This document shows positions 1 to 64,000 of a stretch of 64,000 nt of DNA, in pieces; positions within the stretch are counted from its first letter, which is position 1, and each line of letters starts with the position of its first letter. Source of the DNA: Alloscardovia criceti DSM 17774 (lineage in GTDB: Bacteria; Actinomycetota; Actinomycetes; Actinomycetales; Bifidobacteriaceae); contig NZ_AQXR01000011.1 in assembly GCF_000376885.1 (NCBI RefSeq), forward strand, positions 496,001 through 560,000. Direction: 5' to 3'. The position numbers and the translations under genes are program-made. The notes beneath the pieces were generated by a model. It had not been told where the DNA came from. It ran no database searches and saw only the letters and a program-made list of their open reading frames with translations.

Positions 1-51
1 ATGTTTATCGGTACACTTCTCAAGCCTGTCCAGTGCCACTTACGGGCCACA

Positions 52-531
52 CTATTTGTGATACGCCTGATGATGAATAATTCTAAAGGAACGATAAATT
101 TGTTCGCTCAGCACTACGCGAGCCAGTTGGTGTGGCAATGTAATACGCCCAAAGGATATGAGTGCCTGAGCACGAGCTTTTACCTCCGGTGCAAGTCCCA
201 ACGAGCCACCGATAATGAAGGCGATTTTGCTGTCTCCACGCAATGCACAGTCATTGATTTTCTCAGCTAAGTCTTCACTAGTGACGAGTTTGCCTTCAAT
301 AGCCAAAGCCACTACATAGTCATCGCGCACAATTTTATCCAAAATGCGTGCGCCCTCTTTCTCCAGAATGATTGCTTCTTCTTTAGCACTCGCATTATCG
401 GGTGTTTTTTCATCGGCAACTTCGATAATGTCAAAATTGCAGTATGCGTGCAGCCTTTTGGCGTACTCAGCTATGGCTTGTGTCCAATATTTTTCTTTCA
501 GCTTACCGACACAAATAATTTTAATCTTCAT
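52..531 (-). CDS. rlmH: 23S rRNA (pseudouridine1915-N3)-methyltransferase RlmH
   Basis: This gene encodes a 159-residue SPOUT-class methyltransferase that methylates pseudouridine 1915 in helix 69 of 23S rRNA on the assembled ribosome. The start MKIKIICVGKLKEKYW, the IGGSLGL knot motif and the C-terminal tail with QLARVVLSEQIYR followed by YHK are characteristic of the family, and the length matches the usual 155-160. The open frame continues 30 codons upstream, but the ATG at 531 is preceded by GAGGAA at good spacing and begins exactly where the family begins. It is divergent from the alpha-amylase gene. Assignment is firm. Confidence 0.95.
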   Translation of the reverse strand: MKIKIICVGKLKEKYWTQAIAEYAKRLHAYCNFDIIEVADEKTPDNASAKEEAIILEKEGARILDKIVRDDYVVALAIEGKLVTSEDLAEKINDCALRGDSKIAFIIGGSLGLAPEVKARAQALISFGRITLPHQLARVVLSEQIYRSFRIIHHQAYHK

Positions 532-610
532 TTCATTCCTCAAAGGTGCCTCAGCATCATAGAGTATACTAGTGCTGGGTTTAGAGTACCGTTTATCGCT
601 CCTATCCGGT

Positions 611-634
611 GGATATATCAAGGGTTATATATCC
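611..634. promoter_or_regulatory. Inverted repeat between rlmH and the amylase gene
   Basis: GGATATAT at 611-618 and ATATATCC at 627-634 form a perfect 8-bp inverted repeat with an 8-nt spacer, about 185 bp before the amylase start and 80 bp before rlmH. It could be a regulator site or a small hairpin. No flanking U-run makes it look like a terminator. The function is inferred only from its form and position. Confidence 0.3.
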
Positions 635-817
635 AAGAACATCAGGGAACTCAAGACAGGGTTACGACTATGCTCTACGGACGATTCTTAGCAGAATGTT
701 ATCAAGTTCATAGTATTTTTCGCTTTATTTTCAGCTCATTCCCAGCTTCATGAATATTATGTGTAACGGACTAACCTCCACTCACGTGTGATCTTGAAAT
801 AAATGGAAGGAAAACAT

Positions 818-2284
818 ATGGAAAATGGGGTTATGCTTCAAGCTTTCGAATGGAATACTCCTGCAGACCATAAACATTATCAGTGCCTGACAAAGGCGGC
901 TGACCATTTAGCTTCTCTGGGTTTTACCGGTATTTGGATGCCGCCGGCAGGTAAAGGCACGTCTGGCACGGATGTGGGTTACGGAAATTATGATTTCTGG
1001 GATTTGGGCGAATTTGACCAAAAGGGTTCTATCCCGACAAAATATGGTACACGTGCGGAATTAGAAGAATGTATCCGTGCTTTTCATAAAAATAATGTCA
1101 AAGTTTACGCAGATATGGTTTTTAACCATAAAGGTGGGGCAGACGAGACCGAGCTATTTGAAGCTGTTATGGTCAATGCTGATGACCGCACCGAAGATAT
1201 CAGTGAAGCTCATAATATCGAGGGGTGGACCAAATTCACCTTCCCTGGACGTCATGGAAAATACTCTCAATTCGAATGGAATTTTAACCATTTTACGGGC
1301 GTAGATTACGATGATTTAACGAAGACCAAGGCCATTTTCAGAATTCTGGGCGATGGCAAGTATTGGGCCGCAAATACGGATGATGAATACGGTAATTTTG
1401 ACTATTTAATGAACGCGGACATAGATCACAGCCATCCCGATGTGCTCGATGAGTTGATGCGCGTCACGCATTTTATGATTGATGAGATTGGGGTGGATGG
1501 CTTCCGCTTTGATGCGCTCAAACATATGTCCTCCGATTTTATCGATCACTTATCCGCGGATATCATGGCCGAAAAGCCGGATTTTTATTTCGTTGGAGAG
1601 TATTGGAAGGATGATGAAGGCACCATTAGCCATTATCTGGATAATACGAATTATAAGGTCGATCTTTTTGATGTGCCTTTACATTTCAACCTTTCACAGG
1701 CTTCCTTGGATCCTGAGTACGATTTGCGCACCATTTTTGATGGCTCGTTGGTGCAAGAATATCCTATGAGTGCGGTTACCTTTGTGGATAACCACGATAC
1801 TCAGCCGGGTGAGGCTTTGGAAAGTTGGATTGATGACTGGTTTAAGGATTTGGCGTATAGTCTGATCTTACTGCGCCGTGATGGTTATCCTTGCGTATTT
1901 TGGGGCGATTATGCTGGCATTCCAACCATGAAATACCCGGGCATCCGCGAGTCTTTGGAAAAAATGATGTATTTGCGCACGCATCTGGCCTATGGTGAGC
2001 AGGACGAATATTTCACCAACGAGCACATGATTGGTTGGGTACGTCGTGGGGACGAGGATCATCCTTTCCCTCTTGCTGTGTTACTCTCCTCTGGCGATGC
2101 ATCTGAGGAACGTATGTTTGTGGGTGAAAGCGAAGCCGGACAGACATATATCAATTGGAATAATCCAGAAGATACCGTGGACATAGACGACGAAGGTTTT
2201 GGACTCTTCCCTGTGCCAGGCGGCAGTGCTGCATGGTGGACGCAAACTCAGGTTTTTGAAAAGTATAACGAAGAGCACAGCTAA
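818..2284 (+). CDS. Cytoplasmic GH13 alpha-amylase
   Basis: The 488-residue product is a GH13 alpha-amylase close to the GH13_5 group of intracellular enzymes such as E. coli AmyA, which hydrolyse alpha-1,4-glucans. The conserved region I DMVFNH lies at residues 99-104, the nucleophile is D232 in GFRFDALKH, the acid/base is E261 in VGEYW, and the transition-state Asp is D327 in FVDNHD. There is no signal peptide or wall anchor, so it should act on internal glycogen or imported maltodextrin. An in-frame ATG lies at 803, but GGAAGG followed by ATG at 818 fits better and matches the family N-terminus. It is a single-gene unit closed by a hairpin. Confidence 0.93.
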   Translation: MENGVMLQAFEWNTPADHKHYQCLTKAADHLASLGFTGIWMPPAGKGTSGTDVGYGNYDFWDLGEFDQKGSIPTKYGTRAELEECIRAFHKNNVKVYADMVFNHKGGADETELFEAVMVNADDRTEDISEAHNIEGWTKFTFPGRHGKYSQFEWNFNHFTGVDYDDLTKTKAIFRILGDGKYWAANTDDEYGNFDYLMNADIDHSHPDVLDELMRVTHFMIDEIGVDGFRFDALKHMSSDFIDHLSADIMAEKPDFYFVGEYWKDDEGTISHYLDNTNYKVDLFDVPLHFNLSQASLDPEYDLRTIFDGSLVQEYPMSAVTFVDNHDTQPGEALESWIDDWFKDLAYSLILLRRDGYPCVFWGDYAGIPTMKYPGIRESLEKMMYLRTHLAYGEQDEYFTNEHMIGWVRRGDEDHPFPLAVLLSSGDASEERMFVGESEAGQTYINWNNPEDTVDIDDEGFGLFPVPGGSAAWWTQTQVFEKYNEEHS

Positions 2285-2310
2285 TTTTGGTTTATAAGAA
2301 ATAACATATA

Positions 2311-2355
2311 GAGCTGTGGCTGCAACTCCTTTATTGGAATTGCAGCCACAACTGT
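2311..2355. terminator. Bidirectional terminator between amylase and NhaC genes
   Basis: An 11-bp perfect stem (2315-2325 with 2340-2350, arms TGTGGCTGCAA and TTGCAGCCACA) with a 14-nt loop lies between the convergent amylase and antiporter genes. It can be extended by a few pairs past one mismatch. No strong U-tract follows on either strand, so terminator function rests mainly on position. Confidence 0.6.
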
Positions 2356-2369
2356 ATGCTCAGCTCTGT

Positions 2370-3878
2370 TTATTGATAGAGCACGTGCGGTGCCGGCACA
2401 GCCTGCCTGAGTTCTTGCCCGTTTTCTCCTTCGAAGGTTCTTCCCCATCCCGTCAGCACAGAGAAGAGCAATACGGCAAAGAGAAGGAACGGATAAATCA
2501 TGTGTGTGCTCAGGTCCAGCACTGAGACCGCGGCCACATTCTCGTAGCCTTGGCTCAGCTGTGCACCCAAAAAGACGAATACGCTGAGGAAGGGCACACA
2601 CAAGGCGATGCCATTGGCAAAACCATCCAGCAGATTCGCCCGGCGGTACGGATGCAGACCTGCACGTTGTCCGAGTTCATTGTGAATTTTGCCGAAAGTC
2701 GTCATGGATGCGGAAGTGACGCCGCCAAAGAGGAGCGTGGTCAGCGTGGTACCGCACATCATGATTATTTCAGTGCCGCGCGCAGTTGTCGCCATCTTCG
2801 ACTGATACAGTCGATTCAGTACAAGGTCGAGAATGCCTGCTTTGTGGAGTACGCCCATAATACCGTATACGCTCAGGACGAGGATAACCGTGCCGGTCAT
2901 GCCCGATACGCCATCGGCTATAAAGCCCGTAATTGTGCCGTCTTCAACGCTGATAATATCCGTAGTCTGCACCAGGCCGGTTGCAAGGCCAATAGCCAGC
3001 GCACATATGATGCCGATGGTAATAGACAAATAAATATCGTGGAATGCGATGGCCACACCCAGCATAATGGCAACGGCAATGAGCATGTAGAGGGACTGTG
3101 GATTGGCTTGTGCTTGGCTTAATGCGGTCGAATTATCACTTGTAGAACCACCCGAGAAAAGGGCTAAAATAATGAATGCGAGGATGCCCGCCACGGCGGA
3201 GTACTTAAAGCGCGAGCGCACGGCTCCTCCAACGTCTGCATTGCCTGCCTTCGTGGTGTAATGCTGAGTGGATGTGGAAATAATGGTCGTATCGGAAATC
3301 GGTGCAAGATTATCACCAAAAATGCCCCCACCGACGATAGCCGCCGCCAAGAAAGCGGGGTCTGCGCCCAGTAATACTCCTGCTGGATAGAAAATCGGGA
3401 AGCATGTAAACATGGTGCCCAAAGATGAGCCTGTAGCAGTGGCGATAATGCAGACAAAGAGGAAGGTTAAAGCTGTAAATAGTCCGCCGATGACATGTAA
3501 ATTCTGCGCAATCCATACGAAGCCGCCAGACAAATTCGACAGTTTAATCAATTGGGCAAAAATGCCAATCACTAAAAGTAGCACGACGATGGGCACTGCT
3601 TCGCGTGCGCCGTCATACACTGCTTTCCAGAAATTCTGGCGTGAGGCTTTTTTTACACATAGTGCTGTCACCATCAAGGCGATGAGGGCTGCTGCGGCCA
3701 GTGCGGTCATGTCAAAGGCCTTGAGCACGATGAAAAATTCGACACAGGCGATAAGGAACAGCACGACCGGCAAACATGCCATAGCCTTGCCTCCATAAAA
3801 TTCAAGGATTTCGGAGGCTTCGGAAGTGGATGCTGTATGAGGGGACGCTGTGTCCGTAGATTTCTTCTCTGTCTGCAT
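2370..3878 (-). CDS. NhaC-family Na+/H+ antiporter-like transporter
   Basis: The 502-residue integral membrane protein has about ten to twelve hydrophobic segments after a roughly 30-residue polar N-terminus. The segment GGGIFGDNLAPISDTTIIS is the signature of the NhaC / ion-transporter superfamily. Members exchange Na+ for H+ or move organic substrates such as malate/lactate, tyrosine or arginine/ornithine, and the substrate cannot be fixed from sequence. AGAAGGAC precedes the ATG at 3878. It follows the amylase terminator and appears monocistronic. Confidence 0.82.
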   Translation of the reverse strand: MQTEKKSTDTASPHTASTSEASEILEFYGGKAMACLPVVLFLIACVEFFIVLKAFDMTALAAAALIALMVTALCVKKASRQNFWKAVYDGAREAVPIVVLLLVIGIFAQLIKLSNLSGGFVWIAQNLHVIGGLFTALTFLFVCIIATATGSSLGTMFTCFPIFYPAGVLLGADPAFLAAAIVGGGIFGDNLAPISDTTIISTSTQHYTTKAGNADVGGAVRSRFKYSAVAGILAFIILALFSGGSTSDNSTALSQAQANPQSLYMLIAVAIMLGVAIAFHDIYLSITIGIICALAIGLATGLVQTTDIISVEDGTITGFIADGVSGMTGTVILVLSVYGIMGVLHKAGILDLVLNRLYQSKMATTARGTEIIMMCGTTLTTLLFGGVTSASMTTFGKIHNELGQRAGLHPYRRANLLDGFANGIALCVPFLSVFVFLGAQLSQGYENVAAVSVLDLSTHMIYPFLLFAVLLFSVLTGWGRTFEGENGQELRQAVPAPHVLYQ

Positions 3879-3942
3879 GGAATGTCCTTCTCGAGGGTAA
3901 GTGGATGTGTGGTGTGTTGCAGAGTTTGTGGTTTTCTGGTGC

Positions 3943-5004
3943 CTATTTTTCTGCTTCGTTCATGCGGATAATGGATCTAAAAATGGAGTGCGGATCGCGT
4001 TCCAGCTCGTAGGGTTCTCCTTCGACAGTTGAATATGTCGAAAGGAAGTGATCGATGCTGGCGATATCTTCATGGCTCAGCTCAAAGTCGAAGATTTTTG
4101 CATTGTCGTCTACGTGGCGGGAATTTCTAATGCCGATGATGACTGCAGCTACACCCTCTTTTTCGAGAATGTACCGCGAAGCAATCTGAGCGATAGATGT
4201 GTTCTGTTTGCGGGCAATATCGTGCAAGAGGTCCAGCATTTTTCTGTAGCCTTGCTCACCTACCGTGGCATCAATAATTTGAGCATATTTGACCTGCGAG
4301 CGCGTTTGCGGGGTCAGTGGCGGTTGGGCTTCAGCGCTGCTTGTTGCACGGTACTTGTCCGTGAAGTAACCACCTGCGAGTGTGCCATAGCAGATTTGCG
4401 CGATGTGGGCTTGTTTGCCGTACTCGATCATGGCTTTCTCTACTCTGCGATCCAATAACGAGTATTGGCTTTGGCAGGAGATAACGGGGATGCCGGCGTC
4501 GACGAGTTGTTTGAGGTGAGCGGTGTCAAAGTTGGTTACGCCAATGTGGCGGATTTTGCCTTTTTCTTGGAGTTTGACGAGGTTTTGGGCGACTTCTATA
4601 TAACGGTTGATATCGTAATCCCACCAGTGGTATTGGATGAGGTCGATATAGTCGCGGCCGAGCTTTTTCAGGCTTCTGTCGATAATGCGTTCTGTATCGC
4701 TAAATTGTACGGTTGTGAGTATCTTGTAGTCGGGTACGTATTTTTCGTGTATTTGAATGCTGTCTTTTTTGCTTGAGTCGGCTGAGGAAATGTCGGCAAG
4801 GAATTCGCCGAGGACGTTTTCGGCTGGCCCATATATATCAGCAAGGTCGAAGGTGGTGAAACCGTGATCGACTAATTGTGCGAAGGCGTATTTTACGTCA
4901 TCGATATCGAGCTGTCCGTGCAGTGTGTGCCCGTCGGAGAGCTGCCACAGCCCGTTGAGGACTCGGGAGATGGAGTATCCGGGTGTCAGTTCTGTTCTTT
5001 TCAT
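3943..5004 (-). CDS. Aldo/keto reductase
   Basis: This 353-residue protein is an NAD(P)H-dependent aldo/keto reductase with a TIM-barrel fold. Visible family marks are FTTFDLADIYG (catalytic Asp and Tyr region), the Lys-equivalent region around residue 95, LIQYHWWD, GKIRHIGVTNF, and the cofactor-binding stretch VAAVIIGIRN near the C-terminus. The physiological substrate is unknown. Its start overlaps the stop of the upstream TIGR04076 gene by 4 nt (ATGA), so the two are translationally coupled. Confidence 0.85.
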   Translation of the reverse strand: MKRTELTPGYSISRVLNGLWQLSDGHTLHGQLDIDDVKYAFAQLVDHGFTTFDLADIYGPAENVLGEFLADISSADSSKKDSIQIHEKYVPDYKILTTVQFSDTERIIDRSLKKLGRDYIDLIQYHWWDYDINRYIEVAQNLVKLQEKGKIRHIGVTNFDTAHLKQLVDAGIPVISCQSQYSLLDRRVEKAMIEYGKQAHIAQICYGTLAGGYFTDKYRATSSAEAQPPLTPQTRSQVKYAQIIDATVGEQGYRKMLDLLHDIARKQNTSIAQIASRYILEKEGVAAVIIGIRNSRHVDDNAKIFDFELSHEDIASIDHFLSTYSTVEGEPYELERDPHSIFRSIIRMNEAEK

Positions 5005-5381
5005 TGGGCTGTGTCCTTGTTTTGGGTATTATCTGTGTTTTCCGTGTTTACTGTGATGGGTACGGCCGTCACCTCATCGTGCTGGAATGTGTGTGTGCCT
5101 ATGCGTGTGATTTTGAATGCTGCGCCGCAGTGTGGATCCGGGCAGGCGATGATGCTGTCGGAAAGCATCCAATCGGCGTGTTGAAGTGGTCGCTGTTTAG
5201 CGGGTAAAAGGGGTAATAATGCTGCGAGTGCATACAGAGAAAAGGCGTGCGTGTGCTCGAAAATGAGGTTTTCTCCCTCGACGATGAAGTAATCTCCCAC
5301 TTGATGGGAGCATACGAAGGGGCGTCCGGTGTCTACGACTTCAACTTTAAGCGTGTAGAGTTCAAATGCTTGGGCTGTCAT
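5001..5381 (-). CDS. TIGR04076 family protein
   Basis: The 126-residue product resembles the small TIGR04076 family: a beta-rich start (YTLKVEVVDTG), the segment VGDYFIVEGENL, a central ALAALLPLLPA helix and the CPDPHCGAAFKI motif with two cysteines. The function of the family is not known to me. The acidic/polar tail after residue 108 is rich in Asn and Thr. It is the first gene of a two-gene unit with the aldo/keto reductase, which suggests an accessory role to that enzyme. Confidence 0.72.
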   Translation of the reverse strand: MTAQAFELYTLKVEVVDTGRPFVCSHQVGDYFIVEGENLIFEHTHAFSLYALAALLPLLPAKQRPLQHADWMLSDSIIACPDPHCGAAFKITRIGTHTFQHDEVTAVPITVNTENTDNTQNKDTAQ

Positions 5382-5443
5382 GCTCGTCCTTTGATGTCAC
5401 GCGTGGTGTGGGAACAGTATGATGTGCAAGAATATGTGAGTTG

Positions 5444-5516
5444 AAAAAGCCTCGCCTGCAGATAGTGACTCGGGTATGCGAAGACCAAACGGGTGCTTGG
5501 TTTCGCTCTGCAGGCT
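5444..5516 (-). terminator. Two-stage hairpin terminator downstream of trpB
   Basis: Read on the minus strand, an outer 9-bp stem (5454-5462 with 5507-5515) encloses an inner stem (5478-5488 with 5497-5506, one bulge), and the structure ends in GAGGCTTTTT. The U-run and GC-rich base fit an intrinsic terminator for the trpB transcript before the TIGR04076 gene. Confidence 0.6.
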
Positions 5517-5533
5517 AAGTTACTTTTCCTCCA

Positions 5534-5601
5534 CCGTGAGGTGAAAATCTATCGCGGTTTGTGTGTGAATTTGCGAACTAACGATAGATTTTCTCTCACG
5601 G
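5534..5601 (-). other. Long imperfect inverted repeat behind trpB
   Basis: CCGTGAG (5534-5540) pairs with CTCACGG (5595-5601), and a 12-bp stem (5543-5554 with 5582-5593) continues inward with a small bulge and a 27-nt loop. It begins 31 nt after the trpB stop. There is no U-run, so it may be a 3' stabiliser or processing site rather than a terminator. Confidence 0.5.
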
Positions 5602-5631
5602 TATGCGCCTTACCGAGGTAAAACGCACGTA

Positions 5632-6837
5632 TTAATTGTTGAGTGCATCCGCCTGAGGATGTTCTTCGAGATACTTCATGACGGATTGCACGTCCTTATC
5701 TCCACGGCCGGAGACATTGACGATGATGATCCTGTCTTTGTCCATCTGTGGAGCGCGCTTGATGGCTTCTGCCAGCGCATGTGAGCTTTCGATAGCCGGC
5801 AAAATTCCCTCCGTTTTGGACAAGGTGATCAAGGCGTTGACAGCTTCGTCATCCGTTGCACCTGTGTATTCTACGCGGCCGGAATCCTTAAGGAAGGAGT
5901 GCTCTGGGCCGATGCCTGGATAGTCGAGGCCTGCGGAAATGGAATACACCTCTGCCACATCGCCATTGTCTTTGAAGAGGGCGTAGGTTTTCATACCATC
6001 GATGATGCCGATGGTGCCCTTTTCCAACGTGGCCGCGTGCTGATCGGTATCTAAGCCTTTACCCGTGGCTTCAACGCCGATGAGGTGAACGTCTTCATCC
6101 GCAATGTATTCGCTAAAGGCGCCGATTGCGTTAGATCCGCCACCTACACAGGCGATGACCGCATCGGGCAGACGGCCCCCTTTGTCGAGAATTTGACGGC
6201 GGGATTCTACGGAAATAATTTTTTGGAATTCGTGGACGATGCTTGGATATGGATGTGGACCCACTGCGGAGCCTAATACATAAAAAGCATCTAAATCATT
6301 CATCCATGCGCCGAATGCGGCATCCACCGCATTTTTCAGGGTAGCAGTGCCCTCCTCTACGGCGTGGACGGTGGCTCCCATGAGTTCCATTCTAAATACA
6401 TTGAGTTTTTGGCGTTCGACATCGACTGCGCCCATGTAAATATCGCATTTCATGCCAAATCGTGCTGCTGCTGCGGCCGTTGCTACACCATGCTGGCCTG
6501 CGCCCGTTTCTGCGATAACGCGGGTTTTGCCCATGCGTTTTGCCAGTAGGATTTGACCAAGAACATTATTTAATTTGTGGGAACCTAGATGGTTGAGATC
6601 TTCGCGTTTGAGATAGATTTTTGCGCCGCCGAGGCGATTGCTCAGTGATTCCGCATAATAGAGTGGTGTTTCGCGGCCGGCATAGTCTTTGAGATAGCTA
6701 TGGTATTCTGCGATGAATTCCGGATCATCTTTATACTTATTAAAAACGTTTTCTAGCTCATCGAGCAGCTGTTGAATTGGTTCTGGAACGAAGCTGCCAC
6801 CGAATTGTCCGAAGTATCCATTGTTCTTGTTGTCCAT
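5632..6837 (-). CDS. trpB: Tryptophan synthase beta chain
   Basis: The 401-residue enzyme condenses indole with L-serine to give tryptophan using pyridoxal phosphate. The PLP-binding Lys is K88 in LGSHKLNN, the catalytic Glu lies in AETGAGQHG near residue 110, and the phosphate-binding loop is [10 protein letters not shown]. It is a TrpB1-type sequence of normal length. No trpA, trpC, trpD or trpE is adjacent, so here it forms a one-gene transcription unit. A trp leader peptide and attenuator lie upstream and a two-stage terminator downstream. An isolated trpB could salvage external indole if trpA is absent elsewhere. Confidence 0.97.
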
Positions 6838-6959
6838 TTTTTCGTCTTTCTTTGTTGTTTTGTCACATTTCTTGGGCTGACAAAATACGCCATCGCTTCA
6901 TTGTGCGATCCTTTCGAGTGTGGGACGTCGGTTTTTGTGGATTATTCGCGTGAGAATAC

Positions 6960-6994
6960 AAAAAATCTCATCTAGGTGTATCTAGATGAGATTT
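6960..6994 (-). terminator. trp attenuator terminator (segments D:E)
   Basis: A perfect 13-bp stem (6982-6994 with 6963-6975, arms AAATCTCATCTAG and CTAGATGAGATTT) with a 6-nt loop is followed by six U residues on the minus strand. It lies about 120 nt before the trpB start and about 115 nt after the leader peptide stop, the expected place for an attenuator. Confidence 0.9.
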
Positions 6995-7106
6995 CCGTAA
7001 GGCTACTAAAACTTATGGTGATGTGCGTAGCCGTTGATGAGAAAGGTCTCACATAGATACAAGCTTGTGCATTGAGTTGCATCTATGTGAAAGCACATAC
7101 ATGCAA
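6977..7106 (-). promoter_or_regulatory. trp attenuator alternative-pairing segments A-D
   Basis: Downstream of the leader peptide four mutually exclusive pairings are possible. A (7094-7106) pairs with B (7077-7089) over 13 positions with one mismatch. B (7077-7090) pairs with C (7049-7062) over 14 positions with one G-U. C (7047-7061) pairs with D (6977-6991) over 15 positions with one G-U and one mismatch. D also forms the terminator with E. A ribosome that finishes the leader would cover A, letting B:C and D:E form. A ribosome stalled early at Trp codons leaves A free, giving A:B and the C:D antiterminator. The pairings are read from sequence; the mechanism is inferred. Confidence 0.75.
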
Positions 7107-7107
7107 T

Positions 7108-7185
7108 CTATCCCTGCCAGGTGCGCCAAGCACGCCAGCTACGCCATGCATTGAGTTGCAAAACGTCGTGGGACAGATTACGCAT
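7108..7185 (-). CDS. trpL: trp operon leader peptide
   Basis: This 25-codon open frame is too short for standard gene calling. It begins at ATG 7185, 6 nt after an AAAGGAG ribosome-binding site (7192-7198), and ends at TAG 7108. It encodes MRNLSHDVLQLNA followed by WRSWRAWRTWQG. The four Trp residues at 14, 17, 20 and 23 are spaced every third codon, far above expectation. Its place between the promoter region and a terminator ahead of trpB fits a sensor of charged tRNA-Trp. A second ATG at 7190 is in another frame and gives no Trp cluster. Confidence 0.88.
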   Translation of the reverse strand: MRNLSHDVLQLNAWRSWRAWRTWQG

Positions 7186-7336
7186 GTCATGCTCCTTTCG
7201 TGTTTAAGATTTCAAGCTATTGGTTTGAAGGTAACACACGGCATGAGAAATTGAAATATCGGCGTGTCATATCGTGGACAATCCTGCTTCCGCTAAAAAT
7301 TATCGTATCTTCACTTACAATAAATTTGTATAGTTC

Positions 7337-9814
7337 TTATAAATAACGACCCGTTATACTTGCTGGATTGCGCTGAATGTCTTCAGGTGTTCCAGTAGCT
7401 ACAATGCGTCCACCTTCTTCTCCACCGCCCGGACCCATATCGATGACATAGTCCGCATTTCGAATGATATCCAAATCATGCTCGATCACCACGACCGTTG
7501 CTCCATGCTCAATCAACGACTGAAAAACGCTTAAAAGTACACGTATATCCAGTGGGTGTAAACCGATTGAAGGCTCGTCAAATACAAAAATAGAATCTGT
7601 CTGAGTTTTGCCAATTTCACTGGACAACTTCAGTCGTTGTGCTTCCCCACCCGATAATGCCGGCGTCTGCTCACCCAAAGTTAAATACCCTAAGCCCAGA
7701 TTTTGAAGTGTGTGCAGTTTAGAGCTCACACTTGGCATTTTCCTACAAAATTCTAATGCCGTGTTCACATCCATGGCCATCAGCTCAGGCAGAGAAAAAC
7801 GTGCACCAGATGAGTTGAATAATTTCACATCGTAGGCTTCTTGCGCATACCGGGAACCCTGACACAGTGGACAGGATACCGTAACATCCGGCAAAAATTG
7901 CACATCCAGATTGATCACGCCCGTACCATCACACTCCGGGCATCTCAAAGAGCCGGTGTTATAGGAAAAATCCTTTGCTTTGAGGCCTGTATTCTGGGCA
8001 TCGTCTGAACGGGCAAAGAGCCTACGTAAAGCATCGTGGACACCAGCATATGTGGCCACAGTCGAGCGCACATTGATACCAATCGGTGTGGCATCGATGA
8101 GTTTGATATGCTCAATGCCTTCTGCCCCAAGCGATTGAATGTGCTGAGGCATCGACGTATGGTTTGTCATCGCTTCTACTGCCGGCACAAGGCTCTCCAG
8201 TAGCATGGTGGTTTTACCCGAGCCAGATACACCGGTGACCACACTGAGCCGTCCCTTGGGAAGGTAGATGTCCAAAGGTTTCACCGTGTGGATAGCTGAG
8301 GTAGACAGATGAATACGACCGTGAGAAAAGAGCTCATCTTGCGGAATTTCTGTGCGTATGCGAGTGGCAGGCTTATCCGCGAGAAACTCACCAATCAGAG
8401 AATTTTTGTCGCGTGCAACGTCACTTACGCGCCCCTGTGCTATGACGCAACCGCCACGAGCACCCGCTTCCGGCCCCATTTCCACGAGCCAGTCGGCTTC
8501 TTTGAGGATCTGAGTATCATGATCCACCAAAACGACACTATTGCCATCCTGAATCAAATCGCGCATGACCGCGGTTAATCCCACAATATTGGAGGGATGT
8601 AAACCAATGGACGGTTCATCGAGCACGTACAATACTCCCGTTGTGCGGTTGCGTACGGCACGCGCCAGCTGCATACGCTGACGCTCACCCGTCGAAAGCG
8701 TCGAAGAACTGCGGTCCAGACTGATATAGCTTAAACCCAAATCCATCAGCCGCCGAGCCGTATTTTCAAAAGACTCGCAAATAGCCTGAGCCATGCTGCG
8801 CATCTCTTCAGGCAAACTCGCTGGCACACCGCGCACCCAGTCACACAGGCTCCCCAGAGTCATCGTGCAGGCCTCGCTCAAAGAAATTCCGCGCACTCGT
8901 GGAGCGCGAGCGCGGGGAGACAGACGTGTGCCACCGCACTGCGGGCAGGTTTCTTCCTTGAGGAATTTTTCTACACGCTTCATACCCTTCTCATCTTTCG
9001 CTTTAGAGAGAGCATTTTCGACGGTGTAGATTGCATTGAAGTAGGTGAAATCTAGTTCCCCCGCTTGATTCGTTTTCTTGGAATGGTACAGAATATGCTT
9101 TTTCTCGGCCGGACCGTGGTAGACGATGTCTTTTTCTTTGTCTGTGAGGTCTTTGAAGGGCACATCTGTGCGCACGCCCATTTCGCGGCAAACATCGGTC
9201 ATGATAGACCACATCAGGCTATTCCACGGTGCTACGGCACCTTCGTCGATGCTTAGATTCTCGTCTGGCACTAAGGTGTCAATATTTACCGTACGGACCA
9301 TGCCTGTGCCGCCGCATCCTTCGCATGCACCTTGAGAATTGAAGGCTAATTCTTCTGCAGACGGAGCATAGAAACGCGAACCACACTCCGGGCAGACTAG
9401 TGCTTGACCAGCAGCTACCGCCAGGGTTGGCTCGACATAATGCCCTTGGGGACAGCGATGATATGCGAGCCGTGAAAACATGAGGCGCAGACTATTGAGT
9501 AGCTCCGTCCCTGTACCAAACGTGCTACGGATGCCCGGTACAGCAGGACGTTGATGCAGGGCTAAAGCCGCTGGAACGTATAACACTTCATCGACTTCAG
9601 CCTGAGAAGCTTGCGTCATGCGCCGTCTCGTGTAGGTGGACAGGGCTTCCAGATAGCGCCGCGAGCCTTCGGCGTAGAGGATGCCCAAGGCTACGGAAGA
9701 TTTCCCAGATCCAGATACGCCCGCAATGCCCACAATTTTATTCAATGGAATATCCAAATCTATATTTTTCAAATTGTGCACACGTGCGCCGCGGATAAGA
9801 ATTTTATCAACCAT
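7337..9814 (-). CDS. UvrA-like ABC ATPase (UvrA paralogue)
   Basis: The 825-residue protein has two ABC ATPase modules of the UvrA type: Walker A GVSGSGKSS near residue 33, a Cys4 zinc module (CPECG and CEGCGGTG), signature LSTGERQRMQLARA, a second Walker A GVSGSGKTT, further zinc cysteines (CPECDGTG, CPLCQG) and signature LSGGEAQRLKLS. It is shorter than the roughly 950-residue true UvrA, typical of the UvrA2-like group linked to drug or DNA-damage tolerance. Housekeeping nucleotide-excision UvrA would be elsewhere. AAGAGG precedes the start at 9814. It is divergent from the GH3 gene. Confidence 0.85.
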   Translation of the reverse strand: MVDKILIRGARVHNLKNIDLDIPLNKIVGIAGVSGSGKSSVALGILYAEGSRRYLEALSTYTRRRMTQASQAEVDEVLYVPAALALHQRPAVPGIRSTFGTGTELLNSLRLMFSRLAYHRCPQGHYVEPTLAVAAGQALVCPECGSRFYAPSAEELAFNSQGACEGCGGTGMVRTVNIDTLVPDENLSIDEGAVAPWNSLMWSIMTDVCREMGVRTDVPFKDLTDKEKDIVYHGPAEKKHILYHSKKTNQAGELDFTYFNAIYTVENALSKAKDEKGMKRVEKFLKEETCPQCGGTRLSPRARAPRVRGISLSEACTMTLGSLCDWVRGVPASLPEEMRSMAQAICESFENTARRLMDLGLSYISLDRSSSTLSTGERQRMQLARAVRNRTTGVLYVLDEPSIGLHPSNIVGLTAVMRDLIQDGNSVVLVDHDTQILKEADWLVEMGPEAGARGGCVIAQGRVSDVARDKNSLIGEFLADKPATRIRTEIPQDELFSHGRIHLSTSAIHTVKPLDIYLPKGRLSVVTGVSGSGKTTMLLESLVPAVEAMTNHTSMPQHIQSLGAEGIEHIKLIDATPIGINVRSTVATYAGVHDALRRLFARSDDAQNTGLKAKDFSYNTGSLRCPECDGTGVINLDVQFLPDVTVSCPLCQGSRYAQEAYDVKLFNSSGARFSLPELMAMDVNTALEFCRKMPSVSSKLHTLQNLGLGYLTLGEQTPALSGGEAQRLKLSSEIGKTQTDSIFVFDEPSIGLHPLDIRVLLSVFQSLIEHGATVVVIEHDLDIIRNADYVIDMGPGGGEEGGRIVATGTPEDIQRNPASITGRYL

Positions 9815-10012
9815 ATGAACCTCTTACAGCTTGCTCTCTTAGCCATTATAAAAGGCTGGCAGTGCTATAAGCGCACACCTTACCGCGTAGCTGAAACTGG
9901 ATATAAACGCCGTCACACGTCACAACACGTTCCTCGCCTTTGCCACACATCCGCATATAATGGCACATGAATGGGGCGCTTGCTCCTCACATTTAAGACA
10001 GAGAGGACTTAA

Positions 10013-12367
10013 ATGACTCAGAATGAAGCGTACTGGGATAAGAATTTACCAGTAGACGAGCGTGTAGCAGATTTGCTTTCTCGCATGACTTTGCAGGAGA
10101 AAATCGGGCAAATGTTGCAACTGGATGCGCGACAAAATCTCGATGAAATAATTCTGGAGAAGTTTGCAGGCTCGATTTTGCACACGTCTCCAGAGGATCT
10201 TCCGCGTGCCAATAAGCTCGTACAGCAGACCCGCTTACGCATTCCTATGCTCGTGGGTGATGATTTAATTCACGGCTATTCGTTCTATCCGGGAGCCACT
10301 ATTTTCCCAGAGCAGTTAGGCATGGCGGTGAGCTGGGATACGGAGAAAATTGAGCATGCGGCTCGTATTACGGCTCATGAGGCTGTCACAACGGGTGTGC
10401 AGTGGACCTTCTCCCCTGTGCTATGCATTGCGCGCGATACGCGCTGGGGACGCGTGGGCGAAACTTTTGGTGAAGATCCATTTCTTATAGGCGAGCTGGC
10501 CAGCGCTATGGTGCGTGGCTATCAGGGTGGCAATGCGGTGGAGAGCACACGGCCATTGGGCAAAGATGCTATCTTGGCGACAGCTAAGCATTTTGCGGGT
10601 TATTCGGAAACGCAGGGCGGCCGCGATGCCTCCGAGGCAGATTTGTCTCACCGTAAGCTCGCCTCTTGGTTCCTGCCACCATTTAAACGTGTGGCTCAGG
10701 AAGGCGTAGGCACCTTCATGCTGGGGTACGAATCCATTGAAGGTATGCCTATTACCATCAACAAGTGGTTGCTCAACGACGTGCTGCGCGATGAATGGGG
10801 CTACAAGGGCACACTGATTACGGACTGGGCGAATGTGAGCCGTCTGGTGTGGGAGCAACGTGTCCTGAAGAATCCTGTGCAAGCCGCTGTAGCCGCCGTG
10901 CGCGCCGGAAATGACCTCATTATGACTTCCCCTGAATTCTTCGAAGCAGCCTACGAAGCGGTCCAGTCCGGACTACTCGAGGAGAAAGAATTAGATGGCC
11001 CAGTAGGTCGCATTTTGGCTCTGAAATTCCGTCTAGGACTGTTTGAAGATCCGCGTTTGCCAGATGCAGACAAGGCTCGCACGGTTATCGGCAATGCTCA
11101 GCATGCACAGGCGAATCTGGAGCTGGCGCGTGAAAGTGTGGCCTTGCTCAGAAACGATGGAACCTTGCCATTGCAAAAAGATGACCGTACAGCTGCGAAG
11201 AGTATTGCATTAATCGGACCACTAATCGATGATGCTCAAACGCAGCTAGGCGACTGGGCAGGCAATTCCGGTCAGGTGACCTGGATGCCAGATGGCCATC
11301 CACGTGAAAAGATTACCACGATTAAAGACGGTTTCAAACAGGCTCTTCCAGCGGGCTGGACCTTGTCCACCGCGGAAGGCGCTCATATTGTGGAGCTGCG
11401 CCCAGATCCCGCAGGTGAATTCTATCCAGATGGTCAGCCTCGCCCTTATGTGGGCGTGAGCGCGCCTATTGATCAGAAGCTCATCGACGAGGCGGTGCGC
11501 AATGCGCAAAACAGCGATGTGGCAGTAGTCGTCGTGGGTGATGTGATGCAGCTCATCGGCGAAGGCTGCTCAACTGCTACATTGGAGCTGCTCGGCGGTC
11601 AAAATGCGCTCATCGACGCTGTCACGGCTACGGGCACGCCAACCGTGGTGGTGCTGATGTCCAGTAAGCCTCAGGTACTGCCAGAAAGCGCCCTGAATGC
11701 AAATGCGTTACTCTGGGCTCCAAGCCCTGGTATGAAGGGTGGCCAAGCCATTGCTGAGATCGTATATGGCATGGTCGAACCATCGGGTCGTTTGCCTATT
11801 ACCTTCCCTCGTCATGCTGGTCAGTTGCCTGTGTATTACAACCAGATTCGCGGTCAGCACGGTGACCGTTATGCGGATTTGACGCAGGATCCTGCTTTTG
11901 CCTTTGGTGAGGGTTTGGCGTATACCAACTTTACGTATGGTGAGGTGGAGCTGACGGATGCGGATGGCACTCAGATCAGCACGGAAGACTATCAAGGCAG
12001 CACATGGACTATGCCAACGGACACCGAGGGAGCTACTATTCCGGTGTACAAGAAACAGTCCGTGGTTCATGCGCATATTGACGTCACAAACACGGGAGAG
12101 CGTCCAGGTGTGGAAATCGTTCAGGCGTATATTGGCGATATTGTCACGTCTGTGAGCTGGACCGACCGTGAACTGAAGGCATTCAAGCGCGTCAGCATCA
12201 ATCCGGGCGAAACTGTGCGCGTTGATTTTGAAATTCCTGTATCCGATTGCTCTATCGTGGATGCTCAGGCTCACCGCATCGTAGAAAATGGCGAGTTTGA
12301 AATTTTGCTGGGTCATTCCTCACGCAGGGAAGATTTGAAGCGCGCGGTATTTGCTGTGCAGGATTAA
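10013..12367 (+). CDS. GH3 beta-glucosidase
   Basis: This 784-residue enzyme is a family 3 glycoside hydrolase that releases terminal beta-linked sugars from oligosaccharides. The N-terminal barrel carries RWGRVGETFGEDP (about 144-156), KHFAGY (192-197), GGRDAS and the nucleophile D271 in LITDWANVS. A middle alpha/beta sandwich and a C-terminal fibronectin III-like domain (about 690-780, with GVEIVQAYI and LKAFKRV) follow. There is no signal peptide, so it acts in the cytoplasm on imported beta-glucosides. GAGAGGA precedes the ATG, and TATAAT at 9956-9961 is a possible -10. It pairs functionally with the convergent GH5 gene. Confidence 0.93.
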   Translation: MTQNEAYWDKNLPVDERVADLLSRMTLQEKIGQMLQLDARQNLDEIILEKFAGSILHTSPEDLPRANKLVQQTRLRIPMLVGDDLIHGYSFYPGATIFPEQLGMAVSWDTEKIEHAARITAHEAVTTGVQWTFSPVLCIARDTRWGRVGETFGEDPFLIGELASAMVRGYQGGNAVESTRPLGKDAILATAKHFAGYSETQGGRDASEADLSHRKLASWFLPPFKRVAQEGVGTFMLGYESIEGMPITINKWLLNDVLRDEWGYKGTLITDWANVSRLVWEQRVLKNPVQAAVAAVRAGNDLIMTSPEFFEAAYEAVQSGLLEEKELDGPVGRILALKFRLGLFEDPRLPDADKARTVIGNAQHAQANLELARESVALLRNDGTLPLQKDDRTAAKSIALIGPLIDDAQTQLGDWAGNSGQVTWMPDGHPREKITTIKDGFKQALPAGWTLSTAEGAHIVELRPDPAGEFYPDGQPRPYVGVSAPIDQKLIDEAVRNAQNSDVAVVVVGDVMQLIGEGCSTATLELLGGQNALIDAVTATGTPTVVVLMSSKPQVLPESALNANALLWAPSPGMKGGQAIAEIVYGMVEPSGRLPITFPRHAGQLPVYYNQIRGQHGDRYADLTQDPAFAFGEGLAYTNFTYGEVELTDADGTQISTEDYQGSTWTMPTDTEGATIPVYKKQSVVHAHIDVTNTGERPGVEIVQAYIGDIVTSVSWTDRELKAFKRVSINPGETVRVDFEIPVSDCSIVDAQAHRIVENGEFEILLGHSSRREDLKRAVFAVQD

Positions 12368-12384
12368 TTTCTGAGTGATATCTC

Positions 12385-12423
12385 ATAAGGGCTTTGCAGC
12401 AATTCCAGCTGCAAAGCCCTTAT
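12385..12423. terminator. Bidirectional terminator between GH3 and GH5 genes
   Basis: A perfect 16-bp stem (12385-12400 with 12408-12423, arms starting ATAAGGGCTTTGCAGC) with a 7-nt loop separates the convergent GH3 and GH5 genes and reaches to 2 nt before the GH5 stop. U-rich sequence is limited, but stem strength and position support termination both ways. Confidence 0.8.
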
Positions 12424-12424
12424 G

Positions 12425-13537
12425 TTATACCTCGTGTAGCGCTCTCCAATCCCAAAAGCGCTTCCAAGAATGCGTAAGACCTTTCCTCCGCTCTGGATTG
12501 CGTTCTTGTTGGTAACTCCACATAAACTCGGCGAGCACGCCCGCTTGCTGGAATGCGTGTAATTGATAATCGAAGAAGTCTCGCCCAGAGGTGCCGTCTT
12601 TTTTGCTTTGTTCATTTTCTGCACACCACTCGCCCACGATGACGCCCGCTCCAGTTAGGCGTATCATACGCATGCGCAGTATCTGGATAGCATTCATAAG
12701 CGTGTAGAGGCCCGGTCGCAACTGCTGCTTATCGAGGAATGTCTGTATAAATCTCGGCAAGGACTGCTCTACTGTGGTGTAGTACACGTGGGTGTCAAAA
12801 GCAATATTGCGCATATGCCGCAGCTCGGTAGGAATTATTGGCAGCCAATGCATCAGGCGAAAACCATCGTGAAATACAATCAATTTATCGTCATCGATAA
12901 CGGCTCGCAGGCGTTTATAGGCAGCTTTGTAGAATCTCAGCAAAAACGCAATCGGCACATGCGTAGAGCCTTCGGCTTCTTCGGGACGCCGTGCAGGATA
13001 CCGTTTCTTGTTGGCACGAAAGATGCTCCGACTGGCGGGCTCGTTGAGCACTTCTATGCCGTAGAGCGCTTTGTGTTTGCCGTAACGGCGTCCCAGCCTT
13101 TCAAGCACGCCCAAGGCGAAGACTATCTCCGACTCTGTATGATGCCAGCGCACTACGCCGGATAATCCACCATTGTCAAAACCATTTTGACTTCCTGGCA
13201 CTGTATGCAGATCCAGCAAAATCTGCATGGATCGCGCGCTTGCCCATTCAAAAGCCTTATCCACGTATTCAACGCACCCGATAAAAGGCGTGCGATCTCC
13301 AAAAACGAAATACGGTACGGGCAGACGCAGCACGGTAATCCCCGCCCGAGCCAGCGTATCAAAATCTTCTTCCGTGATATAGCTGTCTCGGTGAGCCGTC
13401 ATGCGGTGTACACGCTCATCTAGGCTCAGATCGCGATTGAGCCACACTTCATCCTCGGCAGGAGTGCCCACAAAGGGCGTAGCATCCATCCATTTTTCGA
13501 GGACGAGCCAATTTCCTAAATTCACACCCTGAAGCAT
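12425..13537 (-). CDS. GH5 family glucanase
   Basis: The product, 370 residues from the ATG at 13537, is a family 5 glycoside hydrolase similar to exo-beta-1,3-glucanase/endoglucanase-like members. The N-terminus QGVNLGNWLVLEKWM is typical. The acid/base is E167 in EVLNEPA and the nucleophile is E303 in VIVGEWCAEN. No signal peptide is seen, so the enzyme is cytoplasmic and probably trims beta-glucan oligosaccharides with the GH3 enzyme. GTG codons at 13543 and 13546 are alternative starts directly behind the mntH stop at 13547, indicating coupling to mntH. The exact substrate is unresolved. Confidence 0.85.
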   Translation of the reverse strand: MLQGVNLGNWLVLEKWMDATPFVGTPAEDEVWLNRDLSLDERVHRMTAHRDSYITEEDFDTLARAGITVLRLPVPYFVFGDRTPFIGCVEYVDKAFEWASARSMQILLDLHTVPGSQNGFDNGGLSGVVRWHHTESEIVFALGVLERLGRRYGKHKALYGIEVLNEPASRSIFRANKKRYPARRPEEAEGSTHVPIAFLLRFYKAAYKRLRAVIDDDKLIVFHDGFRLMHWLPIIPTELRHMRNIAFDTHVYYTTVEQSLPRFIQTFLDKQQLRPGLYTLMNAIQILRMRMIRLTGAGVIVGEWCAENEQSKKDGTSGRDFFDYQLHAFQQAGVLAEFMWSYQQERNPERRKGLTHSWKRFWDWRALHEV

Positions 13538-13546
13538 TGTCACCAC

Positions 13547-14887
13547 TTATACCAGTACGGACCATATGAGCTGCAGGTTGAGCACAGTCAACACCGTAGC
13601 TACCACGTATCCCATTATTGTATTCCATCGGGCATTGGCATATTTGCCCATAATGGATTTTTTCGACGTGAAATAAATCAACGGGAAAATGGAGAAAGGC
13701 AATGCCAAGGACAAGAACACTTGCGAGTATACGATGAGCTCGTCCAGACTGTGCTCTTGCGAATGGGTAATCACGGCCACAATCACCACCGGTACGAGCG
13801 TCACCATGCGCGTGCCGAGACGAATAAGCCATTGCGGAGCCTTGATATGGAGAAAACCTTCCAGCACGATTTGGCCCGTTAAGGTGCCAGTAATTGTGGA
13901 ATTTTGTCCGCTCGCCAGCAAGGCCACAGCAAATAAGGTAGCGACGAGTTTACTGGCCACCACGCCCGCAATTTGAGGGTCTGCCAGCGCATTGTACATC
14001 TGCTCGAAAGCCGTCACGTCTTGCGCATGACCATAAAAAACGCTAGCACCAAGAATCAGCAGCAACGAATTCACCACAAAAGCAATGCTCAACTGCACGT
14101 TGGAATCCCAGGTCATAAAACGTACCGCATTATCGAGTTCGCGCTCGGAGCTTCTATCTACTTTTCTCGTTTGCACGATGGACGAATGAAGGTATAAATT
14201 ATGCGGCATCACCGTTGCGCCGATAATGCCCAAGCTTAAGGTCAGCATGGCTGTAGCATCGCCAGATTCAAGAAAACTCTGGGGTGTGGGTACATATCCC
14301 CACATGATGGCAGCCACGTCCGGACCGGAAATCTGCACGAGATAGCCAAAAATTGCGACAATGGTCAAAATCAGTACGGAGACGACGGCTTCGATTTTTC
14401 TGAAGCCTAAATGCATCAAGCCCAGGAGCACCACGACATCCAGTACCGTAATAATAATGGCCACGAGCAGCGGAATGCCAAAAAGCAAGTGTAAGGCAAT
14501 GGCCGAGCCGAGAACCTCCGCCAAATCCGTGGCTACCAGTGCCAGCTCAATAATGACGAAGAGAATCCACCTCAACCATCGAGGCGAGCGCTCGGCTATG
14601 TGCTGAGCCAAATCCTGATGCGTGACCATGCCGAGCTTGCCGGACATATGCTGTAATTGCATCGCTACCAACGAGGACAGTAGCACCACACTGAGCAGCG
14701 CATATTTGAAGGTAGCGCCGCCCACAACGCTGGTAATCCAGTTGCCTGGATCCATATACCCCACAGCTACAAGCGCACCTGGGCCAAGGAAAGCATAGAA
14801 GTTTTTCCAAAAGGACGTGCTTTGTGGCACTTCGATGCTTTGGTTGACTTCAGACAGTGATAATTTTTTCGGCTTTTTACCGCTCAT
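13547..14887 (-). CDS. mntH: Nramp-family divalent metal (Mn2+) transporter
   Basis: This 446-residue protein is a proton-coupled Nramp transporter that imports Mn2+ and related metals. The two metal-binding hallmarks are present: DPGNW at 46-50 in TM1 and MPHN at 227-230 in TM6, within about eleven membrane segments. An upstream in-frame ATG at 14902 exists, but GGAAGGA sits correctly for ATG 14887. The start shares one base with the recQ stop (TGATG), so it is coupled to recQ, and GH5 follows immediately. No Mn-sensing site was recognised. Confidence 0.92.
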   Translation of the reverse strand: MSGKKPKKLSLSEVNQSIEVPQSTSFWKNFYAFLGPGALVAVGYMDPGNWITSVVGGATFKYALLSVVLLSSLVAMQLQHMSGKLGMVTHQDLAQHIAERSPRWLRWILFVIIELALVATDLAEVLGSAIALHLLFGIPLLVAIIITVLDVVVLLGLMHLGFRKIEAVVSVLILTIVAIFGYLVQISGPDVAAIMWGYVPTPQSFLESGDATAMLTLSLGIIGATVMPHNLYLHSSIVQTRKVDRSSERELDNAVRFMTWDSNVQLSIAFVVNSLLLILGASVFYGHAQDVTAFEQMYNALADPQIAGVVASKLVATLFAVALLASGQNSTITGTLTGQIVLEGFLHIKAPQWLIRLGTRMVTLVPVVIVAVITHSQEHSLDELIVYSQVFLSLALPFSIFPLIYFTSKKSIMGKYANARWNTIMGYVVATVLTVLNLQLIWSVLV

Positions 14888-16671
14888 CACTGTTCCTTCC
14901 ATTGTTTGATAATGGTGATGAAAATATCAGCATACTGATCTGCCTTCTTATGCCCAACTCCAGATAATTGAAGAAATTCCTCATAATTGAGTGGCTGCTG
15001 TGCGGCGCATTGTTTGAGGGTCTTATCTGCAAAAACCATAAAGGGTGCAATGCTCTGTTCACGTGCCAGCTCGAGTCTTTTTGCGCGTAAGCGTTCAAAT
15101 AAGTCTGCAGGATAATCAACAGTGCTATCCACAGCACTTGTACTTCGCACTTTCGAAGTACGACGAGGCCGGGTAATAATGGGATGCGGATGCCTACAAA
15201 ACTCGAAACCCAGCCGCGTCAAGCTGATACTGGCATACTGCGGATCGACAGCCAAATAATCGTCTGCAATCAAAATCTGAATGTACTTTTTGATAAGACT
15301 TTCATCCATATCTTTGAGCAAACCATAGGTGGAAATCTGATCAAATCCCTTATCACGCAAATCCGCCGTATTTCTCCCTTTGAGAATAGCCGCAACCTTA
15401 CCCATACCCACGTTATAGTGCACGTGCTCAAAAATTCTGTACACACAGGAAAGAATCTTCAGGCTTTCTTGCGTAATATCCACCGTCGGCCCTGCATGAA
15501 GACAATTTGAACAGTCCTGACAGTCCTCCGCCAAATCTTCTCCAAAATATGCCAAGATGTTTTTGCGCAAACATTGAGAAGTTTGAGCATAACGAATCAT
15601 TGCTCTAAGCTTGCGCGAAGCCAAAGGATTATGGCTCTCCTCCACCATATGCAAAGCGGACATCACATCAGAAGCACTGTAAAACAAGGTGCAACGACTT
15701 TTTTCACCATCGCGACCCGCACGACCTGCTTCTTGGTAGTACGCTTCCAAACTATTGGATATGCCGTAATGAATGACTTGACGCACATCGGCCTTATCAA
15801 TACCCATGCCGAACGCATTGGTGGCCACCATAATGTCGATGTTGCCGTACTGAAAATCTTCCTGAATTTTCGTACGCTCCTGTGCATCCAAACCCGCGTG
15901 ATAAAACCCTACACTTAAGCCATCTGCCTCGAGTTTTTCTGCAATTTTTTCCACGTCTTTTCGCGTCCTGCAATACACCACCGAGCTTTCTTCCGGCTGG
16001 AGTATATCTCGCATGCGCGCATAGCGATCGCGCGGCTCTTCTACCGCGAAATACAAGTTTGGACGATTAAAGCTCAGCACATATTCACGGTGCTCGTCCG
16101 GCATGCTCAGCTGCTCCACGATATCACGCTGAACCTCCGGCGTGGCGGTGCCTGTAAACGCCGCAATGCGCGGGCGTGCAGGAAAAGTGTGGATAAACGA
16201 AAGAATATTGCGATAACTGGTGCGAAAATCATGACCCCACTGGGAAATACAATGGGCCTCATCCACCGCTATCAGGCTGATATCCAGACTAGCGATGAGT
16301 CGTCTAAAATTTTGGGATTCCAAGCGTTCAGGTGCGACATACAGTATTTTTACTGCGCCACGCTCGATGGCGTGGAAGGTTTCAGCCATGGCATCGCTGC
16401 TCAAATTTCCATGCAGACCGCGAGCCTCGATACCATTGACTTGCAAAGAATCTACTTGGTCCTTCATCAAAGAAATAAGCGGCGAAATCACCAGCGTTAT
16501 GCCTGGCATCATCAATGCAGGAATTTGATAGCATAAAGACTTGCCTGCAGAGGTTGGCATAATCGCAAGCACATCTTTGCCTGCCACAATGTCATCGATA
16601 ATCTCTGCCTGTCCCTCGCGAAATGAGCCATACCCATACACCTCGCGAAGAATGTCTTCTTTGCTGCGCAT
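14887..16671 (-). CDS. recQ: ATP-dependent DNA helicase RecQ
   Basis: The 594-residue RecQ helicase unwinds DNA 3' to 5' in recombination and fork repair. It shows FREGQAEII, Walker A MPTSAGKSLCYQ, the DEAH box VDEAHCISQWGHDFR, TGTAT, motif VI QEAGRAGRDG, the zinc-binding cysteines (CLRKNILAYFGE, CQDCSNC), an RQC winged helix and a C-terminal HRDC domain with VGHKKADQYAD. The Walker A reads TSAGKS where TGGGKS is usual, a mild deviation. GAGGTGAC precedes ATG 16671. It is the first gene of a recQ-mntH-GH5 unit. Confidence 0.95.
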   Translation of the reverse strand: MRSKEDILREVYGYGSFREGQAEIIDDIVAGKDVLAIMPTSAGKSLCYQIPALMMPGITLVISPLISLMKDQVDSLQVNGIEARGLHGNLSSDAMAETFHAIERGAVKILYVAPERLESQNFRRLIASLDISLIAVDEAHCISQWGHDFRTSYRNILSFIHTFPARPRIAAFTGTATPEVQRDIVEQLSMPDEHREYVLSFNRPNLYFAVEEPRDRYARMRDILQPEESSVVYCRTRKDVEKIAEKLEADGLSVGFYHAGLDAQERTKIQEDFQYGNIDIMVATNAFGMGIDKADVRQVIHYGISNSLEAYYQEAGRAGRDGEKSRCTLFYSASDVMSALHMVEESHNPLASRKLRAMIRYAQTSQCLRKNILAYFGEDLAEDCQDCSNCLHAGPTVDITQESLKILSCVYRIFEHVHYNVGMGKVAAILKGRNTADLRDKGFDQISTYGLLKDMDESLIKKYIQILIADDYLAVDPQYASISLTRLGFEFCRHPHPIITRPRRTSKVRSTSAVDSTVDYPADLFERLRAKRLELAREQSIAPFMVFADKTLKQCAAQQPLNYEEFLQLSGVGHKKADQYADIFITIIKQWKEQ

Positions 16672-16821
16672 TCGTCACCTCACCATTCCCGTATACAACC
16701 TACACTAGGCGGGCTATGTTTCATCCAATATTTCGCAGGGCACGACTCGCACGCACGCTGACTAGGGACAGAGGGAAGGCAAGCTTGCACAAGACACGAT
16801 ACTGTTTTTAGAATAACAACC

Positions 16822-17358
16822 ATGAGCAAAGCAACGCTTCGGCAAACCCTCCTGACAGAAATGAAATCTCTCAACCGTGAAACCAAGGCTCAGCTAGACC
16901 ACGCGTTGCTATCTCAACTCCTCGCACATCCGTGGTACGCATCCGCGCATACGATTGCCACGTATATGTCCATGGAGCACGAATTCAATACAAAACCCTT
17001 CATTGCACAGGCACTCTCTGACGGCAAGAAGATAGCCATCCCCCGCAGCTTCGCCCAGGGTCGCATGCAGTTTTATATCTACGATCCGCAGCATCTGGAG
17101 CTCAGCCACTTCGGCATCGAAGAGCCGACGTTGGATAGCGAACCCGTGGCCAGAGAGGACATTGATCTCGTGCATGTGCCCGCGCTCGCAGTCAATTCCA
17201 CGCATCATCGTATCGGCTATGGTGCCGGATATTATGACAGATTTCTCGCGAATTTTTCTGCACACACCCTCAGCACAGTCTACGGTTTTCAGCTCGTCCA
17301 TTTTGATGCTGATGCCTATGACATTCCTGTACAAGCCGTCATCAGCGAGTCAAACTAG
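16822..17358 (+). CDS. 5-formyltetrahydrofolate cyclo-ligase
   Basis: This 178-residue enzyme converts 5-formyltetrahydrofolate to 5,10-methenyltetrahydrofolate with ATP, recycling folate. The family signature RIGYGAGYYDRFL lies at about 131-143, with KKIAIPR in the middle and VHVPALAVN before the signature. Length is typical of the YgfA/MTHFS family. It stands alone between recQ (divergent) and a convergent DUF1349 gene. Confidence 0.93.
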   Translation: MSKATLRQTLLTEMKSLNRETKAQLDHALLSQLLAHPWYASAHTIATYMSMEHEFNTKPFIAQALSDGKKIAIPRSFAQGRMQFYIYDPQHLELSHFGIEEPTLDSEPVAREDIDLVHVPALAVNSTHHRIGYGAGYYDRFLANFSAHTLSTVYGFQLVHFDADAYDIPVQAVISESN

Positions 17359-17391
17359 TTTCTACCGTATACCTTTAGGAAAGGTGAAATC

Positions 17392-18015
17392 CTAGCCTTG
17401 GTGTGCCTTCCACTGACATTCGCCGACTTCCATGTGCGTAAATACGGCGTTAAAGGAAGAATCACCCGGACTGCAGGCGTAGACGCCAAATTTAATGGTT
17501 CCAGCCCCTGCATAAAAGTGGCATATTCGCATTTGCTGGAATTTTATGCCGTCTTCGGAGCATTCGAAGCAATAATCGGATTCGCGCCTGCTCAAGCGAT
17601 ACCACATAGACTTTTGGCTGACCGGAATTTCCGTGGTTGCCCAATCTGAGTAACCATGATTGGTAATAACCGAGCCGAGATGCTGAAACTCGTCATTTTC
17701 ATATTCAATTGACGCCTTCATCCAGTTCTCACTATCCATATACGCCACGACACCGCACTGGTCAAAACGGTGATGACTATCGGAGAACTCCGTTTTTACG
17801 GTGAAGGAAAAGAAGGGTTCATCTGTGCTCATCTGAAGCACGGGGGCATTGTCATTTTGGAAATGATAGTACGTGCGCTGCCATAAATCTGTGCCTGGCT
17901 CCGTGCGGATTTCAATTCTCTGCGCACTGACCAGGGACTGCTGAGGCTCTCTGGTCCATTCGAGCACATCTGGAGACCACTGTGGAGAACATTGTGGAGA
18001 CCACTGTGTCTTCAT
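17392..18015 (-). CDS. DUF1349 (concanavalin A-like) protein
   Basis: The 207-residue soluble protein matches the DUF1349 / YesU-like group with a beta-sandwich fold: FFSFTVKTEF, FDQCGVVAYMDSENWMKASIEY, and GTIKFGVYACSP near the C-terminus. Members are often linked to carbohydrate metabolism, but their activity is unknown. The N-terminus has a short PQCSPQWSP repeat-like stretch. It is convergent with the cyclo-ligase gene and the two stops are only 33 bp apart. Confidence 0.8.
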   Translation of the reverse strand: MKTQWSPQCSPQWSPDVLEWTREPQQSLVSAQRIEIRTEPGTDLWQRTYYHFQNDNAPVLQMSTDEPFFSFTVKTEFSDSHHRFDQCGVVAYMDSENWMKASIEYENDEFQHLGSVITNHGYSDWATTEIPVSQKSMWYRLSRRESDYCFECSEDGIKFQQMRICHFYAGAGTIKFGVYACSPGDSSFNAVFTHMEVGECQWKAHQG

Positions 18016-18052
18016 TATTTACCTCCCGAAATGTCACATGTAATTGTGTATT

Positions 18053-18574
18053 TTACTCAGTTCGTGAGGGGTCTTCCAACCTACATTGCATACGCACCAC
18101 TGTGCCTTGAGCGATTTCGACAAGCTGTCCAAACGGAGTAAACCCACACTTCGTCCAAAATGCCCGGCTTTGCTCATTGCCCTCGAGATACGCCAATTCC
18201 ACCCGCATTAAACCGTCTTTTCTCAGCTCTTCTTTGAGTTGGCTTATCAAGGAACTGCCTATACCCTTGCCGCTGTATGCAGCATTCACCATGAAAAATC
18301 CTATATATGCTGAGTCCTCATCTGGATACGACACGAGCAGGTCCACGAATGCCACCATCGTGGAGCCTTCAAAGTAGCCAATTACATACTTATCTTCGGC
18401 AGTTTTATCTGGTGGAATCTCCTGCAATTCGTCCCACAAGTGCTCGGGACTCAGATCTGCTGAACCATAGAGAAAGAATTGCGGATTTCCTAGCCCAATC
18501 TCGTATATCTGATGAGCATCTCGAGGCTGTAACAAGCGTACGGAAAACTGCTGCGATAATTGGTTGATATACAT
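18053..18574 (-). CDS. GNAT family N-acetyltransferase
   Basis: The 173-residue protein has the GNAT fold: VIGYFEGSTMVAFVDLLV (beta strands), the acetyl-CoA loop AYSGKGIGSSLI and the terminal motif LEGNEQSRAFWTKCGF. The acceptor is unknown. The frame is open up to 18655, but ATG 18574 with AAAGAG upstream starts at the domain boundary. It is one of three GNAT genes in the 18-26 kb stretch. Confidence 0.82.
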   Translation of the reverse strand: MYINQLSQQFSVRLLQPRDAHQIYEIGLGNPQFFLYGSADLSPEHLWDELQEIPPDKTAEDKYVIGYFEGSTMVAFVDLLVSYPDEDSAYIGFFMVNAAYSGKGIGSSLISQLKEELRKDGLMRVELAYLEGNEQSRAFWTKCGFTPFGQLVEIAQGTVVRMQCRLEDPSRTE

Positions 18575-18770
18575 ATCATCTCTTTCAGATTTTAGGAGTT
18601 TTCGGGTAACAGCGACATACCCGCTCCTTTGTAAGTTTGCTTGTATGCTTTCCATACTAGGAAATGCCGCGCAAAATGCGAAACCCCTTGCTTGAGTTCG
18701 TCGCGAATGCTATGCATCGCACTCTGCGCCTGTGCCATAATGAGGAATGAGTGGCATAAAAAGGATAAAT

Positions 18771-19625
18771 ATGAATACAGTTACTCTCAATAATGGCAAA
18801 AGTATTCCACAATTAGGCATCGGCACTTACCTCCTCTCTCCAGAGCAGGCGGAAAAATCTGTGAGCTTTGCGCTGGCACACGACTATCGTCTCATTGATA
18901 CGGCCAATATTTATATGAACGAGAAGGCCGTGGGACGTGCAATACACGGCTCGCAGCTCAATCGAGAATCTATTTTTCTGACGACGAAAATGTGGCCTTC
19001 TGAGTTTCGCTATGACAAAGCTCGCAAAGCGATTGATACATCACTCAAGCGTTTACAGGTCGATTACCTCGACTTAGTATTACTCCACCAGCCTGCGGGA
19101 GACATTGCCGGTGCATGGAAGGCCTTAGAGGAAGCCGTAGCGGATGGAAAAATCAGAAGTATCGGCGTTTCTAATTTCAACATTACAGACGTGCAGAAAT
19201 TGCTGGACAGCGCAAAGATCCCACCAGCTGTCAATCAAATTGAATGCCATCCCTATGCGCAGCAGAGCGAACTCAAGGCCTTCATGCGCCAGCACGGCAT
19301 TGCAATCGAGGCGTGGTATCCGCTCGGTTCAGCAAACAAAGACCTCTTAGCCGAACCGATTTTTCACGCACTCGCTCAGAAGTATGACAAAAGTGTAGTT
19401 CAGATCATTCTGCGTTGGCATGTGCAAATGGGACATATTGTCATCCCGGGTTCGAGCAATACGGCACATATAGAAAGCAACATGAATATCTTTGACTTTG
19501 CATTGAGTGAGGCAGATATGGCAAATATTGCTCAGTTAGACAAGAATAAGCCGTTTATGCGTTTGCCGCGATTTGCTTTGTATTTTATGAAATTCTTGCG
19601 TACGAATTTCGATAACCAAGATTAA
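18771..19625 (+). CDS. Aldo/keto reductase (2,5-diketogluconate reductase type)
   Basis: The 284-residue NADPH-dependent reductase shows the AKR5-like pattern: IPQLGIGTYLL, YRLIDTANIYMNE (catalytic Asp and Tyr), TTKMWP (Lys), LVLLHQPAG (His), GVSNFN and the cofactor loop VIPGSSNTAHIESN. It probably reduces small aldehydes or ketones; the substrate is unknown. AAGGAT sets the start at ATG 18771 rather than 18747. A hairpin closes the unit. Confidence 0.88.
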   Translation: MNTVTLNNGKSIPQLGIGTYLLSPEQAEKSVSFALAHDYRLIDTANIYMNEKAVGRAIHGSQLNRESIFLTTKMWPSEFRYDKARKAIDTSLKRLQVDYLDLVLLHQPAGDIAGAWKALEEAVADGKIRSIGVSNFNITDVQKLLDSAKIPPAVNQIECHPYAQQSELKAFMRQHGIAIEAWYPLGSANKDLLAEPIFHALAQKYDKSVVQIILRWHVQMGHIVIPGSSNTAHIESNMNIFDFALSEADMANIAQLDKNKPFMRLPRFALYFMKFLRTNFDNQD

Positions 19626-19648
19626 ACTGCGTAGCTACGCATACACAA

Positions 19649-19677
19649 AGGGAGGGCATGCAATGCATGTCCTCCCT
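19649..19677. terminator. Hairpin between convergent reductase genes
   Basis: A 13-bp stem with one G-U pair (19649-19661 with 19665-19677) and a 3-nt loop lies between the aldo/keto reductase and the convergent NADP-binding reductase gene. U-tracts are weak, so function rests on position and stem strength. Confidence 0.6.
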
Positions 19678-19739
19678 GAATTGAATGAACCTAAGCTAAA
19701 TGAAAAAGTGCGCGCGTATTGCAGAGCACGCGTTACCGC

Positions 19740-20318
19740 TTAGCGGTTGATGGTGTAACCACCCGTGAAGCTAATCTTTTCCTGCACAGCCAAAGCAAGC
19801 TGCAAGAATCCGAAAGCTTCCAGCTCGCGTGCACGCTTCAATGAACCTGCATCGATAGCATCCAGACCTGCCGCCTTGACCACATCCGCCAAAGTCTTCT
19901 TTGCATCGTCATCATCACCGGCAATCTGTACAACAGTAGTATTCTCGCCTACCTTGCCCGAGGACAGTGTAGCTGCAAAGTTCGTATTGAAAGCCTTAAG
20001 CACCTTTGCTTCTGGAAGAAGCTCCTGCAATTGTGCTGCTGCTGAACCGTCAGCTGGGACTACCAAGGAGTCGAAAGTAGAGAAGTCCAGAGGATTTGTG
20101 ATATCTACGACAATCTTGCCCGCAAGCTGCTCACCGTAATTGCGTGCAATCTCAGCCAATGCTGGGTAAGGCACAGCGAGCACGACAATGTCGCCATTAA
20201 TTTGTGTGCCTGCAGGTGTGGACGCATCTACCGTCTGAGTGTCTACGTTTGCCTTCGCGAAAACACTGGAAATTGCCTGGCCCATGTTTCCCTTACCGAA
20301 AATTGTTGCTGTTGTCAT
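19740..20318 (-). CDS. NADPH-binding reductase, F420H2:NADP oxidoreductase-like
   Basis: The 192-residue protein has an N-terminal Rossmann motif ATIFGKGNMGQAIS, the segment VVLAVPYPALAEI, VVDITNPLD, and KAFNTNFAATLSSG, all typical of the coenzyme-F420-dependent NADP reductase-like family. F420 is not made by bifidobacteria as far as I know, so the hydride partner is uncertain. It is divergent from an HxlR regulator gene, the usual arrangement for a regulated redox enzyme. Confidence 0.8.
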   Translation of the reverse strand: MTTATIFGKGNMGQAISSVFAKANVDTQTVDASTPAGTQINGDIVVLAVPYPALAEIARNYGEQLAGKIVVDITNPLDFSTFDSLVVPADGSAAAQLQELLPEAKVLKAFNTNFAATLSSGKVGENTTVVQIAGDDDDAKKTLADVVKAAGLDAIDAGSLKRARELEAFGFLQLALAVQEKISFTGGYTINR

Positions 20319-20362
20319 TGTGACTCTCCTTGTGCTGATGTGGATTTTATCAATACCGTGCG

Positions 20363-20412
20363 CTTACTTTTTGTAAGTGATAATCTTATGTTAGTACTAA
20401 TTATTTGTTAGT
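20363..20412. promoter_or_regulatory. Operator-like palindromes between reductase and hxlR genes
   Basis: The 126-bp divergent intergenic region holds CTTAC (20363-20367) facing GTAAG (20373-20377) across TTTTT, and a perfect palindrome TTAGTACTAA (20391-20400) with another TTAGT half-site at 20408-20412. These resemble the paired TACT/AGTA boxes known for HxlR-family regulators such as YodB. Control of both genes by the HxlR protein is inferred. Confidence 0.55.
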
Positions 20413-20444
20413 GTCAAATCGAAAAATGCGCTAAGATAGAGCAC

Positions 20445-20828
20445 ATGACAAAAATGAGCAACACTACCCCATATGAGAACCCGCAGAATTACAACGTTTT
20501 TGCCGTTGAATGTCCATCCAGAAAATTACTCACAGATGCGACACGCCGATGGAGTATTCTTGTACTTTCTGCCCTTTTAGCAAAACCCTTACGCTTTGGC
20601 GAGTTACGTCATGAAATCGAGGGCATTAGCGACCGCATGCTCTCCCAAACGTTGGTCTTATTGGTGGACGATAAACTGGTTTCGCGCACCTGTGATCCTG
20701 ATACTCCTGTGTATTCACTCACCGAACCCGGAAAAATTATGGCCAACCAGGCCAATGAGCTTTTTACCGCTATCTACAAGGCATTAGACAATATGCCTCA
20801 GGAAGATATGCCTAAGCACGCGGAATAA
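20445..20828 (+). CDS. HxlR-family transcriptional regulator
   Basis: The 127-residue protein is a winged-helix HxlR regulator: CPSRKLLTDATRRWSILVLSAL, LRFGELRHEIEGISDRMLSQTL (recognition helix) and PVYSLTEPGK (wing). One Cys at about position 24 sits where thiol-sensing members of the family have their redox-active cysteine. It probably controls the divergent reductase gene and itself in response to electrophile or redox stress. ATG 20454 is an alternative start. Confidence 0.9.
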   Translation: MTKMSNTTPYENPQNYNVFAVECPSRKLLTDATRRWSILVLSALLAKPLRFGELRHEIEGISDRMLSQTLVLLVDDKLVSRTCDPDTPVYSLTEPGKIMANQANELFTAIYKALDNMPQEDMPKHAE

Positions 20829-20866
20829 AAGGAAGCGAGGATAATACATGTCATCCTCGCTTCCTT
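20829..20866. terminator. Bidirectional terminator after hxlR
   Basis: A perfect 14-bp stem (20829-20842 with 20853-20866, arm AAGGAAGCGAGGAT) with a 10-nt loop separates the convergent hxlR and aldo/keto reductase genes. Confidence 0.75.
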
Positions 20867-20886
20867 CCATCGTAGATCACTAGCCT

Positions 20887-21897
20887 CTACTGTGCCTTTA
20901 TGCCGCAAATTTCATCGATAATCTGCAATTCTTCTGAGCTAAAATCGGTGGATTGCGTCACAGAAATATTTTCCACGATTTGCTCCGGACGCGAAGCGCC
21001 GATAAGCACCGAGCACACTTCATCATCCTTAAGAATCCACGACAAGGCCATCTGTGCGAGGCTCTGCCCACGCTGCATAGCAAGGGCATTCAAACGGGAA
21101 ATTTGATCCAAACGCTCATCTGTCAACGCGCTGGCCTGTAAGAAACGACCATCATGAGCGATGCGACTGTCTTCCGGGATGCCATGGAGATATTTGTCGG
21201 TGAGCAGACCCTGCGCCAGTGGGCTAAAGGCAATAATGCCCATTCCTATCTCTTTGCAGGCCTTCTTCACCCCATCTTCTTCAATTTGGCGATTGAAAAT
21301 CGAGTACGAACGCTGATTCACAATCAGTGGGCAATGCAATTCCTTCATAATTGCCACTGCCTTGCGTGTATTGTCCTCATCATAATTCGAAATACCCGCA
21401 TACAAAGCTTTTCCACTATGAACGATGGATGCCAATGCTTCCATAGTTTCTTCCAATGGCGTTTCTGGATCCATACGGTGATGGTAGAAAATATCCACAT
21501 ACTCTACGCCCAGACGCTTGAGGCTTTGATCCACACTCGCGGTGAGATACTTCTTGCTACCCCAATTGCCGTAAGGGCCTTCCCACATGTCATATCCTGC
21601 CTTGGATGTGATGACGAGTTCATCACGGTAAGGCACAAAGTCTTCCGCCAAAATACGACCCAAATTGCTTTCGGCACTCCCATACACGGGACCATAATTA
21701 TTTGCTAAATCAAACTGCGTAATGCCATTATCAAAGGCCGTGCGGCACATGGCCTTCATATTGTCATAGTTATCGCGACTGCCGAAATTATGCCAGAATC
21801 CTAAAGAAACCGCAGGAAATTTGAGGCCGCTGATGCCCACATGATTGTAAGTCATGGAATCGTATCGAGTGCTCTGTGCTTCGTACACATCTGCCAT
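20887..21897 (-). CDS. Aldo/keto reductase, YghZ-like (L-glyceraldehyde 3-phosphate reductase type)
   Basis: The 336-residue protein matches the YghZ/AKR14 group: GLKFPAVSLGFWHNFG, ITQFDLANNYGP, VITSKAGYDMW, EYVDIFYHHRMDPETP, LYAGISNYD and VLIGASRPEQI. In E. coli the relative detoxifies L-glyceraldehyde 3-phosphate and methylglyoxal. It is the third aldo/keto reductase in the window and is not related in operon structure to the other two. Confidence 0.88.
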   Translation of the reverse strand: MADVYEAQSTRYDSMTYNHVGISGLKFPAVSLGFWHNFGSRDNYDNMKAMCRTAFDNGITQFDLANNYGPVYGSAESNLGRILAEDFVPYRDELVITSKAGYDMWEGPYGNWGSKKYLTASVDQSLKRLGVEYVDIFYHHRMDPETPLEETMEALASIVHSGKALYAGISNYDEDNTRKAVAIMKELHCPLIVNQRSYSIFNRQIEEDGVKKACKEIGMGIIAFSPLAQGLLTDKYLHGIPEDSRIAHDGRFLQASALTDERLDQISRLNALAMQRGQSLAQMALSWILKDDEVCSVLIGASRPEQIVENISVTQSTDFSSEELQIIDEICGIKAQ

Positions 21898-22057
21898 TGC
21901 TTATCTCCTTTGACGTGCGCATTTTCAAAATTGCAGGACCCAATGCAGCTTCCCTGCTGTATCCATCTGCGATGTTTGCGCTAACATTTCTAATACTAGC
22001 GTTATGAGTGCCCAAATGTACGTACGTGATGAAATAGAAGCACTATCAGATCTTGAA

Positions 22058-22519
22058 TTAACGCCTCATATAGAGCAAGGGAAAAGGTTGACCCTCCTCA
22101 TCTCGTTCCGCGCGCTTATACGTTTCAAATCCCAGATGTTCATAGAAACCCACTGCGCTCGGGTTTTGCTCATTCACGGTCAGCTCGTCGACACCGTATT
22201 CATCAATGCCCCATTCCAGCAGTGTTCTGCCTATTCCTTGACCACGAAATGCCGGGGAGATAAAGAGCATTTCTAAGCGGCGATGGTTTATGCCCATGAA
22301 GGCAATAGGTAGCTCATCAGAAATCTGCGCAACCACTAGGTGCTGGACTGATGCTATCGCCTGTGGCACAAAGGTTTTAATGGTTTCAACATCGTCAACG
22401 GTCAAAAAATAATGCGTTTGTCGTACGGAAGTCTCCCAGATATCGACTAAACCGTGGATGAGTTCTGGACTCAATGCTTCAATCCGACGGATTATTATAG
22501 GCAAGCCCGTTGCTCGCAT
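22058..22519 (-). CDS. GNAT family N-acetyltransferase
   Basis: A 153-residue GNAT protein with VVAQISDELPIAFMGI, the acetyl-CoA loop FRGQGIGRTLLEWGI and the C-terminal NEQNPSAVGFYEHLGFE motif. The acceptor is unknown. The pattern is close to the small YjaB-like acetyltransferases. Confidence 0.85.
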   Translation of the reverse strand: MRATGLPIIIRRIEALSPELIHGLVDIWETSVRQTHYFLTVDDVETIKTFVPQAIASVQHLVVAQISDELPIAFMGINHRRLEMLFISPAFRGQGIGRTLLEWGIDEYGVDELTVNEQNPSAVGFYEHLGFETYKRAERDEEGQPFPLLYMRR

Positions 22520-22539
22520 ACGCCCCTGTCCTTATACGC

Positions 22540-22572
22540 GTATCGCCTAAAGAAGATTTCCTTAGGCGATAC
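22540..22572 (-). terminator. Hairpin between VOC and GNAT genes
   Basis: A perfect 11-bp stem (22540-22550 with 22562-22572, arm GTATCGCCTAA) lies after the VOC gene pair. No U-run follows, so terminator function is likely but not certain. Confidence 0.5.
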
Positions 22573-22594
22573 AAGAAATTACTCACATACAGAG

Positions 22595-23017
22595 TTATTC
22601 TGCTTCGTTTATCTCCGTACTAATCTGCCACATCATGCCAAACTTATCCTCAAAGTTCGCATATGCTGGGCTCCAGAATGTCTCCTGCAGCTCCAAATGG
22701 ACAGCATTCGCATCCGCAGACAACTTGTCGTAGATTTTCTGAGCCTCCTCCACACTGTCTACGATGATGCAGGCTGTCATATTGTAACCGTGCTTGTACT
22801 CCATATCCGGATTTTCATCCGAAATCATCAAACGCTGAGAACCAACTTTGAGCTGTGCATTCATAACCAAGTTCGCACGTTCTGGTGGCACCTCAGGATA
22901 CTGATCTTTGAAGAGCGTCATGGAGATAAGCTCCGCATCCAGCGCTTTCTTGTAAAACTCCACGGCTTCCTGTCCGTTGCCGTCGGTGACCAGGTAAATT
23001 TCCAGTGACTTAATCAT
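22595..23017 (-). CDS. VOC family protein, PhnB-like
   Basis: The 140-residue protein matches PhnB-like vicinal-oxygen-chelate proteins: EIYLVTDGNGQEAVEFYKKAL, the middle LMISDENPDMEY, and FEDKFGMMWQIS near the end. Such proteins bind a metal or small ligand; no substrate can be named. It is 12 bp downstream of another VOC gene, so the two form an operon. Confidence 0.85.
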   Translation of the reverse strand: MIKSLEIYLVTDGNGQEAVEFYKKALDAELISMTLFKDQYPEVPPERANLVMNAQLKVGSQRLMISDENPDMEYKHGYNMTACIIVDSVEEAQKIYDKLSADANAVHLELQETFWSPAYANFEDKFGMMWQISTEINEAE

Positions 23018-23029
23018 GGCGTATGCCCT

Positions 23030-23422
23030 TTACTCTGCTGAGATTTCTTTAATAGCGAAGTAATTTCCTTCATTATCTGGGAAATTGAAGAAACGCATGC
23101 CCGTAGCCTCCATAATTGGATTTGCCTTCACGCCATGCTCTATAAAGAACTGATAGGTCTGCTCCAAATCATCCGTTTGCAGCATGATGGAGGGAGTGCC
23201 TAAATTCAGTTCTGGATGCATTTTTTCGATCTTCTTCTTATCTTGAAGTACGAAACTGACATCGGAATCTGCCTTCGGCTTCAGCTCGTAAATCGTGCTG
23301 CCATCACCATCCGCAGATGGGAATGGAATCGCCTTTTCAAAACCCGCCTGCTCGGTCCAGAACTTAGCACTGGCTTCGAGATCGTTGACGTAAAGCATGA
23401 CCTGTCCGATTGATGTAATCAT
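23030..23422 (-). CDS. VOC family (glyoxalase-like) protein
   Basis: This 130-residue protein shows the VOC paired beta-alpha-beta modules: SIGQVMLYVNDLEASAKFWTEQ, FVLQDKKKIEK, LQTDDLEQTYQFFIEHGV and FNFPDNEGNYFAI. The terminal NEGN-FAI is the usual metal-site region. It is a single-domain enzyme or binding protein of unknown substrate and the first gene of a VOC pair. Confidence 0.85.
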   Translation of the reverse strand: MITSIGQVMLYVNDLEASAKFWTEQAGFEKAIPFPSADGDGSTIYELKPKADSDVSFVLQDKKKIEKMHPELNLGTPSIMLQTDDLEQTYQFFIEHGVKANPIMEATGMRFFNFPDNEGNYFAIKEISAE

Positions 23423-23576
23423 ATGAAATCCTTAAGAATGTAATGCACAATAGTGAAATGTAGAACCACTGCATCATGGTTTACATGTCCAATTTTATCA
23501 ATTTTGCAAGTACGTCATCGTGCGACTGGCGTAAGTTAAATCACAGTGATTTGGTTTTCGGGCTGGTATATAAAAA

Positions 23577-23611
23577 TGCGTTCATTGCGGTGGTTGTCCG
23601 CAATGAACGCA
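23577..23611 (-). terminator. Intrinsic terminator after the small membrane protein gene
   Basis: A perfect 14-bp stem (23577-23590 with 23598-23611) with a 7-nt loop is followed on the minus strand by ATTTTTA, a U-run. It closes the gene at 23652-23930. Confidence 0.8.
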
Positions 23612-23651
23612 ATCTCACAGTTGACAAGGCAGTGCGAGCTTGGCGGATAGA

Positions 23652-23930
23652 CTATTCGTCCTCTTCTTCTTCAGATTCCGTCATCACCTCTACCTGTTTC
23701 TTTGGTTTGAAAATTGCTCCAAGAATCAGCGAGAGCAGCCAAGCCCCCACCACTCCGGCGAGTACACCGGCGGCAAAGGTCATCAGAGTTTTCTTTTGTT
23801 GATCGGCATTTTCGAAGCGCCTTCGCGCTTCGGCAAGAACCTCGTTATCCCAAATTTCTTTGTTCCACAGGTCTTTGTTGAAAAGTTCACTATTCATGAA
23901 GTCTTTATTTAGTATTTCTTTATCCCACAT
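23652..23930 (-). CDS. Small single-span membrane protein, unknown
   Basis: I do not recognise this 92-residue protein. The N-terminal 35 residues repeat a degenerate heptad-like pattern (LNKDFMN, FNKDLWN, WNKEIWD). A basic stretch (ARRRFENADQQKK) precedes one membrane segment of about 22 residues (TLMTFAAGVLAGVVG and following), and the tail is a basic patch followed by very acidic residues (ESEEEEDE). The layout suggests an inner-membrane protein with a cytoplasmic acidic tail. It has its own terminator. Confidence 0.65.
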   Translation of the reverse strand: MWDKEILNKDFMNSELFNKDLWNKEIWDNEVLAEARRRFENADQQKKTLMTFAAGVLAGVVGAWLLSLILGAIFKPKKQVEVMTESEEEEDE

Positions 23931-24042
23931 TTTTGACTCCTTTGTCTCAAAAGGCTTAAGTATTAGCCTAGCACTTGAGCACTTGAAGCGGAGGAAAATG
24001 TGGAGAGATTCACAAAACTCTACGGATATATACGGTCCAATT

Positions 24043-24617
24043 TCAGTAGTCCAGCAACCTCACGTAGCCATTCCACTCGCCGTACATGTGTTCCTTTTGC
24101 GTTTCCTGCATCAAACGTTCTAACGATTTTCTGTACGTTTCAGGGTTCTTTTTCTTGTAAAAACTTACGTTGTAGGCACGTACACGCTGATACAAGGGCG
24201 GAAATTGGCGGAATTTCGACCAGACACGCGCTTGCTTGAGTGCTGCTTCGAGTTCCGCGTCAATTTTGAAGTTTCGTGACCCCATGGAAGGTAGCACCTG
24301 CCGCCCTGCTGGCGTGTCATGAGGCCAAGTTTTTCAAGCCTGCGTACGCGTTCCTTGTTGAGCTCTGTCCATGGGCTGTCTCTCTTCCGAGGTGAAAATC
24401 TTTGGACGTACACGCCCTCCACAGACTGAATCTGCCCGTCAATCCGGCCGAAACACAAAGCTTCTTCTACTGCATCGAGATACCAGAATGTGTTTTTGTC
24501 CGTTGGGCGACCGCGTTTAACGTGGATCCAGCACTCTCTAGCCGTGGCGTGATTTATTTCCAACCACGGGCGAAATTCCTCACGGTTGTGAAGGGGCAAG
24601 ATATCTGTAGCTTCCAT
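24043..24617 (-). pseudogene. YdeI/OmpD-associated family gene, broken by a 2-nt insertion
   Basis: Two overlapping frames together make one YdeI-like protein. The first (24617 down) reads METDILP-like N-terminus, CFGRIDGQIQSVEG, RFSPRKRDSPWTELNKERV and LGLMT; the family then continues PAGRQVLPSMGSRNFKID in the other frame to YGEWNGYVRLLDY at 24043. At 24314-24317 the minus strand reads ACAC; removing one AC restores a continuous 190-residue protein of the expected length and sequence. So the gene carries a +2 frameshift from a duplicated AC, or the assembly has an error there. The family is associated with envelope or bacteriocin protection, but its activity is unclear. Confidence 0.85.
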
Positions 24618-24713
24618 AGTGTGCCTTCTCGTGAGGTTCCTTGAGAAAGGAGGAACAGAAAATGGTTAATCTAAACTCTCCCCGCAGAAAAACGTGAGAT
24701 ATGGATGCTGAAT

Positions 24714-25046
24714 TTATCGTCTGATAAATTTTTCGTCCGCGTTGCCCGCGTCCTCTTCATCGGAGATGTACCTCTCCACAGTCATGTGCAAGTCGTACTT
24801 CTCCCGCAGCTCAGAAATGGTATCCATCATCGGTGATGCATGGTGGATATCTATGGCTTCCTGGTTGTCCCAACTATCTATGAGCAGTACGGTTTCTGGA
24901 TCCTCAAAGGAAATAAAGTACTCATAGCGTAAATTGCCTTGCTCTGCACGAATCGCTTCCACCGTGCCTAAGCTCGTCATTTCTTCTGCAAACTTTTTTG
25001 CGTTACCCTTCACTCCTGTATATCGCAAATTCACTGTAATCGCCAT
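24714..25046 (-). CDS. Antibiotic biosynthesis monooxygenase (ABM) domain protein
   Basis: The 110-residue protein has the ABM ferredoxin-like fold: AITVNLRYTG, EQGNLRYEYFISFEDPETVLLIDSWDN and HHASPMMDTISELREKY. Such small dimers are often quinol or aldehyde-related oxygenases, but many are uncharacterised. The open frame reaches 25172, yet GAGGAGGGGA directly before ATG 25046 fixes the start. Confidence 0.82.
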   Translation of the reverse strand: MAITVNLRYTGVKGNAKKFAEEMTSLGTVEAIRAEQGNLRYEYFISFEDPETVLLIDSWDNQEAIDIHHASPMMDTISELREKYDLHMTVERYISDEEDAGNADEKFIRR

Positions 25047-25083
25047 ACCGTCCCCTCCTCTATAGAATCCATCTATTTTCTTT

Positions 25084-25596
25084 CTAAAACCGTACGCGCA
25101 TTTGATGCCACGCCACATTCCCGTGTGTAGATTTATCTGTGATACCTTCATCTTCAAAGCCGAATTTCGCATAATAGTTCACAAGCCGGTCTTTGCAAGT
25201 GAGTACGACGCCCTTACGACCTTGATTTTTCGCCTCTTCGATAGCCCGCTTGAGCAACTCCCCTGCATATCCTTTGCAACGGTACTCCGGCAAGGTGTTC
25301 ACACCAAAAATCATTTGCCATGAGCCATTTTCGTTGTGCATCTCAGGGTTTTCGTACATCTCATCGCTAAGATCTGGCTCATCCGTTACGAATCCGTCCA
25401 CGAATGCAATTAACTTTTCTGTGTTAAACATCAGCCAGAAGTGATTACCATAATGCTCCACGCGTCCTACGAAATCTTGCTCAGTTGCAGCCTCAGATGC
25501 AGGAAAACACTCCGCTTCTATGGCCGCGATGGCTGGAATGTCTGCGATTTCTGCGTATCGGATTGTCAAAAGGATCTCACTACTTTTTCTTATCAA
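25084..25596 (-). CDS. GNAT family N-acetyltransferase
   Basis: A 170-residue acetyltransferase with IRYAEIADIPAIAAIEAECFPASEAA at the N-terminus, typical of arylalkylamine N-acetyltransferase-like proteins, the CoA loop YRCKGYAGELLKRAIEEA and a C-terminal VNYYAKFGFEDEGI. Its start overlaps the 3' end of the upstream membrane-protein gene by 17 nt, so they are probably co-transcribed. Confidence 0.83.
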   Translation of the reverse strand: MIRKSSEILLTIRYAEIADIPAIAAIEAECFPASEAATEQDFVGRVEHYGNHFWLMFNTEKLIAFVDGFVTDEPDLSDEMYENPEMHNENGSWQMIFGVNTLPEYRCKGYAGELLKRAIEEAKNQGRKGVVLTCKDRLVNYYAKFGFEDEGITDKSTHGNVAWHQMRVRF

Positions 25597-26119
25597 ACGA
25601 CCTCATTTCCGCAAACAGTACCGCTACGAAAATAAGCTCTAATACCGCTACGGTACCAGCAACGGCGAAGCCGTTGAAAAGATTGCCAAGAATCAGTGAA
25701 ACGACAGGTATTACGATTGAAAAGATCTGATAGCCCCTCGACTTATATACCCACGAGAAAGGCAATAAATGTGCACCGAACACCATGGCAAACACCATAA
25801 TCATCTGTTCCGGCACGGCATTAAAAACCCACATGACGATAAGCAGGTACAAGATCTGATTCATATTGAAGAGTACGGCCAGCTTAATCAGCGGATTACC
25901 CTTCTCAAAGATGTCTACCTTCAAAGCCTTGCCAAAAATCCACGCCACAGGCATCAGCGGCGCTGCGCAACAAAAGACCAGGATATTTTTCACATCGATT
26001 TGAATATCCAGCACAGCCACCACCGCTATCAGTGACCATAACACCACGGATGCACAGATGAACGGCAAGCCCTTCTTCTGCGTGCGAATCATCTCATCTC
26101 TCAGCTCTTCGATGTTCAT
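25580..26119 (-). CDS. DUF7010-like membrane protein
   Basis: The 179-residue protein begins MNIEELRDEMIRTQKKGLPF and has about six hydrophobic segments, ending in FAEMRSFDKKK. It resembles the uncharacterised family now called DUF7010, a call made from memory. The frame opens at 26209, but ATG 26119 with AAAGG upstream matches the family N-terminus. It overlaps the following GNAT gene. Confidence 0.65.
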   Translation of the reverse strand: MNIEELRDEMIRTQKKGLPFICASVVLWSLIAVVAVLDIQIDVKNILVFCCAAPLMPVAWIFGKALKVDIFEKGNPLIKLAVLFNMNQILYLLIVMWVFNAVPEQMIMVFAMVFGAHLLPFSWVYKSRGYQIFSIVIPVVSLILGNLFNGFAVAGTVAVLELIFVAVLFAEMRSFDKKK

Positions 26120-26329
26120 GGCGAACCTTTCGCTCGTAATCGCGGCGTAGCGAATTGGTGCTCCTAACGAAGAAACCGGGCAAAGTTTGCCAGCAAATTT
26201 GAGCATCATGGCTACTCTTTTATGATACCAAGCTTAGGATTTCGGCACTCAGGGAATCGACAAGCGGTACATCCCCTCCCGACAAGAAGGCACTGTAGAA
26301 GACCCTCTTCCACTCACATGCCAGCTGTG

Positions 26330-27154
26330 CTAATTATGGTTATACCCGAATTTTCTGGATTGTAAGATATCCTTCCACCACGCCTCCCGCTTGAGGATAA
26401 CCTCATCATCCACTTTTGCATTGTAGTTCTCAAGAATGGAGTATTGGAAATTCGATTGTATGTACTCTAATCCTTCAGATTCAACAATCCGCTTGAGTTC
26501 CTTGTTACCGCCATGACCGTTTTCGGCATAGCTCCGCCAACGTTGAAGAAGCATGCCATTATTTCCGGTTGCGGAACCAACATAGAGTTTCCCATTGTTT
26601 GTATCCGTAATGAGATACACAGCCTTTTGACTCTCAAGGGCTGCAATCCAGTCCCTCTTGCCCCGATCCAGGATGCTTTTCAACTGCGGAAATGGGAGCT
26701 TTACACGATCGTAGCCAGGAAAATCGTCGTCATCGAAGGTGTCAGGCAGTATTTGGCTTACTTCTAATTCGTCTGCAACGGAGTTGAAATATCTCACTGA
26801 TTGCTGAAAACTTTTATGGAATTTAATTATCGTTCGTCCGAAATAACCCTTGTGCTCGTTCATTGGAGTGCCGGTATAGTTGATACCGTTATACACCCCC
26901 AGCTCATTATCGACATTATCAACTGTGGTGAGTAGCCAATAGTCTCGACTTATTTGGACAAGACAAATAGCAATTTCCCCAACTCGAAAATATCCATTTG
27001 TGTTTCTCCAATACAACCATTGTTTATTAATCAAGTCAGGATTTGATTTAAAGATATCTATGGGATTTTCATATCCGTTATATTTATTGAATCTAACCTT
27101 TGCAATAGATGCTTGTTCTTCTGTAAGTCTTAATAAATCATTTAGCTTAATCAT
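26330..27154 (-). CDS. GIY-YIG nuclease family protein
   Basis: The 274-residue protein has a C-terminal GIY-YIG domain: AVYLITDT (about 178-185), KLYVGSATG (189-197), the catalytic Arg in LLQRWRSYAENGHGGNKEL and a later Glu (KREAWWKD). The 170-residue N-terminal part is not a known nuclease region and carries WLLTTVDNVDNELGVYNG. It resembles stand-alone GIY-YIG proteins of accessory regions, sometimes linked to defence or mobile DNA. The gene is more AT-rich than its neighbours, suggesting transfer. TTGGAG precedes ATG 27154. Confidence 0.82.
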   Translation of the reverse strand: MIKLNDLLRLTEEQASIAKVRFNKYNGYENPIDIFKSNPDLINKQWLYWRNTNGYFRVGEIAICLVQISRDYWLLTTVDNVDNELGVYNGINYTGTPMNEHKGYFGRTIIKFHKSFQQSVRYFNSVADELEVSQILPDTFDDDDFPGYDRVKLPFPQLKSILDRGKRDWIAALESQKAVYLITDTNNGKLYVGSATGNNGMLLQRWRSYAENGHGGNKELKRIVESEGLEYIQSNFQYSILENYNAKVDDEVILKREAWWKDILQSRKFGYNHN

Positions 27155-27261
27155 TCGGAACTCCAAAATGCAACTTTTACAGCCAATCCACCGAACTACT
27201 GGTTACTTGGATTGATGCACACTGTGTGTTAACCACTCCATTACTCATATAAGGGAAAGCT

Positions 27262-27351
27262 CTAGGCTCTTAACCAATATTCAATTAGTCTTCTAGCCTT
27301 CCCTAACGCTGTGTCGAATGTGGCCATAATGCGTTTGTATGGAAACTTCAT
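27262..27351 (-). CDS. Possible small open frame or gene remnant
   Basis: Between the GIY-YIG and DUF2200 genes the minus strand reads a 29-residue frame, MKFPYKRIMATFDTALGK then ARRLIEYWLRA, ending at TAG 27262. GAGAAG lies just before the ATG. I do not recognise it. It may be a tiny protein or the 3' end of a lost gene; nothing else is seen in this 264-bp gap. Confidence 0.25.
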   Translation of the reverse strand: MKFPYKRIMATFDTALGKARRLIEYWLRA

Positions 27352-27418
27352 GTCTTCTCTGTACCAGTGGAAAGTTTCTAATTAAAAGTTTCAAGTATAC
27401 AAATATGCCATTCATGAC

Positions 27419-27754
27419 TTATCGCAAGACCTTCTCCAACGGCTTACCCTGTGCCAGCTCATCCACCAATTTGTCAAGCCATCGCATCTTTTGCATCACA
27501 GGATCGTCGATGGTTTCCACCTGTACCCCGCAAACCTTGCCTTTGATGAGGTTTGCTCTCGGATTGATGGCAGGAGCATTGCTAAAGAAATCACCATACC
27601 TCGTGTCAAGGTCGACTCGCTCCATATCATAGCCCGTGAGCCATTCGATTACGGCATCCAATTCTTCCTTCGAACGCCCCTTGCGCTCCACTTTCTGAAG
27701 CAAAAGTGGATAAATTCTTGAAAGCTTCAATTCGGAAACATTTCGTCGTGCCGT
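27419..27754 (-). CDS. DUF2200 family protein, probable ACG start
   Basis: The 111-residue product is a DUF2200 protein: ELKLSRIYPLLLQKVERKGRSKEELDAVIEWLTGYD, then INPRANLIKGKVCGVQVETIDDPVMQKMRWLDKLVDELAQGKPLEKVLR in continuous order. Its function is unknown. Family members start about ten residues before SRIYPL. No ATG, GTG or TTG lies there, but an ACG at 27754-27752 follows GGAGAGAG at ideal spacing and would give TARRN where MARRN is expected. The upstream ATG at 27781 or 27823 has no ribosome-binding site. So either ACG is the start or a start-loss mutation has damaged the gene. Confidence 0.75.
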   Translation of the reverse strand, partial: TARRNVSELKLSRIYPLLLQKVERKGRSKEELDAVIEWLTGYDMERVDLDTRYGDFFSNAPAINPRANLIKGKVCGVQVETIDDPVMQKMRWLDKLVDELAQGKPLEKVLR

Positions 27755-27929
27755 AATCTCTCTCCGTTGTATTTCTAGCATTAATCGGTATTTAAGGAAT
27801 CGCATGCTTGAGAATAAAGCCACTTAGCCTGACTTGCGACCATTTGCATATTCCATCTCTGATTAGTCTACCGTGATTGCTCAGGAAAATATCGCTTCTA
27901 ACTCATCAGCAGCAAAACTCGAAAATGCT

Positions 27930-29273
27930 TTATCGCGTCAGCACCGCCACCGTCTCCACGTGATGTGTCATTGGATAAATATCATGCGCATGAATGAAGC
28001 TGAGTTCATAACCCAACTCCCTAAATGTAGCGATATCGCGGGCAAGCGATGCTGGATCGCAGGACACATAAATGACTGTCGAAGCCTCAGATTTCACAAT
28101 CTGCTCTACGACCTTCCGACCAGCACCCGAACGTGGCGGATCCAAAACCACCAAATCTGGATGTGAGAACTCTGCAAAATTGGTCTTTACTCGGCGCAAG
28201 GTTTCCAGCACGTCACCGGCTATTTCCGTGATGTTATCTACATTATTGCGCAGAGCATTCTTCACGGCGGAGGACACAGCATCTTCCGAGCCTTCCACGG
28301 CCAACACATGGCCTTGAGGTACGATGCGTGAGGCAATTGGCATGGTAAAGAGACCGGATCCGGAGTACAAATCCCAGACCACGCTGTTTTCGTACACAGC
28401 ACCCTTATCCACGCCGTATCCGCGGGCAAGCTTGAGCACATCGTTGACAAGAACTTGTGGAGCCATGCGATGCATTTGCCAGAAGCCAGAAGCCAGCACG
28501 CTGTATTCGCAGGCCTTACCATCGGCAAGCTCTACACGTTCGCGCACATATTCCTTACCCTCCGCGAGCTCTTGATTCACCATCAACGCCCAGTTGCCAC
28601 TGTCGATAACCCCGGCCTGACCTTCTCGAGGCTCAGGTGCCGTAATGCGGATATGATCGCCCGGATTAAAACGACGGTTAAACAAGTCCAGATGCTCCGC
28701 CACTTGGAGTACCTGTCGCGAGGCCAACGGCATATCTTGCACACGCACGCGATCGTGTGATTCACGCCTACGCATAGAAACATAGCCCTCATCGTCCGCG
28801 ATGAATTCCACGCGCGTACGCCAGTGCAAGCCGTTTTCTGCAACATCTTCCGGCACGCGCAACACAGGAACAGAAGGATTCTCCAGCTTGCCAATGCGCT
28901 TTAGCTGCTCTTCAATGCTGGCACGCTTCCATGCAAGCTGTCCATCCAGCGATACGTGCGTCAGGTCAGCGCCACCTACGCCGCCACCCCAAGCCAGTGG
29001 CCCGGCCAATGGCCAGCTGGGATCCACACGATCTGGGCTGACCTCGTAAACCTTCGTCACCTCGGCAGTCCAGAAACGATCCTTGCGATTATGTGGCTCA
29101 TCAATGCGTACGCGTACCCTCTCGCCCGGCAACGCAAAGCGCACAAACACTACCCTGCCATCAATATGCGTGACGCAGCGTCCTTGATCTGCGAAACGCT
29201 CAATGGTGACGTCCGCTTCCAAGCGACCCTCGCCTACCTGCTCCAGCTGGCTTTCTTTAACCTCTTCAGTCAC
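27930..29273 (-). CDS. TRAM-domain class I SAM-dependent RNA (uracil-C5) methyltransferase
   Basis: The 447-residue enzyme belongs to the TrmA/RlmC/RlmD group that makes 5-methyluridine in rRNA or tRNA. After an N-terminal TRAM domain (LEADVTIERFADQGRCV, VFVRFALPGERVRV) comes the methyltransferase: WDLYSGSGLFTMPIA (SAM loop), LAVEGSEDAV, VVLDPPRSGAG and the nucleophile motif YVSCDPASLARD. The four iron-sulfur cysteines of RlmD are not evident. The frame extends 100 codons upstream, but GTG 29273 with GAGGAGAG in front starts exactly ahead of the TRAM domain. Confidence 0.9.
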   Translation of the reverse strand: MTEEVKESQLEQVGEGRLEADVTIERFADQGRCVTHIDGRVVFVRFALPGERVRVRIDEPHNRKDRFWTAEVTKVYEVSPDRVDPSWPLAGPLAWGGGVGGADLTHVSLDGQLAWKRASIEEQLKRIGKLENPSVPVLRVPEDVAENGLHWRTRVEFIADDEGYVSMRRRESHDRVRVQDMPLASRQVLQVAEHLDLFNRRFNPGDHIRITAPEPREGQAGVIDSGNWALMVNQELAEGKEYVRERVELADGKACEYSVLASGFWQMHRMAPQVLVNDVLKLARGYGVDKGAVYENSVVWDLYSGSGLFTMPIASRIVPQGHVLAVEGSEDAVSSAVKNALRNNVDNITEIAGDVLETLRRVKTNFAEFSHPDLVVLDPPRSGAGRKVVEQIVKSEASTVIYVSCDPASLARDIATFRELGYELSFIHAHDIYPMTHHVETVAVLTR

Positions 29274-29365
29274 TTTTCTCTCCTCAATTAGGTGAACTCT
29301 CCTTGAGGAGTGTTCGAAGTTTTCTCTACAACGGTGCCTGATATGCGCACTAGCTAAGCGCTCTA

Positions 29366-30031
29366 CTAATCGCTCGTCTCTTTCGCTTCTTCTCGAGTCT
29401 CCAGTAACTTCTTGCGCTGTGGAGCAACGATTATCCAGGACACGAGCAACATTAGTGCAAACAACGGAATGCCGGTAATAATTCTCGCAATGCCCAGTGC
29501 AGAAATATTGTGCGCCATATAAAGTGGCACTTCTACAGCCAGGCGAATGCCAAAACCGCAAATCCACACCCATGTAGCGTACACATAGGTTTTATAAAGG
29601 TCTTTCAGGGCATTGTCATGCGTAATCTGCTCAAGCATCCATCCTATACCGGGCTTTTTCGCTACGAGCGACACCAGTAAAGCACTAACGGCCACAGTAT
29701 TGATCAATATGCCCGGGCTGTAGAAATCGCGTGCAGAATTCAGCATGGCCGCAAAAACCACAGAAATCAGCGTCACAATAACGCCGGAAAGTGCGCCCAT
29801 GAGCGTTTGCCGCTGAATCAGCCGCGCAATAACAATCACCACGAGCAAAGCGCCTACGATAATGAGCGAAAGCACTAAGTCGGAACTGATAATGTAGCCG
29901 ATGATAAAGACGAGGACAGGCAGGACGGCCTCGACTATGCCACGAATTCCACCAATCGCTTCCCATACGGAGAAATTATCCGTGGAATTCGCAATCGATT
30001 TCAAGCCTTGATTATTCTTTGTATCTGTCAC
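29366..30031 (-). CDS. DUF3159 family membrane protein
   Basis: The 221-residue actinobacterial membrane protein shows about six hydrophobic segments, and the family phrases EAIGGIRGIVEAVLPVLVF and the later TWVWICGFGIRLAVEVPLY. Function is unknown. It starts with GTG 30031, which shares one base with the TAG stop of the DUF3710 gene (TAGTG), so the pair is translationally coupled. This DUF3710-DUF3159 order is common in actinobacteria. Confidence 0.85.
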   Translation of the reverse strand: MTDTKNNQGLKSIANSTDNFSVWEAIGGIRGIVEAVLPVLVFIIGYIISSDLVLSLIIVGALLVVIVIARLIQRQTLMGALSGVIVTLISVVFAAMLNSARDFYSPGILINTVAVSALLVSLVAKKPGIGWMLEQITHDNALKDLYKTYVYATWVWICGFGIRLAVEVPLYMAHNISALGIARIITGIPLFALMLLVSWIIVAPQRKKLLETREEAKETSD

Positions 30032-30807
30032 TAGCGCATTTCCGAGAAGAGTGGACCACGGCGCAGCGTGTGCTGAACCTGGCTTTGCTGACCATAACCA
30101 TTTGGATCATCTGGCTTTTCCAATGTGGAGTGGTCGTCTTCCTCGTCCTCAGCTGCCTTCTTAGCCGCTGCCGCCTCCATCTCCTTGACCTGTGAAGGGG
30201 TCAATGGACGGCTAAGGTAAATATGATCGCGTGGAGCCATAGGCGCATCGCCGCGCTCAATGACAATCTTGGAGAAGAAGTCATTCAGTGCCTTAGTTTC
30301 TTCTGCTTCCGAATCAGTGGCTGCTGGACCTGTGAAGATGGCACGAGCCATCCAACGCGGGCCATCCACACCTACGATACGGGACACTACTTCTTTGCCC
30401 TGCACCTGCACAGGAAGAAGAATTTCCTTGCCAAACTCACCATCAACTTCCTGAGCCTTTGAACGACTATCGAGGAATTCCTGGCGAATATCGTTCCAAA
30501 TACCCGTCGACTTTGGAGCGGCAAAGATTTCCATCTCCAATGAGGAGTGCTGATACGTAATCGTTGCGCTGATGATATTGCCCTCGGGATTGGTGGCCTT
30601 CAACCTCAACTCGATGCCCAGAAGGAATGGCAAACGAATAGCGCCCATGTTCAAGTATTCATCATAATCCGGCGCATTTTCATCATTAATATCCCATGGT
30701 CCTCGAACGACTTCGTCCGAAGGATCCTCCTCGGTTTCTGAAGTATTCTCTAAAACTTCGTCACCTTCAACAGCCTTTTTCTTCTTACCGAAGCCGAAGA
30801 AACCCAT
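30031..30807 (-). CDS. DUF3710 family protein
   Basis: The 258-residue soluble protein matches DUF3710: MGFFGFGKKKK start, GPWDINDENAPD, YLNMGAIRLP, VVSRIVGVDGPRWMARAIFTGPAA and RDHIYLSRPL. The tail after about residue 200 is an Ala/Lys/Glu-rich, likely coiled or disordered stretch. Its function is unknown. GAAAGG precedes ATG 30807; the open frame to 30840 lacks a site. It is upstream of and coupled to DUF3159. Confidence 0.88.
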   Translation of the reverse strand: MGFFGFGKKKKAVEGDEVLENTSETEEDPSDEVVRGPWDINDENAPDYDEYLNMGAIRLPFLLGIELRLKATNPEGNIISATITYQHSSLEMEIFAAPKSTGIWNDIRQEFLDSRSKAQEVDGEFGKEILLPVQVQGKEVVSRIVGVDGPRWMARAIFTGPAATDSEAEETKALNDFFSKIVIERGDAPMAPRDHIYLSRPLTPSQVKEMEAAAAKKAAEDEEDDHSTLEKPDDPNGYGQQSQVQHTLRRGPLFSEMR

Positions 30808-30867
30808 ATTTTTCCTTTCATAGGATGTACCGATTATCAAGATTACATGAAGAACCTGAAAAAATAC

Positions 30868-30897
30868 TGAATGCCATGACGGATGTCATGGCATTCA
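30868..30897 (-). terminator. Intrinsic terminator after exonuclease III gene
   Basis: A perfect 13-bp stem (30868-30880 with 30885-30897, arm TGAATGCCATGAC) with a GGAT/ATCC tetraloop is followed on the minus strand by GTATTTTTT. Confidence 0.88.
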
Positions 30898-30932
30898 TAA
30901 AGTGTTACGCGTGCTCATGTGCGCCTACAGGC

Positions 30933-31796
30933 TCACACATCATAGCTAATAGTCAAAGGCGCGTGGTCCGACCAGCGATCATCATACGTTGGAGCCTTAT
31001 CGATGACAAAGCCGCGAGCCGTGTGAGCCAACTCCGGCGTCGCAAACTGGTAATCGATACGCCAGCCTGTGTTGTTGTCAAACGCCTTACCGCGCTGTGA
31101 CCACCACGTGTATGGACCTTGGATATCCCCCGCCAAATCACGCATGACATCGACATACTCGAGATCATCGATCCACTTATCAATGTATACACGTTCCTCG
31201 GGCAAGAATCCCGCCGACTTCTCGTTAGATTTGGCATTTTTGATATCGATAGGTGTATGTGCAATGTTGAAGTCACCGCACAGCACAGCCTGATTACCAC
31301 CTGAAGCCGCAATATCTTGAAGCTCTTGCATACGCTGCGTCATAGTCTCCAAGAAACGGAATTTTTGCTCCATCTTATCCGGATGATCCACATTACCCGC
31401 ATGGACATACACACTGACCACAGTAATGGTATAACCTTCGGGTGTTTGAATGTCGGACTCAATCCAACGACCCGAATCCACATCCTCTTCCAGGCCTTCC
31501 AAGCCGTAGCGCTGAGCCACCACAGGAAGAGCAGACAACAATCCAACGCCAGCCCTGCCCTTAATGCGACAGACCTCATTTTGCATGGCAAAAGGCGTGG
31601 TCATGCTTTCACCACGAGGAGAAGACGCATAAATGGCACCAATTTCGTTAAAAATTGGGTCAATTTCTGTCTGAGGAGCACGAACCTCTTGCATCGCCCA
31701 AATATCTGGCGTGTGCTGCTCCACCCAAGAAAACATGTCCTTGCGCTTCGCAGCACGAATTCCGTTGAGATTCGAAGTGGTAATCGAAATAGTCAT
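30933..31796 (-). CDS. xth: Exodeoxyribonuclease III
   Basis: The 287-residue enzyme is an ExoIII/AP endonuclease of base-excision repair that cuts 5' to abasic sites and degrades 3' ends. It has TSNLNGIRAAKRKDM at the start, the catalytic Glu in WAMQEVRA, the Asp-Asn pair in CGDFNIAHTPID, WRIDYQFATPEL and the final RWSDHAPLTISYD with catalytic Asp-His. It ends with a strong terminator and begins 6 bp after the opp ATPase stop. Confidence 0.95.
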   Translation of the reverse strand: MTISITTSNLNGIRAAKRKDMFSWVEQHTPDIWAMQEVRAPQTEIDPIFNEIGAIYASSPRGESMTTPFAMQNEVCRIKGRAGVGLLSALPVVAQRYGLEGLEEDVDSGRWIESDIQTPEGYTITVVSVYVHAGNVDHPDKMEQKFRFLETMTQRMQELQDIAASGGNQAVLCGDFNIAHTPIDIKNAKSNEKSAGFLPEERVYIDKWIDDLEYVDVMRDLAGDIQGPYTWWSQRGKAFDNNTGWRIDYQFATPELAHTARGFVIDKAPTYDDRWSDHAPLTISYDV

Positions 31797-31802
31797 AATC
31801 GG

Positions 31803-33779
31803 CTATTCATCCAATCCAAGTTCAAGTTTGCCGCCAGGAATTGCATCCAACAAATCGCGGGTGTACTGGGTTTGAGGGCTCTTGAAGACCTCATCCGTAC
31901 TTGCATGCTCTACCAGTTTACCATGCTGCATTACTACTACCTCATCGGCAATCTGACGCACCACAGCCAAATCATGGGTAATGAACAGGTAGGTCAAGCC
32001 ACGCTCAGCCTGCAAATCATTGAGCAAGTGGAGCACCTGATCCTGAACGAGCACATCCAGTGCGGATACCGCCTCATCAGCCACAATCACGTCTGGATTC
32101 AAAGCCATAGCGCGCGCCACAGCAATACGCTGACGCTGTCCACCAGAAAGCTCATTTGGATAACGACTCATCACGCTTTGAGGCATTTCTACCATGTCCA
32201 GCAACTCACGTACGCGTGCTTCACGAGCCTTTGCATCACCAATCTTGTGGATACGCAATGGCTCCTCAATGGAACGGAAGATGCTGTAGGTTGGGTCCAA
32301 AGATCCGTAAGGATTCTGGAATACCGGCTGTACATGACGCCTAAAGTCCAGCAAACGCTTGGCATCGAAGGAGTGAATATCCTCACCTTCATAGGTGACT
32401 GTACCGGAGGTCGGATCCAGCAAATGCAAAACCATGTTTGCCACAGTCGACTTACCGGAACCCGACTCGCCTACAATCGCCAGAGTGGTACCACGCTTTA
32501 CATCGAAGGACACATCATCTACTGCTTTAAACAGTTCACGACGACCTGGTACCTTGAATTCACGCACCAAGTTCTTTACAGAAATAATGGTGTCGTTGAG
32601 ATTTTCAGGATGACCAGCTGCAGACTGCTCCGAGTGAATCAGTGCACGTTCTTTAGTGGATTCCATCCGCTTCGAAGCCAGAGATGGCGCCGCTGCTACC
32701 AAACGCTTGGTGTATGGGTGCTGTGGGTGCTGCAATACCTCAAGGCTTGGGCCGGACTCTACAATGTGGCCCTTATACATCACCACGATATGCTGGGCGC
32801 GTTCTGCAGCCAAGCCCAAATCGTGAGTAATAAAGAGCACAGCCGTGCCCAAGGAATCCGTCAAGGTATGCAAGTGATCCAAAATCTTCTTCTGCACCGT
32901 TACATCCAGTGCGGAGGTTGGCTCATCCGCGATAAGCAAACGTGGACGTGCAGCCAAACCCATAGCAATCAACGCACGCTGGCGCATACCACCGGAGTAC
33001 TCATGAGGATACTGACGTGCACGCATAGCCGCGTCAGGCAAGCCTGCCTCATCCAGCAAACCCGCGATGCGGTCGCTCATGGAGGATCCTGTCACATACT
33101 TTTCTGCCAGTTCAGCCGCTACCGTCTCACTGATGCCCGCCTGAACCATGTCATGACGCACATTCCAGCGGGTAATCGAGCCTGGCGTCCAGGTCTGCTC
33201 CCATGTAGAAAGGATCTCGTCAGAAACGATACCCTGTGCAGCGTCCTTAGCGGCTGCCAGCAACTCATCGCGCTGAGCTGAGCCCAAGAAAAGCTCATCC
33301 TTGTCATCGCGAATATTGCTCATCGCAGTCTGTTCGGCTGCCGTGAGATTCAGCCCATCGGCCAAGGCGATGCGCTGCTCCTTTGTGATGTCAATGTTAT
33401 TGGCCACCAGCGATTCTTTAATCTGGGACTCAATGCGGTACACAGGATTCAAATTAGACATAGGATCTTGCGGCACCAAGCCCATCTTCGAACCGCGAAT
33501 AGCCTCAAACTGCTTTGCCGTGTAGTGAGAGATCTCCTCACCTTCCAGCTTGATACTTCCAGAAGTGATATGACCGGTACCTGGCAGCAGACCTAAAGCG
33601 GCCATAGCGGATGTGGACTTACCGGATCCAGATTCACCTACAATAGCGACCCATTGACCTGGGTAAACATTAAAAGTAGCACTGTTCACCGCTTTGACAT
33701 TGCCCGCAGAAGTATTGAATTCTACGTGCAAGTCCTTTACCTCAAGCAGAGGAGATGGAATATTTGTATTTTCTGTCAT
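31803..33779 (-). CDS. Fused oligopeptide ABC transporter ATPase (OppD-OppF type)
   Basis: The 658-residue protein joins two ABC ATPase domains of the peptide-transport type. Domain 1 has Walker [10 protein letters not shown] (48-56), Q-loop [11 protein letters not shown] (104-114), signature YSGGMRQR (261-268) and Walker [10 protein letters not shown]. Domain 2 has Walker [10 protein letters not shown] (437-445), [17 protein letters not shown] and VIVADEAVS. Domain 1 contains an extra segment of about 100 residues (roughly 128-233) between the Q-loop and the signature, which ordinary OppD lacks. It powers the permeases encoded just upstream. Confidence 0.92.
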
Positions 33780-33794
33780 TACTAAACTCCTCTT

Positions 33795-34748
33795 TTACTC
33801 CGTGCGGCTCTTTGGATCCAAAGCATCGCGCACTGCATCACCGAGCATAATAAATGCAAGGGCGGTAATAGCCAGAGCAACAGATGGGTAGAACAAAATC
33901 ATTGGCTGTGTGCGTAGCATGGTCTGAGCGGTGGAAATATCGCCACCCCAGCTGACATTGCCGGAAGGCATACCCAAACCTAAGAAGCTCAGTGTAGCTT
34001 CGAGCACGATGTAGCTTGCCAAGGAGGTTGTACCGACGACCAGCACCGGAGCCAACGCATTAGGGATAATGTGACGGAACAGATTGCGAATAGGTGTGGA
34101 TCCCAAAGCAGTGGAAGCCGTATTGAATTCAAGATTCTTCGCCTCGAGCACAGAGCTTCGAGCAATACGTGCAATAGAAACCCAACCAAACATGGCCATC
34201 ACGAGCACAATCTTCCAGATAGAAGTAGATGTGCGGAACATTTGAAGTACAACGATTGCACCCAGCAAAAGTGGCACGGCATAGAAGATATCAATCAGAC
34301 GGGAAAGAATCGAATCAACCCATCCACCGAAGAAGCCAGCTACTGCTCCGATAATGCCACCGAGGAGGATCACAAGCAGTGTAGTCGCAATACCCACGGT
34401 CAAAGAGGTACGTGTACCGTAAATCACGCGCGCATAGATATCGCAACCCTGTACATCGAAACCGAATGGATGTCCAGCTGTAGCTGGTTCCTTCGAATAG
34501 TCCAAGGTGCAGAAATTTGGATCAAGATTGGTAAAGACCTTCGGGAATAATGCCACGAAAACGATGAAGGCAATGACCAAGGCGGCCACGATAAACAGCG
34601 GATTCTTACGCAAGCTTCGCCATGCATCTGCCCACATGCTCGTTGCAGGCGCGTCTGTGTCTACAGCATCTACTGCCTGCAATGGAGTCTCGTCAATTGG
34701 CGCAACGTAGCGCTCTTGACCTGGTAATGGAGAATTATTATTAGTCAT
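33795..34748 (-). CDS. oppC: Oligopeptide ABC transporter permease OppC
   Basis: The 317-residue permease has a polar N-terminus, a first membrane segment at about 52-72 and the conserved extracellular loop GHPFGFDVQGCDIYARVIYGTRTSL of the DppC/OppC family, followed by five more segments and the coupling EAA-like region (EAKNLEFNTASTALGSTP then IRNLFRHIIPN). It pairs with OppB to form the peptide channel. Confidence 0.92.
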   Translation of the reverse strand: MTNNNSPLPGQERYVAPIDETPLQAVDAVDTDAPATSMWADAWRSLRKNPLFIVAALVIAFIVFVALFPKVFTNLDPNFCTLDYSKEPATAGHPFGFDVQGCDIYARVIYGTRTSLTVGIATTLLVILLGGIIGAVAGFFGGWVDSILSRLIDIFYAVPLLLGAIVVLQMFRTSTSIWKIVLVMAMFGWVSIARIARSSVLEAKNLEFNTASTALGSTPIRNLFRHIIPNALAPVLVVGTTSLASYIVLEATLSFLGLGMPSGNVSWGGDISTAQTMLRTQPMILFYPSVALAITALAFIMLGDAVRDALDPKSRTE

Positions 34749-34761
34749 TCGTCATCCTCAC

Positions 34762-35691
34762 TTACGCGTAGCGAATTCGTGGATCGAGAACTGCGTAGAG
34801 CATATCAACAAGCAGGTTGCACACTACGAAGATCAAAACGAGAACGGTAACTACTGAAACTACGAGGTTCGATTCACCCTGCAAAATAGCCTTGTATAGG
34901 GTATTACCAATACCGTTAATGTTGAAGATTCGCTCGGAAATCATTGCGCCACCCATCAAAGCACCCAAATCGGCACCCAAGTATGTGACCACTGGGATAA
35001 GGGAATTGCGCAAAATGTGATTCATAATTACTTTGCGATTGCTCAGGCCCTTTGCTCGAGCAGTGCGCACATAGTCTAATGTTCGATTTGATGCGACTTC
35101 CGTACGTGTCAGGCGGATAATATAAGCCATCGATGCGGAGCCCAGAACCATAGCAGGCATTAACAAATCAATGAAACCTGGGTTAGCTCCAGCTGTTACA
35201 GGAAGAATTCGCCACTTGACACCCAAGAAATACTGCATCAAAAAGCCGGTTACGAAGGTTGGAACAGAGATAAGAAGAAGCGAAACAATCAAAATAACGG
35301 AATCGTACCACTTGCCTTTTTTCAGACCGGAAATAACACCGAACACAACACCGAAGATTGCTTCAAACACGAATGCCATCAAACCGAGCTTGATGGTCAC
35401 GGGGAATGCCTGAGCCATAACTTCGATGACAGGACGGTTACCACGCAAGGTATTTCCGAAATCCAGCGTTAATGCATTCTTCAAGAAATACAGGTATTGA
35501 ACAAAAAATGGTTGGTCGAGGTGATACTCGGCGCGAATCTGGGCTGCGATTGCCTCATTTACTGGTTTGTCGCCGAACATTGCTACCACAGGATCACCTG
35601 GAAGAGCGAATACCAATGCGTAAATCAGCAAGGTGGTACCCAGCACAACTGGAATCATCTGTAGCACACGGCGTAGAAAGTACTTCCACAT
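34762..35691 (-). CDS. oppB: Oligopeptide ABC transporter permease OppB
   Basis: The 309-residue permease begins MWKYFLRRVLQMIPVVLGTTLLIYALVFALPGDPV in family style and has six membrane segments; the EAA-type coupling loop reads YVRTARAKGLSNRKVIMNHILRN. AAGGAGAAAAA precedes ATG 35691, ruling out the upstream ATG at 35724. It is the first permease gene after the oppA-oppB intergenic hairpin. Confidence 0.93.
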   Translation of the reverse strand: MWKYFLRRVLQMIPVVLGTTLLIYALVFALPGDPVVAMFGDKPVNEAIAAQIRAEYHLDQPFFVQYLYFLKNALTLDFGNTLRGNRPVIEVMAQAFPVTIKLGLMAFVFEAIFGVVFGVISGLKKGKWYDSVILIVSLLLISVPTFVTGFLMQYFLGVKWRILPVTAGANPGFIDLLMPAMVLGSASMAYIIRLTRTEVASNRTLDYVRTARAKGLSNRKVIMNHILRNSLIPVVTYLGADLGALMGGAMISERIFNINGIGNTLYKAILQGESNLVVSVVTVLVLIFVVCNLLVDMLYAVLDPRIRYA

Positions 35692-35808
35692 ATCTTTTTC
35701 TCCTTGTGCTTTCCCTTCATTCACGAACTTTAAGCTATACTACACCAGCGGGCGCACACAACTTTTACAAACTAAGTCTGACGGGATTTGAGTTATATTA
35801 CCATGAAA

Positions 35809-35842
35809 GGTGCTCATTTCGGGCTGACCCGAAATGAGCACC
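35809..35842 (-). terminator. Strong hairpin between oppA and oppB
   Basis: A perfect 15-bp stem (35809-35823 with 35828-35842) with a 4-nt loop follows the oppA stop by 36 nt. On the minus strand only three U residues follow, so it may be a partial terminator or a 3' stabiliser that gives more binding protein than permease mRNA. The remaining 117 nt before oppB may hold a second promoter. Confidence 0.7.
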
Positions 35843-35877
35843 ACTAAAATTATCTACAAGAAAACTTTGAGAGCCTC

Positions 35878-37521
35878 TTACTTAGTAAGATCGCGGTAGC
35901 TTGGCAAAGAGTTCCACTTAATAGTGAAGCCATTGACGCCCTGAGCGGTCACACCAGTGTTGTTCTTGTAGTAGATAGGGATTGCAGGAAGATCCTGAAG
36001 CAGAATTTCTTCTGCCTGCTGGTAGATCTTGTTCGCATCTTCTGTGCTTGCAGCAGCTGCTGCCTTGTCGAGAAGTGCATCAAAGTCTGGATTCTTGTAA
36101 TCACCATCGTTTGCACCATTACCATCTGCAGCTGCAGAGCTGTAGAGTGGCTTGAGGTAGTTTTCAGCAGATGGGTAATCCGGCATCCAGCCTGCACGGA
36201 ATGCAGTCTTCAAAGAACGGTTGTTAATTTCCTGACGAAGCTGCTGGAAGGTTGCGATTGGCGCAGCAACTGCATCGATGCCCAAAGCATTCTTGATGGA
36301 GTTAGCCAATGCATCGAAGAGATCCTTGTTTCCACCATCAGCATTGTATGTCATAGTGAAGGTAGCATTACCCCAGTCGCTAATAGCGTTCGCCTGATCC
36401 CAGAGCTGCTTAGCAGCATCTGCGTCATACTTCAAAACTTCATTACCGGTGAGGTTTTCAGAGTAGCCTGCAATCTTTGGAGTGACATAGTCTACAGCTG
36501 GTGTACCCACACCACCAAGTACCTTCTCTACAATCTGCTCACGGTTGATAGCGCGAGAGATAGCTGCACGGCGCAAACGACCTTCTTCGTTCATACCGAA
36601 GTGGTCCAAAGCGGATGGGATGAGCAAGGTGTTGATGCTTGCGCCAGGCTTGTTGTATGCCTGTACAGAAGAATCCGACTCGAAAGTCGTAGCAGCAGAA
36701 GATGGGATACCATCCATCACGTCAAGGTTACCAGCCTGGACATCTGCATAAGCAGTATCCATATCGGTGTAAATCTTGAACTCAATGCCACCATTCTTCG
36801 CTGGGAAGTTACCCTTGTAGTCATCGTTCTTTTCCAAAGAGATGGACTGGTTGTGAGTCCAAGACTTGAACTTGTAAGAACCGTTACCAACTGGGTTCTG
36901 ACCGAATGCATCTGGATCAGAGTAGTAGGATTCTGGCAATGGGTAGAATGCAGAATAGCCGACCTGGATTGGGAATGTAGAGGTAGAGCTGTTCAGTTCT
37001 ACAGAGAAGTGTGTGTCATCGGTTACAGTCAAGCCGGAGAGCTGAGCATCGCTAGCGGTGCCATCAGCCTGAAGCTCGTCATAACCCTTGATGATGTTGA
37101 ACCAAGAATTATTCAGCTGAGAATTGGCAGCTACTGCAGCATAGCTCCAAGCCTTAGTGAAGGATTCAGAGGTTACCTTAGTACCATCGGTGAAGGTCCA
37201 GCCATCGTTGAGCTCAATGTCAAACTTGGTATTGTCGTCATTTGGAGTGATGGACTTTGCCACTTCGTTCTTAGCATTACCATCATTATCAAAGCCTACA
37301 AGACCTGCAAAGAGCAAATCAACTACGCGGCCACCGCTGTTTTCATTGGTATTTGCTGGGATAAGTGCGTTTTCTGGCTCGGTGCCAAAAGCGGTAATAA
37401 CTGCGTCAGTAGAAGCAGAGCTAGATGAAGAGCTGCTGCTGCTCGATGCGCCGCAAGCTCCCAAAGCCATTACTGCTGCTGCAACTGCTGCAGTAATTAA
37501 AGTGATCTTAGATTTCTTCAT
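35878..37521 (-). CDS. oppA: Oligopeptide-binding lipoprotein OppA
   Basis: The 547-residue extracellular lipoprotein delivers peptides to OppBC. It has a signal peptide with lipobox LGAC (Cys23), a serine-run linker, and the SBP family 5 features ENALIPANTNENSGGRVVDLLFAGLV, WTFTDGTKVTSESF and NPVGNGSYKFKSWTHNQSI. Two closely spaced ATG codons exist at 37527 and 37521; AAAGAG is placed for 37521. Codon use is strongly biased, as expected for a highly expressed gene. Confidence 0.94.
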   Translation of the reverse strand: MKKSKITLITAAVAAAVMALGACGASSSSSSSSSSASTDAVITAFGTEPENALIPANTNENSGGRVVDLLFAGLVGFDNDGNAKNEVAKSITPNDDNTKFDIELNDGWTFTDGTKVTSESFTKAWSYAAVAANSQLNNSWFNIIKGYDELQADGTASDAQLSGLTVTDDTHFSVELNSSTSTFPIQVGYSAFYPLPESYYSDPDAFGQNPVGNGSYKFKSWTHNQSISLEKNDDYKGNFPAKNGGIEFKIYTDMDTAYADVQAGNLDVMDGIPSSAATTFESDSSVQAYNKPGASINTLLIPSALDHFGMNEEGRLRRAAISRAINREQIVEKVLGGVGTPAVDYVTPKIAGYSENLTGNEVLKYDADAAKQLWDQANAISDWGNATFTMTYNADGGNKDLFDALANSIKNALGIDAVAAPIATFQQLRQEINNRSLKTAFRAGWMPDYPSAENYLKPLYSSAAADGNGANDGDYKNPDFDALLDKAAAAASTEDANKIYQQAEEILLQDLPAIPIYYKNNTGVTAQGVNGFTIKWNSLPSYRDLTK

Positions 37522-37654
37522 GATCATCTCTTTCTTTTATTCTCCCCCTTAGCAAGGGAATTATGCACAAAAGTACAGTCATACGATTGCGTCTTTTGAA
37601 CGTATCGTTTACGTTATCAGACAATTGTTACTTTTAAGAGTCAATTGCCTACCT

Positions 37655-37697
37655 TCATGTATAAAACAGTATATATTTATGCATGGTCATGTATAAA
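37655..37697. repeat. Direct repeats upstream of oppA
   Basis: TCATGTATAAA occurs at 37655-37665 and again at 37687-37697, 32 bp apart (three helical turns), in the 250-bp AT-rich region between xerC and oppA. CAATTG pairs at 37622-37627 and 37642-37647 lie next to them. They could be sites for a regulator of opp transcription. Confidence 0.4.
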
Positions 37698-37772
37698 GAA
37701 TCGCATAAATACTGCAATTTCAACGATTTAGAAAATGTATACATTTTTTCACAGTTGTGTCACATTTTGGAA

Positions 37773-38768
37773 TTACGCGCGAGGAAAGGCTTGTTTATAC
37801 GATTGTTTCAGCTTTTCCATAGAAACATGGGTATATCTCTGGGTGGTACTCAGGGATGCGTGCCCCAGTAATTCCTGCACTTCGCGCAAATCCGCCCCAC
37901 CATCGAGCATATGTGTCGCAGCGCTGTGACGCAGCGCATGCGGTGCTACGTCCGGCACACCCGCGGCTTGAGCCCTTTGATGGACAAGATCGCGTACTTG
38001 ACGTTGATTCATCCGATGTCCCTGCACACCCAAAAAGAGCGCAGCTGAGCCCTCATCTCCATCCTCGATATGCACACCCGCATGATGGAGCAGTTGTGCT
38101 CTGCCCTGCTCCATCCATATCTCCAACGCATGCGCTGCAGGCAGACCGAATGGCACCATGCGTTGCTTATTTCCTTTACCCGTTACCTTGAGTAACCGCT
38201 CAGACATCATCACATCATTACAATCCAAGGAGACCAGCTCCGCTACACGTATGCCCGTGGCATACAACAACTCCATAATGGCGTTGTCACGCAGGGCTAC
38301 TGCCCCATTGCCCTCCTGGCTTTCCTGCTGAGTTTGAGTTTCGACGATAGCTTGGGCCTGTTTTTTATTGAGAATTTCCGGTAAACGCGAGGCCTGCTTG
38401 GGCGTTACCAAGCGTGCTGCTGGATTCTGCGATGCATAACCGTGCTCATGCGCAAAAGCGAAGAAACCTCGGATGGATACGATTTTGCGTGCCATACTTG
38501 CCGGTGCCATGCCCATGTGCCGCTCGTGCGCAATCCACGATCTTAGTTCATCGATGGTGATGGCATCCAACGTACGAATTCCGCGCAAATACATCAGATG
38601 GAGCGTGCGTGCAGTATCTGAAATATAAGATTTAACCGTTAACGATCTCAAACCCTTGTTGGACTCCAAATACTCGCGGTACGCTTCTACACTTTCCTTC
38701 ATTTGCGCACTCATGCTCAGCTCATCCATTGCTGAACTTTCGGATGCGTGTCTTTTTCTCTGTGCCAT
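37773..38768 (-). CDS. xerC: Tyrosine recombinase XerC
   Basis: The 331-residue recombinase resolves chromosome dimers at dif together with XerD. The N-terminal SAM-like DNA-binding domain is followed by the catalytic domain with Arg in ATGIRVAELVSLD, HALRHSAATHMLDGG, and LGHASLSTTQRYTHVS with the Tyr nucleophile. An insertion-like stretch (ETQTQQESQEGNGAVAL) precedes the first Arg. The partner XerD is encoded at 53.1-54.0 kb. Confidence 0.92.
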   Translation of the reverse strand: MAQRKRHASESSAMDELSMSAQMKESVEAYREYLESNKGLRSLTVKSYISDTARTLHLMYLRGIRTLDAITIDELRSWIAHERHMGMAPASMARKIVSIRGFFAFAHEHGYASQNPAARLVTPKQASRLPEILNKKQAQAIVETQTQQESQEGNGAVALRDNAIMELLYATGIRVAELVSLDCNDVMMSERLLKVTGKGNKQRMVPFGLPAAHALEIWMEQGRAQLLHHAGVHIEDGDEGSAALFLGVQGHRMNQRQVRDLVHQRAQAAGVPDVAPHALRHSAATHMLDGGADLREVQELLGHASLSTTQRYTHVSMEKLKQSYKQAFPRA

Positions 38769-38896
38769 ATATGCCTACAACTTCCCGATACACCGCCTCA
38801 GCGGTATGCGCGGCAATTATACTGTTTCTATTGTAGGAAAAACTACACGAAGCATACCCTCAGTTTGCCATCGCCTGTATGTCTTAGAATATGTGC

Positions 38897-39163
38897 ATGC
38901 TTACTGTCGAAATGCTGTCTAAAATTCCCCACCACGCACGCCTTGTTATTCGCTGCTTCGATGGCGTGGACGCATACAGCGGACGCATGCAATTTCGAGA
39001 TTATATAGGGCACATCGCCGCATATGACGACACACATATCTCATTTCTACGCGACGCCACAGCAAACGGATTGCGTCCGGAAGAAATGGTCAGCATTCCG
39101 CTTGACGCAGTAGCCCGCATCAAGCCCATACCCGAGCGACCGGTTATGTCACCTCACAATTAG
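38897..39163 (+). CDS. DUF6725-like small protein
   Basis: The 88-residue protein reads LVIRCFDGVDAYSGRMQFRDYIGHIAAYDD, RDATANGLRPEEMVSIPLDAV and RIKPIPERP in order, a pattern I associate with a bifidobacterial family (DUF6725; from memory). Function is unknown. No ribosome-binding site is seen; TAGAAT ends 7 nt before ATG 38897, so the mRNA may be leaderless. ATG 38891 is an alternative. Its stop overlaps the tyrA stop region by 4 bp on the opposite strand. Confidence 0.65.
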   Translation: MLTVEMLSKIPHHARLVIRCFDGVDAYSGRMQFRDYIGHIAAYDDTHISFLRDATANGLRPEEMVSIPLDAVARIKPIPERPVMSPHN

Positions 39164-40170
39164 TTGTCACGCAAATGCGCAAAATGGCGCACATCAGCCT
39201 CGATAGCATCGATATACTCCACTCTTCCGCCCTTACGTGAAGCTTGGAGAAGTTGCTCTTTCCATTCGTCACCAGATGATGAGAATTTAATATTGTATAC
39301 GCCTTCCGGTACGCCGTTATTGAGCTGAGCGCGAACCTTGCGATACGGATCGGCAGATAAGAAGAATTGACGTAAGCGCTCGCTATCTTCCTCTTCATCC
39401 GATTCCAGCAAATCAGCCACAGCATCGAGCCGGACAGACAAATTGCGTAAAAGCTGCGCCACATTATCCGGATTTTCGTCCACCATAGCTTGAGTTCTAT
39501 CCGGCGTCGTCAAAGCCACACGCGTCATATCTCTCCATGAGCCGGCTGCCAAAGCCAATGCGATATTGGACTGTGGATTATCCACTAATTGAGCAGCCAA
39601 TGCGGTGGAAACGACATGGGGCATGTGCGAAATTTGCGCTGTGGCTTTGTCGTGTTCCTCAGCATTTGTCACGATGAAACGGTTCTTGACACCCTCACAA
39701 ATCATGCGCCCTACGGTGACGAAGCGTTCAAAATCCGTGTCGGATTCCACGGTCAGCGCCCACGTGGCATGTTGAAATAATTGAGCATCGGCGGCATCAA
39801 AGCCTGCCAATTCATTGCCCGCCATGGGATGTGCTCCCACAAAGGCTTGGCGTAGCCCATGCTTGCTCACAGTTGCAAGCACTTCACGCTTGACGCTCCC
39901 CACGTCGGTCAGCGTAGTGCGAGGGCTGAGTTTGCCGACCAGCGTGGCAATAATAGAATCCATAGCTTTAAGCGGTGTGCACAGGACGAGCACATCGGCT
40001 TCGGAGCTGGCAAGTTCGTCCAGTGTTTTTACACAATGAATGCCTGCCTTGCGCGCCTGCTCATAAGCGGCTGAGCGATGATTCCATGCGATGACCTCGT
40101 TCCCCGACTGCACCAGCGCCAGCGCAAGAGAGCCACCAATGAGACCCAAACCTGCAATGGCTACTTTCAT
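39160..40170 (-). CDS. tyrA: Prephenate dehydrogenase
   Basis: The 336-residue enzyme oxidises prephenate to 4-hydroxyphenylpyruvate in tyrosine synthesis. The N-terminal Rossmann motif AIAGLGLIGGSLALALVQ binds NAD(P), followed by VLVLCTPLKAMD, LTDVGSVKREV, VGAHPMAGNELAG and the helical prephenate domain (ISHMPHVVSTALA, SWRDMTRVA). ATG 40170 overlaps the pheA stop by 4 nt, with GAGGAGGA upstream, so the open frame to 40281 is not used. It is the last gene of a pheA-tyrA unit. Confidence 0.93.
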   Translation of the reverse strand: MKVAIAGLGLIGGSLALALVQSGNEVIAWNHRSAAYEQARKAGIHCVKTLDELASSEADVLVLCTPLKAMDSIIATLVGKLSPRTTLTDVGSVKREVLATVSKHGLRQAFVGAHPMAGNELAGFDAADAQLFQHATWALTVESDTDFERFVTVGRMICEGVKNRFIVTNAEEHDKATAQISHMPHVVSTALAAQLVDNPQSNIALALAAGSWRDMTRVALTTPDRTQAMVDENPDNVAQLLRNLSVRLDAVADLLESDEEEDSERLRQFFLSADPYRKVRAQLNNGVPEGVYNIKFSSSGDEWKEQLLQASRKGGRVEYIDAIEADVRHFAHLRDN

Positions 40171-41099
40171 TTTTTGTCCTCCTCTAACATGGGATTGAGG
40201 CCGAGATGTGGCAAATTCCATTGCGTCGCTGGAATTTGAACCGTATTGCGTTGTGGATACACGGCGAGAATTTTCAGCCAATCGTTATGATCTTGAATTT
40301 CTTGGAGCACACGCTGAGCCTGAGAATCCCACGGTGCTGCGTCTAGGGTAATAATAAAGCTGTACGTGCCATCTACGGCCTTGATAGGTCGAGAAATAAG
40401 ACTCGTCATATTGATGCCGTTATCTCTGAAGACATCCAACAAATCCGCGATAACTCCAGGGCCCGTAGACAGCGGGATAACCGTAATGATGCTTTCACAG
40501 GCTACATGCGCATTTTTCCATGCTGTGCACGCATCCACCGCATAACCCCGAGGCGCTAACACAAGAAAATCCGTATGCGCACCCGTGAAGTCCTGCACAG
40601 ACCGGGCGAAAGTGTTCAGACCAAACAACTCCCCACTATGACGGGGGGCTAATCCCACTTGATGAGGCTGCAAGCTTTCTAAGGCCGCAGAATTGGAAGA
40701 TGCTGAGACTGCACGCAGCCCATTGCGCTCCATAAACTGCATGCATTGCGCAAGACCGTGAGGATGAGCCGTAACCTCCGTGAGTTCTCCATGATCTGCT
40801 CGCACAAAAGCATCAAACTCCACATCAATGCTGTGTCGAAACACGGCTGCCACATTGTGTGCATCTATAAGTCGATCCAGATTTACAGCGACGTAGCCTT
40901 CAACGTTATTTTCCCACGCTACGATGCCACAACCCTCACCCTCTTCAACATGCTCAAAAATCTCCTGCTCGCGCGCACAGGATTGAAGTTCGAACTGTTG
41001 ACCGGCTAAGGAGGCTACCTGCGTAGGAATTATGTGGGCAACGTCTTGAGCCGCCTGAAATGTAAAAGAACCCTGAGGTCCGAGATAGTACAGCTTCAC
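40167..41099 (-). CDS. pheA: Prephenate dehydratase
   Basis: The 310-residue protein makes phenylpyruvate from prephenate for phenylalanine synthesis. It has YYLGPQGSFTFQAA at the start, a catalytic domain to about residue 185, and an ACT regulatory domain with GINMTSLISRPIKAVDGTYSFIITLD. Two usual motifs deviate: ENNVEG (63-68) for ENS-xx-G and HTDF (175-178) where TRF is typical. The start is GTG 41099, sharing one base with the TAG stop of the upstream membrane protein gene. No fused chorismate mutase is present. Confidence 0.88.
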   Translation of the reverse strand: MKLYYLGPQGSFTFQAAQDVAHIIPTQVASLAGQQFELQSCAREQEIFEHVEEGEGCGIVAWENNVEGYVAVNLDRLIDAHNVAAVFRHSIDVEFDAFVRADHGELTEVTAHPHGLAQCMQFMERNGLRAVSASSNSAALESLQPHQVGLAPRHSGELFGLNTFARSVQDFTGAHTDFLVLAPRGYAVDACTAWKNAHVACESIITVIPLSTGPGVIADLLDVFRDNGINMTSLISRPIKAVDGTYSFIITLDAAPWDSQAQRVLQEIQDHNDWLKILAVYPQRNTVQIPATQWNLPHLGLNPMLEEDKK

Positions 41100-41575
41100 T
41101 ATGCCCTCGCACTTTCACTGGCATGATCTCCGAATTTTTCCACCCACTCGCGCGGCAGAAACATCACTAGGAGTTGCACAAGAATAATGCCATAGAGCCA
41201 GAAAAGAGATGCATGCTGCGACCAAAATGTGACGAGTGCCTTTCCGCCCATAGCCACAACCGTGCTCGTGGTCGTGCTCGATAGTGCCATAGCCCACACG
41301 ACAACTGCGGATACGAGAGCATGCACAAATTCATGCCAGAGCGTAGCACGCGCCTCGACTCGCGCTCCCGCCAGAAAACAGGACAGTCCTACGAGCATCA
41401 GCGCAAGAATGAGACCATAGGGAATATTGTAAGCGGCACCCAAGCGGTATGAAAAAGTGCCTACAAGAGCTACTACTGATGCCGAAAGGAGCGTAAAAAT
41501 CCAAGAACCTATAGTAGAGGGTTTTTGAGGCACTGTGCTATCCAAACTGTGAAATGTATTGACTCTCAACACCAT
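41099..41575 (-). CDS. Small membrane protein, unknown
   Basis: The 158-residue protein has four likely membrane segments (about 25-42, 53-70, 85-100 and 122-140) and a polar C-terminus ending GDHASESARA. I do not recognise it; it occupies the place before pheA and overlaps its GTG start by one base. No ribosome-binding site precedes ATG 41575, which lies within the loop of a hairpin. GTG 41533 with GGATAG upstream is a plausible alternative start. Confidence 0.65.
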   Translation of the reverse strand: MVLRVNTFHSLDSTVPQKPSTIGSWIFTLLSASVVALVGTFSYRLGAAYNIPYGLILALMLVGLSCFLAGARVEARATLWHEFVHALVSAVVVWAMALSSTTTSTVVAMGGKALVTFWSQHASLFWLYGIILVQLLVMFLPREWVEKFGDHASESARA

Positions 41576-41598
41576 TCTAATGCGCGTTGAGAGTCAAT
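41558..41598 (-). promoter_or_regulatory. Hairpin across the start of the membrane protein gene, downstream of typA
   Basis: A perfect 13-bp stem (41558-41570 with 41586-41598, arm ATTGACTCTCAAC) encloses a 15-nt loop that holds the ATG at 41575. It is 53 nt after the typA stop and has no U-run. It may terminate typA weakly or hide the downstream start. Confidence 0.55.
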
Positions 41599-41614
41599 TG
41601 ATAAAACGCCTATA

Positions 41615-41663
41615 TTTTTGACGTTTTAGTTCCTGTTATTTTTTTTGACGTTTAGTTGCCCTG
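41615..41663 (-). repeat. Tandem duplication at the typA 3' end
   Basis: The sequence TTTTTGACGTTTAGTTG with CCCTG (41642-41663), which includes the typA stop, is repeated almost exactly at 41615-41635 as TTTTTGACGTTTTAGTT with CCTG. It looks like a local duplication of the last typA codons, stop and A-rich trailer. Confidence 0.6.
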
Positions 41664-43577
41664 CTTGGACTGACGACGCTGCTGAGCATGCCACTTGTAC
41701 CATGCATCACGGCTCAAAATAATCTTGCGCACGCGGATGGATTCAGGGGTTACTTCAACGCATTCGTCATCATTTGCGAAGTCCAAAGACTCTTCCAAAC
41801 TCATCTGAATTGGTGGCGTCAAGGTTTCGAGTACATCTGCCGTGGCCGAACGCATATTGGTCATATGCTTTTCCAGTGTAATGTTGATATCCAAATCGCC
41901 TGGCTTACCCGTTACGCCCACAACCTGGCCTTCATAGACAGGAGACTGTGGTTGCACGAAGAAGTTTCCACGAGCCTGTAGCTTCTGCATAGCGTATGGG
42001 CTAGCCTTACCCTGACGGTCTGCCACCATGGAACCGTTCTGACGTACGACAATCTCGCCAGCCCAGTCATCGTACCCTGCAGAAATAGAAGATGCGATGC
42101 CGGTGCCGCGCGTGCTAGACAACAACTGAGTTCTGAAACCAATCAAACCACGGCTTGGCACGGTAAACTCCATACGTACCCAACCGGAACCATGATTGGT
42201 CATGGAATCCATACGACCCTTGCGGGCTGCCATAAGCTGGGTTACAGCACCCATATACTCTTCTGGCACATCAATGGTGGAATGCTCGAACGGCTCCTTT
42301 ACCTTGCCGTCGACCGTACGGGTGACAACCTGAGGACGACCCACAGTCAATTCGAAGCCTTCGCGGCGCATTTCTTCTGCCAGCACGGCCAAAGCTAACT
42401 CACCACGACCACGGACTTCCCACACATCTGGACGATTCGTGTCATGCACCTGAATGGACACGTTACCGATAAGTTCCTTATCCAAACGATCCTTCAGCAT
42501 ACGTGCAGTCAGCTTGTGGTCCTTGCCTTCAGTACCAGCCAATGGAGAATCATTCGTACCGAAAGTCATGGAAATTGCTGGCTCATCGACGTGAATCAAT
42601 GGCAAAGGCAACGGATTATTTGGATCGACGATGGTTTCACCAATCATGATGTCATCCACACCCGCAATTGCCACGATGTCGCCAGGACCTGCAGTTTCGG
42701 CTGGAACGCGATCCAGGCCTTCTGTGCGCAAGATTTCGGTCAACTTGAAGTTCACAATCTTGCCGTCGTTACGCGACAGGCCGTACTGCTTGCCCTTGAC
42801 GAGCTCGCCGGAGTAAATACGTACCAAACCCAAACGGCCCAAGTAATCCGATGCGTCAATATTGGTGACGTGAGCCTGCAAAGGAGCATTCTCGTCATAC
42901 TCCGGAGCTGGGATGTTCTTCACAATCATTTCGAAGAGTGGCTCAAGATTGTCATTGTCTGGCACATCGCCATCTGCAGGCTGATTGACGGAAGCACGGC
43001 CCGCCTTCGCAGCACAGTAAATAACGGGCAAATCCAGCAAAGCATCCAAATCGAGATCCACGCCTTCCTCTACCACGTCCTGTGCCAAACCTAGCAGCAA
43101 ATCCGTGGCTTCGGACACGACCTCGTCGATACGCGCATCTGGACGGTCGGTCTTATTAATGGCCAGAATCACAGGAAGCTTAGCTTCCAAGGCCTTGCGC
43201 AGCACGAAGCGCGTTTGTGGCAGTGGGCCTTCCGAAGCATCCACGAGCAGAACCACACCATCCACCATGGAAATACCGCGTTCTACTTCACCACCAAAGT
43301 CCGCGTGGCCTGGGGTGTCCACCACATTGATGACGATACCTTCGTGCTCACCAAGCTCCACAGCTGCTGGTCCGTGATAATGGATAGCCGTATTCTTGGC
43401 AAGGATAGTAATACCCTTTTCACGCTCAATATCGCCAGAGTCCATCACACGGTCTGGAACTTCTTCACGCTCAGAGAAAACATTGGATTGCTGAAGCATG
43501 GCATTTACCAAAGTGGTCTTACCGTGATCAACGTGCGCGACAATAGCTACATTACGAATATTTGAGCGGATTGCCAT
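41652..43577 (-). CDS. typA: Translational GTPase TypA/BipA
   Basis: The 641-residue ribosome-associated GTPase acts in 50S assembly and stress adaptation. The G1 motif is [13 protein letters not shown]3 [15 protein letters not shown]4 NKTDRPDAR, followed by EF-Tu domain 2, EF-G domains III and V ([23 protein letters not shown]) and the C-terminal TypA-specific domain ending [14 protein letters not shown]. Length is normal. It begins a minus-strand run toward pheA-tyrA. Confidence 0.97.
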
Positions 43578-43681
43578 TCAATACCTCTTTTATTTGATAT
43601 AAAGTTAATCGCTAAAAAGCTAACTATAAATAAACCTTGAGCAAGTTTACGATGTCTTCAAGACACGCCTGACACTGACTA

Positions 43682-44260
43682 TTATAAGTCTTTTTCATCT
43701 GGCACGGAGGACGGCAAAAATGGTGCTAGCAGTGGCAAATGACTCAGTTCCGTCAAACCCATTTTGTCCAAAAACAGCACGGTGGTTTCCAGCAATGCCG
43801 CATGTGTTTCTTCATCCAGACCGTTCTCGCGGATAAGACCGCGGACCATTAAGGATCGAATCACACCATCCGAGCTCACTCCGCGAATGGCGGTAACCTG
43901 CGCACGTGTAATGGGCTGCTTGTAGGCAATAATAGCCAAGGTTTCCAGAGCTGCTTGAGAAAGCCGAGCCGTTTGACCATCCGTAATAAATTGTGCAACC
44001 ACATTTTCATAGGCCTGAGCAGTCATATATTGCCAGCCTTGCGCCGTATGCACCAGTTCAAAGCCTCGGCCTTGCTGGGCATATTCTGCGCTGAGCTCGT
44101 CGATAGCCTGCTCGACGCGTGATTCAGCATCTTGAGCCTCGTCCATATATCCGGTGGCGCTCAAAGCTGCTGCCAATTGTGATACGGTCAAGGCCTGATC
44201 ACTTGCCATAAAAATAGCCTCCAGAGCCGGCTTAATGTCGAGCTTATCGTCAGTACTCAT
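43682..44260 (-). CDS. scpB: Segregation and condensation protein B
   Basis: The 192-residue ScpB is the winged-helix dimer subunit of the SMC condensin. It shows ALEAIFMASDQALTVSQLAAAL, FELVHTAQGWQYMT, LSQAALETLAIIAYKQPITRAQVTAIRGV and GVIRSLMVRGLI, all typical. Its ATG shares one base with the scpA stop (TAATG), showing translational coupling. Confidence 0.96.
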   Translation of the reverse strand: MSTDDKLDIKPALEAIFMASDQALTVSQLAAALSATGYMDEAQDAESRVEQAIDELSAEYAQQGRGFELVHTAQGWQYMTAQAYENVVAQFITDGQTARLSQAALETLAIIAYKQPITRAQVTAIRGVSSDGVIRSLMVRGLIRENGLDEETHAALLETTVLFLDKMGLTELSHLPLLAPFLPSSVPDEKDL

Positions 44261-45066
44261 TACGCGAAATCTCCTTCAGAAATAGCTACGACATCGGTGG
44301 TATCACGGGAATCATTGTCCGACAGCCACCGCACAAATAACTGCCCAAATGGTTGTTCCTGCTTAAACTGCACAACGCCTTGCTTGAAAAAGGCTAACAC
44401 CGCAAGAAACCTTGCTACCACCTCAATTTTTTGCGTCGTGCCCGAAACCAACTCGGTAAAGCTCACTTCTGTTTTATTTCCCGCTGCACGCAAAATATCG
44501 CGAACTATCCCCGCCTGAATACGCAAATCCACCATGGGCACGTGCAACTGATGTACGGACACCTCTTGTGCAGGTGCATTCATAAATGCATGTACAGCCA
44601 GTTGAAGGAAATCTTCCAAGGAAATATTGAGATCTATGTCCGGCATGAGAGCAGCCATATTGGGGCTCAGCATGGCAGGATGGGCAAAGCGCCCGGAATT
44701 TTGAGCCAGTCGGGAGCGAAAATCCTCCCCTGCCTGTTTAAAAGCTCGATACTGCAAGAGTCGTGCGAAAAGCAGGTCGCGCTCCTGTAAAGCTTCGAAA
44801 CTTGCATCCGATATATCATCACTCGCATCATGTGGGATTAAACTTGCAGATTTCGCCTCTACAAGTATGGAAGCCACGTCTATGAAGGAGCTCACCTGAT
44901 CGGCGTCTTTGCTCAAATCCAGCTGACGCACATAATCCAAAAATTCCTCGGTGATGGCCGATAAAGAAATATTAGTCAGCTCCAGTTGGCGTTGACTCAG
45001 AAGGCTTAACAGCACCTCGAAAGGACCCTGATAGCCCTCCAAGCTGACGTTAAAACTCTCTGTCAC
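44260..45066 (-). CDS. scpA: Segregation and condensation protein A
   Basis: The 268-residue kleisin subunit bridges SMC heads. The N-terminal VSLEGYQGPFEVLLSLLSQRQLELTNIS and the C-terminal winged helix (RFLAVLAFFKQGVVQFKQEQPFGQLFV) are characteristic. The start is GTG 45066 with AGGGA 5 nt ahead. The parA-scpA-scpB order is the actinobacterial arrangement, with parA 62 bp upstream. Confidence 0.95.
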   Translation of the reverse strand: MTESFNVSLEGYQGPFEVLLSLLSQRQLELTNISLSAITEEFLDYVRQLDLSKDADQVSSFIDVASILVEAKSASLIPHDASDDISDASFEALQERDLLFARLLQYRAFKQAGEDFRSRLAQNSGRFAHPAMLSPNMAALMPDIDLNISLEDFLQLAVHAFMNAPAQEVSVHQLHVPMVDLRIQAGIVRDILRAAGNKTEVSFTELVSGTTQKIEVVARFLAVLAFFKQGVVQFKQEQPFGQLFVRWLSDNDSRDTTDVVAISEGDFA

Positions 45067-45128
45067 AGTTCCCTATCTCAGTGCCGAAAACGTACGAAAA
45101 ATATGCTACTTCTTGTAGAGGATGCAAA

Positions 45129-45968
45129 CTACGCCACAATGCCGTTGGCAATAATCTCTCGCGCTACCTCGCGATATTCCTTTGCTGTGGTGTGCTGCGG
45201 AGAAAACATGGTAATAGGTTTTGCGGCCACGGATGCGTCTGCGATCTTAATAGAACGCGTGATCACGGTATGGAAAACCTTGCCTTGGAAGGCATCATAA
45301 ATGCGTTGAAGCACTTCTTCGGCATGCAAAGTACGCGTATACATAGTGACGAGAACGCCATAAACTTCCAGCTGTGGATTGATGCGACTTTTCACCTTTT
45401 CAATGGAATCCATCAGCAAAGCCACACCGCGCAATGCGAAGAATTCTGCAGCCACAGGGATAATCACACCATCGGCTGCCGTCAGCGCATTGACCGTGAG
45501 CAGACCCAGCGAAGGCTGGCAATCGATAATAATCAAATCATACTCATTGCGCACCTGACGCAGAACCGAGGCCAAAACCTGCTCGCGGCCCACTTCGGTA
45601 ACCAATTGAATTTCTGCAGCCGACAAGTCGATATTGGCCGGGATGACATCGAGTTCCGGGAAACGTGTATGCTGGATGACCTCGTGCACATCCATACTAG
45701 GATTAAACATGGCCGTATAAATGGTGTTTGGCACATTATTGGCATTTACGCCTAAAGCCACAGACGCTGCACCCTGAGGATCAAAATCCACGATGAGCAC
45801 TTTTCGGCCGTACTGGCTTAATGCTCCGGCGATATTGACGCTACTCGTGGTTTTGCCTACGCCGCCCTTTTGATTACACATAGCAATGATGCGGGCAGGG
45901 CCATGCTGTTCAAGTGTTTTCGGTGCGGGGAAAGTTTCATACTCTCGACCCAAAAGATCTGTTGGCAT
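45129..45968 (-). CDS. parA: ParA-family chromosome-partitioning ATPase
   Basis: The 279-residue deviant-Walker ATPase carries CNQKGGVGKTTSSVNIA (Walker A at about 33-39), VDFDPQGAASVALG, LIIIDCQPSLGLLTVNALTAAD and MYTRTLHAEEVLQ. It is the Soj/ParA-like protein that sits beside scpAB in actinobacteria; no parB is adjacent. No ribosome-binding site precedes ATG 45968, and TAATCT or TAATAA just before it suggests a leaderless transcript. Confidence 0.92.
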   Translation of the reverse strand: MPTDLLGREYETFPAPKTLEQHGPARIIAMCNQKGGVGKTTSSVNIAGALSQYGRKVLIVDFDPQGAASVALGVNANNVPNTIYTAMFNPSMDVHEVIQHTRFPELDVIPANIDLSAAEIQLVTEVGREQVLASVLRQVRNEYDLIIIDCQPSLGLLTVNALTAADGVIIPVAAEFFALRGVALLMDSIEKVKSRINPQLEVYGVLVTMYTRTLHAEEVLQRIYDAFQGKVFHTVITRSIKIADASVAAKPITMFSPQHTTAKEYREVAREIIANGIVA

Positions 45969-46067
45969 AATTATTAGATTAGCACGCTAGGCGGAGGGCG
46001 TACCGTCCGTTTTGCGGCTTGTGTCATCCCTTTCGTTCAAGATTTTCTGATATCCGGCCTGTGAAGA

Positions 46068-46679
46068 TTATTCAGAATCTTTCATGTATTTTCTCATTAC
46101 GCGTTCCGTAAAGGGAATGTGAAGCATCAGCATACTGCCATAACCGATAACCACAACTAAAAACAGGAGCTGTGGCAGGAGCATCACAGTCCCCAAGATA
46201 ATGCCCACGAATGCTGCATCGATAAGTACCAAGACAAGCGTATAGCCCCAGTGGACGACGCCAAAAACGAAACCATTGAACCAGGTGCGAGGAATAGAAT
46301 TTGCAAACCGTGCCTGCAGTGCAAAAGTCCACTCAAAACCTATGACCCACACGATGCTCAAGCCGTACTGCACAATAAGCAGCTCGGGCACGCGCACAAA
46401 AAGCCACATGTATCCTAGGATAAAAGCCAGCACTAGATAAGGTATCCACAAAACCGTAGCTTGAAAAACATTGCTTTTCCACGCCTGAAAATAGGTGCGT
46501 ACTACCCCTTTGCCTTCTCCATACAATGTTTTGCGTGCAGCCACATTGCCTGCTGCCAGCGATGCGCCGATAGTAACAAGTGGAATGGATGTCACAAGCA
46601 TGAGCAGATTAATGAGAATGCCGTCGGTGAGATTATTCCATGCCTGCATAAAGCGCGAATCTGGCGATAACCAGTTCAT
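46068..46679 (-). CDS. DUF624 / YesL family membrane protein
   Basis: The 203-residue protein has five or six membrane segments and the family phrases ILINLLMLVTSIPLVTIGAS and RKTLYGEGKGVVRTYFQAWKSNVFQA. YesL-like proteins recur beside carbohydrate ABC transporters of the MsmEFG type, where their role is unknown. Here it lies downstream of the two permease genes but separated by 310 bp with its own upstream repeats. GGAGGA precedes ATG 46679. Confidence 0.85.
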   Translation of the reverse strand: MNWLSPDSRFMQAWNNLTDGILINLLMLVTSIPLVTIGASLAAGNVAARKTLYGEGKGVVRTYFQAWKSNVFQATVLWIPYLVLAFILGYMWLFVRVPELLIVQYGLSIVWVIGFEWTFALQARFANSIPRTWFNGFVFGVVHWGYTLVLVLIDAAFVGIILGTVMLLPQLLFLVVVIGYGSMLMLHIPFTERVMRKYMKDSE

Positions 46680-46762
46680 TTTTTCCTCCTACGTAACATC
46701 GTAAGAATTCTGTGTTCTTGTACTATTCTTGTACTTTTTGGTGAACCGCGCACGCCAGGGCT

Positions 46763-46829
46763 GTGTTCATATCAGAGCTGCGTTCATACATGACTGTGTT
46801 TATTTGTACGATGTGTTTATTTGCATGCT
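46763..46829. repeat. Four degenerate 16-17 bp tandem repeats upstream of DUF624 gene
   Basis: Units begin at 46763, 46780, 46796 and 46813 and share the core G(T/C)GTT(C/T)AT: GTGTTCATATCAGAGCT, GCGTTCATACATGACT, GTGTTTATTTGTACGAT and GTGTTTATTTGCATGCT. They lie 84-150 bp before the DUF624 start, in a 313-bp gap that has no gene. They may be repeated regulator sites. Confidence 0.5.
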
Positions 46830-46848
46830 GCGGCATTTCCGAACGGTG

Positions 46849-46890
46849 GCAAAAAATAAAAGCGGCTACGTGCAAACCACAGCAACCGCC
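46849..46890 (-). terminator. Probable terminator after the sugar permease operon
   Basis: On the minus strand an imperfect GC-rich hairpin (about 46861-46890, GGCGGTTGC facing GTAGCCGC) is followed by TTTTATTTTTT. It closes the two-permease transcript before the DUF624 gene. Confidence 0.5.
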
Positions 46891-46992
46891 TTTATTTATT
46901 CGCCTCATCTCTATCCCTCTTCAGCTCTTAACCGAGTTGTAAAACACAGTTCTTGAGTATAAAGAATTGGCTTAGCTCCAGTGTAGCCTATT

Positions 46993-47835
46993 TTATCCCT
47001 TGACAGCACCAGCCATAACACCACTGACGATATATTTTTGGCACGCAAGGTAGAAGATGATGATTGGGATGATTGCCAGCACGAGGCAAGCCATCATAGC
47101 GCCCATATCGATAGAGCCGTATCCACCCTTTAAGTACTGCACAGCCACAGAAATGGTCTTATACTTACCCAAATCCAAGGTGAGGTATGGAAGCAGGTAG
47201 TCGTTCCAGATCCACATAGCCTCCAAAATGGATACTGAGATAATAGAAGGCTTCATAATAGGTACTACGATCTGGAAGAAAATGCGTGGAACCGAAGCAC
47301 CATCGATCATGGCCGATTCTTCCAAAGACTTTGGAATGCCCTTGATAACGCCGGTGAAGACGAATACGGCTAGGCCCGCACCAAAGCCGAGATAGATAAT
47401 CCACAAGCCCCACGGCGTGTTGAGCTTCAGCATGTCCGCCAGCTTAGACAGGGTAAACATCACCATCTGGAATGGCACAATCATGTTGAAGAGGAACAGC
47501 GTGTAGAGCAACTTTGCGGCCCAATTGTCTACGCGTACAATCCACCATGCGCACATAGAGGTGCAGAGAATAATCAGCGCCACAGCACCCACAGTAATGA
47601 ATGCGGTCCAGCCGAAGGACTGGAAGAACTGAGTTTGCTCAATTCCACGCGTGTAGTTTTCAAGACCTACGAAAGCCTTGCCTACAGGGAAGGAGAACGC
47701 ATTTGCAGAAATATAGGCCTTCTGCTTGAAGGAATTAATGAGCACAAGGATAATTGGGAAAATCCACAACAAGCTGACCACAGCGAAGAATGCGGACCAC
47801 GCACCACTGTGCTTAATCTTATTGTTATCGTTCAT
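46993..47835 (-). CDS. Carbohydrate ABC transporter permease (MalG/MsmG type)
   Basis: The 280-residue permease has six membrane segments, the family lead SFKQKAYISANAFSFP and the coupling EAA loop EESAMIDGASVPRIFFQIVVPIMKPS. It is the inner-membrane partner of the upstream MalF-type permease, and its ATG shares one base with that gene's stop (TAATG). The sugar is unknown. Confidence 0.92.
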   Translation of the reverse strand: MNDNNKIKHSGAWSAFFAVVSLLWIFPIILVLINSFKQKAYISANAFSFPVGKAFVGLENYTRGIEQTQFFQSFGWTAFITVGAVALIILCTSMCAWWIVRVDNWAAKLLYTLFLFNMIVPFQMVMFTLSKLADMLKLNTPWGLWIIYLGFGAGLAVFVFTGVIKGIPKSLEESAMIDGASVPRIFFQIVVPIMKPSIISVSILEAMWIWNDYLLPYLTLDLGKYKTISVAVQYLKGGYGSIDMGAMMACLVLAIIPIIIFYLACQKYIVSGVMAGAVKG

Positions 47836-48689
47836 TATGCCTGCACCTCCCTGCTTGTGGTGAGTCGGTTTTGAATCAAGGCGATGACAGCTACGAGGAT
47901 AAAGAACAGAACTGCCTTAGCCTGGCCAACGCCTTCCCAGCCCATGCGTCCATAGAAGGTACGTGTAATATTCATGGCCAAACCTTCAGACATATTACTT
48001 GGCGCACCATTGGTCAATGCCAAGTTCTGATCGTAAAGCTTGAAACCGTTCGTCACGGTTAGGAAGGAGCATACGGTAATCGATGGCATCATCAACGGGA
48101 TGATAATGCGGAACATAATCTGTGAACCGCTGGCGCCATCGACCTGAGCTGCTTCGAGCACATCGGATGGCAACGCTTGCAAACCTGCGATGTAGATGAT
48201 CATCATATAACCGATCTGCTGCCAGCTCACGACGATGACCAGTCCCCAGAAACCATATACTGCAGAATACGTCAATGCACGTCCCCAATGAGCAAGAATG
48301 CCATTGAGCAAGAGCAACCAAATATAACCGAGGACGATACCGCCGATCAGATTTGGCATAAATAACGCCGAACGATAAAGCGAGGAACCCTTGATTGCTC
48401 GTGTTAACAAATAAGCAATAGCAAAGGCCGCTACATTAATCACAATCGTCGTGACGATGGTAAAGGCTGCAGAGAATCCGAGAGCATGCAGGAATTCCTT
48501 ATCCGAGAATGCTTTCGCGTAATTCTTCAAGCCGACAAATTCGCCATCCGTTACCGTCGTGAACTCACAAAAACTCAAGTACACACCCATAATAAATGGC
48601 ACTATGAAGCCAATGATAAACGCAAGGAAAGTCGGTAAAGCAAAAAGCCCCCACCACTTTCTCACTGCTTTTCCAACCATATCAACCAT
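47835..48689 (-). CDS. Carbohydrate ABC transporter permease (MalF/MsmF type)
   Basis: The 284-residue permease starts MVDMVGKAVRKWWGLFALPTFLAF, with GGAGGAGGA before ATG 48689, and shows six membrane segments and the coupling loop EAAQVDGASGSQIMFRIIIPLMMPS. The open frame to 48833 has no start signal. It is divergent from the lacI gene with operator-like sites between. No ATPase gene is in the cluster, so a shared MsmK-type ATPase is likely. Confidence 0.92.
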   Translation of the reverse strand: MVDMVGKAVRKWWGLFALPTFLAFIIGFIVPFIMGVYLSFCEFTTVTDGEFVGLKNYAKAFSDKEFLHALGFSAAFTIVTTIVINVAAFAIAYLLTRAIKGSSLYRSALFMPNLIGGIVLGYIWLLLLNGILAHWGRALTYSAVYGFWGLVIVVSWQQIGYMMIIYIAGLQALPSDVLEAAQVDGASGSQIMFRIIIPLMMPSITVCSFLTVTNGFKLYDQNLALTNGAPSNMSEGLAMNITRTFYGRMGWEGVGQAKAVLFFILVAVIALIQNRLTTSREVQA

Positions 48690-48940
48690 ATGGTCCTCCT
48701 CCTTCGAAACACAGCTTCGTGTATCTTCGTTGGCACCGCAATGCGTGGAAATCGCGAATACACAGTTGATATCACGCATGAACCATTGCCAAACAATACA
48801 TCCATAATAGACATCGTTTGCATAAATTGTCAAACGTTGTCATTTTTGTGTCGCAATTTTTTGCAAAACAAGAGAATATTTTTTGCAATGATCATAAGAA
48901 TTCTAGTAATTAATGGAGATAAACCCCTATTTATCAACAA

Positions 48941-48955
48941 TGCAAATCGTTTGCA
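48941..48955. promoter_or_regulatory. LacI-type operator-like site 1
   Basis: TGCAAATCGTTTGCA is an almost perfect palindrome in the 357-bp region between the MalF-type permease and lacI, about 92 bp before lacI. CGTTTGCA at 48815-48822 and CAAACGTTG at 48831-48839 in the same gap are further half-sites. Binding by the adjacent LacI protein is inferred. Confidence 0.6.
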
Positions 48956-48983
48956 ATCTTTGCAAAAACTCAGGATTTTTTTA

Positions 48984-48997
48984 TGCAAACGTTTGTA
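48984..48997. promoter_or_regulatory. LacI-type operator-like site 2
   Basis: TGCAAACGTTTGTA is a 14-bp site with the central CG typical of LacI-family operators and only one deviation from perfect symmetry. It is 49 bp before the lacI start, a good place for autoregulation. Confidence 0.65.
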
Positions 48998-49046
48998 AAA
49001 AATACTCTAGAATGATAAACTATAAAAGATAATTGAGGAGGTTTTC

Positions 49047-50075
49047 ATGGGAAGCACTATCCAAGATGTAGCACGCGTTGCAGGCGTTTCTGCATCGACC
49101 GTGTCCCGTGCATTCACTCGTCCAGACCTAGTCTCCGCAAAGACGCGAGAAAACATACTGAAAGTTGCTTCTGAGCTTCACTTTTCTTTGTCACGCTCAG
49201 CAGCTGCATTAAAATCCGGAAAATCTTTGCGCGTGGCTTTACTCATGAGTGGAAAAATGAATTTATGGTTTATTTCTTCCATTCTTGAAGGACTGAACGA
49301 AGTACTACATGCGCGCGGATACGATGTGTCCGTCTATCAAATTTCAAGTACTGAGGAACGTAAAGAATTTTTTGATACGCTCCCCCTGCGCAGAAATGCC
49401 GATGCCGTTATTGTCTCATCCTTTGCCATAGCTGAGGATGAAGTGACATTGCTCAATTCCATAGGCATTCCGATCGTAGGCATTAACGCCGATAATTCCA
49501 AGGAGCTGGGCCTCACCGCCGCTACCAATATCGACGACGTGCATGGCTCTGAATTAGCCGCACGCCATCTGTTGCAGCTGGGACATAAAGATATCGTCTA
49601 TGTCAGCACACATCGTGCCGTTTCCTTGCATTTCTCGGTACAAACGCGCATTCAAACCTTTACGGAGTACTGCGCACGTCAAGGCATTAGTGTAACGAAT
49701 ATACCCTGCGAAATTACCGAGGATGGCAAGTACCAAATCAGCCATGTGGCTTCTGAGATTATGAGTCTCAGCCATTTACCCACGGCTATTGCTTGTCAGG
49801 AGGATGGCATTGCCATTCCATTGCAATTCCAGCTCGAGCGCAGCGGTCTCAATATTCCACGCGATGTATCCATGATTGGCTTTGATGACTCCTTCTATGC
49901 AGAGGATTTGGGGCTGACCACCATTCGTCAGAGACCTATTGAGATTGGCAAAAAAGCCGCACATATGACACTGGACCTTATGGATAGCAAAGAGCTGGAG
50001 GAGAATTTTGCCATAGAAACTGCTCAGCTGATTATCCGCTCTTCTACGGCCGCTCCACGCAAGGATGCAAGCTAA
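49047..50075 (+). CDS. LacI-family transcriptional regulator
   Basis: The 342-residue repressor has an N-terminal helix-turn-helix (TIQDVARVAGVSASTVSRAFTRPDLVSAKT) with the hinge LSRSAAALKSGKS, and a periplasmic-binding-like effector domain (VALLMSGKMN, NIDDVHGSELAARHLLQLGHKDIVYVS, ISHVASEIMS, MIGFDDSFYAEDLGLTTI). It is divergent from the permease operon and convergent with the binding-protein gene. Similar TGCAAACG sites lie at both, so it likely represses the whole sugar system. GAGGAGG precedes its ATG. Confidence 0.93.
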   Translation: MGSTIQDVARVAGVSASTVSRAFTRPDLVSAKTRENILKVASELHFSLSRSAAALKSGKSLRVALLMSGKMNLWFISSILEGLNEVLHARGYDVSVYQISSTEERKEFFDTLPLRRNADAVIVSSFAIAEDEVTLLNSIGIPIVGINADNSKELGLTAATNIDDVHGSELAARHLLQLGHKDIVYVSTHRAVSLHFSVQTRIQTFTEYCARQGISVTNIPCEITEDGKYQISHVASEIMSLSHLPTAIACQEDGIAIPLQFQLERSGLNIPRDVSMIGFDDSFYAEDLGLTTIRQRPIEIGKKAAHMTLDLMDSKELEENFAIETAQLIIRSSTAAPRKDAS

Positions 50076-50120
50076 CGCCCGCGATCTCAATACTGAGCAT
50101 CTCATTGAGGACTGTAACTG

Positions 50121-50149
50121 AGGACTGGTATTTTTGCCAGTCCTTTTTT
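50121..50149 (+). terminator. Intrinsic terminator of lacI
   Basis: AGGACTGG (50121-50128) pairs with CCAGTCCT (50137-50144), followed directly by TTTTTT on the plus strand, 46 nt after the lacI stop. Confidence 0.85.
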
Positions 50150-50207
50150 GCACATCGACAGCACCATAGCGCAACGGACGGCAACGTTGCGATAGCAGAT
50201 ACAACGA

Positions 50208-50239
50208 AAGGGCTTCTCAGCACACACTGAGAAGCCCTT
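50208..50239. terminator. Hairpin terminator of the binding-protein gene
   Basis: A perfect 13-bp stem (50208-50220 with 50227-50239, arm AAGGGCTTCTCAG) with a 6-nt loop lies 45 nt after the stop of the convergent binding-protein gene; UUU follows on the minus strand. Confidence 0.7.
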
Positions 50240-50284
50240 AGTCGATTGATCGGACGAGCCGACATCAATCTGGTTTATTCAATT

Positions 50285-51610
50285 TTAGTGGGAGGCGTTG
50301 TATTCCTCAGCCCATCCATCGACGAATGCAGTCTTGACCGCATCCCAGCTACCTGTTTCCTGAGCGTACTCAAGCATGGCATTTCCGAGGTTGTTCTTCC
50401 ACGTTTCAGAAGGCATCATAGTGAAGTTCCATGAAACTGGCGTCTTGCCGGAGTTTGCATCATCTACAGCTGCCTGAACCAATGGATTATCGGTAGTTAC
50501 ATCAGAGAAGGTCTTGAATGGAACGGTGAAGCCCATTTCCTGAGACATCGACTTCTTACCGGTATCGGAGCTGATTACCCACTTCAAAAATGCCTCTGTA
50601 GCTTCCTGATCCTTTTGAGAAGCCTTGGAATTAATGCACCAGTAATTTTCAGAACCAGTGGTCAATCCTTGGTTTTCTTCGCCCTTAGCACCAATATAGA
50701 TAGGAAGCATGCCGACGGAGTCAGCGCTCATGCCAGCCTTGCTCAAATCCGTCCAAGCCCAGGTACCGTTCTGGTAGAAGGCTGCCTGTCCAAGTGCGAA
50801 TTCAGAGTTTGCGTCATCGCCGGTCTTTGCACTGAGCTGTGTGCGCGGTGTGGTGGAATCGGTAATGTACAAATCAAAGATATTCTTAAAGTTTGGCAGA
50901 TATGTACCCTTGATGGTGGCTGGCTGTGTGGTAACGTTGTCATCTTTGAATTCGTAGTACAAAGGAATATTTGCCAAGTGTGTCTTGAAGCGCCAGTCAG
51001 AGCTGGAATCGAAGCCTGCGGAGGTAAACGCGCCATCTACACCCAAATCAGACTTGTGCTCCTGAATGCCATCAGCCACGGCCTTCAACTTGTCGAAGCT
51101 ATTGATTTCATCGACGGATTTCACAGCTGCATCAGACAAAGCGAAGTACTTGTTGAGGATATCCTTGTTGTAAATAATGCCGTATGTTTCTGTGACATAA
51201 GGCACACCTACAACCTTATCGCCATCCTTCAAAGCCGTGCTTTGATCATTGAGCTGCTCATAAATATAAGAATTTGACAGGTCAGCGGTGTAGTTCTTCC
51301 AATTCTGGTAGCCTACAGGGCCGTTGACTTGGAACAGCGTTGGCGCATCGGACTTAGCAATTTCAGACTTCAAGGTCTGCTCATAGCTACCAGATGCAGC
51401 ATTTTGAATCTTAACTTCTACGCCTGTTTCATCGGTGTATGCCTTCGCCAAAGCCTGCCACTGATCTGCATTTTCTGGCTTGAAGTTCAGGAAGTATACC
51501 TTACCCTTACCATCATCGCTCGAGCTGGAACTTGAGCAAGCGGCCAAAGCTCCAAAAGACATTGCCATTACTGCAGTAAGAGCTACTGTAGACTTCACAA
51601 TTCGATTCAT
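50285..51610 (-). CDS. Carbohydrate ABC transporter substrate-binding lipoprotein (MsmE/RafE type)
   Basis: The 441-residue lipoprotein captures a sugar outside the membrane for the MalFG-type permeases. It has a signal peptide with lipobox LAAC (Cys25), a Ser-rich linker, and the SBP family 1 pattern YFLNFKPENADQWQALAKAYTDETGVEVKI, QNGTWAWTDLSKAG and FLKWVISSDTGKKSMSQEMG. AGGGAGG sets ATG 51610; the open frame to 51658 is not used. The gene is apart from the permeases, separated by lacI. Confidence 0.92.
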   Translation of the reverse strand: MNRIVKSTVALTAVMAMSFGALAACSSSSSSDDGKGKVYFLNFKPENADQWQALAKAYTDETGVEVKIQNAASGSYEQTLKSEIAKSDAPTLFQVNGPVGYQNWKNYTADLSNSYIYEQLNDQSTALKDGDKVVGVPYVTETYGIIYNKDILNKYFALSDAAVKSVDEINSFDKLKAVADGIQEHKSDLGVDGAFTSAGFDSSSDWRFKTHLANIPLYYEFKDDNVTTQPATIKGTYLPNFKNIFDLYITDSTTPRTQLSAKTGDDANSEFALGQAAFYQNGTWAWTDLSKAGMSADSVGMLPIYIGAKGEENQGLTTGSENYWCINSKASQKDQEATEAFLKWVISSDTGKKSMSQEMGFTVPFKTFSDVTTDNPLVQAAVDDANSGKTPVSWNFTMMPSETWKNNLGNAMLEYAQETGSWDAVKTAFVDGWAEEYNASH

Positions 51611-51692
51611 CTTCGAACCTCCCTTTCGATATAGCACATCTATATCTGCATCAATCATCTGCGATTAATACTTCCGTGAATCGGATAACTCA

Positions 51693-51730
51693 ATTATGCA
51701 CCAGTTTTCTTATTTTTGCAAACGATAGCA
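51693..51730 (-). promoter_or_regulatory. Binding-protein promoter with overlapping LacI-type site
   Basis: On the minus strand TTGCAA (51716-51721) and CATAAT (51693-51698) are spaced by 17 bp, a sigma-70-like promoter about 85 bp before the binding-protein start. The -35 lies inside the operator-like TGCTATCGTTTGCA (51717-51730), related to the sites before lacI. Repression by occlusion of the -35 is inferred. Confidence 0.65.
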
Positions 51731-51800
51731 ATTTTGCAGAAAAATTCTATGAAAGACTGAGCGCATCTCAGCGAAATTTCTTGTCATATCGAAATAAATA

Positions 51801-51834
51801 AGCCGTGTAAACGGCTAAAATTAAGGCGTTTACA
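51801..51834 (-). terminator. Inverted repeats downstream of the YeiH gene
   Basis: AGCCGT and ACGGCT (51801-51816) form a small hairpin followed on the minus strand by TTATTTATTT, which may end yeiH mRNA. The same place holds a perfect 8-bp inverted repeat TGTAAACG (51806-51813) and CGTTTACA (51827-51834), whose core resembles the LacI-type sites nearby. The rest of the 347-bp gap holds no gene. Confidence 0.5.
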
Positions 51835-51957
51835 AGGCTAAGAGTGTACATGAGCATTTCCGAACTAAGGACATGCAATCGTTCGCTTGCTGAACATCAT
51901 TCACGATTCTGGCGTGTCGTGATTATCCGTCAGCACGGAGGCGTTCGATTATTCGAC

Positions 51958-53010
51958 TTACATCATTCCCATTACATGCAACACAATCAAACTCATGAAA
52001 GTAATCCCCGACCAGCACACAATGCCCAAGAGCAAAGGCTTTCCACCTGTCTTGATGAGCTTGACGATGTCGCTATTTAGACCGATAGCGCCCATGGCCA
52101 TAATAATCATGAATTTGGAGAGGAACTTCGTCACCGAAACGAAACCCACGGGCATGCCCGCATGAGCAGCAATGGTAGTGACTATGGAGGCTACGATAAA
52201 CCACCCCACAAATTGTGGGAATGCTCGCTTGAGCGAGAAGCGACCATTACCGCCTGCAGCCTGAGCGCTTTTCTTGGATGTTATCAGCGCAAGCACCAAG
52301 GTTATAGGAATGATTGCCAAAGTACGAGTTAATTTTACGGTGACGGCTTTATCTAGTGTGGCTGAGCCAAGATTCCACATAGTATCCCATGTCGCTGCGG
52401 TGGCAGTAACGGAGGATGTGTCATTCACCGCCGTGCCTGCAAAGAGTCCGAAGACTTCCCCACTGGTAGTGCTCATGCCCAAGGCAGTACCCAACAGAGG
52501 GAATATGAGGGCTGCGATGACGTTGAAAAGGAAGATGACGGAAATCGATTGTGCAATCTCCTCGTCATCTGCATCGATAACCGGTGCCGTGGCTGCAATG
52601 GCAGATCCTCCACAAATAGAGGAACCCACGCCAATAAGCGTAGCCGTTTTGGCGTTCATCTTAAGAATTTTCTGTATCAGCCACGCCAGCAGCAGTGCCG
52701 TGCCGATGGTGACAATAATAATAGGCAACGATTGCCATCCGGTGTATGCGATGATGCTCAGATTGAGGCCAAAACCCAACAAAACAACCGCCGTTTGCAG
52801 TACATACTTCGAGGTGAATCCGATGCCCGGCGCACAGCTTCCACGGTTTTTCCACACGAGGGATATCAGCATGCCGAAAAGGATAGCGAAAATGGGCCCG
52901 CCAATGACAGGCATGCGTTCACCGAGGAACCACGCCATAAGGGCTAGACCACAGCTAACTATTAGTCCCGGAATAATTTCTTGTACTCGTCTCCATGTTT
53001 TTCTCACCAT
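51958..53010 (-). CDS. YeiH family putative sulfate exporter-like membrane protein
   Basis: The 350-residue membrane protein with about ten segments matches the YeiH/UPF0324 family: PGLIVSCGLALMAWFLGERMPVIGGPIFAILFGM, VLLGFGLNLSII, GVGSSICGGSAIAATAPVIDADDEEIAQSISVIFLFN and DTSSVTATAATW. Family members are annotated as putative sulfate exporters, but transport is not firmly shown. ATG 53010 is chosen over GTG 53022; neither has a strong ribosome-binding site. It lies between xerD and the sugar-uptake block. Confidence 0.88.
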   Translation of the reverse strand: MVRKTWRRVQEIIPGLIVSCGLALMAWFLGERMPVIGGPIFAILFGMLISLVWKNRGSCAPGIGFTSKYVLQTAVVLLGFGLNLSIIAYTGWQSLPIIIVTIGTALLLAWLIQKILKMNAKTATLIGVGSSICGGSAIAATAPVIDADDEEIAQSISVIFLFNVIAALIFPLLGTALGMSTTSGEVFGLFAGTAVNDTSSVTATAATWDTMWNLGSATLDKAVTVKLTRTLAIIPITLVLALITSKKSAQAAGGNGRFSLKRAFPQFVGWFIVASIVTTIAAHAGMPVGFVSVTKFLSKFMIIMAMGAIGLNSDIVKLIKTGGKPLLLGIVCWSGITFMSLIVLHVMGMM

Positions 53011-53057
53011 TCTTTTATACACGAGACGTGCAACCGCATTGTCCGATGACTCGATGC

Positions 53058-53981
53058 CTAGCGGGCACGGGGATGCGATAACAAGTAGCTTTCAATCAAG
53101 GCTTGCGGCGAGACATGTGTATAAATCTGCGTGGTAGTTACCGAAGCATGTCCCAAAAGCTCCTGCACGGTGCGGACATCTGCTCCCCCTTGGATCAGAT
53201 GCGTAGCACAGGAATGTCTCAAGGTATGCGGATGGATCTCTTGCTTTATGCCCGCCAACTTGGCGTAATTGCGTACAATTTCCCACACACTTTGACGCGT
53301 CAGGCGCTTGCCACGCTTATTGAGAAAAACAGCACGCAACTCTACCCCATTTTTCGACTTTTCTGCGAGCATTGCACGTGCTGAGCCAATATAGCGTTCC
53401 AAAGCCTCGCATGCGTAAGATCCCAATGGCACGAGTCGTTGTTTATTGCCTTTGCCGGTAAGACGCGCGACCTGCGAGTCGAGGTCAATATCCGATAGGT
53501 CCAAACCCACGGCCTCAGAAACGCGAGCAGCCGAGGCATACAAAAACTCCAGCAAGGCTCTATCCCGTACATGCGCGGGGTCATCGGGATCCGAACCTGT
53601 GGCGTCGATTAATGCCGTAACCTCATCGATAGTGAGGACATCTGGCAAAGTACTCGCAGCTTTAGGCGGTTTGATGCCCGCCGAAACATCCACGCTGAGT
53701 ACATTTATCATGACAAGAAACTTATGGAATTCATGAATGGACGCAATACGTCGAGCAATGCTACGCGGACTGAGGCCCGACAGGCTGACCACAAATTGTT
53801 CGATATCCTCACGCGTAACCTCGCGAATATCGTTAATTCCTCGCTCTTCCAGCCATGCCGTATATCGGCGTAAATCGGATTCATATGCCGTAGCGGTTGC
53901 CTGAGATAGCCCGCGTTCTACAGAAATATATGCGATGAACTGATCTCTATACGATTCGAATGGCTGTACCTTGGTGACCAT
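53058..53981 (-). CDS. xerD: Tyrosine recombinase XerD
   Basis: The 307-residue recombinase starts MVTKVQPFESYRDQFIAYISVERGLSQATATAYESDLRRY and has the catalytic Arg in ASAARVSEAVGLDLSDID, HTLRHSCATHLIQGGADVRTVQELLGHASVTTTQIYTHVS with the Tyr nucleophile. It completes XerC at dif. Upstream codons reach 54059, but those overlap the rplT terminator. The position next to rplT-rpmI-infC is the bifidobacterial order. Confidence 0.95.
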   Translation of the reverse strand: MVTKVQPFESYRDQFIAYISVERGLSQATATAYESDLRRYTAWLEERGINDIREVTREDIEQFVVSLSGLSPRSIARRIASIHEFHKFLVMINVLSVDVSAGIKPPKAASTLPDVLTIDEVTALIDATGSDPDDPAHVRDRALLEFLYASAARVSEAVGLDLSDIDLDSQVARLTGKGNKQRLVPLGSYACEALERYIGSARAMLAEKSKNGVELRAVFLNKRGKRLTRQSVWEIVRNYAKLAGIKQEIHPHTLRHSCATHLIQGGADVRTVQELLGHASVTTTQIYTHVSPQALIESYLLSHPRAR

Positions 53982-54034
53982 ATCTTTACTGTACCTGCTT
54001 GCGCTGTGACGTACTGAATTGTTTCGCATTATGC

Positions 54035-54075
54035 AAAAACCTCTGACTGTGCTCGTCACACAATCAGAGGTTTTG
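54035..54075 (-). terminator. Terminator after rplT
   Basis: AACCTCTGA (54038-54046) pairs with TCAGAGGTT (54064-54072), with inner TGTG/CACA pairs, and the minus strand continues in TTTTTGC. It ends the infC-rpmI-rplT operon ahead of xerD. Confidence 0.8.
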
Positions 54076-54116
54076 TTTTATTACTTGGTTAAGTCAAGTA
54101 GATTGTAATGCGTTAC

Positions 54117-54500
54117 TTAAGCCTCAACTGGAGCGTTTACATCAGCTGGAAGAGCTGCCTTTGCCTGCTCCACAATTGCCTTGAAGGTTTCTACATCGCT
54201 TACAGCAAGCTCAGCCAAAGCACGGCGATCGAGCTCAATACCTGCAAGGCGAAGACCCTGGATAAAGCGATTGTATGTGATGCCTTCTGCGCGTACAGCC
54301 ACGTTGATACGGGTAATCCACAACTTGCGGAAATCACCCTTACGTGCCTTACGATCACGGAAGTTGTAGTTAAAGGAGTGAAGGAGCTGTTCCTTAGCCT
54401 TGCGATAAAGGCGGGAACGCTGACCGCGGTAACCGCTAGCGCGTTCGAGAACAACACGACGCTTCTTGTGAGCATTAACTGCGCGCTTTACACGTGCCAT
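54117..54500 (-). CDS. rplT: 50S ribosomal protein L20
   Basis: The 127-residue protein is ribosomal protein L20: [66 protein letters not shown] in order, then [22 protein letters not shown]. It binds 23S rRNA early in assembly and is typically also an operon autorepressor. It is the last gene of infC-rpmI-rplT. Confidence 0.98.
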
Positions 54501-54544
54501 AGTATTTCCTCTGCTTTCTAAAAAATCCTAAATCCAGCGCGCGC

Positions 54545-54739
54545 TTACTTAGCGAGCATGTTCTTGAGCTTCTTGCTCTGAGCTGGTGCGAGTACCTGAT
54601 CTGCCTTCAAAGCGCGACGCTTACGTGCGCTCTTGTGCTCGAGGTTGTGGCGCATTGCGGAACCTGCCTGCATGAGCTTGCCGGAACCGGTTACGCGGAT
54701 TCGCTTAGATGCAGCGGAGTTACTTTTCATCTTAGGCAT
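54545..54739 (-). CDS. rpmI: 50S ribosomal protein L35
   Basis: The 64-residue basic protein starts [24 protein letters not shown] and has [12 protein letters not shown], the L35 signature. Its start overlaps the 3' end of infC by 8 bp, so it is coupled to infC, and rplT follows after 44 bp. Confidence 0.98.
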
Positions 54740-55439
54740 TGCTGCCCTCCTTGCTTGTCGTCTTCTGGGAAGAAGTCTTGTTCGCAGTTGCGTCTGCTAG
54801 CTTGCTTTCTGCCTCAGCAACAGCTGTTGCCTGAGCTTCACGCTTAGCATTCAGACGAGCGGCTTGACGTGCTTGACGCTCTGCACGAGACTCGGCACCG
54901 CGGCGGCGCTGCTCAGACTGCGTCTGAACTTTCTTGCCCTTTGGCGCAAGCACCATGATGATGTTTCTACCATCCTGACGTGGACGGGATTCAATAGTAC
55001 CTGACTCTTGAACCTCATCTGCCAGACGCTGAAGGAGTTCTACACCTCCAACTGGGCGAGACTGCTCACGACCGCGCAACATAATGGTGACCTTAACCTT
55101 GTCTCCACCATTGAGGAAGCGCTCAACGTGACCCTTCTTCACCTCGAAATCATGGTCGTCAATCTTAAGGCGGAAACGAATTTCCTTCACCTCAGCAGTG
55201 CTTTGGTTACGGCGAGCTTCGCGTGCCTTAATCTTTTCGTTGTACTTGTACTTACCATAGTCGATGAGTTTAGCGACCGGTGGCTTGGCATTAGGTGCTA
55301 CTTCTACCAGATCCAAATTTGCTTCTCGAGCAAGATTGAGAGCTACAGAAGTGGCAATAACACCCACCTGTTCACCCTTTGGGCCAATCAGGCGTAGCTG
55401 CGGCGTACGAATTTCATCGTTAATACGTGGCTCTGTGAT
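54732..55439 (-). CDS. infC: Translation initiation factor IF-3, probable AUC start
   Basis: IF-3 binds the 30S subunit and checks start codons. The N-domain ([43 protein letters not shown]) and C-domain ([34 protein letters not shown]) are complete, followed by an Ala/Lys/Glu-rich tail of about 55 residues. The only ATG codons (55511, 55496) have no ribosome-binding site and encode residues foreign to the family. GGAG sits 5 nt before ATC 55439, exactly where the family begins (ITEPRINDE). A rare start would fit the known infC autoregulation; the choice is inferred. Confidence 0.9.
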
Positions 55440-55660
55440 GATATCTCCATTCGTAAAACTATGCGTGGGTACATCCCAGAGACTCCTGCCAACCATATGC
55501 AAATGCGGCATAAAACCACAGTATGTATAGTTTTATACACTTGATGGCACTTACTTATAGCGACCAAAAGTCTTAACCCGAAGTCATAAAAAACTTCCAG
55601 GTGGGAAATTCCACTTTCTTGATTTCTCAAGCCTTGACAATAATACCCATATGATGTGAC
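55440..55660 (-). promoter_or_regulatory. infC-rpmI-rplT leader region
   Basis: No gene is seen in this stretch. A small hairpin GTATA/TATAC (55525-55538) and the GGAG site (55445-55448) lie here. The promoter of the ribosomal operon should be inside 55500-55660, but no clear -35/-10 pair could be picked. An L20-type leader could be hidden; I could not define one. Confidence 0.35.
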
Positions 55661-55746
55661 AAATGCAAACTCTGTGGAATGTAGCTTTTACACTTCCTTA
55701 TCGGCGAGTTCTGACGCAATTTCTTGCGGCGAGTTTTCGGATGTGC

Positions 55747-55790
55747 TTGTATGGTCACACCCATGAGGCTTATATGCCCTCACCATACAA
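55747..55790. other. Structured inverted repeat in the infC-gluD gap
   Basis: TTGTATGGT (55747-55755) pairs with ACCATACAA (55782-55790), with an inner GAGG/CCTC pairing (55765-55768 and 55777-55781). It lies between the divergent ends of infC and gluD in sequence with no gene. Direct repeats CGGCGAGTT (about 55702 and 55727) are next to it. Role unknown. Confidence 0.4.
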
Positions 55791-55816
55791 CCAAAGTTTG
55801 TCTCTTACAACGCAAA

Positions 55817-55849
55817 ATGTGTTGCTACGCGTAAAGCATAGCAACACAT
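55817..55849 (-). terminator. Terminator after the gluABCD operon
   Basis: A perfect 11-bp stem (55817-55827 with 55839-55849, arm ATGTGTTGCTA) is followed on the minus strand by TTTTG, 26 nt after the gluD stop. Confidence 0.75.
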
Positions 55850-55874
55850 CGAGGGTCTGAGGACTCAGAGTAGA

Positions 55875-57038
55875 TTACTTCTTCTCACCCTCAGCAGATG
55901 AGGAGCCGGACTCCGCACTACCACCCTTGGACTTACGATCCTTGCGAGGCTTGACACGCAATCCCATAGTCTTCATAATTTCTCGCTGAATTTCTTGCGG
56001 ATAATCATGAGGATGCTCTAATTCTTGCTGCTCCATGTAGTGATTGTGCACCCAGTGATCATTATGCGCATTCGAACCGTGGTAATGATCTGGATACATC
56101 GGCTGTGTACCGCCAAATGGTCGTGGAGTCTTTGCTGCCTTAATCTGATTACGGTTGGTTGCATCCATCACCGCAATAGGAGGCACAACTTCCTCTTCCA
56201 CCGGACCAGAGGTGTAACTTGCCATCCAGCGCGGCATGGCTTCTGCGATGCGAGAAACAATCCAGCAAACGATGAAGTACACGAATGCCGCCACCGTCAA
56301 GGTCTGCAAGATATTAAAGTACATCGAACCAAGTCGACGCGACTCCTGCAGCAAATCCGTATACAAAATAATCGAGCCCAAAGCTGTATCCTTCAAGGCA
56401 ACCACCAGCTGTGTGACGGTGGCTGGAAGCATAGCATAAATAGCCTGAGGTACTTCAATTTGCATCAACGACTGTGTGCGCGTCAAGCCCAAAGCCAATG
56501 AAGCTTCACGCTGTCCCCCTGGCAAATTACCTACACCAGAACGCACCAATTCTGCAATAACCGAGCCGTTGTACAAAATCAGAGCGAGTACAACCGAGTA
56601 GTACGAGGAATGACGGATACCGATACCTGCGAACCAACGCCAGAAGAAGACCATCATAATCAGCACAGGCACTGCACGGCAGAATTCCACGATGAGTCCG
56701 GAAATGGTGCGGATAACCATATTTGGCAGCAAGCGCAGCACACCAAAGAAAAGACCGAAAATCAACGATCCCACTATACCGGCGACAGCCGCACCTAAGG
56801 TCAATCCCAAACCTGGTAGATAGAAATCCGTCCACGCTTCCAAATCGAGAGCTGGTTGCCACAGCTCCCAAGAGAGCTGATTTTCACCTTGTGGAGGATT
56901 GTGCAAACGCAACAAAATCAAAATAGCTGCGAGGATAATGACTATGCTAGCAATCCAGTTGAGGATGCGAATATTGCGCTTTCCGCGTGGGCCTGGCTCA
57001 TCGAAAAGCAATTTTGTAGATGTATCTTGATTGTTCAT
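55875..57038 (-). CDS. gluD: Glutamate-type amino-acid ABC permease GluD with His-rich tail
   Basis: The 387-residue permease has five or six membrane segments and the HisM-type loop GNLPGGQREASLALGLTRTQSLMQIEVPQA at about 170-199. It is about 100 residues longer than usual. The cytoplasmic C-terminal tail from about 280 contains eight His between 318 and 344 (DHYHGSNAHNDHWVHNH, then EHPHD), followed by a Lys/Ser-rich end. Start ATG overlaps the gluC stop by 4 nt. The order gluA-gluB-gluC-gluD matches corynebacterial glutamate uptake; the actual amino acid is inferred. Confidence 0.88.
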   Translation of the reverse strand: MNNQDTSTKLLFDEPGPRGKRNIRILNWIASIVIILAAILILLRLHNPPQGENQLSWELWQPALDLEAWTDFYLPGLGLTLGAAVAGIVGSLIFGLFFGVLRLLPNMVIRTISGLIVEFCRAVPVLIMMVFFWRWFAGIGIRHSSYYSVVLALILYNGSVIAELVRSGVGNLPGGQREASLALGLTRTQSLMQIEVPQAIYAMLPATVTQLVVALKDTALGSIILYTDLLQESRRLGSMYFNILQTLTVAAFVYFIVCWIVSRIAEAMPRWMASYTSGPVEEEVVPPIAVMDATNRNQIKAAKTPRPFGGTQPMYPDHYHGSNAHNDHWVHNHYMEQQELEHPHDYPQEIQREIMKTMGLRVKPRKDRKSKGGSAESGSSSAEGEKK

Positions 57039-57712
57039 CGACGCACCGCCAATCGATTAGACAAATATGTGGTCAGCAAGCCAATTGGAATGATAAGAAT
57101 CAAATATCCAATAGCAAAAATTAAGAAGATGGCAATAATGTGCTCGGAATGGAACTCAATCATCGTGCTCATTAAACTCGACGTTTCCGTGGCCACCGAG
57201 GCGGCTGCGGCTACGGTGGAGTTCTTGAGCAAAGCGATTAAGGTGTTACCCAAAGGAGCAACCGATCCGCGGATGGCCTGTGGCAAAATAATTTGCGTGG
57301 CAGACTGCATAAATCCTAGACCCAAGGCCCTAGAAGCTTCCGCCTGCCCCACAGGCACAGTGTTAATGCCGCTTCGCAAGGATTCACAGACGAAGGCAGC
57401 CGTATACACGCCCAAACCGGTAACGGCAAGCCAGAAGAAGTTAATGGTAAAGGTATCCGAGAAGCTGATTTTCAGCTGACCAAAAATACCCAAAACCATG
57501 AACACCATGATGATGGTCAATGGCATATTTTTAAAGAATTCACAGTATCCTGCTGCAAAGCCGCGCAGAGATGAAATTGGGCTGATGCGCATCATAATGA
57601 GAATCACACCCAAAATGGTGGCGATAACCGCCGACCAGAAGGTCAGCAAAATATTCACCCAAAAAGCACCTAAAATATCATATTCGGCAAAAAGTTGAAG
57701 AAATCCATCCAT
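57035..57712 (-). CDS. gluC: Glutamate-type amino-acid ABC permease GluC
   Basis: The 225-residue permease has five membrane segments and the loop GINTVPVGQAEASRALGLGFMQSATQIILPQA of the polar amino-acid permease family. ATG 57712 follows GGGGGAG placed just after the gluB stop at 57717; the earlier start at 57730 lies inside gluB. It heterodimerises with GluD. Confidence 0.9.
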   Translation of the reverse strand: MDGFLQLFAEYDILGAFWVNILLTFWSAVIATILGVILIMMRISPISSLRGFAAGYCEFFKNMPLTIIMVFMVLGIFGQLKISFSDTFTINFFWLAVTGLGVYTAAFVCESLRSGINTVPVGQAEASRALGLGFMQSATQIILPQAIRGSVAPLGNTLIALLKNSTVAAAASVATETSSLMSTMIEFHSEHIIAIFLIFAIGYLILIIPIGLLTTYLSNRLAVRR

Positions 57713-57716
57713 TGCT

Positions 57717-58544
57717 CTACTCCCCCTCATTCGCTGTTGGAGGATTGTACTGAGGATCAGGGGTGAAACCTGTTCCGCGTGTATTATCCTTAATCGCCTG
57801 CTCCCAAGCGCCGGTCTTAATCATGTCGTTAATGGCATCGTTAATCTGCTTCGCCAAGGTGGTATTGCCCTTGTGAATACCTACGCCGTAGTATTCCTGA
57901 GTAAAGGGTGCACCCACCAGCTTGAGACGTCCGCGCGAATTGGCGGCCAGACCAGCCAAGATGATGTTATCCGTGGTAACAGCATCCACAATGCCAGAGA
58001 ACAACGCCGTAGCGCACTCTGCATAGCTTGGCTGCTCCATCAATTGCACTTCTGAGGAATAACGCTGCTTAATGACGACAGCGGAGGTGGAACCGGTAAC
58101 GGAGCACAAGCGCTTACCATTCAAATCATTTGGACCCGTAATAGTCGTATTATCGCTGCGCACGAGCAAATCCTGACCTGCGACCAAGTATGGGCCGGCG
58201 AAGTCCACAGTTTTCTTACGGTCATCGGTAATGGAGTATGAAGCCAAAATCATATCCACATCGTTATTTTGAAGCATGGCTTCACGCTGCTTAGATGGGG
58301 CTTCCTTCCATACGATTTCGTAGTCTTCGTAGCCCATATAGTTGGCGATATACTTGGCCACAGACACATCAAATCCGGTATACGTGCCACCCTTTTTGAA
58401 GCCCACGCCTGGCTGATCGAATTTAATACCGATAGTAATTTTGTGATTAGAATCCCCGTAGCTTGTGGAACCGCATGCAGCGAGGGAAGCCACACTGACG
58501 AGTGCGGCAACGAGGGCCGTAATCTTTGTAAGTATCTTCTTCAT
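57717..58544 (-). CDS. gluB: Glutamate-binding lipoprotein GluB
   Basis: The 275-residue lipoprotein has a signal peptide with lipobox LAAC (Cys24) and the SBP family 3 pattern IKFDQPGVGFKKGGTYTGFDVSVAKYIANYMGY, VDMILASYSITDDRKKTVDFAGPYL and LCSVTGSTSAVVIKQRY. It captures glutamate or a related acidic amino acid. GGGGAG fixes ATG 58544 rather than 58673. Confidence 0.9.
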   Translation of the reverse strand: MKKILTKITALVAALVSVASLAACGSTSYGDSNHKITIGIKFDQPGVGFKKGGTYTGFDVSVAKYIANYMGYEDYEIVWKEAPSKQREAMLQNNDVDMILASYSITDDRKKTVDFAGPYLVAGQDLLVRSDNTTITGPNDLNGKRLCSVTGSTSAVVIKQRYSSEVQLMEQPSYAECATALFSGIVDAVTTDNIILAGLAANSRGRLKLVGAPFTQEYYGVGIHKGNTTLAKQINDAINDMIKTGAWEQAIKDNTRGTGFTPDPQYNPPTANEGE

Positions 58545-58560
58545 CGACGCTCCCCTCATA

Positions 58561-59334
58561 TTAATGCTTGAGGATCTTCGACAAGAAGTCCTTCGCACGA
58601 TCTGTTTGAGGATTTTCGAAGAACTCTTCTGGTGTGCCAGCTTCCAAAATCTTGCCGTCCGCCATGAAGACAATGTTATCCGCTACCTTACGCGCAAAGC
58701 CCATTTCGTGGGTGACACAAATCATGGTCATACCGTCATGAGCCAGCTCGGTCATAGTGTCCAGAACTTCGTTCACCATTTCAGGATCCAAAGCGGAGGT
58801 AGGCTCGTCGAAGAGCATCACCTTAGGGTGCATAGCCAATGCGCGCGCAATGGCCACACGCTGCTGCTGACCACCGGAAAGCTGAGCCGGCATCTTGGCA
58901 GCCTGCGAATCCACACCTACGCGTGCGAGCAGCTCCATAGCCTCATCTTCAGCATCCTGCTTGGCAATATGACGCACCTTCATAGGTGCCAAAGTGACAT
59001 TTTGCAAAATGGTTTTATTGGCGAAAAGGTTGAATTGCTGGAAAACCATGCCCACTTCTGCACGCAGATTTGCAAGATCGCGTCCTTCTTCTGGCAATGG
59101 CTCACCATCGATACGAATAACGCCGGAATCAATCGTTTCCAAGCGGTTAATAGTGCGACACATCGTGGATTTACCCGAACCGGAAGGTCCCAAAACCACC
59201 ATTACTTGGCCTTTGCCCACCTTCAAATTGATATTTTTCAACACATGTAAATCGCCGTAATGCTTTTCGACGTGGCTTAGTTCAACAAGAGGGTTTTCGA
59301 TATTCTCGCCAACATGCACGCTTTTTACCGCCAT
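58561..59334 (-). CDS. gluA: Amino-acid ABC transporter ATPase GluA
   Basis: The 257-residue ATPase has Walker [20 protein letters not shown]-loop [13 protein letters not shown], signature [17 protein letters not shown] and Walker [17 protein letters not shown] with the H-loop [16 protein letters not shown] precedes ATG 59334. It is the first gene of the gluABCD operon. Confidence 0.95.
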
Positions 59335-59641
59335 GTTTCCTCCTTCAGTCTTCATTTCACGTAAATTCTCTTAAATTTATAGTTTAGTACGCGTCACTTC
59401 TGCCAAACCATAAACTTTTGTAACAATCATGTTTCATCATGTGCGATTTCACGCCCTTATCGTGGGTTTTGCGAATGATAGAACGCACATCGTTGCACGA
59501 GCCGAAGCACAATCCGTAGATTGTAGGATGTAAAAGTCAATCCTTATAAATACTCGTGCACCTTACCTCAAAGGTACTGACCACATTTTACTGGTGGAAT
59601 GTGACTTTAGGAGCATTGACTATGCAATGCCGAAGGAAAAA
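59335..59641 (-). other. Intergenic region with the gluA promoter area
   Basis: No gene is seen in these 307 bp. AT-rich sequence near 59365-59395 (minus TAAACTATAAATT) is the likely -10 area of gluABCD. A weak hairpin GCATTG/CAATGC (59613-59618 with 59625-59630) and CACATT/AATGTG pairs lie behind the acetyltransferase stop and may act as its terminator. Confidence 0.35.
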
Positions 59642-60247
59642 CTAGTCTAATACGATTTTCCTATCCTTAAAATAGAACTCTTCATCGTGCTCATTCACTG
59701 CGCGTAAAACCCGGCAGGGCACTCCTACTGCCACTACATTCGAAGAGATGTCTTTATTTACCACGCTGCCGGCGCCAATGACCACGTTGTCACCGATGGT
59801 TACACCGGGCAGAATGAGCACACCTGCCCCTATCCAGCAGTTGCGACCAATGTGAATGTCAAAATTGTATTGATACCCCTGCTCGCGCAGTTTCGGCGAG
59901 ATAGGATGGCCGGCTGTTGACACCGTTACATTAGGCCCAAACATGGTGAAGTCACCCACATAAATATGCGTATCATCCACCATGGTGAGGTTGAAATTCG
60001 CGTAAATATTCTTTCCGAAATGTACATGCGCGCCACCAAAATTCGCATGGAATGGCGGTTCTATATAACAGCCTTCCCCGATTTCGGCGAACATTTCTTC
60101 GAGCAATGCTGCTCGTTTCTCCATTTCCGTCGGACGTGTAGCGTTGAAATCGTAGAGTTTATCCAGTTTTTGTGTCTGTTCGGCGACGATTTCGTCATCG
60201 TTTGGCAGATACAGTTCACCGGTGTGCATTTTTTCGCGCATGCTCAT
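59642..60247 (-). CDS. Sugar O-acetyltransferase (maltose/galactoside type)
   Basis: The 201-residue protein is a left-handed beta-helix (hexapeptide repeat) acetyltransferase of the Maa/LacA type: MREKMHTGELYLPNDDEI, FGGAHVHFGKNIYANFNLTMVDD, TVSTAGHPISP with the catalytic His, GRNCWIGAGVLILPGVTIGDNVVIGAGSVV and VAVGVPCRVLRAV. It acetylates sugars such as maltose or glucose from acetyl-CoA. It has its own terminator-like sequence and no obvious partner. Confidence 0.93.
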   Translation of the reverse strand: MSMREKMHTGELYLPNDDEIVAEQTQKLDKLYDFNATRPTEMEKRAALLEEMFAEIGEGCYIEPPFHANFGGAHVHFGKNIYANFNLTMVDDTHIYVGDFTMFGPNVTVSTAGHPISPKLREQGYQYNFDIHIGRNCWIGAGVLILPGVTIGDNVVIGAGSVVNKDISSNVVAVGVPCRVLRAVNEHDEEFYFKDRKIVLD

Positions 60248-60364
60248 AAGAATTCACTTTCTTCTTTGAAATACAGCACCATATTATGAGCACAGGGCGA
60301 ACTTCAACGCCTGCGCATTTCTCGACGCGTCATCGCCCAACGGAGAAACAATGTGAGAAATAAA

Positions 60365-60400
60365 AAAGGTATCCACTCTATGTCAAGCGTGGATACCTTT
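60365..60400 (-). terminator. Intrinsic terminator after msrAB
   Basis: A perfect 12-bp stem (60365-60376 with 60389-60400, arm AAAGGTATCCAC) is followed by TTTTTTATTT on the minus strand, 17 nt after the msrAB stop. Confidence 0.88.
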
Positions 60401-60416
60401 AACGTCGTCTCACACG

Positions 60417-61397
60417 TTATTTTTTACCACTCTCACCGTCCAGCACAAGAGGAATTAAATCTCCGTACCCCTTGTGCTCCATTTCTTCCAGCGGCACAAA
60501 TTCCAAAGCAGCGGAATTCATACAGTAACGTAAGCCGCCCATGCTACTCGGTCCATCATTAAACACATGTCCCAAATGAATGCCCGATTCTTTTGCCCTG
60601 ACCTCAATGCGCGGGCGGCCGAACAGTGAGAAATCCTGGACTTCAACCACATCATCGTTGTTAATAGGCTTGCTAAAGGATGGCCAACCGCAGCCCGCAT
60701 CGAATTTCGTTGTGGACACAAAAAGCGGCTTTCGGCTGACGATATCCACATAAATACCGGGCTCAAACGTTTGGTCGAATGCGTTTGCAAAAGGCTGCTC
60801 AGTGTCCGCATTTTGAGTGACACGATAGCTCAGGTTGTTCAGCTCCCAAATGCGCTCGATATACTTCTGACGCTCGGGTACTCTGAGCATGGCTTGCACG
60901 GAAATATGGCAGTATCCATCCGGGTTCTTGACGAGATAGTCTTGGTGATAATCCTCGGCAGGGTAGAAATTGACAAGATCTTCGATTTCTACCGCGCTTT
61001 TACGCTGCTCGCGGTTTTCCAACTGCGCAAGAGCCTTCTCAAAAGTGGCACGCTGCGCCTGTTTGAGTGCCGCATCGCCGCTGAGGTACAGACCCGTGCG
61101 ATACTGACGACCCGTATCATGTCCTTGACGATCACACGACCAAGGATCGATGACATCCAAGAACAGCAATGTGAGGACGCGTAAAGAAACAACCTCGGGA
61201 TTATAGTGAATTTCCAAAGCCTCTACCGCATCGGTGCCACCCGCGCAGACTTCTTCGTAGCTCGGATTTTCCACCGTGGAATTAGCATATCCTACGCGTA
61301 GCCCAGTTATGCCCTTCACCTTACGAAAATACTCTTCAATGCCCCAGAAACAACCGCCTGCAAGATAGACGACTGCGCTATTTTCTTCATTGCTCAT
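60417..61397 (-). CDS. msrAB: Fused peptide methionine sulfoxide reductase MsrA-MsrB
   Basis: The 326-residue protein reduces both S- and R-methionine sulfoxide. The MsrA domain (about 8-175) has the catalytic Cys16 in GGCFWGIEE and YPAEDYHQDYL; the MsrB domain (about 185-320) has FDAGCGWPSF, HLGHVFNDGP and the catalytic Cys292 in RYCMNSAALEF. The zinc CxxC pairs of some MsrB are absent. No signal peptide, so it is cytoplasmic. It is divergent from the thiamine pyrophosphokinase gene 25 bp away. Confidence 0.96.
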   Translation of the reverse strand: MSNEENSAVVYLAGGCFWGIEEYFRKVKGITGLRVGYANSTVENPSYEEVCAGGTDAVEALEIHYNPEVVSLRVLTLLFLDVIDPWSCDRQGHDTGRQYRTGLYLSGDAALKQAQRATFEKALAQLENREQRKSAVEIEDLVNFYPAEDYHQDYLVKNPDGYCHISVQAMLRVPERQKYIERIWELNNLSYRVTQNADTEQPFANAFDQTFEPGIYVDIVSRKPLFVSTTKFDAGCGWPSFSKPINNDDVVEVQDFSLFGRPRIEVRAKESGIHLGHVFNDGPSSMGGLRYCMNSAALEFVPLEEMEHKGYGDLIPLVLDGESGKK

Positions 61398-61421
61398 AAG
61401 CCACCAGTATATTGGTTAAGT

Positions 61422-62222
61422 ATGAGCACTAACAGCAGCAGCCACACAAGTTTACACAGAGCTAAAAAAGCTATTATTTTTGGAGCCGGACAATATTTTA
61501 GCGAAATGCCATTCATCCCTGCAGATGCTTATGTAATCGCTGCCGATGGTGGATATGATCACATTGTTACCTTAGGCATCACACCACACGCCTTCATAGG
61601 CGATATGGACTCTATAACCGCGGATGTGCCTATAGATAGCGCTACTCACATCATCGAGCTACCTTCCGAAAAAGACGATTCGGATATGATGGCTGCTGTA
61701 CGCTTTGCATGGGAAAAAGGCATTCGCGAATTTGAATTCTTTGGCGTTTTCGGCGGACGCATGGACCACAGCCTAGCCAATATTCAAACAGCAGCTAAAA
61801 TTGCAGCTAGCGGCGGCGCTGCCTTTATGCACGGTGATCATGTGATTACGACGGTGATAACCGATGCCATTATGACTTTCCCTAGTGGCTATGTCTCCAG
61901 TAAACGTCCCATTTCCGTGTTCTCCTATTCGGATGTGAGTGAACACGTCAGCATTCACGGATTGAAATACGTCGTGGATGATGTGCGCATGACCAATACC
62001 GAGCCTTATGGATTAAGCAATGAATTCCTGCCAGATACACCAGCCAGTATTGCTGTAGAAGGCGGATCCCTGGTCGTGGTGTATCCAAGTGAAGCCCCAA
62101 CGCCCCGTATCGTAACGGATAGCAAACCGTGGCATGATTTCGGCAAATTAAGCCGCGCCAAATCCGAAAAAATTGCTGATTATCATAATGACTCACCTCG
62201 ACGTGGTCGCCACGCAGCGTAA
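61422..62222 (+). CDS. Thiamine pyrophosphokinase (thiamine diphosphokinase)
   Basis: The 266-residue enzyme transfers pyrophosphate from ATP to thiamine. The motifs VIAADGGYDHI, FIGDMDSI, EKDDSDMMAAVRFA and FGVFGGRMDHSLAN are those of the family. The C-terminal about 50 residues (YPSEAPTPRIVTDSKPWHDF then a basic end) exceed the usual 210-220. It begins 25 bp from divergent msrAB, so the promoters overlap. Confidence 0.94.
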   Translation: MSTNSSSHTSLHRAKKAIIFGAGQYFSEMPFIPADAYVIAADGGYDHIVTLGITPHAFIGDMDSITADVPIDSATHIIELPSEKDDSDMMAAVRFAWEKGIREFEFFGVFGGRMDHSLANIQTAAKIAASGGAAFMHGDHVITTVITDAIMTFPSGYVSSKRPISVFSYSDVSEHVSIHGLKYVVDDVRMTNTEPYGLSNEFLPDTPASIAVEGGSLVVVYPSEAPTPRIVTDSKPWHDFGKLSRAKSEKIADYHNDSPRRGRHAA

Positions 62223-62236
62223 AACGCCTGAAATCG

Positions 62237-62265
62237 TTGTGTCGGTACACACTGAGCATTAAACT
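62237..62265 (+). promoter_or_regulatory. Predicted gap promoter
   Basis: TTGTGT (62237-62242) and TAAACT (62260-62265) are spaced by 17 bp, about 65 bp before the gap ribosome-binding site. It fits a sigma-70-type promoter for a highly expressed gene. Predicted by eye only. Confidence 0.5.
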
Positions 62266-62336
62266 AATACTCGTTGGCAACAAGCCTCATGCGTGACTCA
62301 ATACTGGTCACGACACTATGTATAAGGAAGTATTAA

Positions 62337-63392
62337 ATGACAGTAAAGATTGGTATTAACGGCTTTGGTCGTATCGGTCGTCTTGCATTCCGTCGCATCC
62401 TCGAGCTCCAGAATCGTGGCGGCAAAGCTGGTGACATCGAAGTTGCTGCAATCAACGATTTGACCACACCATCCATGCTCGCTTATTTGCTCAAGTATGA
62501 CAGCAGCCAGGGCCCATTCAAGCATGATGATGGCACTGCTTATGAGATTTCTTCCACAGATACAGCAATTATCGTAGATGGCAAGGAATACCCAGTTTAT
62601 GCAGAGCGCGATGCTAAGAACATCCCATGGGTAAAGAACGATGGCGTTGAGTACGTACTCGAGTGCACCGGCTTCTACACTTCTGCTGAGAAGTCCCAGG
62701 CTCACCTCGATGCTGGCGCAAAGAAGGTTCTCATCTCTGCTCCTGCAAAGGATGACACCACTCCTACCGTTGTATTCGGTGTAAACGAAGAGATCCTCAA
62801 GCCAGAAGATGCAATCGTTTCTGCTGGTTCCTGCACCACAAACTCCATGGCTGCAATGGTTAAGTTGCTCGATGAGAAGTGGGGCATTGAAGTTGGCTTC
62901 ATGACCACCATTCACGCTTACACCGGCACCCAGATGATCCTTGATGGTCCTCGCGGTAAGAACGGTCGTAGCAACCGTGCAGCTGCTGTAAACACCATTC
63001 CTCACAGCACTGGTGCAGCAAAGGCTATCGGTAAGGTAGTTCCTTCTGTAGATGGTAAGCTTCAGGGCCACGCACAGCGCGTTCAGGTGCCAGATGGATC
63101 CATCACCGAGCTCACCACTCAGCTTCGCGAGAAGGTAACTGCTGACGAGATCAACGCAGCCTTCAAGGAAGCTTTCGAGAACTGCGAATACTACGGATAC
63201 AATGCAGACGGCATCGTATCCTCTGACATCATCGGCGACACCCACGGTGGCGTTTTCGATCCAACTCAGACCGTAGTAAACACTGCTGGAGACAAGCAGC
63301 TCGTACAGACCGTTGCATTCTATGACAACGAGTACGGCTTCACCTCCAACATGATTCGTACTCTCCTCTACTTCGCAGAGATCAACGAGTAG
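62337..63392 (+). CDS. gap: Glyceraldehyde-3-phosphate dehydrogenase, type I
   Basis: The 351-residue enzyme oxidises glyceraldehyde 3-phosphate to 1,3-bisphosphoglycerate in the lower glycolytic part of the bifid shunt. [17 protein letters not shown] binds NAD, C166 in [10 protein letters not shown] is the nucleophile, and [14 protein letters not shown] with its catalytic His follows, then [19 protein letters not shown] near the end. AAGGAAG precedes the ATG. Codon use is the most biased in the window (GGC, AAG, CTC, ATC), as expected for high expression. A strong terminator follows. Confidence 0.98.
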
Positions 63393-63447
63393 TTCGAATT
63401 AAGCAATTAAGCTAAGTTTTTCGAATTTTCGAAGAACGCGGTTTTGC

Positions 63448-63481
63448 AAAAAAGGCCTCATCTCATGATGAGGCCTTTTTT
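63448..63481 (+). terminator. Intrinsic terminator of gap
   Basis: A 14-bp stem (63448-63461 with 63468-63481, arm AAAAAAGGCCTCAT) with a 6-nt loop lies 56 nt after the stop, its right arm ending in TTTTTT. Confidence 0.93.
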
Positions 63482-63503
63482 GTGCCGTCTTTGAAGAGGC
63501 GAA

Positions 63504-63737
63504 TGGGTATGCCCAAGGAGGGACATCTCTGGGACAACAAAGCTTTTGGGCATTTTGTCCCATTGCTCTCAAATGCTACAACCGACTTGAACCGAATACT
63601 GCTCTCAGCATGGGCAGCTTTGCCCACAAGATTTCATTCCGTGGAGATCAGAAACTTTCGTAAAAACCGCGTTTTCGTGGCTTTGTGTGTTTCCATGCTG
63701 TGAATCGAAGAAAACCACCTTTTGGGTAAAATGCCCA
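63504..63737. repeat. Cluster of four TGGGCA/TGCCCA palindromes
   Basis: Four related palindromes lie within 235 bp behind gap: TGGGTATGCCCA (63504-63515), TGGGCATTTTGTCCCA (63547-63562, itself within a longer TGGGACAA...TTGTCCCA repeat from 63530), TGGGCAGCTTTGCCCA (63611-63626) and TGGGTAAAATGCCCA (63723-63737). Spacers vary from 0 to 4 nt between 6-bp arms. No gene is visible across them. They look like repeated sites for one dimeric regulator acting on a gene beyond the window, or a repeat family. Confidence 0.6.
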
Positions 63738-64000
63738 TCTTAATAACACTCAGCCGCACAGTCTCCTGAAAACGAGATACAAAGAGGGTCATTTTTGCTC
63801 AAACCTCAATTACGAAAAAATCCCGAAAGACACGCTCCCTTCCTCCTCACATCATTTCCCCTAGCTACATCACACAGCAGCGACTCCTATCTCTCCCGCC
63901 ACAGAGCATCCCCGCCGGCGCCCTCGCGGCAGATAACCGAGTAAGATAAAGACGTGGGATGCACAGCTCAGCCCGTCTACACCACACTTGCAGAGACACA
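63738..64000. other. Non-coding tail of the window
   Basis: No convincing open frame, RNA gene or strong hairpin is seen here. Composition shifts to C-rich on the plus strand (CTCCCTTCCTCC and similar), and CCGCCGGCG lies near 63912. It may be the upstream region of a gene past the window edge. Confidence 0.4.

Follow-up and report, generated by a model that had tools for sequence, protein, structure and literature searches.

The window analysed here, a 64,000-nucleotide (64-kb) stretch of the Alloscardovia criceti genome, carries on its minus strand a tryptophan leader element followed by trpB. The features of the locus, in the direction of transcription, are:

7192..7198, minus strand: ribosome-binding site of the leader, AAAGGAG
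7185-7108, minus strand: leader peptide ORF, MRNLSHDVLQLNAWRSWRAWRTWQG and a stop codon; 25 residues, with Trp codons 14, 17, 20 and 23
7170..7194 (about), minus strand: segment Z, spanning the leader's ribosome-binding site and start; partner of the stop/A region at about 7114-7092
7106-7094, minus strand: segment A, TTGCATGTATGTG, immediately 3' of the leader stop; pairs with B and partly with Z
7092-7077, minus strand: segment B, TTTCACATAGATGCAA; partner of A or C, and equivalent to the left arm of P1 in the Rfam family RF04312
7062-7047, minus strand: segment C, TTGTATCTATGTGAGA; partner of B or D
6996-6977, minus strand: segment D, GGAAATCTCATCTAGATACA; partner of C (antiterminator) or E (terminator)
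6975-6961, minus strand: segment E and U run, the 3' arm of an intrinsic terminator (15-pair stem and T run in a terminator scan)
6863..6901, minus strand: second short ORF, between terminator and trpB, kept in three of four Alloscardovia species
5632..6837, minus strand: trpB, an orphan gene; its product, of 401 aa, is a TIGR00263 protein (608.7 bits)

The locus holds two hallmarks of a leader-peptide attenuator: a short ORF with regulatory codons behind a ribosome-binding site, and an intrinsic terminator ahead of the gene with a mutually exclusive antiterminator. The leader peptide that a first-pass annotation had read here is indeed present, with its four Trp codons and a good ribosome-binding site, and the four pairings described downstream of it are real: A (7106-7094) pairs with B (7089-7077) at 12 of 13 positions; B (7092-7077) and C (7062-7047) form 16 pairs, two of them G-U; C (about 7061-7047) and D (about 6991-6977) are paired at 14 of 15 positions, one as G-U; and D (6996-6982) and E (6975-6961) form 15 pairs running into the U run. 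When each helix was required to have 12 pairs with at most one mismatch and at most two G-U pairs, a chain of four consecutive helices arose in none of 300 dinucleotide shuffles of the post-leader region, the longest shuffled chain being one; at a 10-pair setting the longest was three, reached once. A search upstream on the minus strand gave no match to a sigma-70 promoter.

Two further observations concern the same region. The 14-nt string TGCAACTCAATGCA occurs twice on the minus strand, at 7160-7147 within the leader ORF and at 7081-7068 over B and its loop, and this repeat is not conserved among relatives. The second ORF, MKRWRIL[SV]AQEM with its own ribosome-binding site, keeps its protein sequence through synonymous changes in three Alloscardovia (the window and its equivalents at L003 and L004) and is absent from A. 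omnicolens; its stop codon lies about 25 nt ahead of trpB, and it may therefore couple translation to that gene.

The leader and trpB are found in four of five Alloscardovia genomes (the A. criceti window, A. theropitheci, A. macacae and A. omnicolens), and the segment chain, the leader frame and its AWRSWRAWRTWQG tail recur in the three further species. The C-terminal 12 residues of the leader are identical in all four; over a 13-codon tail, three comparisons with the window give five synonymous codon changes and a single replacement, which falls just ahead of the identical residues. GAAAGGAGC at the leader ribosome-binding site is likewise common to the four species. Covariation among relatives, set beforehand as a test, is seen in A. 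theropitheci: GGGA in C, ACCC in D and GGGT in E change together, and both C:D and D:E are preserved. In A. omnicolens the terminator is shorter and the A:B state weaker.

A search of the family genomes and wider contigs for the Trp-repeat DNA pattern found this leader only in Alloscardovia, the other matches looking like chance, and a scan for Trp-bearing leaders upstream of other Bifidobacteriaceae TrpB gave a convincing one of a single type only. This variant, at L006 (minus strand), L082:1210-1382 and L083, belongs to another genus of the family, with TrpB at 67% identity and no trpA; its leader is shorter (..NTRFWRSWRS before the stop), its antiterminator segment is paired to the region of the Trp codons, and B:C seems to have been lost.

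The regulated gene stands alone: TrpA (PF00290) and IGPS (PF00218), the products of trpA and trpC, were not found in the A. criceti genome (G000, 94.9% complete), nor in G001 or G041, whereas G017 and G029 have both. Because the regulated enzyme is an orphan TrpB, its likely role is to turn salvaged indole into Trp once the supply of Trp is exhausted.

Predicted folding by ribosome position

The strongest early pairing of the leader is one that the first-pass annotation had overlooked: Z pairs with A in a duplex of -30.5 kcal/mol (z -6.1) in the window and of -28.8 to -30.5 kcal/mol in the other three Alloscardovia species (z -5.3 to -6.1 over the four). By complementarity, the chain is one of six segments, in the order Z-A-B-C-D-E, rather than five, and it is predicted to adopt two alternative states: Z:A, B:C and D:E for termination, and A:B and C:D for read-through. 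Because Z:A is the pairing of a sixth segment, the parity is not shifted relative to the E. coli trp leader, as had been thought, but is the same with one pair inserted: the E. coli alternatives 1:2 and 3:4 versus 2:3 correspond to those given above minus that pair. The two leaders are alike in their Trp codons and, in the mechanism proposed below, in the masking of a post-leader segment at the stop codon and in a terminator formed by default; the E. coli leader has four segments with the Trp codons in segment 1, whereas the Alloscardovia leader has six, with the codons between Z and A.

In the mechanism that we propose, the position of the ribosome on the leader would decide between the two states. 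When Trp is plentiful, the ribosome would reach the leader stop and its front would cover A; B would then pair with C and D with E, and transcription would end before trpB. When Trp is scarce, the ribosome would stall at one of the four Trp codons and leave A free; A:B would form once B is made, C would be free to hold D, and with C:D formed the terminator would not arise in time and trpB would be made. In the absence of leader translation, Z:A would sequester A together with the leader ribosome-binding site, leading to B:C, D:E and termination.

We modelled these situations by purely thermodynamic folding in which everything 5' of the ribosome front (assumed 14 nt past the start of the A-site codon) was removed and E was not yet made. 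With the ribosome stalled at a Trp codon, A:B and C:D reach about 0.8-0.9 in three of the four Alloscardovia species and in most other sequences tested, the state being weak in A. omnicolens; with the ribosome at the stop, or with none, B:C prevails in nearly all sequences tested. The earlier claim that ribosome position sets the fold gains support from this folding for the stall, and the outcome is ambiguous for the stop state of the window itself, where B:C before E is 0.28 versus 0.61 for C:D; there, B:C would be expected to form before D is made. In the full RNA, D:E wins on stability wherever the ribosome stands; on this modelling the switch must therefore be kinetic, as in other attenuators. 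Z is left uncovered by a ribosome stalled at the Trp codons, and Z:A could in principle re-form behind it.

An attenuator of five segments and shifted parity, in which Z has no role, is rather unlikely. Segments A to E do pair as that reading describes, and stalled and finished ribosomes would give the same outcome with Z or without it; however, it leaves aside the strongest early pairing in all four species, a pairing that is also present in many members of RF04312, the family considered below (mean z of -2.7, with 58 of 93 sequences below -2).

Relation to the RF04312 motif

RF04312, the "trpB ncRNA motif", was put forward in 2024 as the strong riboswitch candidate SRC-39-1. Its more than 900 members come from Firmicutes and Fusobacteria and lie mostly upstream of an ABC transporter gene and sometimes of trpB; the authors who described it left room for a classic attenuator (PMC11109978). 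At gathering threshold, no Rfam family matched the window; a permissive Rfam search of the leader placed RF04312 over B to E (31 bits, E=0.014 for that search), and the equivalent site of A. theropitheci, at 44 bits and a per-genome E of 5.6e-5, is the best RF04312 match over 189 family genomes. We do not claim formal membership at the Rfam cut-off for the Alloscardovia element because the gathering score of RF04312, 59 bits, is reached by none of the Alloscardovia sequences.

R1 is a covariance model of 30 RF04312 leaders, none of them from Alloscardovia, and reaches from the last Trp codons as far as the terminator. Its top match in the 64-kb window is 6956-7128, at 44.5 bits and E=2.1e-7, the runner-up scoring 11.6 bits; the model also recovers the other three Alloscardovia at 32-56 bits and L006, L082 and L083 at 37 bits. 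Judged by this extended model, which covers the leader end and A to E, the window element is homologous to RF04312. The two are alike in P1 (B:C), in an antiterminator set in the right arm of P1 and in the terminator; they share sequence in A, B and C, and the sequence and spacing of GATAG-TTG-ATGTATG, CATAGATGCAAC and TTGTATCTATG; and trpB lies downstream of both or, in RF04312, an amino-acid ABC transporter gene. They differ in the sequence of the D and E arms, and RF04312 as published has neither a leader peptide nor segments Z and A. The layout had been thought undescribed in Bifidobacteriaceae; its B:C helix and terminator are those of RF04312, whereas the leader peptide, and the occurrence in that family, are not part of the published motif.

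The TrpB proteins point the same way. The window TrpB is 72.7% identical to the TrpB of L139 and L143, from RF04312-bearing genomes of another order, whereas its identity to the stand-alone TrpB found in most of the family is 59-60%, L033, the trp-operon copy of A. omnicolens, among them; a tree of limited root and sampling joins the Alloscardovia TrpB with L139/L143 (support 97/98), apart from L033. Transfer, in either direction, of the orphan trpB together with its attenuator is probably the simplest reading of these comparisons. An independent actinobacterial attenuator of the Corynebacterium/Streptomyces type, resembling RF04312 by convergence, is very improbable. Classical trp attenuators do occur in Actinobacteria, and like the Alloscardovia element they have a Trp leader peptide, an antiterminator and a terminator; but they have GC-rich stems and a conserved gGCC-rGCy-GGCC triple and precede trp operons (PMC1262725), and no GGCC is present in segments B to E of the window. 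Convergence would also have to account for the match to RF04312 members in sequence and spacing, as scored by R1, and for the affinity of TrpB to RF04312-bearing genomes of another order.

In the order to which the Firmicute carrier G434 belongs (it looks like Lactobacillales), 173 of 395 genomes gave an RF04312 match at E<=1e-4, and we read 90 of these matches for upstream leader ORFs; outside this order, one distant member was covered. An ORF that is preceded by a ribosome-binding site, has Trp in its last 10 residues and ends at most about 30 nt from P1 is present in 89 of the 90, typically ending ..WQNWRR or ..WQSWRR. The procedure favours Trp-bearing ORFs, and in dinucleotide-shuffled upstream DNA counted by the same rule a Trp leader ORF appeared in a mean of 1.75 of 90 (maximum 4); at least two Trp occur in 65 of the 90 leaders versus none in the shuffles. 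The sole exception, L208, has a TetR-like gene downstream and is probably not a true RF04312 match. Downstream of the members are 80 related ABC substrate-binding protein genes (PF04392 confirmed in L124, the one tested) and, in five cases (L132, L139, L143, L164 and L194), trpB; in the genomes of these trpB-bearing loci, a TrpA match is absent from four (G692, G760, G908 and G639) and sub-threshold in G617. Over 398 genomes of a Firmicute phylum, with few candidates scored per genome, only two RF04312 matches were obtained.

Segment A is not confined to Alloscardovia. Members with two Trp codons mostly have an A (GTTGTATGTATGA) right after the stop that forms a helix with B, the internal G-G mismatch of the Alloscardovia helix included, and A:B has a mean z of -3.2 (72 of 93 sequences below -2). 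In a model alignment of 45 non-Alloscardovia rows, pairing is 0.96 for A:B, 0.98 for B:C, 0.88 for C:D and 0.95 for D:E, versus at most 0.55 in a slid-register control, and compensatory changes affect 4, 1, 1 and 8 pairs, respectively; the alignment was fitted to a model with A:B and D:E and without B:C or C:D, so that the A:B and D:E figures lean towards structure.

Several members depart from this pattern. Those with a single Trp codon (..RWQSR-like; L126, L166, L179, L188, L191, L195, L200, L205-L207 and L211-L213) have a weaker A:B or none, mostly with no clear A:B hairpin, and probably form a sub-type. At L125:1414-1621, a distant RF04312 match (52 bits; R1 42 bits) ahead of a gene of the sodium:neurotransmitter-symporter family, the leader MNYINNFNLKIQIFFNNHFR has Phe in place of the Trp codons, which in this single case may mark a switch in amino-acid specificity; some 1 kb further upstream, L125:465-556 matches the Rfam pan motif RF01749 above threshold (42.9 bits). 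In alignment A1 (columns 8-18 with 98-108), the last Trp codons of RF04312 leaders (CUGGCGUAG) can in addition pair with the 3' part of C (CUAUGCCGG), giving one more alternative helix.

These leaders bear on the riboswitch reading, in which a small molecule would bind P1 (B:C) and control the terminator and the leader ORF would be incidental. Its case is the conserved P1 and terminator for which RF04312 was proposed as a strong candidate (PMC11109978); we consider it very improbable here, given a Trp-codon ORF with a ribosome-binding site close to P1 in all but one of the members read, the conservation of A and Z, which lie outside the published motif and whose pairings involve B and the leader start, and a P1 that in most cases consists of a plain helix and a variable loop. 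A Trp-specific T-box sensing uncharged tRNA directly, of the kind that controls trpX in the Firmicute Streptococcus suis (PMC9382623), can be practically dismissed, as neither a gathering match in the window nor a match in the permissive leader search was found for the Rfam T-box, and the leader has a translated-looking ORF instead.

We are therefore confident that the Alloscardovia element controls trpB by ribosome-mediated transcription attenuation in response to charged tRNA-Trp and is homologous to RF04312. Because of this homology, RF04312 probably also works as a Trp leader-peptide attenuator, at least in those genomes of lactic-acid-bacteria type that we examined. We lean, with more reserve, towards a broader reading: that all RF04312 RNAs are six-segment leader-peptide relays with codon-switchable specificity, which moved across phyla with orphan trpB as a self-regulated indole-salvage unit. 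In the open-licence literature, we found RF04312 nowhere named as a leader-peptide attenuator (one paper uses the term "trpB motif"), and searches covering in turn Alloscardovia with tryptophan, orphan trpB, and RF04312 returned nothing on the element described here.

Comparison with known attenuators and significance

Among known attenuators, a matching layout is that of the his operon leader of Salmonella and E. coli, which likewise has six segments and regulatory codons in a leader peptide, and whose extra hairpin between pause hairpin and terminator has been argued to lower basal read-through (PMC1183508). The his leader has His codons, occurs in Proteobacteria and is unrelated in sequence to the Alloscardovia element, in which Z spans the ribosome-binding site and start of the leader and the codons lie between Z and A.

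The known Trp devices of Firmicutes are TRAP and T-boxes. The reading proposed here would add leader-peptide attenuation by Trp to that phylum, in which leader peptides have been thought rare (PMC2965389), and it gives a testable identity to the more than 900 RNAs listed as an orphan riboswitch candidate; because RF04312 is probably a leader-peptide attenuator, a search for a ligand may be misdirected. For Alloscardovia, the element would be an instance of attenuation by a two-step relay, probably transferred along with a putative salvage enzyme.
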